Below are positions 1 through 24,241 of a DNA stretch of 24,241 nucleotides, one piece after another; position 1 is the stretch's first letter; the number at the start of each line of letters is the position of its first letter. The notes under the pieces were generated by a model, which had not been told where the DNA came from, did not search any database, and saw only the letters and a program-made list of their open reading frames with translations. The DNA is from a virus: IMG/VR virus record IMGVR_UViG_3300004463_000198, positions 1-24,241 of that record, one strand, 5' to 3'. The translations under genes and the position numbers were made by a program.

Positions 1-60
1 GGACTTGAACCCACATCCTTCCGATTGATTACGGAATGCCTTACATTAGGCGCATACTCC
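1..60 (-). tRNA. Partial, atypical tRNA-like gene cut by the window start
   Basis: Read on the minus strand from 60 to 1, the sequence lays out as a class I tRNA: GGAGTAT (acceptor 5' strand), a 4-bp D stem GCCT/AGGC, A26, a 5-bp stem TTCCG/CGGAA, a 4-base variable loop, and the T arm GTGGG-TTCAAGT-CC, which runs off the window. Two things are odd. The D loop is only 6 bases (AATGTA) and lacks the usual GG pair. The anticodon loop closed by the perfect stem has 8 bases (TAATCAAT), so the anticodon cannot be assigned. It may be a degenerate phage tRNA or an unusual one. The 3' acceptor strand is not visible. Confidence 0.45.
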
Positions 61-116
61 ATTATTTACCTGTAAACTACTTAATTTAAAGAAAAAAGAA
101 AAGAAAAATTAGTAAG

Positions 117-136
117 AATTAGTCGATGGACTAATT
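117..136 (-). terminator. Hairpin, possible terminator
   Basis: Perfect 8-bp inverted repeat AATTAGTC-GATG-GACTAATT. On the minus strand it is followed by a T-rich tract (CTTACTAATTTTTC). It lies between tRNA-Gly and the edge tRNA. The stem is AT-rich, so termination strength would be modest. Confidence 0.35.
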
Positions 137-159
137 TTGGTGAATTTTTCAAGATAAAA

Positions 160-207
160 GGCTGTCGCGCGGTATAGCGCATATCACGTCTCACTAGGAG
201 GACAGCC
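160..207 (-). terminator. Branched hairpin with 7-bp outer stem, possible terminator or small structured RNA
   Basis: The outer arms GGCTGTC and GACAGCC pair perfectly. Inside are a 4-bp hairpin GCGC-GGTATA-GCGC and a 3-bp hairpin CTC-ACTAG-GAG, giving a possible three-way junction. On the minus strand the outer stem is followed by TTTTATCTTG, so it could end the long minus-strand operon after tRNA-Gly. It resembles a tRNA acceptor stem plus D arm, but there is no T arm and too few bases for a tRNA. Confidence 0.4.
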
Positions 208-248
208 AAATTTAAATAGCTGAAAGTACATTCCGCTGATTTGGTAAA

Positions 249-318
249 GCTTCAGGTCGGAATCGAACCGACGAAATCACATTGGAAGTGTGAAAGTTTA
301 CCACTAACTTACTGAAGC
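249..318 (-). tRNA. tRNA-Gly (anticodon TCC)
   Basis: Full cloverleaf on the minus strand: acceptor GCTTCAG/CTGAAGC (7 bp), TA at positions 8-9, D stem AGTT/AACT with GG in the loop, anticodon stem TCACA/TGTGA with loop CTTCCAA (anticodon TCC), 4-base variable loop, and T arm GTCGG-TTCGATT-CCGAC. No CCA is encoded (the 3' continuation is TTTACC), so the tail must be added by the host nucleotidyltransferase. TCC reads GGA and GGG codons. Confidence 0.93.
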
Positions 319-322
319 GTAT

Positions 323-535
323 TTAATATAAAGCTACCACGCCCTTCGGTTTAAATTCCTGCATTTGATGCGCTTCTATCTCTTGAATAAACTGAATCTT
401 ATCATTCTTTGTATTTGTAGGCAGATCAAAAGCCCCGTGTGAGTCTACTGTATAAGTATCTCCTCGGCCTTTAGAAACGCTAGCATAACAAGCGCATGAT
501 GAGAGCATAAGAGTTGCGAGTAGTAATTTTTTCAT
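323..535 (-). CDS. Small predicted lipoprotein, 70 aa
   Basis: The N-terminus is a classic lipoprotein signal: MKK, a hydrophobic stretch (LLLATLML), then SSC within the lipobox LSSC, followed by CYAS. The mature part is about 55 polar residues with no recognised domain. A Shine-Dalgarno-like AGGAC precedes the ATG. It is the last protein gene of the leftward operon, just before tRNA-Gly. Small phage lipoproteins at operon ends are often lysis (Rz1-like) or superinfection-exclusion proteins, but this one lacks the proline richness of Rz1, so no function is assigned. Confidence 0.75.
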   Translation of the reverse strand: MKKLLLATLMLSSCACYASVSKGRGDTYTVDSHGAFDLPTNTKNDKIQFIQEIEAHQMQEFKPKGVVALY

Positions 536-550
536 AATGTGTCCTATTTT

Positions 551-739
551 TTATCTGTATTTATAAAATTTTTCTAATTCTTTATCCCATGGTAGCAAAA
601 TTTTAAGTTCGTAATTTATACAAAACTTTTTTTTGCACAATTTGCATTCGATTAAATCTGATCTTTCTGACAATTTTTTTAAATAAACGTATTTATGAAT
701 GCCAAAAAAATGCTTTATTTTTTCTATAAATGTTTTCAA
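551..739 (-). CDS. Small zinc-ribbon-like phage protein, 62 aa
   Basis: Begins with TTG (no ATG in frame); the upstream ribosome site is weak. The core is CKLCKKKFCINYELKILLPW: a CxxC pair followed by a hydrophobic stretch and LPWD, a pattern I recall from small phage proteins of the DUF1660 kind. With only three cysteines, metal binding is uncertain. The N-terminal third is basic (MKTFIEKIKHFFGIHK). Function unknown. Confidence 0.6.
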   Translation of the reverse strand: MKTFIEKIKHFFGIHKYVYLKKLSERSDLIECKLCKKKFCINYELKILLPWDKELEKFYKYR

Positions 740-769
740 AAAACCCCGTAGGCTAGACTTTCAGCGCGA

Positions 770-1015
770 TTATATATCATTTTTGGGAACATCTGGTAAA
801 GGCATCCAATGACTCACATGTTTTGCAATAATATTGCTTAGCTGATAGGGATAGTATACCCATTCGCCCCCAAATCTTAATCCACCCATCGCTATATGGG
901 TTCTCTTTAAAGGTTCAGCCCTACAATTAAACATAGTGCCTTCCGGCCATGTTTGATAAAACAGAACCGTTTCGCCAATTTTTGGTAATCGTTCATTTAT
1001 GCTAATCCAGCCCAT
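770..1015 (-). CDS. DUF551-family phage protein, 81 aa
   Basis: Shows the DUF551 signature at both ends: WISINERLPKIGETVLFY near the N-terminus and HWMPLPDVP at the C-terminus, separated by a variable centre. DUF551 proteins are common small phage proteins without a known activity. Its ATG overlaps the stop of the upstream gene as TAATG at 1013-1017, indicating coupled translation. Two further proteins of this type occur in the window (1433-1717, weaker, and 10557-10775). Confidence 0.85.
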   Translation of the reverse strand: MGWISINERLPKIGETVLFYQTWPEGTMFNCRAEPLKRTHIAMGGLRFGGEWVYYPYQLSNIIAKHVSHWMPLPDVPKNDI

Positions 1016-1206
1016 TATTTTTCATCCCTTTCGCTTGGATCAGATTCATATTTATCTCCAAAAATATTATTAATCTTTCCTATGCATAACATACAATACG
1101 ACTTGCTATATGGTTTTATATATTTTGCTTTATCTGGAGGAATGCTTGTTATCACATATTTATAATCTTCAACTTCCATTATCTTATTGCAATCATTACA
1201 TATCAT
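1015..1206 (-). CDS. Two-CxxC small protein, 63 aa
   Basis: Cysteine pairs CNDC near the N-terminus and CMLC near residue 38-41 give a plausible zinc-binding knuckle; the C-terminus is acidic and basic mixed (SDPSERDEK). The stop overlaps the DUF551 start, and the start overlaps the previous gene's stop, so it sits inside a translationally coupled chain. Family not recognised. Confidence 0.7.
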   Translation of the reverse strand: MICNDCNKIMEVEDYKYVITSIPPDKAKYIKPYSKSYCMLCIGKINNIFGDKYESDPSERDEK

Positions 1207-1436
1207 TTATAAATAGCGCCTAAATTTTCTTTAATTTCGAGGATATCATCTATATACTTCTTTGTTAATTCAGCGCTGTCAAAATCCGTTCCGTCTACCG
1301 TGATATGTCTATTCCAATGGCAATTTACTTTAACGCCGTAATGAAGCTCATACTTTTCTACCACTGCTTCAATCTCTCTGTAAGCTAGCTGGGCGATCAG
1401 ATGTTTTTGCGCGTGCGAAATAGCTTTTTCACTCAT
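1203..1436 (-). CDS. Hypothetical protein, 77 aa
   Basis: Mostly helical-looking, soluble and charged, with no cysteine motif beyond a single Cys and no membrane segment. It starts with ATG at 1436 and ends overlapping the next start by ATGA. I do not recognise a family. Its reading frame is supported by the perfect overlaps at both ends. Confidence 0.7.
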   Translation of the reverse strand: MSEKAISHAQKHLIAQLAYREIEAVVEKYELHYGVKVNCHWNRHITVDGTDFDSAELTKKYIDDILEIKENLGAIYK

Positions 1437-1717
1437 TCTTCATGAATCTCATCAAGTTTATACCAATAAAGTATTTCTTCAGGCTTTTGCTCAAGTCCGT
1501 GTTTATCAAACCAAGCATTGTATTTTACATATACGCATCTATCAACGAAATTTTCTTCTAACTTCATGGTTCTTCTGTATTCCATGAAACAGATCTCTTT
1601 TTTAGGGGGAACAGGTTTAAAAAACCCGATATCTTTTGTGCCTTCGATGAATTTGATAACAAAATATTCCCCATGCTTTTCAGGAAAAGAGCCTTTTTCG
1701 TATTTGATCCAGCCCAT
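1433..1717 (-). CDS. DUF551-like small protein, 94 aa
   Basis: I take MGWIKYEKGSFP at 1717 as the start because its ATG overlaps the preceding stop (TAATG at 1715-1719); the longer frame to 1756 would run into the upstream gene. The layout W(I)-x-G-x-FP near the start, a Tyr-rich centre and ILYWYKLDE at the end parallels DUF551 proteins (final HWMPLP in the neighbour at 770-1015), but similarity is weak. Confidence 0.7.
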   Translation of the reverse strand: MGWIKYEKGSFPEKHGEYFVIKFIEGTKDIGFFKPVPPKKEICFMEYRRTMKLEENFVDRCVYVKYNAWFDKHGLEQKPEEILYWYKLDEIHEE

Positions 1718-1920
1718 TATTTCTCGTCCCTTTTGCGCTGAAAATAAAGCAAACATTCTTGAAAAACGGTATGTGTAAATTCATAGTCTCTCTGTGTCAA
1801 TCCGTCGGACATATAAAGTTGAAAGCATCCTTTTGCAGTTTCTCTTGCGAATTCTTTGAGAAGCTCGGCATCATCGACGCTTTCTTCAATTTGTGTTGTG
1901 TTAATCGGCTGACAGATCAT
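1717..1920 (-). CDS. Hypothetical protein, 67 aa
   Basis: ATG at 1920 (MICQPINTTQIEES) is chosen over a TTG two codons upstream, because AAGGA lies 8 bases before the ATG and too close to the TTG. The protein is acidic at the N-terminal half and ends KRDEK. No recognised domain. It overlaps the next gene by TAATG. Confidence 0.65.
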   Translation of the reverse strand: MICQPINTTQIEESVDDAELLKEFARETAKGCFQLYMSDGLTQRDYEFTHTVFQECLLYFQRKRDEK

Positions 1921-1936
1921 TGACAAAATCCTTTTT

Positions 1937-2158
1937 TTATTTTACTTTGTCACTAGACGCATGAATACCGTCTTGTGATGAGATGAATACTTGGCCGCTA
2001 GAAATAGCGGCCATTTTTTTAACTTCAATAGAGTCTTCGTGAAATATCTCCATAGATCTGAAATAACAGACATTACAAGGCCGTTTAGGAGCTTTGTTAT
2101 GACCATTCCAACAAAGATTGCAATACAATAAATCATAGGGAAGTATATCTTCAGTCAT
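1937..2158 (-). CDS. Small zinc-ribbon-like protein, 73 aa
   Basis: Start at ATG 2158 (MTEDILPYDLLYC). The open frame extends to 2254, but that extension translates the tRNA-like sequence at 2165-2242, so the shorter form is preferred. CNLC and CNVC pairs 15 residues apart suggest a treble-clef or ribbon zinc site. The C-terminal half is hydrophilic. Function unknown. Confidence 0.6.
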   Translation of the reverse strand: MTEDILPYDLLYCNLCWNGHNKAPKRPCNVCYFRSMEIFHEDSIEVKKMAAISSGQVFISSQDGIHASSDKVK

Positions 2159-2164
2159 TTTTAT

Positions 2165-2242
2165 GAGCACAGAGGGATTCGAACCCTCAACCGTCAGCAG
2201 GATTTCTCCATTCGATGCTCTTCCGTTTGAGTCTATGTGCCC
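2165..2242 (-). tRNA. tRNA-like gene with irregular anticodon region
   Basis: Acceptor arm GGGCACA/TGTGCTC (7 pairs, one G-U) and T arm GAGGG-TTCGAAT-CCCTC are intact, as is TA at 8-9. The D arm works only with a bulged A (G[A]CTC ... GAGC, loop containing GG). Between the D and T arms are 28 bases, about 5 more than a class I tRNA allows and too few for a normal class II arm. No regular 5-bp, 7-base-loop anticodon arm forms; the best local hairpin is GGA-GAAA-TCC. No isotype is assigned. Confidence 0.5.
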
Positions 2243-2250
2243 TAAATTAG

Positions 2251-2427
2251 TCATTTTTTATTCTCTACAAACATCATTCTATCATAATCCCAGTGATGGG
2301 TACATGTGCAATGCACCTCTAATAATTTCCATCCAGTTTTAGTAATCAACATTTGACAAGGTTTTAATCTAATAACCATAAAAATGTTATGAAAAGATAT
2401 TTGCGCATATTTCAAATAAATTTTCAT
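2251..2427 (-). CDS. Hypothetical protein, 58 aa
   Basis: Starts with ATG (MKIYLKYAQISF) overlapping the stop of the Cys-rich gene at 2424 as ATGA, and ends at 2251. The C-terminal half holds HCTCTHHW, a Cys/His cluster that may bind metal. Family unknown. The ATGA overlap is the main support for its being a gene. Confidence 0.55.
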   Translation of the reverse strand: MKIYLKYAQISFHNIFMVIRLKPCQMLITKTGWKLLEVHCTCTHHWDYDRMMFVENKK

Positions 2428-2588
2428 TTTTTCTTCTTATTAAACTGAATAGAATGATCGCATTTTCCATCTTTGAAAGGAGCTTTAGCAAAATACGACT
2501 GTCGATATTCTGAAGGCTTAGCTCTATATAGATAGCATTCTTCTTTTAAGGGGCATTCGCCGCCTTCACACATTGTCAGATCCGGCAA
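2424..2588 (-). CDS. Small Cys-rich phage protein, 54 aa
   Basis: AAGGAGG lies 4 bases before a TTG at 2588, giving MPDLTMCEGGECPLKEECY; the alternative is the ATG at 2573 (49 aa). The core pattern C-x4-CP-x4-CYLYRAKP, then YRQSYFAKAP and a later DGKCDH, matches a type of small phage protein I have seen often but which has no named function. Four cysteines suggest a metal site. Confidence 0.65.
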   Translation of the reverse strand: MPDLTMCEGGECPLKEECYLYRAKPSEYRQSYFAKAPFKDGKCDHSIQFNKKKK

Positions 2589-2610
2589 AGTTCCTCCTTA
2601 CCATCCTCAT

Positions 2611-2916
2611 TCACTTTACAACTTCAATTTTAATCGGATAAAGTTCTTCCACTTGCTTCTTCTTCATTATAAACATCGGTGTAGTCATTCCTTTAACATC
2701 TATGAAAGAAACGGTTCCATCGGAATAAAATACCTGAAAATCTACCACATACTTTGTGTTTCCTGGAAGGCGAAAAGGAACTTGCATCAAGAAAAATTCA
2801 ACTTCACCGCTTTTCTGAAGTATTTTCAATTTATTGTAAAAAGCCCGCTCTGATTTAGAGCTGAATTTAATATCATCTTGTTCGCATCTAACAGCATGAA
2901 ATTTATGTCCGATCAT
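2611..2916 (-). CDS. DUF1064-family predicted nuclease, 101 aa
   Basis: The arrangement is IKFSSKSERAFYNKL, then Gln-containing FFLMQVPFRLP, then KYVVDFQVFYSDG, then FIDVKGMTTPMFIMKKK. This fits the DUF1064 phage family, predicted to have a PD-(D/E)xK nuclease fold; the Asp of VVDF and the DVK of FIDVKG are the likely catalytic residues. The ATG at 2916 (MIGHKFHAVRC) is preferred because it overlaps the upstream gene by only 14 bases and follows GAGGA. A GTG at 2943 would add nine residues. It may process recombination or replication intermediates. Confidence 0.8.
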   Translation of the reverse strand: MIGHKFHAVRCEQDDIKFSSKSERAFYNKLKILQKSGEVEFFLMQVPFRLPGNTKYVVDFQVFYSDGTVSFIDVKGMTTPMFIMKKKQVEELYPIKIEVVK

Positions 2917-3025
2917 CTTCCTCGAAACAATAAGTTGACTCACATTCAGGACAAATCCAAAATTCCGAATTCCACAAAACTGCCGAACATAGGATACATT
3001 CAGCTTTGCATCGTTCGCATATCAT
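2903..3025 (-). CDS. Zinc-ribbon miniprotein, 40 aa
   Basis: Short frame beginning MICERCKAECILC and continuing to WICPECESTYC: two CxxC pairs plus further cysteines, a convincing zinc-ribbon layout in only 40 residues. Its ATG overlaps the upstream stop (ATGA), and its end overlaps the DUF1064 start. Likely an adaptor or DNA/RNA-binding mini-domain, but no function is known. Confidence 0.7.
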   Translation of the reverse strand: MICERCKAECILCSAVLWNSEFWICPECESTYCFEEDDRT

Positions 3026-3105
3026 TTCAAATAGCTCCCAATTGCAATGCACAAAGTAAAAATAACAATATAAACTATAAACTCAAGGCAAATCGCGTCA
3101 CTCAT
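3022..3105 (-). CDS. Single-span membrane miniprotein, 27 aa
   Basis: MSDAICLEF followed by an uninterrupted hydrophobic stretch (IVYIVIFTLCIAIGSYL) and a final Lys: one membrane helix with almost nothing else. Its start overlaps the previous stop and its stop overlaps the next start (ATGA), which argues for a real gene despite the size. Confidence 0.55.
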   Translation of the reverse strand: MSDAICLEFIVYIVIFTLCIAIGSYLK

Positions 3106-3238
3106 TTAATATAACGATCCTGTCAATAATTTTTCTGAGTTCATTGCGTCTTTCTATAGGCAGAGTAAGCATAAAACTGAAAAGAGAAATTGCAATGTCT
3201 TGAAAAGAGTCTTTTTGTTTTTTATCTTGAATAATCAT
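3098..3238 (-). CDS. Hypothetical protein, 46 aa
   Basis: Starts MIIQDKKQKDSFQDIAISLF, overlapping the upstream stop by ATGA, and continues as an amphipathic helix ending in the basic stretch ERRNELRKIIDRI. Family unknown. It resembles small helical regulators only in general character. Confidence 0.55.
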   Translation of the reverse strand: MIIQDKKQKDSFQDIAISLFSFMLTLPIERRNELRKIIDRIVILNE

Positions 3239-3399
3239 TTACACATACTCGGTTTCTCTGGTCTATCCTTGCAGTAGAAGCATTTCTTATCATTGCAAGG
3301 GGGCGAATTCCATACATCACATCTTTTGCAATATCGGGAATCATATCGTTCGTTATATGACGGTCTCTTATTGCATTTACGGCAATCGAATAGATTCAC
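3235..3399 (-). CDS. Cysteine-rich miniprotein, 54 aa
   Basis: GTG start at 3399 with GAGGG 8 bases upstream. CRKC, CKRC, an isolated Cys, CFYC and a penultimate Cys make eight cysteines in 54 residues, consistent with two small zinc knuckles; the remainder is basic. Function unknown, but nucleic-acid binding is plausible from charge and cysteines. Confidence 0.65.
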   Translation of the reverse strand: MNLFDCRKCNKRPSYNERYDSRYCKRCDVWNSPPCNDKKCFYCKDRPEKPSMCK

Positions 3400-3571
3400 G
3401 ATTTAAGCCCTCATTTTCCTTTTTTCGTGATTTGCATCGGCAATTAGCGTTTGTGCAGTCTGAGGGAGAATCTGGCAGTTCCTTGCCTGTTACAAATTCA
3501 TACGTCCTTCGGGCTATGTCATCCTCAAGATCTTTAGGAAATTTGGATAGGGTGGTTAAATATCTACTCAT
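3377..3571 (-). CDS. Hypothetical protein, 64 aa
   Basis: MSRYLTTLSKFPKDLEDDIA followed by RRTYEFVTGKELPDSP and a basic tail with CTNANCRCKSRKK. It overlaps the preceding gene by ATGA and the next (GTG) gene by 23 bases. No family recognised. Confidence 0.65.
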   Translation of the reverse strand: MSRYLTTLSKFPKDLEDDIARRTYEFVTGKELPDSPSDCTNANCRCKSRKKENEGLNRESIRLP

Positions 3572-3792
3572 TTGTTGTATATCCTATTCAATTCAAAGCT
3601 TATCGGTTTTCCCTTTTTAGAGATCTTTTCAAATTCCTCTTGAGTCATTTGAGTCATGAAATATGTCGTTGATCTATCAAGCGGAATGTCAATCGGCTTT
3701 ACATCGAAATCAACATTATCGTAAAGCGTGTCGTGCAACTGTACGATTTCCTCGTACGCTTCGTCTATCTGGTCTGAAATACTTTTATTCAT
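3568..3792 (-). CDS. Hypothetical protein, 74 aa
   Basis: Acidic N-terminal helix (ISDQIDEAYEEIVQLHD), then a region with several Asp and Pro residues, then TQEEFEKISKKGK. No cysteines, no membrane segment, no recognised domain. The start lies inside the tail of the preceding small gene and its stop overlaps the next start by ATGA. Confidence 0.65.
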   Translation of the reverse strand: MNKSISDQIDEAYEEIVQLHDTLYDNVDFDVKPIDIPLDRSTTYFMTQMTQEEFEKISKKGKPISFELNRIYNK

Positions 3793-3946
3793 ATTTTTTT
3801 AAAATATCTTTAAATTTAATGAGGTCAATTTCTGTTTCTCTATCTTCAGATTCGCTAAATTGTACGAATGACATACCATTTATAATTTGCTCTCTTAGCA
3901 TTTCATTATAAACTTTTTCCATTAACTCTTGATTGATTTTATTCAT
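3785..3946 (-). CDS. Hypothetical protein, 53 aa
   Basis: MNKINQELMEKVYNEMLREQ is helical; the C-terminal half is acidic then lysine-rich. It begins with an ATGA overlap on the upstream gene and ends 8 bases inside the next start. No family recognised. Confidence 0.6.
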   Translation of the reverse strand: MNKINQELMEKVYNEMLREQIINGMSFVQFSESEDRETEIDLIKFKDILKKYE

Positions 3947-4149
3947 TCTGCAAACCCAAAGATTAAATTTCTCAATTCTTGTATTCTCTTTAAATAATTT
4001 TCGGTCATTTCTTTTCCCATTTTATCATCGCCAAGTCCATCTTCGATCAGTGAATCAGCAAATGATTCCAAAGCCACTCTTATTGTCATGCTTTGGGATA
4101 TAGTTAACTCTTTTCCCCAAATTGTGATTAATGGCTCACAGCTCATCAT
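3943..4149 (-). CDS. Hypothetical protein, 68 aa
   Basis: Two adjacent ATGs (MMSCEPLITIW) follow GAAGGG. The remainder is a soluble helical protein (SMTIRVALESFADSLIEDG, then KMGKEMTENYLKRIQEL). Overlaps at both ends tie it into the coupled chain. Family unknown. Confidence 0.65.
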   Translation of the reverse strand: MMSCEPLITIWGKELTISQSMTIRVALESFADSLIEDGLGDDKMGKEMTENYLKRIQELRNLIFGFAE

Positions 4150-4316
4150 TTACCCTTCTCATCAAACTCATCCGTTCTAAATGCCCGTATCGTGACAACA
4201 AAAAGTGGGTCATCGTCATATTGCCGGTAGTAAAGAACCTCTGGCTCCCTTTTGCATGTGCAATTGATGATGATCTCTCCTATCTGTTTTTTTAGCTCGC
4301 CTAGCGTTTTAATCAT
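4146..4316 (-). CDS. Hypothetical protein, 56 aa
   Basis: MIKTLGELKKQIGEIIINCTC opens with an amphipathic helix and a CTCKREPEVLYYR segment, followed by strands (PLFVVTIRAFR). It overlaps the upstream gene by 8 bases and the downstream one by ATGATG. Family unknown. Confidence 0.6.
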   Translation of the reverse strand: MIKTLGELKKQIGEIIINCTCKREPEVLYYRQYDDDPLFVVTIRAFRTDEFDEKGK

Positions 4317-4530
4317 TACGATCCTCTAACTTTCTAACTCGTTCGTTTAAATCGTTGATAACGTTGCATAGAAGTTCAATCGCTAATTTATTTTCCATCA
4401 TATCGCAAGATTGTCTGAGATTTGAAGTAATTCTTTTCTTAACATTCTGATCCAATTCATCCCACTCTTTTTGTTTTTCTTCATTGATGAGAATCATTCG
4501 AACCATGTTGAGGCGCGACAGTTTATTCAT
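4309..4530 (-). CDS. Coiled-coil hypothetical protein, 73 aa
   Basis: Highly charged and helical throughout. The C-terminal VINDLNERVRKLEDRND has heptad spacing typical of a short coiled coil, so it may oligomerise. The start overlaps the preceding stop by ATGA. No family recognised. Confidence 0.65.
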   Translation of the reverse strand: MNKLSRLNMVRMILINEEKQKEWDELDQNVKKRITSNLRQSCDMMENKLAIELLCNVINDLNERVRKLEDRND

Positions 4531-4775
4531 AAACTCCCCTCGTAAGGATCAACCTGCATCATAGTAATAGCTTTGTGAATCTGATCTTCAATCCATTGAA
4601 ACTTAAAGCGTAAGTCCTGCAACTTTTCCGAATCATCCCACCATGGATTATGCTTTGATAGCGTGTCAAAGATCTCGTCGTTAGTGATTGCACCCAGGAT
4701 CTCTATAGCCCTACCGCTTTTCTGGATTTGCTCGATCATAGCAAGCGAAAGGTCAGCTTTTGGATTCTCTATCAT
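4527..4775 (-). CDS. Hypothetical protein, 82 aa
   Basis: MIENPKADLSLAMIEQIQKS is followed by AIEILGAITNDEIFDTLSKH, the motif NPWWDDSEKL and a helical C-terminal part. Soluble, acidic, no cysteines. ATGA overlaps at both ends. Family unknown. Confidence 0.65.
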   Translation of the reverse strand: MIENPKADLSLAMIEQIQKSGRAIEILGAITNDEIFDTLSKHNPWWDDSEKLQDLRFKFQWIEDQIHKAITMMQVDPYEGSL

Positions 4776-4969
4776 TCCTTCACCTTAACCCATTTTTGGC
4801 CTGTACTGTCGATATAGATATCGCTAGTCATGGCTTCAATTGTGATTTTGTACTGAGGATCTGTCCAGTTTTCCTGAAAAATGAACTCTTTGGGTAGCTG
4901 TTCCAAAGGAGTAGCCCGAATAACTTCTGTGATCTCTCTTTTTAATACCGATATTTGATTAATCATCAT
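4772..4969 (-). CDS. Hypothetical protein, 65 aa
   Basis: N-terminal helix (INQISVLKREITEVIRATP), then a strand-rich half ending DSTGQKWVKVKE. Starts MM with an ATGA overlap on the previous gene. Family unknown. Confidence 0.65.
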   Translation of the reverse strand: MMINQISVLKREITEVIRATPLEQLPKEFIFQENWTDPQYKITIEAMTSDIYIDSTGQKWVKVKE

Positions 4970-5334
4970 TTCCCCTTAAGAATTTCTTTGATCTTGTCCA
5001 TCTTTTCTTTATGCGTTGAGTAGAACCTTATGTGATGATCTACGCATTTTTCAAATGCTGACATCTGGGCTTTCTTACAAATATTCATATGCACACCGTA
5101 AGAGCTTACTACATCGCAAAGAGCCGCAAATGTGATGTTTTTATCTTCATGAATGAAATCTATCAGCGCTATTTTAATTTTCGTAGATAATCGGGTTGAA
5201 ATCTTTGCTTTGTAGTCTAGATCGTCTTGTTCTTCATCTTCCTCTGCGTGTTTTTCAACCTCTTGGATCAAGCCATTGAGTTTGTCAAACAGGTTTTCAA
5301 ACAGTTTGTTAATATCATTTTCTTTTTCGGTCAT
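4966..5334 (-). CDS. Hypothetical helical protein, 122 aa
   Basis: The N-terminal third is very acidic (KHAEEDEEQDDLDYK) after a helical segment; the C-terminal two thirds are helical with several lysines and ends KEILKGK. It overlaps the J-domain gene's stop by ATGA, so the two are translationally linked and may act together. No family recognised. Confidence 0.65.
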   Translation of the reverse strand: MTEKENDINKLFENLFDKLNGLIQEVEKHAEEDEEQDDLDYKAKISTRLSTKIKIALIDFIHEDKNITFAALCDVVSSYGVHMNICKKAQMSAFEKCVDHHIRFYSTHKEKMDKIKEILKGK

Positions 5335-5762
5335 TTTGCGTCCTTTTTGGTTTTAGGTTTTTTCTTATCCATGGCAAAAGCATAATAAATATTAACAAGC
5401 GCATTGTATTGACTGCTTCTAATATATCCATTCTCTAAAAGATAATCATTTATTGATTCTGTATAGTCAATTTTAAAGCTTTCATGCGCCTCAGCATAAT
5501 TAATAATTTCGATGATAATATTTAATTTAGGATCTCCTGCCGGAATATCGTCATAAAATTTCTCATAAAACCTTTTTTCTTCTGTTTTTTTAGTTTGCTT
5601 TTTCTTATGGTGACTGCTATTAACATACTCTAAAGAAACGTCGTAGGCATCCTTCAAAAGGCTCATTAATTCATTGCACCCTCCATAATCCGGATGGAGT
5701 TTCATAGCTAATTTTCGGAATAGTGTTTTTACTTCTTTTTCGTCTTTGCATTTACTAAACAT
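5331..5762 (-). CDS. J-domain (DnaJ-like) co-chaperone, 143 aa
   Basis: Residues 10-40 carry the J-domain core: VKTLFRKLAMKLHPDYGG with the invariant HPD at 23-25, then LLKDAYDVSLEY as helix III. Helix I is short or missing. J-domains stimulate the ATPase of DnaK/Hsp70, so this protein may recruit the host Hsp70. After a basic linker (HHKKKQTKKTEEK) the C-terminal ~80 residues are an unknown helical region. Start at ATG 5762 follows AGGT and lies just after the initiator's stop; the longer frame to 5837 would overlap that gene by 58 bases. Phage J-like proteins of this size are known, usually near replication genes, as here. Confidence 0.8.
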   Translation of the reverse strand: MFSKCKDEKEVKTLFRKLAMKLHPDYGGCNELMSLLKDAYDVSLEYVNSSHHKKKQTKKTEEKRFYEKFYDDIPAGDPKLNIIIEIINYAEAHESFKIDYTESINDYLLENGYIRSSQYNALVNIYYAFAMDKKKPKTKKDAK

Positions 5763-5779
5763 TTTACCTGTTTTGTGTA

Positions 5780-6703
5780 TTAAAGTTTTGAGTTTTCCCA
5801 GTAACGCCTTTGTAAAATCCCTACAAAATAGGCACATTTATCCGCTATGTTTTTGCCCTTAGACTTGTTTTTGGATTTTTGTTTTTTGTAGTATTCTGCC
5901 GCTTTTTCGAATTCTAGGGGACTATATTTTTTAGCTAATTTGATAGCTGACTTTTCATCAAAATCATTCTGAATCAAAGCTTCGAAGGAATTCCTTTGTT
6001 CTGCTGAAAGTGACATAATCTCCCTTTCAATTTTTGAAAGACACACAGAATCGGGATCGTGAGATTCCGTGGGTTGTTGTTTCCTAAACAAAGAGATCTT
6101 GTTAAGAGAGATGTTATTACGTTCACCACATGAATCTGTTCCTAGGTGATCAGATTCACCACATGAATCTGTATCGACCAGAGATTCACCACATGAATCT
6201 GTATCGTTCATAACTTGCTCTTGTCGACCATATTGATTTTGAAATTTTACTGTCGCCATGAAAGCATTATTCCAAGCCCAAATGTTTATGACCGTATAGA
6301 CGCAAAAAGTAGTTCCGAACTTTCGACCATCTTTCTTATCTTCTAGCTTCTTTGATTTTCTTTTTTCAATGATAAGCGCATTACCATCCAATTGATCCAT
6401 TGGCTGTAAAAGTTCTTTCTTCGCTTTTACAATCATCCCTACTGAGCAACCGATCTTTAAGGCTAAAGACTCTGTGCAATTCCAACATACTCCATTATCT
6501 GAGGCCACCATTCTAATTATTCGATAAAGCTCCTTAGCATAAACGGATAGCCTCTTGACAGTCTTCTTTTTGCCATCTATGACGGTATAGGTTAGGTGAT
6601 CAATGATGTTCGGAACTCGAGTATAGGACTTCGGCTCTGCGTTTTGGAATTGATATGCGTATTGTTCAGATACGCTCAAAGGCTCTTTTTTTGACTTGCT
6701 CAT
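5780..6703 (-). CDS. Phage replication initiator, helix-turn-helix type, 307 aa
   Basis: The N-terminal half has the layout of phage/plasmid replication initiators with a winged helix: VPNIIDHLTYTV, LSVYAKELYRIIRMVAS, then TESLALKIGCSVGMIVKAKK as the probable recognition element and ALIIEKRK as the wing. Residues 167-195 contain three copies of TDSCGE(S/R), encoded by near-identical DNA repeats. The C-terminal part (SAEQRNSFEALIQNDFDEKS onward) is helical and basic and may contact helicase or loader proteins. Placement between the repressor and a J-domain gene supports a replication role. Lambda O has the same plan, with its origin inside the initiator gene. A DnaD-type loader is an alternative. 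Confidence 0.75.
   Translation of the reverse strand: MSKSKKEPLSVSEQYAYQFQNAEPKSYTRVPNIIDHLTYTVIDGKKKTVKRLSVYAKELYRIIRMVASDNGVCWNCTESLALKIGCSVGMIVKAKKELLQPMDQLDGNALIIEKRKSKKLEDKKDGRKFGTTFCVYTVINIWAWNNAFMATVKFQNQYGRQEQVMNDTDSCGESLVDTDSCGESDHLGTDSCGERNNISLNKISLFRKQQPTESHDPDSVCLSKIEREIMSLSAEQRNSFEALIQNDFDEKSAIKLAKKYSPLEFEKAAEYYKKQKSKNKSKGKNIADKCAYFVGILQRRYWENSKL
6122..6202. repeat. Three iteron-like dyad repeats inside the initiator gene, candidate replication origin
   Basis: The 18-base unit TTCACCACATGAATCTGT occurs exactly three times, at 6122-6139, 6155-6172 and 6185-6202 (steps of 33 and 30). The last two are extended on the left to GATTCA-CCACA-TGAATC, a 6-bp inverted repeat. Step lengths near three helical turns would place the dyads on one face of the DNA. 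Spacing and position match the iteron origin within lambda O. The coding frame has absorbed them as TDSCGES repeats. Confidence 0.65.
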
Positions 6704-6793
6704 ATTGTTACCTGTTAACTCTTTCTTTGTATTTGCAGAAATTGTCAGGATAACTTAATATTAGATCATAACCTTCTAGTTAAGATCTTTTTT

Positions 6794-6823
6794 TATTTGA
6801 ATAGTTAGTCGCTAATTCAAATA
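6794..6823. promoter_or_regulatory. Dyad upstream of the initiator gene, possible operator
   Basis: TATTTGAA and TTCAAATA flank a second short dyad TTAG-TCG-CTAA, with a 3-base bulge on one side. It lies about 90 bases upstream of the initiator's ATG on the minus strand, where a promoter or operator would sit. No convincing -35/-10 pair could be assigned. Confidence 0.4.
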
Positions 6824-6844
6824 ATACCAAGTGACAATTTCCGA

Positions 6845-6896
6845 CCGCTGAGAGTGTAAAAGCTCTCGGCGGATAGCACCTAAAAAAATCTATCCG
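6845..6896. promoter_or_regulatory. Two adjacent, partly exclusive hairpins
   Basis: Hairpin 1 is CCGCTGAGAG / CTCTCGGCGG (6845-6854 and 6863-6872, 10 pairs with one G-U). Hairpin 2 is CGGATAG / CTATCCG (6870-6876 and 6890-6896). They share three bases (6870-6872), so forming one limits the other. Neither is followed by a clean T tract on either strand. The loop of hairpin 2 contains seven A's (T's on minus). The arrangement suggests a leader RNA or attenuator upstream of the initiator gene. Confidence 0.4.
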
Positions 6897-6984
6897 ATCT
6901 CATATAAATAACGCCATTCCACCCGAAATAATCAATTTTGCGGGATAAAAGTAGTTGCATTAAATCATCAATAGATAGTATCAT
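6880..6984 (-). CDS. Possible small protein, 34 aa
   Basis: MILSIDDLMQLLLSRKIDYF then GWNGVIYMRSDRFF. The frame stays open about 20 codons upstream of the ATG with protein-like composition, but no ATG, GTG or TTG occurs there. AAGGA lies 14 bases before the ATG, rather far. It could be a small gene or the remnant of a longer one. Its 3' end overlaps the hairpin pair at 6845-6896. Confidence 0.35.
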   Translation of the reverse strand: MILSIDDLMQLLLSRKIDYFGWNGVIYMRSDRFF

Positions 6985-7130
6985 TGAAGGCTTTGATTCC
7001 TTATTTTTGATAATATAGTTGTAGCACGCTTCTGGATTCCTGTAAATTTAGAATCTTTATTTTAAATAAATCCTCATATCGCTATAAGAGTGATATGAAA
7101 GAAATGTTTATCACTGTGTTAGAGTGCATG

Positions 7131-7391
7131 TTAGATAGCAACGTCGAGTGGCTTTGGGTTCTCATATTTCTTCCTTTTATTGTCGCGCTTCTGGTTTTCA
7201 TAATCTGTTCGTGTTAAATCCTCATAAGTCACTTCGTTTTTTGTAAATTTAACAATCGCCATTGCAACTCTTAGCGTCATGTCTGTTTCTTTATCAAGAA
7301 CTCTTCTCATTGTAGGACGCGAGATATTTAGTTCTTTTGATAGTGAAGTCATATTCCATCTGTTGGCTTTCATCCAATCTATCAATTCCAT
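7131..7391 (-). CDS. Cro/CI-like helix-turn-helix repressor, 86 aa
   Basis: Residues 14-35 (TSLSKELNISRPTMRRVLD) form a clear helix-turn-helix of the Cro/CI (XRE-like) class, flanked by helices (MELIDWMKANRW before, VAMAIVKFTKNE after). The last 35 residues are charged and probably disordered (QKRDNKRKKYENPK). It lacks a CI-type C-terminal oligomerisation or autocleavage domain. It sits beside a divergent promoter region and is the first gene of the leftward direction, so it most likely controls the early switch between the leftward and rightward units. Confidence 0.8.
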   Translation of the reverse strand: MELIDWMKANRWNMTSLSKELNISRPTMRRVLDKETDMTLRVAMAIVKFTKNEVTYEDLTRTDYENQKRDNKRKKYENPKPLDVAI

Positions 7392-7429
7392 GTATTTTTT
7401 TCCTGTTGTGATTATTTTGTTTGCTTAAA

Positions 7430-7457
7430 TTGTGAACATCTGTTACATTTATAGCAT
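7430..7457 (+). promoter_or_regulatory. Putative rightward early promoter
   Basis: TTGTGA (7430-7435) and TAGCAT (7452-7457) are separated by 16 bases and precede the first rightward gene (RBS at 7487). The stretch TGTGAACATCTGTTACA (7431-7447) over the -35 box is an imperfect dyad and a possible operator for the neighbouring repressor. Matches to the sigma-70 consensus are partial (4 of 6 each). Confidence 0.4.
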
Positions 7458-7458
7458 A

Positions 7459-7487
7459 ACGATAAAGCTAAACGTGTTAAACGTCAA
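7459..7487 (-). promoter_or_regulatory. Putative leftward early promoter
   Basis: On the minus strand TTGACG (7487-7482) and TATCGT (7464-7459) are separated by exactly 17 bases, a good sigma-70 layout reading toward the repressor gene. A direct repeat AAACGT (9-base period) lies in the spacer near 7470-7485 and could be an operator. It faces away from the rightward promoter at 7430-7457, so the two may share regulatory sites. Confidence 0.5.
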
Positions 7488-7496
7488 GAGGAAGTT

Positions 7497-7595
7497 ATGA
7501 AAGATATAATGGAATCAATTCTAGGAGCCATTGCAGCGATGGCCTTATTAGTTTTTATGAGTGGATATACAATTTATTTATTTACAGGAGTTTGA
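7497..7595 (+). CDS. Single-span membrane miniprotein, 32 aa
   Basis: A strong ribosome site (AAGAGGAAGTT) precedes ATG 7497. The product MKDIMESILGAIAAMALLVF continues to a Tyr-rich end (SGYTIYLFTGV) and is essentially one hydrophobic helix with a short acidic N-terminus. As the first gene of the rightward operon it could act on the host membrane or be a leader peptide; no family is recognised. Its stop lies 1 base before the next ATG. Confidence 0.65.
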   Translation: MKDIMESILGAIAAMALLVFMSGYTIYLFTGV

Positions 7596-7596
7596 A

Positions 7597-7947
7597 ATGT
7601 TTCAGTGCCCAGAAATGATGGTTAACGACTATATGGACAGAATAGGAAAACAAGTGAGGGAACAAGAAATGATTGAGGATACACTGGCAGAATACAAATC
7701 AGATGCACTATTTAGAATCGGTAAGATCTGCGATATGTTTTATGTAGAAGCGATCGCGCTAACGATCGCCTCTGGATACGAAAATGAGGATGAAAGCGCG
7801 ATTGAGATTGTAAATAGATTGAGCTTAAACGACAAGCATATAGCAGGTATACTCAATGACCATCACATGATGGATCAGATTTTAAGAGACGAAGGCAAAC
7901 AACACGAACAAGATCAGTACGAAAACGAAACTTATGTAGAGGAATAG
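7597..7947 (+). CDS. Hypothetical protein, 116 aa
   Basis: ATG 7597 (MFQCPEMMVNDYMDR) follows AGGAG at a good distance; a GTG at 7561 lies inside the membrane miniprotein and is rejected. The protein is acidic and helical with no cysteine motif, ending in a Glu/Gln-rich tail. It is probably co-translated with the next gene (1 base between them). Its position ahead of bet suggests a role in recombination or in modulating host functions, without direct evidence. Confidence 0.7.
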   Translation: MFQCPEMMVNDYMDRIGKQVREQEMIEDTLAEYKSDALFRIGKICDMFYVEAIALTIASGYENEDESAIEIVNRLSLNDKHIAGILNDHHMMDQILRDEGKQHEQDQYENETYVEE

Positions 7948-7948
7948 C

Positions 7949-8284
7949 ATGTTTAACGATCCAGAACTTGAAGCTCTTGCAATTGAGAGCCAGAAACAAT
8001 TTAATGAAAATGCTAAAAAATACGATGAAATTTCTTCAGACATAAAAAATTTAGAAAAGTTTCTTCAAGATAACAACTTTATTTCAGATGTAACCTATAA
8101 TTTTTCCGAATTTAAACAAGACTCTGTATGGAGAGCGGAATTAATATGGAGAGAAAGCCGTATTTATTTTAAAAACGCAGAATTTGAAAGGCCATTTATA
8201 GAATGTCCGTTAAAAATAAGATTAAATTTTTCTTCGCATCTTCCAGAATTTTTAAAAAAATGTATCGAAACACTAAGAGGATAA
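7949..8284 (+). CDS. Hypothetical protein, 111 aa
   Basis: Starts MFNDPELEALAIES after GAGG, then a helical N-terminal half (ESQKQFNENAKKYDEISSDI) and a strand-rich C-terminal half (VWRAELIWRESRIYFK). It ends 1 base before the bet start. Family unknown; soluble and acidic. Confidence 0.7.
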   Translation: MFNDPELEALAIESQKQFNENAKKYDEISSDIKNLEKFLQDNNFISDVTYNFSEFKQDSVWRAELIWRESRIYFKNAEFERPFIECPLKIRLNFSSHLPEFLKKCIETLRG

Positions 8285-8285
8285 T

Positions 8286-9146
8286 ATGACAAGTATCGTT
8301 GACGTTTCAGGATTAAAAAATTCAAAATCATTAGCAGGACAAGGAAATATGACAGTCACAGTACAACAAAAACAAGAGATAGCTTACTTCAATCCAGACC
8401 AAGTAGCTCTAATCAAAAACTACCTATGCAAAGGCATCAATGACGAGGAACTAAAGCTTTTCCATGCGGTATGTAAGAAAACAGGGCTTGATCCTTTTAT
8501 GAAGCAGATTTACGCAGTTAAAAGGAATGGTAAGGATGGCCCGCAAATGACGATCCAAACGTCGATCGACGGATACCGTTTAATTGCTGAAAGAACCGGA
8601 AAATATTGTCCTGGAAGACGATCTACTTTTGAATACAAAGATGGGAAAGTTTCAAGTGCTACCGCCTACATCAAAAAGCAAACTGCTGACGGAACATGGC
8701 ATGAAGTTGAAGAAACGGCATATTATTCCGAATATGCACCACCTGTGACTAAAAACGGTTATGAAAATCCTTTCTGGCGCGATAAACCACATATCATGCT
8801 TGCAAAATGCGCTGAGGCTCTTGCCTTGCGTAAAAGCTTTCCAAATGAGCTTTCATCTGTTTATACAAAGGAAGAAATGGATCAGGCGGTCAATACTGAA
8901 ATAAATGCTAAGTCTGTGAAACCTATTGAGATTGTTTCACTAAATCAAGCGGCTGAACTAGATACTCTTTTGATATCCTGTACATTGGAGTATCAAGAAA
9001 AGTTTGTTTCTTGGCTAAAGGAAAGAAAAGGCATAGAGTCTTTAGAATACCTCCCATTGGAATGCTACGAAAACATAAAGCAAAGACTAACTGCTAAAGC
9101 TCAAGAAAACACGACCAAATACGGAGAAGATGCGATTAATGGGTAA
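8286..9146 (+). CDS. bet: Phage recombination protein Bet (Red-beta-like single-strand annealing protein), 286 aa
   Basis: The central region matches the Bet family of phage annealing proteins: ELKLFHAVCKKTGLDPF, then QIYAVKRNGKDGPQMTIQTS, IDGYRLIAERTGKY, and AYYSEYAPPVTKNG leading to WRDKPHIMLAKCAEALALRK. Such proteins coat and anneal complementary single-stranded DNA during phage recombination and replication. The first ~30 residues and the last ~80 are less conserved; the C-terminal part may bind a partner such as host SSB. The gene overlaps the exonuclease gene by 8 to 17 bases, the usual exo/bet pairing. Confidence 0.93.
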   Translation: MTSIVDVSGLKNSKSLAGQGNMTVTVQQKQEIAYFNPDQVALIKNYLCKGINDEELKLFHAVCKKTGLDPFMKQIYAVKRNGKDGPQMTIQTSIDGYRLIAERTGKYCPGRRSTFEYKDGKVSSATAYIKKQTADGTWHEVEETAYYSEYAPPVTKNGYENPFWRDKPHIMLAKCAEALALRKSFPNELSSVYTKEEMDQAVNTEINAKSVKPIEIVSLNQAAELDTLLISCTLEYQEKFVSWLKERKGIESLEYLPLECYENIKQRLTAKAQENTTKYGEDAING

Positions 9147-10047
9147 TACTAACGAACCTCACCTGATCCAGAGATCCCCCGAGTGGCTTAAATGGCGCCG
9201 GGGTAAAATTACGGCAACTGACGCATGTGTTTTGATGAATGGCATTCATTTTGGAAAAACCGTCCTTGATCTCTACAATGAAAAAACGAACGATCTGGAA
9301 ATTCCGGATAGTTCAAACTTTGCTATGCGTAGAGGGGTGGAATTAGAACCCCTCGCATTAGCTAAATTTGAGGAAGAGACGGGATATCTTATGACACCTA
9401 GAGTTATGACTGATTTTTTTACTCCTTGGCGTTCTGCTAGCTTAGACGGGTATGAAATCGAAGGTAAATGCGCGGTCGAGGCGAAATGCCCCGGAAAAGA
9501 AGATCACGCTCTTGCTTTAAAAGGCATAGTTCCTGAAAAATATATCCCTCAGTTACAGCATCAAATGCTTGTTACTGGACTGGAAGAAATATACTACATG
9601 AGCTATGTTTCTGACTCCGATTTCACAATTTTCACAGTAAAGAAGGATCATGACTATACCCAAAGACTTATTACAGCAGAACTCGAATTCTGGAAACGAA
9701 TTCAAGACCGAAATCCCCCGGAGCCAACCGATAGAGATTATCAAGAAATCACATCGGCAGAATGGGAAAATCTTAGCAATCAATACGCAGGCTTATGCAC
9801 AGTCGAAAAAGACTACAAATGTAAGCTTGAAAGTATCGAATCCATCAAAAACGAGATCAAAGACAAGCTCCTTTTGCTTTCGAATAACAGATCGGCGTAT
9901 GGAGCAGGGATCAAGCTTTCAAAAGTTGTTAGACGAGGACATTTCGATTATGCAGCAATCCAGAATGCTGTCGGATTTGATTTAGAGCCTTTTAGGAAAC
10001 CGTCAACGGAATACTGGAAAGTTAGTTTTAAGGGGGATGAGGAATGA
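9130..10047 (+). CDS. YqaJ-type phage recombination exonuclease, 305 aa
   Basis: Contains the lambda-exonuclease-like motifs of the YqaJ family in order: QRSPEWLKWRRGKITATDAC (residues 14-33), RRGVELEPLA (67-76), SLDG with Asp106, VEAKCPG with Glu117 and Lys119, and YIPQLQHQM (138-146). Asp106, Glu117 and Lys119 form the metal-dependent nuclease centre. The enzyme resects one DNA strand to give the single strands that the upstream Bet protein anneals. The start may be 9130 (MRLMGN) or 9139 (MGNTNE); GGAGA lies 3 or 12 bases upstream, so the sequence does not decide. Confidence 0.93.
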   Translation: MRLMGNTNEPHLIQRSPEWLKWRRGKITATDACVLMNGIHFGKTVLDLYNEKTNDLEIPDSSNFAMRRGVELEPLALAKFEEETGYLMTPRVMTDFFTPWRSASLDGYEIEGKCAVEAKCPGKEDHALALKGIVPEKYIPQLQHQMLVTGLEEIYYMSYVSDSDFTIFTVKKDHDYTQRLITAELEFWKRIQDRNPPEPTDRDYQEITSAEWENLSNQYAGLCTVEKDYKCKLESIESIKNEIKDKLLLLSNNRSAYGAGIKLSKVVRRGHFDYAAIQNAVGFDLEPFRKPSTEYWKVSFKGDEE

Positions 10048-10466
10048 ACGTATTGCCGTCTAATTGTGACTGTGAAAAATGCTCATCTATGTGTAAAGCG
10101 CCTTGTTGCGGGACGCCTGAAGATATGCAAAAGTTAATTAACCATGGATATGCCTCTCGTTTAATGCTGGACGATTGGCCCGGCGGCCCTGATATGCTTA
10201 AACCTGCATTAAAAGGCTCAGAAGGTCTAAGCGCTCCATGGGAAGTTTCAACAGAACAAGGTTGTACTTTTTGGAAAAATGGAAAGTGTGAATTGCATGA
10301 TCTTGGATTAAAACCAATTCAAGGAAAACTAGCTCATCATAATAATTCGTTAGAAAAATGTGAAGAAATTGAATATTTGATTAACAATTCATGGAAAACT
10401 GATGAATCAGAAACAGTTGTCGAGAATTGGAAAATACAAAATCCTAATTGGGAGGAGGACGAATGA
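10044..10466 (+). CDS. Cysteine-rich, YkgJ-like protein, 140 aa
   Basis: The N-terminus holds a cysteine cluster (NCDCEKCSSMCKAPCCGTP, seven Cys), and later GCTFWKNGKCELHDLGLKP leads to GKLAHHN. This resembles proteins of the YkgJ/UPF0153 type, which have conserved cysteines thought to bind zinc or an iron-sulphur cluster. Its start overlaps the exonuclease stop by ATGA. Role in the phage unknown; the operon position suggests DNA metabolism. Confidence 0.65.
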   Translation: MNVLPSNCDCEKCSSMCKAPCCGTPEDMQKLINHGYASRLMLDDWPGGPDMLKPALKGSEGLSAPWEVSTEQGCTFWKNGKCELHDLGLKPIQGKLAHHNNSLEKCEEIEYLINNSWKTDESETVVENWKIQNPNWEEDE

Positions 10467-10564
10467 AATACCTACTTTTAATGATCCTATGCCACGTAGG
10501 AGTGCCAGACAATTACCCGCCAGAACAGCCAAAAGGGGCTAATGGGAGCAAGCAGTATGAGTGA
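10463..10564 (+). CDS. Small secreted or membrane-anchored peptide, 33 aa
   Basis: MKYLLLMILCHVGVPD looks like a short signal or membrane segment, followed by a proline-containing polar tail (NYPPEQPKGANGSK). The Cys does not fit a standard lipobox. It follows GGAGGAGG with an ATGA overlap. Size and proline content recall Rz1-type spanin subunits, but the evidence is thin. Confidence 0.45.
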   Translation: MKYLLLMILCHVGVPDNYPPEQPKGANGSKQYE

Positions 10565-10775
10565 ATGGATATCAGTTAAAGATGCACTGCCTGAAATAAT
10601 TCATAAAGACATTAAAAATCCACAATCTTTGGAGGTCATTGTTTTTAATGGAGAAATTTCTGTAGGTGTTCGATGGATTTGTGGAGAAAATGAATATTTT
10701 GAATCAAATGAATATGACAAAAGATATAATTTAATTACTCATTGGATGCCATTACCAACACCACCTGAAGAATAA
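10557..10775 (+). CDS. DUF551-family phage protein, 72 aa
   Basis: ATG 10557 (MSEWISVKDALPE) is preferred over 10542, since GGGAG lies 9 bases upstream and the product then starts like other DUF551 proteins. The C-terminus is THWMPLPTPPEE, the family hallmark. Function unknown. It is the last gene of the rightward operon, followed directly by a terminator. It pairs with the similar protein at 770-1015. Confidence 0.85.
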   Translation: MSEWISVKDALPEIIHKDIKNPQSLEVIVFNGEISVGVRWICGENEYFESNEYDKRYNLITHWMPLPTPPEE

Positions 10776-10779
10776 AAAA

Positions 10780-10809
10780 GAGCGGTAAACTGACGAAAGC
10801 TCACCGCTC
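10780..10809. terminator. Bidirectional terminator between convergent operons
   Basis: Perfect 7-bp stem GAGCGGT / ACCGCTC with a 16-base loop. On the minus strand it is followed by TTTTTTATTC, a good intrinsic terminator for groES-groEL. On the plus strand AAATGAATTTTATTTT follows, a weaker tract for the recombination operon. It lies exactly between the two convergent units. Confidence 0.75.
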
Positions 10810-10877
10810 AAATGAATTTTATTTTGCACAACCAAAAAAATAGGAGTTCTTTTGATATTTGAAAGTTAGCATAGAAA

Positions 10878-12479
<1,602 letters not shown>

Positions 12480-12490
12480 TTACAACCTTT

Positions 12491-12748
12491 TTATAAAATT
12501 CCTACGATGTCTGAAACTTTGGCTATGATATAGGTCTTTTCATCTAAAACAATCTCATGCCCCATATACCTATCAAGAAGAACGACATCCCCTACTTTTA
12601 CAGGGTATTCTTCATCTGTTCCTAATGCTACTACTTCAAGCTCGTTCTGTGGTTTTTTTGCGCTATCAGGCAATAGAAGACCGCCTGCACTCTTTTCATC
12701 TGTTTCAATGCGTTTAAGTAGAACGCGATCGCCCAATGGTTTAAACAT
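12491..12748 (-). CDS. groES: Phage-encoded co-chaperonin GroES (Hsp10), 85 aa
   Basis: Begins MFKPLGDRVLLKR, the standard GroES opening; the mobile loop (DEKSAGGLLLPDSAKK) contains the GG-L-L-LP contact for GroEL. VKVGDVVLLDRYMGHEI follows, then the C-terminal strand. GroES caps the GroEL ring. ATG 12748 follows AGGAGAAG and overlaps the upstream stop as TGATG. A start at 12766 (MYRRRL) is rejected because it would lie inside the upstream gene. The length is slightly short for bacterial GroES (95-100), mainly in the roof loop. Confidence 0.97.
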   Translation of the reverse strand: MFKPLGDRVLLKRIETDEKSAGGLLLPDSAKKPQNELEVVALGTDEEYPVKVGDVVLLDRYMGHEIVLDEKTYIIAKVSDIVGIL

Positions 12749-12921
12749 CAATCTTCTCCTATACATTCCAATATTTTTTGTGCTAATTCTTTTGCTACAT
12801 GCCTTTCCATCAAGACATCGCCAATCATCTCACCGTATTCATAATGACAAACTCGAAACTTTTCACCATCTTCTAACTCTTGCCACTCAGTATAGCAATC
12901 GACATTTTCAATATCTTCCAA
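12748..12921 (-). CDS. Small protein, 57 aa, paralogue of its upstream neighbour
   Basis: TTG start at 12921 (MEDIENVDCYTEWQELEDGE); no ATG is available early in the frame. The pattern ELEDGEKFRV ... AKELAQKILECIG parallels EIEDGNYVVI ... ALQLAEGILKTLG in the next gene upstream, so the two look like tandem duplicates. The stop overlaps the groES start (TGATG), so this gene and groES are translated together. Function unknown. Confidence 0.65.
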   Translation of the reverse strand: MEDIENVDCYTEWQELEDGEKFRVCHYEYGEMIGDVLMERHVAKELAQKILECIGED

Positions 12922-13075
12922 GCGTTTTCAGTATCCCTTCCGCAAGTTGTAAAGCGGCTTTGCGTTTAATAACAATTCTTTGAATAAGATGATCTTTTGA
13001 GTTGTAAAGTTCTATGACAACGTAGTTCCCGTCTTCAATCTCGTAGTAGTCAATTGTAGTTCTTTCGTCGGTCAC
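12908..13075 (-). CDS. Small protein, 55 aa, tandem paralogue
   Basis: GTG start (MTDERTTIDYYEIEDGN) overlapping the upstream stop as GTGA. Strand-rich first half, helical second half (AALQLAEGILKTLGRY). It shares its plan with the following gene at 12748-12921. Family unknown; the position in a chaperonin operon hints that both may be client or co-factor proteins, but nothing in the sequence shows it. Confidence 0.65.
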   Translation of the reverse strand: MTDERTTIDYYEIEDGNYVVIELYNSKDHLIQRIVIKRKAALQLAEGILKTLGRY

Positions 13076-13224
13076 TTTTTCTTTTTAGCTTCACTATATC
13101 CAATTGCAAGAGCCTGCTTCGGATTGGTTACTACTGGCCCCTTTTTACTTCCTGAGTGCAATTCTCCTTTTTCAAACTCTTTAACAACCTTCTTGACCTT
13201 GCGAGCTTCTTTTGAACCTTTCAT
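13072..13224 (-). CDS. DUF6496-like small basic protein, 50 aa
   Basis: MKGSKEARKVKKVVKEFEKG then ELHSGSKKGPVVTNPKQALA and a lysine tail. This is the conserved layout of a small bacterial/phage family (DUF6496 type: KGSKEARK, EFKRGEL, SGSGK-x-VTNPKQAIAI). Function unknown; strongly basic, possibly nucleic-acid binding. Strong ribosome site (AGAGGAATT). First gene of the chaperonin operon. Confidence 0.75.
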   Translation of the reverse strand: MKGSKEARKVKKVVKEFEKGELHSGSKKGPVVTNPKQALAIGYSEAKKKK

Positions 13225-13245
13225 AATTCCTCTTTTGTAATACGT

Positions 13246-13276
13246 CCTACTTTTATTTAGTCTAGGTTAAAGTAGG
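13246..13276. promoter_or_regulatory. Inverted repeat upstream of the chaperonin operon
   Basis: CCTACTTT and AAAGTAGG flank 15 bases. On the minus strand it lies ~22-52 bases before the DUF6496-like start and overlaps a partial promoter match (TTGCCT near 13278). It may be an operator controlling the chaperonin operon. It also touches the stop codon of the small gene at 13267-13383, so a weak terminator is an alternative. Confidence 0.4.
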
Positions 13277-13383
13277 CAAAACCTTACCTGCTGTTTGCGT
13301 GATGGCCAGTCACCAGCTGTCATTATTCGACATGGACAAACGCCAGCATATTTTATATCTCCCGGACAAGATGCCTGAATCAT
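13267..13383 (-). CDS. Possible Cys-rich miniprotein, 38 aa
   Basis: MIQASCPGDIKYAGVCPCRI then MTAGDWPSRKQQVRFCLL, preceded by AAAGGAAAG at a reasonable distance. Four cysteines, three of them clustered. No family recognised, and the short length leaves room for doubt. Confidence 0.4.
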   Translation of the reverse strand: MIQASCPGDIKYAGVCPCRIMTAGDWPSRKQQVRFCLL

Positions 13384-13425
13384 ATTAATCTTTCCTTTAC
13401 GTAGCAACAAATTCTAATGATTGCT

Positions 13426-13454
13426 AAAATTTCGTGCTAACGAAACGAAATTTT
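13426..13454. promoter_or_regulatory. Strong inverted repeat before a rightward gene
   Basis: AAAATTTCGT and ACGAAATTTT are perfect 10-bp arms around GCTAACGAA; an alternative inner pairing TTCGT/ACGAA competes with them. It is 16 bases before ATG 13471 and downstream of no gene on the plus strand, so an operator or RNA element is more likely than a terminator. The T tract on both sides would also allow bidirectional termination. Confidence 0.45.
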
Positions 13455-13470
13455 TAAGTAAGACTACATT

Positions 13471-13743
13471 ATGACTACTTGTTACCAACTAGATTTATTT
13501 GAATCTAACGACCCTATTACTTTAATCCAAAAAGATTTCAGGCTTTTAGATAAGAAATGCCAGAATGTACAAAGAGGACTATTTGCTCGTTTTGCAACTG
13601 TTCAAGAAGAAATGGAAGTGCTTAGGGACTTATGTTATAAAATGAGACTGGAAATCGACGATTTAAAGCAAAATAAGAAAGGTGAAGTTATACCGTTCCA
13701 CGTGGAAAAATTAAAACATGAATCCCTTAAAGAAAAGAATTAG
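13471..13743 (+). CDS. Hypothetical coiled-coil protein, 90 aa
   Basis: MTTCYQLDLFESNDPITL then a long helical centre (VQEEMEVLRDLCYKMRLEID) with heptad-like hydrophobics, then a lysine-rich end. It lacks a strong ribosome site. It overlaps the next gene by 26 bases. No family recognised. One of only two genes in this short rightward unit. Confidence 0.65.
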   Translation: MTTCYQLDLFESNDPITLIQKDFRLLDKKCQNVQRGLFARFATVQEEMEVLRDLCYKMRLEIDDLKQNKKGEVIPFHVEKLKHESLKEKN

Positions 13744-14044
13744 AGGTCGAAAAATAGCATTAAAGAATTCATTGCAGAATCATCTCTCAATTGAATCTAA
13801 ATGTCGATGTTGTTCAGCTCTTTTATATAAGAGATCAAGGAATAAGAACGGTTTCTGCAATCCTAAGTGCCAATCGAAATGGAGAAGAGATTCAGGAATA
13901 GACAACGTCGTTCGATCGTGCTTATTTTGCGGAAAAAATTTTTCATGCAACAAATATAAAAAAACTATGACTTGCTCAGGATCGTGTGCTAATTATATTA
14001 GGAAAAAATTTAATACAAGAGATTATAGATCATTGAACATCTGA
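13718..14044 (+). CDS. Double zinc-ribbon protein, 108 aa
   Basis: Two Cys clusters of similar plan: CRCCSALL ... GFCNPKCQSKWRRDSG and SCLFCGKNFSC ... MTCSGSCANYIRKK. Each has two CxxC/CxxxC pairs about 15 residues apart, a treble-clef layout often seen next to HNH or in DNA-binding phage proteins. The whole protein is basic. No nuclease residues are evident. Its 3' end overlaps the convergent gene at 14023-14301 by 22 bases. Confidence 0.65.
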   Translation: MNPLKKRIRGRKIALKNSLQNHLSIESKCRCCSALLYKRSRNKNGFCNPKCQSKWRRDSGIDNVVRSCLFCGKNFSCNKYKKTMTCSGSCANYIRKKFNTRDYRSLNI

Positions 14045-14301
14045 TCCATTCCCATCCCGTAAAAATCTAAAAACTTCTGAGTAATGATCTTTTCGGTATT
14101 TGGGAATTTTCTATTACATTCATGACAGCGGACTTTGAATTTAAAGTTATAGCCTTGATAGTTTGATCTATACTTGTATTCGATTTTAGGTAAGTTATCT
14201 TCTAAATGCTTGCACGCTTCGTCTTCTTCTTTAGCAATCCATTGCGCTTTCCATTCCCAATATTGCGATCTGCCGTATCCTATGCCGTCTTGAGGGATCA
14301 T
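14023..14301 (-). CDS. Hypothetical protein with CxxC, 92 aa
   Basis: Start at 14301 (MIPQDGIGYGRSQYWEWKAQ) overlaps the tail-fibre stop by ATGA; the longer frame to 14370 would lie inside the fibre gene. Aromatic-rich N-terminus, then KVRCHECNRKFPNTEK with one CxxC. It ends MGMDQMFNDL. Position after the tail fibre suggests a fibre-assembly or late function, with no direct evidence. Confidence 0.6.
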   Translation of the reverse strand: MIPQDGIGYGRSQYWEWKAQWIAKEEDEACKHLEDNLPKIEYKYRSNYQGYNFKFKVRCHECNRKFPNTEKIITQKFLDFYGMGMDQMFNDL

Positions 14302-16166
14302 AATTTCTGATTTTCTAGTATTTCTACACGTTGATTTAGTCTCTGAACTTCTTTCAAAAGAAATGTGCAAAGCTCATGGTATTTAACACTTTCAGGGATA
14401 CCGTCTTTATCATAAAAACATAGGTATGGAAAATCTTTATCCACTTCTTCTGCAATTAAACCAAACTGCTTCGTTTTAGACTTGTCACCCTTATAGTTAA
14501 ATTCAACAGGTCTTAATTTGATCACTGAAACATCTTCTGCCATATCAACTATATTTTCTTTGTACCGTTCAGATGAGGAAATAGTTCCAAGTTGTCCGTC
14601 AGTTGCGCAAAGAACGGCTGTGCCTGTAACGGTAACGCCGTTGATTCCAGCAATGTAAGCTTTGTTGACTTGCCCTGAACCTGATCCAGCAGTACCAATT
14701 CTAAGCACATTAGATTCACCCACGGTTCCAGAAGCCATTATTAAAATATTTGAGGATTCTGAAGTGGTATAACTTGCGCCAGCCAAATATCCTATACCTA
14801 CATTATAAGACCCAGATCCATGATTGGTGAAAGCTGATGTTCCAACAATAGTATTAACAGTTCCGCTTGTATTGGCTACAAGAGCGTTTAATCCAACTAG
14901 AGTATTGTTATTTCCACTCGTTAAAGCTCTTCCAGCTCCGTATCCTATAGCAGTATTATTATCACCAGCACCAGAAGCTGCCATAGCTACAGTTCCTACA
15001 GCGGTATTTTGTGAACCTGTGCTTAAAAATAAAGCATCATGGCCTACTGCTGTGTTATTACTGCCATTATTTATAGATAGAGCATCATGACCAATTCCGG
15101 TATTAGCATTTCCAGTAGAAACATTAGATAAAGCGATATATCCCAAAGAAGTATTTTGAGTTCCAGAAGTCAAAGCTGTTAGTGTCGAATTTCCAAACCC
15201 AGTATTTTGCGCACCTGAAATTGTATAATTTCCTGAACTTGATCCAAGAATAGTATTTGAACTATTACTAATAGAATTAAAAACACTTCCAAGTTGTCCA
15301 GTTGAAGTGTTAACTGTCATCATCTGACTATTAGAAGTTGCAACGCTTGCAATACCTGCTATGTAGCATTCATTTTGTTGGCTTGTTCCAGATCCTTGAG
15401 TTCCTATTTTTATTTTATTGTTATCGCCAATAGTTCCGGCATTACCAATTATAATATTGGATGAATTAGCTCCAGTAAGTGAACTGCCATTGAAAAGATT
15501 TGGCCCAATCCCAATGTTATTAATTCCTGTTGAAATACTAGATAAAGCACCATGCCCGACTGCGCAGTTATCCGCACCCGAGCTACATGTACTTAATGCA
15601 GAATAACCCAAAGCAGTATTCTGACTGCCTGTATTTGCAGATAAAGACGCATAACCAATCGAGGTATTTGCGGTTGCCCCTGTGCTTACAGTTTGTTGGC
15701 TTAAAGATCCTACGGCAGTATTTAAAGATGCAGTGGTCACCGTCTTCAAAGCATTGAATCCGACCGCTGTATTATCTGTACCTGAAGTTATAGGATTAAG
15801 ATTTGTAAGGCCAACTCCCACATTTCTAACAGCTGACGTAATACTAGCCGAGTTTGATCCTAACATTAAATTTGTTAGGCCAAAATTTTCTGTGAGTGTT
15901 GATCCTAATCCTATGAATTTAACTGTGGTATTAGATGTAACAACATTCAAGGTATTTAATGCAGGAGTTGCAGTTCCACTATTTCCATTGAAACTTAAAG
16001 GTACAGATCCGCTTGCTGTAATTGTTGTATTACCAGCAATTCCGGAAGCATTTGATAATGTTATACCTGTTCCTGCCTGGAATGTCCTACCAGTAAAAAC
16101 TGAAACTCCATCAAAAACAACATATCCAGGTTGTGTGATGTTTAACGAATTTGCAGGTCCGCTCAT
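14298..16166 (-). CDS. Tail fibre with C-terminal peptidase S74 chaperone, 622 aa
   Basis: Residues 115-285 and 316-515 are built of short N-T-(A/S)-(V/L/I)-G-x-x-A-L repeats, the trimeric adhesin/hemagglutinin type found in YadA-like proteins and phage fibres. The C-terminal ~90 residues are the intramolecular chaperone of endosialidase type: SSERYKENI with Ser531 and Lys536 (the +5 catalytic pair), LRPVEFNYKG, FGLIAEEVDKDFP, and a coiled coil (LLKEVQRLNQRVEILE). This domain trimerises the fibre and then cuts itself off. A segment like the one just before S74 (GTxGSGxxxxNxxYIAGI) also occurs at 255-272, so the shaft looks duplicated. It probably binds the host surface. AAGGATATACCT precedes the ATG. 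Confidence 0.92.
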   Translation of the reverse strand: MSGPANSLNITQPGYVVFDGVSVFTGRTFQAGTGITLSNASGIAGNTTITASGSVPLSFNGNSGTATPALNTLNVVTSNTTVKFIGLGSTLTENFGLTNLMLGSNSASITSAVRNVGVGLTNLNPITSGTDNTAVGFNALKTVTTASLNTAVGSLSQQTVSTGATANTSIGYASLSANTGSQNTALGYSALSTCSSGADNCAVGHGALSSISTGINNIGIGPNLFNGSSLTGANSSNIIIGNAGTIGDNNKIKIGTQGSGTSQQNECYIAGIASVATSNSQMMTVNTSTGQLGSVFNSISNSSNTILGSSSGNYTISGAQNTGFGNSTLTALTSGTQNTSLGYIALSNVSTGNANTGIGHDALSINNGSNNTAVGHDALFLSTGSQNTAVGTVAMAASGAGDNNTAIGYGAGRALTSGNNNTLVGLNALVANTSGTVNTIVGTSAFTNHGSGSYNVGIGYLAGASYTTSESSNILIMASGTVGESNVLRIGTAGSGSGQVNKAYIAGINGVTVTGTAVLCATDGQLGTISSSERYKENIVDMAEDVSVIKLRPVEFNYKGDKSKTKQFGLIAEEVDKDFPYLCFYDKDGIPESVKYHELCTFLLKEVQRLNQRVEILENQKL

Positions 16167-16185
16167 AGGTATATCCTTTTAATTT

Positions 16186-16686
16186 TTAAGCTAATGTCCA
16201 TGTTCCAGAATCAGAAATAGCATGCCATTCAGTATCAGCTATTCTATAAGTCAGTTGTAATACTGATCCTTCAGCTGTACTTGACGCTGTCCCTGCAACT
16301 GAAGATTGTCCGCTTCCGATCTGAATAGTTTGACCAGCATTTGCTTGCACCGTTACAACCGACGCACTATCAACATAGATTATAATTGTAGCTCCATTCA
16401 AAAGACCTGCTGAAGCGGGAAGATTTGCGGTTATTGTCCCTGTGCAAAAATATCCCGTTTGAATTGTTGCATTAAAAGTAATCGCCTGATCTATCCAAGG
16501 CATTCCATCAGTGACAACCGTTACCGTGACTGTATTCCCAGATCCGGAAGTCGTCGCCCCACTCCCTCCTAATACATTTAGAATATTAGCCGCTGGAACC
16601 GCAACCCCATTATCTGTTTGGAATGAAGTTGGAATAATTGGTGGAATTGGGCCACCTGAAGTAATTGCTTTAGTTATTTGGCTCAT
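16186..16686 (-). CDS. Structural protein, probably fibre-associated, 166 aa
   Basis: MSQITKAITSGGPIPPIIPT then GVAVPAANILNVLGGSGA, an opening I associate with phage fibre or baseplate-associated proteins. It continues with threonine/serine/alanine-rich strands (TVTVTVVTDG, GATIIIYVDSASVVTVQA) ending WHAISDSGTWTLA. Low charge and beta-rich composition fit a virion protein. It lies between two small structural genes and the S74 fibre (20 bases upstream of it). Confidence 0.7.
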   Translation of the reverse strand: MSQITKAITSGGPIPPIIPTSFQTDNGVAVPAANILNVLGGSGATTSGSGNTVTVTVVTDGMPWIDQAITFNATIQTGYFCTGTITANLPASAGLLNGATIIIYVDSASVVTVQANAGQTIQIGSGQSSVAGTASSTAEGSVLQLTYRIADTEWHAISDSGTWTLA

Positions 16687-17021
16687 AGTTCACTCGCATA
16701 GGTATATGATACTGAAAAAACTGCGGCTCCTGCGGCTCCTTTCACATAGATTGGCATACCTCGCTTGAATGTGAAGTTTGCAGCAATTCCATGGTTTCCT
16801 CGCATATCTAAGACTAAAGCTTCTCCCGCTGGAAAAGTTCGCCATGTCGAAGTTCCATTATTTGATACTTCTACAGATGTTCCAGCTGATTGATTATCGA
16901 AAATAATCTGAACTGGATTATAAGCTAATACCCCTATCAGGTCATAGCCTCCAGTAAGAACAGAACTTTTCAATTCATCCGCCATTTCAGCTCGTTGACT
17001 ATTGTTAGGGGTAAAGCTCAT
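16683..17021 (-). CDS. Small virion protein, 112 aa
   Basis: Beta-rich, low charge (YDLIGVLAYNPVQIIFDNQS, AALVLDMRG-like centre, IYVKGAAGAAVFSVSYTYAS). Strong ribosome site (AGAGGC). Overlaps the next gene by ATGA. Probably a decoration or fibre-junction protein; no specific family recognised. Confidence 0.6.
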   Translation of the reverse strand: MSFTPNNSQRAEMADELKSSVLTGGYDLIGVLAYNPVQIIFDNQSAGTSVEVSNNGTSTWRTFPAGEALVLDMRGNHGIAANFTFKRGMPIYVKGAAGAAVFSVSYTYASEL

Positions 17022-17022
17022 A

Positions 17023-17244
17023 TTATGCCTCTATAGGTTTTTCTTGTGATTCACATGAACCTTCACAACAAGGTTTTTCTTCTACTTCTTGTTGTTTTTT
17101 TGCCATGTCTTCAATTTGGCCGATATGCTTCAAAAATTGAAAAAGAGCTTCTTTAATATGAGTTAATGGACAATTTGATCCACATGTCAATTTGATAACT
17201 TCTTCTTCAATTTTGCATTCTAATCCAGCTAGATTTTTAATCAC
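17023..17244 (-). CDS. Small Cys-containing protein, 73 aa
   Basis: GTG start (MIKNLAGLECKIEEEVIKL), TCGSNC in the centre and CCEGSC near the end, with an acidic C-terminal tail. GGGG precedes the start. The start and its ribosome site lie in one arm of an 11-bp inverted repeat (17239-17295), so translation may be controlled by a hairpin. Function unknown. Confidence 0.65.
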   Translation of the reverse strand: MIKNLAGLECKIEEEVIKLTCGSNCPLTHIKEALFQFLKHIGQIEDMAKKQQEVEEKPCCEGSCESQEKPIEA

Positions 17245-17295
17245 GATGACCCCTTAATTTTGGAAAGTTTCAAATTTAGTCTAATCATCGTGATT
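17239..17295 (-). promoter_or_regulatory. Long-range inverted repeat over the start codon of the next gene
   Basis: AATCACGATGA (17239-17249) and TCATCGTGATT (17285-17295) are perfect 11-bp arms around 35 bases. On the minus strand the 3' arm contains the GTG start codon of the 73-aa gene and abuts its GGGG ribosome site, so a hairpin would hide both. It also lies just after the stop of the 532-aa fibre gene. A terminator is less likely because the T tract after it is poor. Confidence 0.5.
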
Positions 17296-17298
17296 TTC

Positions 17299-18897
17299 TT
17301 ATGCAACTGTTGTTATAGGTGTCCAGCCAGTAGTGGCGTTGGTATTAATATATGCTCTTGTGCTTGAAGAGTTGCCATCTGTTCTTAGCCATAGCGAACC
17401 TTGAGGAGCTGTTACCACTCCGCTTGGATCTCCTGCACCTGCTAGAACTTGTGGGCCAGCTGCAGAGTTAAGAGCTACCTTTCCTGCCATGGTAATTAAT
17501 CCAGTACCAGCTTGAATGGTAGTAGCTGCGGCTCCTGTAGTTGATCCAATAGTTAGAATATTTGCCCCTGCGCCTGTTGCAATATTGACTGTCTTACCAC
17601 CTGTAGAGTTTGCAATATTAAGTGTTTGCGCACCTGTACCTGGAGCAATTGCGATTGTTCCTGTATGAGCACCAGTACCACCCATTGTGATGGTTCCAGT
17701 TGTCATAGCAGTACCCATATTGATAGCACCAGCCAATTGGACAACTCCAAGGCTTAGAGTACCAGCTCCTGAACCATTCATTATTTTAACAGCATTAATT
17801 CCGCTTGAAGATCCTAGAACAATATCGCCAGTTTGGGCTGTTCCGCCAATTGTAATTGTCCCAGTTGTTGTTGAAGAACCAATTGCATATGTTGATCCTG
17901 CAACGCCATCAAGAACAAAGTTGCCTGTTCCTACATTGAGCACTAAAGCTGTAGCTCCTGTTACATTACCAATAGTCACTGTATGCGCAACGGCATTCGT
18001 ACCGACATTGATAGCGCCTGTACCAGAATCAAGAACTAGAGAAGTTGCACCAGTTCCATTACCTATAGTAATAGTTCTAGCGGCTGCTCCTGTTCCGATA
18101 TTGATTGCTTGTGCATCCGCATCATTACCAATTCCAATTGCACCAGCTGAGCTATTTAGTTCTAAAACACCGTCCGCATCTAAAAGCATGGTGTCGTCAG
18201 AATTTAAGATAATGTCTCCTGCTCCAGTAGTAGTAACAGTAAAATGTCCTGTTCCTGTATTAACGGCAACTGCTGTAGCACCTGTTACGTTACCTATAGT
18301 GATGACTCTTGCTCCTGCACCTGTTCCAATATTAACTGCGCCTGTTGAAGCATCTGAGGCTAAATTAAGAGCCGTTGCGCCTGTTGTAATTGTTGCTGAA
18401 CCGCTCAAAGAAGCAAGTCCAGAAGCCGCAAGAGTTGTAAATGATCCAGCTCCCCCTGTAATTGGCAATCCAGCTACCAAAGCAGCCGCTACTTTTAAAG
18501 GAGTCATAGCCGTATCATCATTAGTGCCAGCAATTGCTTCGGCATTTGTAGATAATTGTCCAATACCTGAAACTGTTTCTGACCAAGCAGGAGCACCTGC
18601 AATTGCAATATTATCCACATAGAATTTAGTAGCTACAGGCTCGTTATTGTCTGTAAGAAGTACTGTTCCATACTCTGTAGTTGTAGCTGGAGCATTACCA
18701 CCTGTTGACCACGTACCGCTTGCTGAATCTAAAAATTCATAGCTAACTGCTGGCGATACGCTATTATCAATCCAAATTTGACCAAGTGGATAAGATGTAT
18801 CAGATGAAGTTGGTGCTCTTTGTTGTATAAGTGGAACAGGAAAAACATTGATGAAAGGACCACCTAGACCTAAAGCTTGTTGAATTCGCGTACCCAT
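17299..18897 (-). CDS. Repetitive tail-fibre/adhesin protein, 532 aa
   Basis: ATG 18897 (MGTRIQQALGLGGPF) follows GAGG; an upstream ATG at 18930 is rejected. Residues 1-100 look like a fibre attachment region (GLGGPFINVFPVPLIQQRAP, WIDNSVSPAVSYEF). About 187-467 is built of related units (NIGTGAGARVITIGNVTGAT and variants), a low-charge beta-solenoid or fibre shaft. The end (QGSLWLRTDG ... AYINTNATTGW) is a common terminal motif in phage tail-fibre proteins. Likely forms part of the tail fibre or spike together with the S74 protein. Confidence 0.8.
   Translation of the reverse strand: MGTRIQQALGLGGPFINVFPVPLIQQRAPTSSDTSYPLGQIWIDNSVSPAVSYEFLDSASGTWSTGGNAPATTTEYGTVLLTDNNEPVATKFYVDNIAIAGAPAWSETVSGIGQLSTNAEAIAGTNDDTAMTPLKVAAALVAGLPITGGAGSFTTLAASGLASLSGSATITTGATALNLASDASTGAVNIGTGAGARVITIGNVTGATAVAVNTGTGHFTVTTTGAGDIILNSDDTMLLDADGVLELNSSAGAIGIGNDADAQAINIGTGAAARTITIGNGTGATSLVLDSGTGAINVGTNAVAHTVTIGNVTGATALVLNVGTGNFVLDGVAGSTYAIGSSTTTGTITIGGTAQTGDIVLGSSSGINAVKIMNGSGAGTLSLGVVQLAGAINMGTAMTTGTITMGGTGAHTGTIAIAPGTGAQTLNIANSTGGKTVNIATGAGANILTIGSTTGAAATTIQAGTGLITMAGKVALNSAAGPQVLAGAGDPSGVVTAPQGSLWLRTDGNSSSTRAYINTNATTGWTPITTVA
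17497..18339 (-). repeat. Internal repeats of the fibre shaft
   Basis: Encodes residues ~187-467, where a unit of about 28-30 residues recurs with variation: N-I-G-T-G-A-x-A-R-x-I-T-I-G-N-x-T-G-A-T. Copies are diverged in DNA, so slippage-type expansion is probably old. Confidence 0.6.
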
Positions 18898-19009
18898 ATT
18901 AACCTCTAATTTTAAATTTGATTTTAACATAAACTTTTATATTTGTTTACGCAATAAATTTTATTTTATTAAGTAATATGTGGTATTTAAATGAAATGGA
19001 TGGTAATAT

Positions 19010-19243
19010 ATGACTGTAACTTTAAAGGTTTTCATGGAAGGTAAGTTTTACACAGTGCAAGAATTTGCTAAAAAAATGAATATGTCTCCTCGGGCTGTCT
19101 TAAATGCTATAAAAGCAAAAAGGATTTATGCTTTTCGTCCTGGATACGGAAAAAAATCTCCTTGGCGTATTCATGAAAGCGAAATACTTAGAATAATGAA
19201 TGTTGACTATGAGACGACTTTACAAAATAGGGAATCTTCATAA
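19010..19243 (+). CDS. Small helix-turn-helix DNA-binding protein (excisionase/MerR-like), 77 aa
   Basis: FYTVQEFAKKMNMSPRAVLN followed by AIKAKRIYAFRPGYGKKSPW and RIHESEILRIM is the layout of the HTH_17 / excisionase group: a helix-turn-helix, a wing and a final helix. Two starts are possible: 19010 (MTVTLKVF) and 19034 (MEGKFYTV, with AAAGG 5 bases upstream), the latter more typical for the family. It overlaps the HNH gene by TAATG. Oriented against the late genes around it. Probable partner or regulator of the HNH gene; an excisionase role is not supported without an integrase in view. Confidence 0.75.
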   Translation: MTVTLKVFMEGKFYTVQEFAKKMNMSPRAVLNAIKAKRIYAFRPGYGKKSPWRIHESEILRIMNVDYETTLQNRESS

Positions 19244-19767
19244 TGATAGGACGACCCAAAAGATCTGATGAGCAATACTTTAAAGATAAGAAAAAAGATC
19301 TACTTTCAAAAATAGTAGTAGAGAGTGATTGTTGGGTTTGGAAAAGACAAGTTAGAAAAAACTTTCCTCATGGAATAACTTCTTTTAGATATCAAGGAAC
19401 TGAAAGAAAATGGCAGGCGCATAGAGTTGCCTATATTCTATGGAAAGGTGAAATACCAGAATCACTTTTTGTTCTTCATCAATGTGATAACCCTAGATGT
19501 ATTAATCCCGATCATCTGCACTTAGGAACTCAAAAAGATAATATCAGAGAAATGAGAGAGCGAGGACGCGCAAAAGATGAAACTAGAGGTTCAAAAGGTG
19601 AAAAACATCACAAGTCTAAATTAAAAGATGAAGACATTTTAAAAATTAGAAAACTTAGATCAGAAGGATATACTGGAACAAAATTAGCAGAAATGTTTGG
19701 GGTCACTAATCCTATGATTTATTATATTTGTAATAATAAAAATTGGAATCATATAAAGGGAGATTAA
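19243..19767 (+). CDS. HNH endonuclease (homing type), 174 aa
   Basis: Contains CWVWKR, then WQAHRVAYILWKGEIPESLF, VLHQCDNPRCINPDHLHLG and TQKDNIREMRERGR: the HNH_3-type core with two Cys-x-x-Cys-like metal ligands and the catalytic His of VLHQC, then the Asn-Pro-Asp-His-Leu. The C-terminal part (KLKDEDILKIRKLRSEGYTG ... LAEMFGVTNPMIYYI) is a helix-turn-helix that would recognise DNA. Such genes spread as free-standing homing endonucleases in phage genomes. It sits against the direction of the late genes, as expected for an inserted cassette. Confidence 0.92.
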   Translation: MIGRPKRSDEQYFKDKKKDLLSKIVVESDCWVWKRQVRKNFPHGITSFRYQGTERKWQAHRVAYILWKGEIPESLFVLHQCDNPRCINPDHLHLGTQKDNIREMRERGRAKDETRGSKGEKHHKSKLKDEDILKIRKLRSEGYTGTKLAEMFGVTNPMIYYICNNKNWNHIKGD

Positions 19768-19793
19768 ATATGTTTTTTTTAACCTACGCAGTT

Positions 19794-21257
19794 TTATTTT
19801 TTGGGTTCGCTTTTTTTATCTGCAACGATTGATTTTTCAATTCCATTGTTTAATTTTTGATAGTTGCTAAAAAAAACAGGCATATTTTGTTGATTCGCTG
19901 CATTTAAAGCGTTCCAATAATAATTTCTTAAAGTTGGATTTTGTTGTACTCTATATAGAATTTGCCCTGTTTTATACGCTGCAGGGAGTGCCGCGCTTCC
20001 TGTTAATCCAACGATAGGAGCTTTATAGGCTCCATATGAACCTATACCAAATAAACCAGCTGCCGGGGCTGAAAGGATTTTTGCATAAGGTCCTTTTGCC
20101 GCATCTTTTATCCAATTAGTCATTGCATTACTTTGATGAATAACAGCCCATGATTGAACTCCATTGCGCCAATTATTCAACGCTTCTGGAAAATTCTGTG
20201 CTGAATCTACAATTTCATCACGAACAGCATTTTTAACTTGATCTATAGATCTTCTTGCGAAGTTTTGATCTGTTCTTCCGAGTTCAAACATACCTCTGCT
20301 TCTTTTCACAGCATTGGTTCCATCAAACATATTCATTGCATCCCTGACAGATGTTTGACCACCAGCAACATCATTCCTTAATTGAGTAATTTGCTGTCTT
20401 GCAAGTGCTGTTCTTGGATCAGAAGTTAAAAGCGTTCTTTCTACACCATCTAATCTATTTAAAAATCTTTGAGTATTAAATTGAGCATTTGTAGGAACTC
20501 CATTTCTACCTTGGTTCATCAAATCAGAAGCATATCTAGGAGCATTAATATTATTTGCTAATGTCAAAGGAATCCATACTGCTAATTTTGCCATATTTGC
20601 TTTGTCTTCACCAAATCCGACCTCTTTTACTATTTCTTTGGTCAAATTAGCTGCTCCAGGAATAAGAAGATGGTTTATTGCAGCTTGTGTTGTTGCATTT
20701 CTTCCAGGAACATTAGGTGCTCTTCGCCCTTGGAGAGTAGCCCCCACATCTTCAGTAAATTCTTGAAATTTAGCTTCTCCACTTGTTTTAGGTTTAGTAT
20801 ACCCCTTTGTCGCAGCTTGAGATGCTTCTTTAAATTGTTCTGAGGTTGGAAAATTTTGTCTTCCGTCTCCTCGAATAAGTTTTTCCCATCTTTCAGGTCC
20901 GACTAATTCAGAAATTGCCCATCCTACTGGGCCACCTGCATGTTTAGGAAAATTAACTAAGGCATCTTTTGCAAATTTTTCAATATTTCCATATCGTCCG
21001 GCAATTTGTTCACCTAACCGTGAAATATTTGCTGTTGCATTTCTCAAACCCCATTCAAATAATCCTTCATCTTCAGTGGGATCTACTGGCCCTTGATAGG
21101 TAGTGGGTGATTGAAAATTTCCCCATTGAGGTTTTTCACCTTGTGGTTTTTCTTGATCTTTAATTTCACCTAATGATTCTTGGTCAAATTCTTTTTCTTC
21201 CGAAAGTTGCATTGACTGATCAGGTTTTTGAAATGATCCCCACGATGGAGCTACCAT
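19794..21257 (-). CDS. Large virion protein, possible DNA-ejection protein, 487 aa
   Basis: Low-complexity, proline/glutamine-rich start (EKPQGEKPQWGNFQSP), then a long mostly helical body. Residues ~385-435 hold small-residue hydrophobic stretches (AAGLFGIGSYGAYKA, VGLTGSAALPAAYK) that could enter a membrane. Together with the next two genes it resembles the set of internal head (ejection) proteins in P22-like podoviruses by size, order and composition; I did not find a specific family motif. It overlaps the previous gene by 7 bases. Confidence 0.6.
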   Translation of the reverse strand: MVAPSWGSFQKPDQSMQLSEEKEFDQESLGEIKDQEKPQGEKPQWGNFQSPTTYQGPVDPTEDEGLFEWGLRNATANISRLGEQIAGRYGNIEKFAKDALVNFPKHAGGPVGWAISELVGPERWEKLIRGDGRQNFPTSEQFKEASQAATKGYTKPKTSGEAKFQEFTEDVGATLQGRRAPNVPGRNATTQAAINHLLIPGAANLTKEIVKEVGFGEDKANMAKLAVWIPLTLANNINAPRYASDLMNQGRNGVPTNAQFNTQRFLNRLDGVERTLLTSDPRTALARQQITQLRNDVAGGQTSVRDAMNMFDGTNAVKRSRGMFELGRTDQNFARRSIDQVKNAVRDEIVDSAQNFPEALNNWRNGVQSWAVIHQSNAMTNWIKDAAKGPYAKILSAPAAGLFGIGSYGAYKAPIVGLTGSAALPAAYKTGQILYRVQQNPTLRNYYWNALNAANQQNMPVFFSNYQKLNNGIEKSIVADKKSEPKK

Positions 21258-22483
21258 ATTCTTCTCCCACCATTTTCACTTGCCCATTGAGCATGTTCTT
21301 TAGGAACAAAAGAAATTTCTCCATCAGGTCCAAAAAAAGGTATGGTTTCTTGTGGAACATCTTTAATATCAGCCAACTTTACAAACTCATTGTTCAATCG
21401 ATCAATTTGTGGTTTTACTTGATCAAAAACTGTCTGTTGGAAATCACGGGGTAACGGTTTGTTTTTGTCTAGGTATTCTCTTTGATCTTTTCTCATCTGA
21501 TTATAATAAACTTCTTTTAATTCCCCAAGTTTTAGCATATTAGAAGCAATCATTCGTCTACCATTTGGGCTATTAGTCAATTGTGGAATTGTCTTAAGAA
21601 AGTTTTCCACTTCAACTTTAAGAATTCTTGTTCCATAAACTTCAGGTAACCCTTTCAATAGATCTTGTGAAAGTTTATTGAATAGTTCAGATGAAGGATC
21701 TTCTAGTGCTCCTAAAGGAATTCCTAATGAGTCTAAGAATACGGAAGCAGTTGGGCTTATTAAATCTTTATCAGAAGCTAACTTTTGCATCTGCAAAAGT
21801 CTTGGCTTCATTTCCGTTTCAAAACCTTTATAAGAAGAAGTTGTCTCATTTATGAAGTCTTCCTGAGCTTTATAAGAGGATTCAAAAGATTTTTGCTCTC
21901 TTTCAAGTTCTGTTGATCTTAACTTTGATTCTCTCTCAGCATTTACGGGTGAAACACCAGCATTTGTAAAAGCTCTATACTGCTCTGTTTCACTCATCTG
22001 ACCAAAATTAGGAATATTTCTAACTTCATTTATTTTATTCAGTTGATCTTCCGGTATAGGCTTTTCAGAAGCTAATGGCTCTTTTGGTTTGGTTGCCTTT
22101 GCATAAGCAATACGAATTTCCGGACGAATTAAAGATTCTTCTTCATCACTTAATTGTTTTCCTGAGAGAAATTTATTTTCAGCAATATTTCTTTTTTTGT
22201 TTTTTACTTCTTGTTTCTCATTTTCTCTCTGTCCCTCAAAAGCCATTTGAGACTGAAGCATCTTTACACCTCTATTCCCATAAGGTCTCAATGCCGCTTC
22301 AAGCCTTGACATTCTTTCAGATTGATGAGCCTCGGCTAAATTAGGATCATTCTTAACTTGATCAAGTGCCTTACTTGCAAAATAATCACCTGTAAATTCA
22401 CCCAATCCTTGACCTAAAGAAGGACCAAGAATATCTGCAATCATAGAACTTCTAGAAGGACCACCACGTACAATCTGAACCAT
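21251..22483 (-). CDS. Coiled-coil virion protein, possible DNA-ejection protein, 410 aa
   Basis: Glycine-rich start (SLGQGLGEFTGDYFASKALD) then a long, charged helical body with coiled-coil character (NEKQEVKNKKRNIAENKF, ELEREQKSFESSYKAQEDF). The C-terminus has FFGPDGEISFVPKEHAQW, a short globular tail module. Second of three consecutive genes of ejection-protein character. The upstream start overlaps the previous gene's stop. Confidence 0.6.
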   Translation of the reverse strand: MVQIVRGGPSRSSMIADILGPSLGQGLGEFTGDYFASKALDQVKNDPNLAEAHQSERMSRLEAALRPYGNRGVKMLQSQMAFEGQRENEKQEVKNKKRNIAENKFLSGKQLSDEEESLIRPEIRIAYAKATKPKEPLASEKPIPEDQLNKINEVRNIPNFGQMSETEQYRAFTNAGVSPVNAERESKLRSTELEREQKSFESSYKAQEDFINETTSSYKGFETEMKPRLLQMQKLASDKDLISPTASVFLDSLGIPLGALEDPSSELFNKLSQDLLKGLPEVYGTRILKVEVENFLKTIPQLTNSPNGRRMIASNMLKLGELKEVYYNQMRKDQREYLDKNKPLPRDFQQTVFDQVKPQIDRLNNEFVKLADIKDVPQETIPFFGPDGEISFVPKEHAQWASENGGRRIW

Positions 22484-23046
22484 TACATACCCCCCATATA
22501 GCCTTTAATTCCTGATCCTAATGCTTGGGATAAAAATCCTGGAGATGCTGGCGTTTGCTTATATCCAAAAGGTTGAGCACTTAAAGCTTGTTGATTTTGT
22601 CCTAAAAGCTGTTGAAGGGCTTGCATCATAGTATTTGATTTCTGTCCTTGAATGTCTCTTTGCAGTCCTCTTCCCGCTCCACCTAAAGCCTGAGCAAATC
22701 CAGAAGAAGAAAGGGCGCCCCCAGCTGCACCACCTGCAAACTGTTCTGATAATCTCGGTAAAGTCTGCTCATTGAATTCACCCAATTGCTGTTCTTCAAG
22801 GTCTTTGTAGTATTGTGAGTCAGGGTTAAGCATATTCTGGAGTTGTTTGATTAGATTCTGTGTGCCACCAACACCACCCTCTCCACCGCTCATTAACTGG
22901 TTAATGAATTGACTAAATAAGTTTTCCTGTTCTGGTGTGTATTGAGAGAATTTATCCATTCTTTCATCTTCACCAAATAAAAAATTCCTACCTTTTTGCG
23001 TAGTTGCACCACCTGTTAAAAAATGCCCCCAGTCTTTGAATGCCAT
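22483..23046 (-). CDS. Gln/Gly/Ala-rich virion protein, 187 aa
   Basis: GRNFLFGEDERMDKFSQYTP and EQENLFSQFINQLMSGG near the N-terminus, then a Gly/Ala-rich centre (AGGAAGGALSSSGFAQALGG) and Gln-rich runs (QALQQLLGQNQQALSAQP). The composition matches small ejection or tail-internal proteins that precede the larger ejection proteins in podoviruses. GAGG precedes the ATG, and the stop overlaps the next start. Confidence 0.6.
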   Translation of the reverse strand: MAFKDWGHFLTGGATTQKGRNFLFGEDERMDKFSQYTPEQENLFSQFINQLMSGGEGGVGGTQNLIKQLQNMLNPDSQYYKDLEEQQLGEFNEQTLPRLSEQFAGGAAGGALSSSGFAQALGGAGRGLQRDIQGQKSNTMMQALQQLLGQNQQALSAQPFGYKQTPASPGFLSQALGSGIKGYMGGM

Positions 23047-23052
23047 ATAACC

Positions 23053-23535
23053 TCAATTTTTTAGGTAGTTTGCCACTACGATTGCTTGGCTTAATGATAC
23101 ACCAAGTGGATTTGTAAAATAAACATTTGTATCATCAAGGTAAACTGTTATCCCCATAATCGAAAATCTTTTAGGGCTTGCGTCAGTACTTGTACAGCTT
23201 GCATAGATTAAATCTGACTCTTTTAGACCTGTGATGTTGTGTGGGAAAACAACTGCTGCTCCAGCTCCTATATTTCCTGCGTTTAACGCAACTAAGTCAA
23301 AAACCTTTCGATAGGAATTTCTTGTGCTCTGTGGATTTGCAGGAGTAAAGAACTTCCTGAAGTTAGCCACTTCACTCAGGGTATACAAAGCCCCCTCTTT
23401 GGTGTTGGAGCTATCAGCGATGCGCTTATAGGTTAGAGAAAGTACCTCATTAAAATTAGCGTCGTCAGTATCAGGAAACTCAATAGAAATAGGGAGCTGA
23501 TTAGATTGTATTGGATTATCACTTGTAAAAGACAT
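23053..23535 (-). CDS. Virion structural protein, 160 aa
   Basis: MSFTSDNPIQSNQLPISIEF then FNEVLSLTYKRIADSSNT, an opening I have seen in phage structural proteins of unknown role. The remainder is beta-rich (NAGNIGAGAAVVFPHNITGL, RFSIMGITVYLDDTNVYF). Possibly a tail or neck component. Neighbours on both sides are structural. Confidence 0.6.
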   Translation of the reverse strand: MSFTSDNPIQSNQLPISIEFPDTDDANFNEVLSLTYKRIADSSNTKEGALYTLSEVANFRKFFTPANPQSTRNSYRKVFDLVALNAGNIGAGAAVVFPHNITGLKESDLIYASCTSTDASPKRFSIMGITVYLDDTNVYFTNPLGVSLSQAIVVANYLKN

Positions 23536-23545
23536 TCATACTCCA

Positions 23546-24241
23546 TCAAAAAACAGATTTCCCGCCGATTCTGGTATATATTGTATAGGCATTTAAAACC
23601 ATATTGCTATCATGCGTATCATCATCCGTCATCAAAGCATCATCGTAGGTTATCTGTATACGAATAAATTGGCCGGCTGCGGTCGCATAAAACCTATGCC
23701 AAGCATAATCTGAGGCTGGAACATAAAAAGGCGTTGTAGGGCTTGAGGATACGTTTTTATTTCCTACGATTAAATTGCCTTGTGCAGTTATTGATGAGTT
23801 TACAAAAAGATTAACCGATATTGCAGATTGCTCGGTCGCATCTAAGAGAAAATCAATATAAGAAATTTTAAGTTGATTTCCTTGCATCAAGTAAGGATTA
23901 AAGTCTTTTGTTACAATATTGAGTTTAGGAAATACCGTTATCGAACCAGATCCTATATAGGTATCTCCATTTGCAAGATCTAATCCACCAAATGTAGTGC
24001 CATCCCAAATATAGAGAGCCACTGTGTCAATATCGATGTATTGAACTTTGTAATAGTTTCCATTGAGTCCAGGATCGACACCGCTAAATAAAGCTCCTTC
24101 AATCTTTATCACTTCTCCAGAGGTAGGATCAAGACCGGGATCTGCCCCTTGAAGATTATGATTTTTGACTGTGATCTGATTCGGAACAACTGTAGTATCA
24201 AAAGCAGTTATCGTCAAAGATTGTTCGTCGGGGAACACATA
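23546..24241 (-). CDS. Virion structural protein, 5' end outside the window
   Basis: The frame is open to the window edge; the first possible start in view is a GTG at 24238 (MFPDEQSLTITAFDTTVVPN), so the true start probably lies beyond 24241. Beta-rich throughout (ITVKNHNLQG, NGNYYKVQYIDIDTVALYIW, QLKISYIDFLLDATEQSAIS), with low charge, as in phage tail or baseplate proteins. About 230 residues are visible. No specific family recognised. Confidence 0.65.
   Translation of the reverse strand, partial: YVFPDEQSLTITAFDTTVVPNQITVKNHNLQGADPGLDPTSGEVIKIEGALFSGVDPGLNGNYYKVQYIDIDTVALYIWDGTTFGGLDLANGDTYIGSGSITVFPKLNIVTKDFNPYLMQGNQLKISYIDFLLDATEQSAISVNLFVNSSITAQGNLIVGNKNVSSSPTTPFYVPASDYAWHRFYATAAGQFIRIQITYDDALMTDDDTHDSNMVLNAYTIYTRIGGKSVF

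Follow-up and report, generated by a model that had tools for sequence, protein, structure and literature searches.

Symmetric repeats within an HTH_36-class initiator gene form a putative iteron origin with counterparts in divergent phages and plasmids

The window, by which we mean the whole 24,241-base stretch of virus DNA that was analyzed, carries on its minus strand an open reading frame (5780-6703) encoding a putative replication initiator of 307 aa. In an AF2 model of this protein, residues ~31-150 form a wHTH domain and residues 223-304 a helical C-terminal part, with a segment predicted to be disordered (159-222) between them. The initiator gene is overlapped downstream by a minus-strand gene (5331-5837) for a J-domain-like protein of 168 aa that contains an HPD motif and matches PF00226 below its cut-off (E 2.1e-4). 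Elsewhere in the window, a RecT-type annealing protein and a YqaJ/RecE-type exonuclease are encoded on the plus strand at 8286-10047, pointing away from the initiator, and a pair of these types likewise lies close to the initiator of the viral contig L009. A full-length groEL (10878-12479, minus strand), scoring 820 bits against the GroEL equivalog model and above its cut-off, neighbors a groES-like gene (12491-12748, minus strand) that scores under curated cut-offs, and a tRNA-Gly (tcc) gene (248-318, minus strand) is found close to the left end of the record. The GroEL motifs, which we take to resemble the chlamydia type, might hint at the host.

The initial annotation described three identical 18-mers inside the initiator coding sequence, spaced 33 and 30 bases apart, two of them with a 6-bp dyad, and read them as an iteron-like origin. 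The 18-mer TTCACCACATGAATCTGT indeed occurs exactly at 6122-6139, 6155-6172 and 6185-6202, with start-to-start distances of 33 and 30, and all three copies fall within the initiator open reading frame. The dyad is likewise present in two copies, with arms that proved to be 7 bp long instead of 6: the full repeat unit is a 19-mer, AGATTCACCACATGAATCT, in which 7-bp arms flank a CCACA center (AGATTCA-CCACA-TGAATCT). Numbered in gene order and given on the plus strand, iteron 1 (6182-6200) and iteron 2 (6152-6170) are perfect copies of this unit and of its dyad, while iteron 3 (6119-6137) has two mismatches to the 19-mer, keeps the core TTCACCACATGAA intact and pairs without interruption only over its inner 4 bp (TTCA/TGAA). 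Allowing up to three mismatches, 0.01 matches to the 19-mer are expected by chance in the window, and none of 100 dinucleotide shuffles reached three; the dyad-plus-repeat score of the gene also exceeded that of all 300 codon shuffles. The array DNA encodes part of the linker that the AF2 model predicts to be disordered and is translated as TDSCGES, TDSCGES and TDSCGER. The three TDSCGE(S/R) units that had been noted as an imprint of the array on the protein are thus present, but they show no conserved peptide role, as their sequence varies among relatives. Several symmetric sites within the initiator's own coding sequence, as found here, are one hallmark of initiator-gene-embedded iteron origins as a general kind.

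The family assignment of the window protein draws on its homologs. Its own match to HTH_36 (PF13730; E 0.008) lies below the Pfam cut-off of 25 bits, which is exceeded by two close homologs, L028 (E 6.4e-6, 26.3 bits) and L007 (E 1.4e-5, 25.2 bits). Similarly, the window protein has no PHROG match above noise, while L028, with 59% overall identity to it, matches the replication initiation protein family phrog_270 (1.2e-5), and the more distant L015 matches both phrog_270 (3.7e-11) and the replication initiation O-like family phrog_391 (8e-9). Neither RepA_N (PF06970) nor Phage_rep_O (PF04492) matched the window protein at E 0.1, the resemblance to RepA_N being at fold level only. In structural comparisons, the wHTH region aligned with the solved plasmid initiators 4pt7 (Z 7.9), 4pql, 5kbj (a Rep-DNA complex; Z 7.5) and 4pta, over a range of Z 7.4-7.9, and with the DnaD N-terminal domain 2v79 (Z 6.8); such values are middling and common among wHTH folds, and they indicate a shared fold class only. 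A sequence search of the PDB gave weak matches, the best of them to the chromosome replication initiation protein 2vn2 (E 0.034). By sequence, the window protein is therefore best placed among HTH_36 initiators with a putative embedded origin, and with neither RepA_N nor Phage_rep_O.

The window protein alone found no relatives among viral contigs, where a four-sequence profile was needed; tblastn with the window and L028 proteins returned none from 50,697 named phages, and neither did a profile search of genome contigs. Scanning viral contigs with a 17-mer identified L007 and L009, whose 294-aa initiator shares 36% identity with the window protein over nearly its full length (E 2e-45). Within this initiator gene, the same linker region carries GGTTCACCACATGAA three times, twice with TCTGCC after it, but the repeats are inverted with respect to the gene and are translated as AGSPHES, as against TDSCGES in the window. 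L004, L005, L006, L008, L010 and L011 each gave a single-copy match within an unrelated gene, which we attributed to chance, and the degenerate intergenic repeats of L036 (Pseudomonas), which are probably REP-like, were set aside. A mixed profile, A2, proved too heterogeneous to be used in pattern searches.

A scan for paired instances of TTCACCNNNTGAA, combined with a wHTH profile built from the pre-repeat part only, yielded 39 array-bearing initiators in 34 clusters. Across these genes, translation of TTCACCNNNTGAA or its mirror gives SPxE, VHxMN, SxGE and VxxVN, which together represent all four frames that lack a built-in TGA stop. Reading frames are often mixed inside single genes, as in L012, where successive sites are translated as SPHE, VHHMN, SPHE, VHHMN and VHLVN at spacings of 23, 19, 20 and 21, and 25 of the 87 spacings in the set are not divisible by 3. 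Furthermore, at positions where the window gene and its four closest homologs encode the same residue, each pairwise comparison shows full codon identity inside the sites (9-12 codons per pair), as against 43-56% outside them; four of these five sequences had been chosen partly or wholly by DNA pattern, and L028 by protein alone.

We also examined homologs recovered through their protein sequence, using queries that came from array-bearing members, so that the resulting set is partly dependent on them. Ten of the 11 non-redundant homologs (L028, L033, L121, L122, L123, L128, L132, L134, L139 and L141) surpassed all 300 codon shuffles in repeated dyads, and only L130 gave no significant array under this test; the count omits L129, nearly identical to the seed L119, and L131, in which the open frame is cut short. 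In some of these homologs both arms of the dyad have changed symmetrically, giving CTCACCACATGAG in L128, GTTCCCCACAGGAAC in L134 and four instances of GTTCAAAATTTGAAC in L139, a pattern that would be expected of a site bound by a symmetric pair of proteins. In L139, which belongs to a Chloroflexota genome, the four instances are perfect 15-bp palindromes within an initiator-like gene (~1849-1955), spaced at 31, 29 and 31 and alternating between two frames. In L141 (Nostoc sphaeroides plasmid p3), a wHTH gene beside dnaB contains three copies of TAGGTCTGACAGAGCTA (~3363-3435), an imperfect dyad, at spacings of 22 and 23 and in different frames; this array is likely to be an unannotated plasmid origin. 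In Geobacillus E2 ORF39 (L140) we found no array comparable to those following the wHTH domain elsewhere, only a weak dyad pair that 1 of 300 shuffles also reached.

Conservation at the DNA as opposed to the peptide level had been set beforehand as the comparison capable of refuting the origin reading. Its outcome was that the dyad is kept while peptide, frame and strand vary: the site is retained as DNA regardless of the peptide it encodes, in four frames and both orientations and with invariant codons. This supports the iteron-like reading, with a working origin as its probable consequence. Since relatives keep the DNA site while reading it in different frames, the site is very probably the place at which the initiator would bind to have the genome copied.

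Family spacings fall mainly at 20-23 or 30-34 bp, and the window spacings of 30 and 33 straddle three helical turns. Of the 87 spacings in the array-bearing genes, 40 equal 21 bp exactly and 78 come within 2.5 bp of a multiple of 10.5; the 21-bp peak and the periodicity of codons dominate this last figure, which is supportive only. In 29 of 33 family members, the 60-bp flank 3' of the array in gene direction is AT-richer than the gene mean (Wilcoxon 1.5e-6), and in 25 of 33 it is AT-richer than the flank on the 5' side (p 0.0013), an excess to which Lys/Asn-rich coding could contribute. In the window, the corresponding candidate unwinding tract (6059-6118, minus strand) has an AT content of 0.63, rising to 0.68 in the nearest 40 bp, against a gene mean of 0.63. 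Across the family, where the signal is clear, a role for this flank in unwinding is plausible; in the window the excess is slight. Cumulative GC skew was dropped as a line of evidence, neither for nor against an origin. Skew tracks gene direction throughout the window (-0.05 to -0.13 in minus blocks, 0.10 to 0.20 in plus blocks), and the cumulative curve has a local minimum at 6924, at or near the point where genes change direction, and its lowest point in the contig at 23309; because skew mirrors gene orientation, it is uninformative on the origin.

The genes adjoining the initiator vary among family members. In L033 the initiator is followed by an IstB/DnaC-like ATPase gene (1.7e-12), and the J-domain-like gene of the window occupies the position of this helicase-loader gene. 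L110 also encodes a J-domain-like protein with an HPD motif (8662-9096, plus strand) directly downstream of its initiator, and in the other members inspected the next gene is unrelated to the J-domain-like protein of the window and L110. Replication of lambda requires the host DnaJ/DnaK machine for release of its helicase loader, and by analogy the presence of a phage-encoded J-domain beside the initiator is suggestive, and nothing beyond that.

Known systems offer several parallels to this layout. The initial annotation had likened the array to the lambda origin within the O gene, a comparison that holds in detail: both place dyad iterons in the initiator gene past an N-terminal DNA-binding domain, and the iterons in O (39034, 39054, 39078 and 39101) occur in mixed frames at spacings of 20, 24 and 23 bp, starting at about codon 117, against about codon 168 in the window gene. 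In lambda, an AT-rich tract follows the iterons (PMC7466680). The two differ in iteron type (CCCTCAAAACGAGGG in lambda) and initiator family, and where lambda has a P-type loader none was identified in the window, the J-domain-like protein following the initiator instead. The closest match, as judged from published descriptions, is the layout of the RepA_N plasmids pSK41 and pPR9. The N-terminal wHTH domain of the pSK41 initiator binds four Rep boxes located centrally in rep, the origin encodes a dispensable linker, and the N- and C-terminal domains of the initiator are both DnaD-like, the latter contacting primase; in the pPR9 variant, a pfam13730 (HTH_36) module with a relationship to a phage replication protein takes the place of the N-terminal domain and origin (~500 bp), and the pPR9 rep region replicates autonomously (PMC5703833). 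Unlike the window, these are staphylococcal plasmids, and the window protein has no PF06970 match. The gp38 replisome organizer of SPP1 is likewise encoded by a gene that contains an origin, oriL, in which direct repeats accompany an unwinding element (PMC6316719). This resembles the window array in layout, by description, as origin-type repeats within a phage initiator gene, but SPP1 has a distant second origin, whereas no second array was found in the window. Finally, DnaD-like phage replisome organizers (phrog_186, DnaB_2) combine a wHTH domain with a helical C-terminal part, as does the window family. One family member, L018, has a DnaB_2 (DnaD-type) C-terminus (5.9e-6), but a Pfam search gave no such match in the C-terminal region of the window protein.

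Three other explanations of the array were weighed. An operator, through which the wHTH protein would shut down transcription of its own gene or form a roadblock while the origin lay elsewhere, is unlikely, though it is the most serious of them. wHTH proteins are frequently repressors, and the same site is also found outside large genes, in pairs with a spacing of 21 or 31-32 bp, in L014 (7044-7087), L022 (6480-6523), L026 (3794-3827), L035 (2211-2255) and L040 (3393-3437), those of L014, L022 and L026 lying upstream of a different small wHTH protein, as is typical of operators. Against this, in every member that was dissected the array sits in the middle of the gene, after the wHTH domain and away from the promoter; the family shows matches to replication initiators, with dnaB or helicase-loader genes among its neighbors; and the same layout serves as an origin in lambda and pSK41 (PMC7466680, PMC5703833). 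Operator and origin roles could also coexist in the array. The small wHTH-like proteins encoded below the L014, L022 and L026 pairs are of the FINPWLFCKG type, that of L022 being weakly O-like (phrog_678, 5e-4), and the extragenic pairs may serve a second class of initiators as its origin or operator. It is very improbable that the repeats are neutral or selfish products of replication slippage or recombination with no binding role: copies within a gene are often identical, as recent duplication or conversion predicts, but the same dyad occupies the same place in initiators with less than 25% overall identity, its two arms change together and its spacing stays near helical turns. That TDSCGE(S/R) was kept for a protein function, for instance as a metal-binding or protein-interaction motif, with the DNA similarity left by recent duplication, is hardly credible, for although TDS(C/Y/W/H)GE-like units recur with unchanged spacing in close homologs, others read the same DNA as SPHE, VHHMN or VHVVN, the invariant codons lie in a segment predicted to be disordered, the variable residue coincides with the dyad spacer, and the frame mixing, strand switch and spacings that are not multiples of 3 leave no peptide function able to account for the pattern, which refutes this reading.

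Together, these results make it highly probable that the repeats are an iteron origin embedded in the gene of its own HTH_36-class initiator. The iterons would be the binding sites of the encoded protein, set where the gene encodes the flexible linker between the wHTH domain and the helical C-terminal domain. wHTH domains would line up on the symmetric sites along a single face of the helix, as spacings near two or three turns would allow, and the assembled complex would melt the A-rich flank 3' of the array in gene direction. The host helicase and primase would then be recruited by the C-terminal domain or by the protein that the next gene encodes, and replication would start at the array.

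Origins of this kind are already known; what is new, as far as we searched, is a dyad common to very divergent phages and plasmids that moves freely between frames and strands, and we found no mention of the exact motif in the open-access literature. We lean, with some reservation, towards the broader view that a single symmetric site near TTCACC-N-GGTGAA, with its symmetric variants, defines a widespread and previously unrecorded class of initiator-embedded origins across such elements, in which the site slips freely between the strands and frames of the linker at spacings near whole turns, and a wHTH-plus-iteron module is joined to varied C-terminal helicase-recruiting domains. The switching of frame and strand provides an argument, independent of experiment, for a DNA-level function within coding sequence. 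The resulting signature consists of TTCACC/GGTGAA dyads that recur, in whichever frame is open, just past an HTH_36 wHTH domain. It would locate the origin and predict where the initiator binds in some plasmids and many uncultured phages that have neither annotated.
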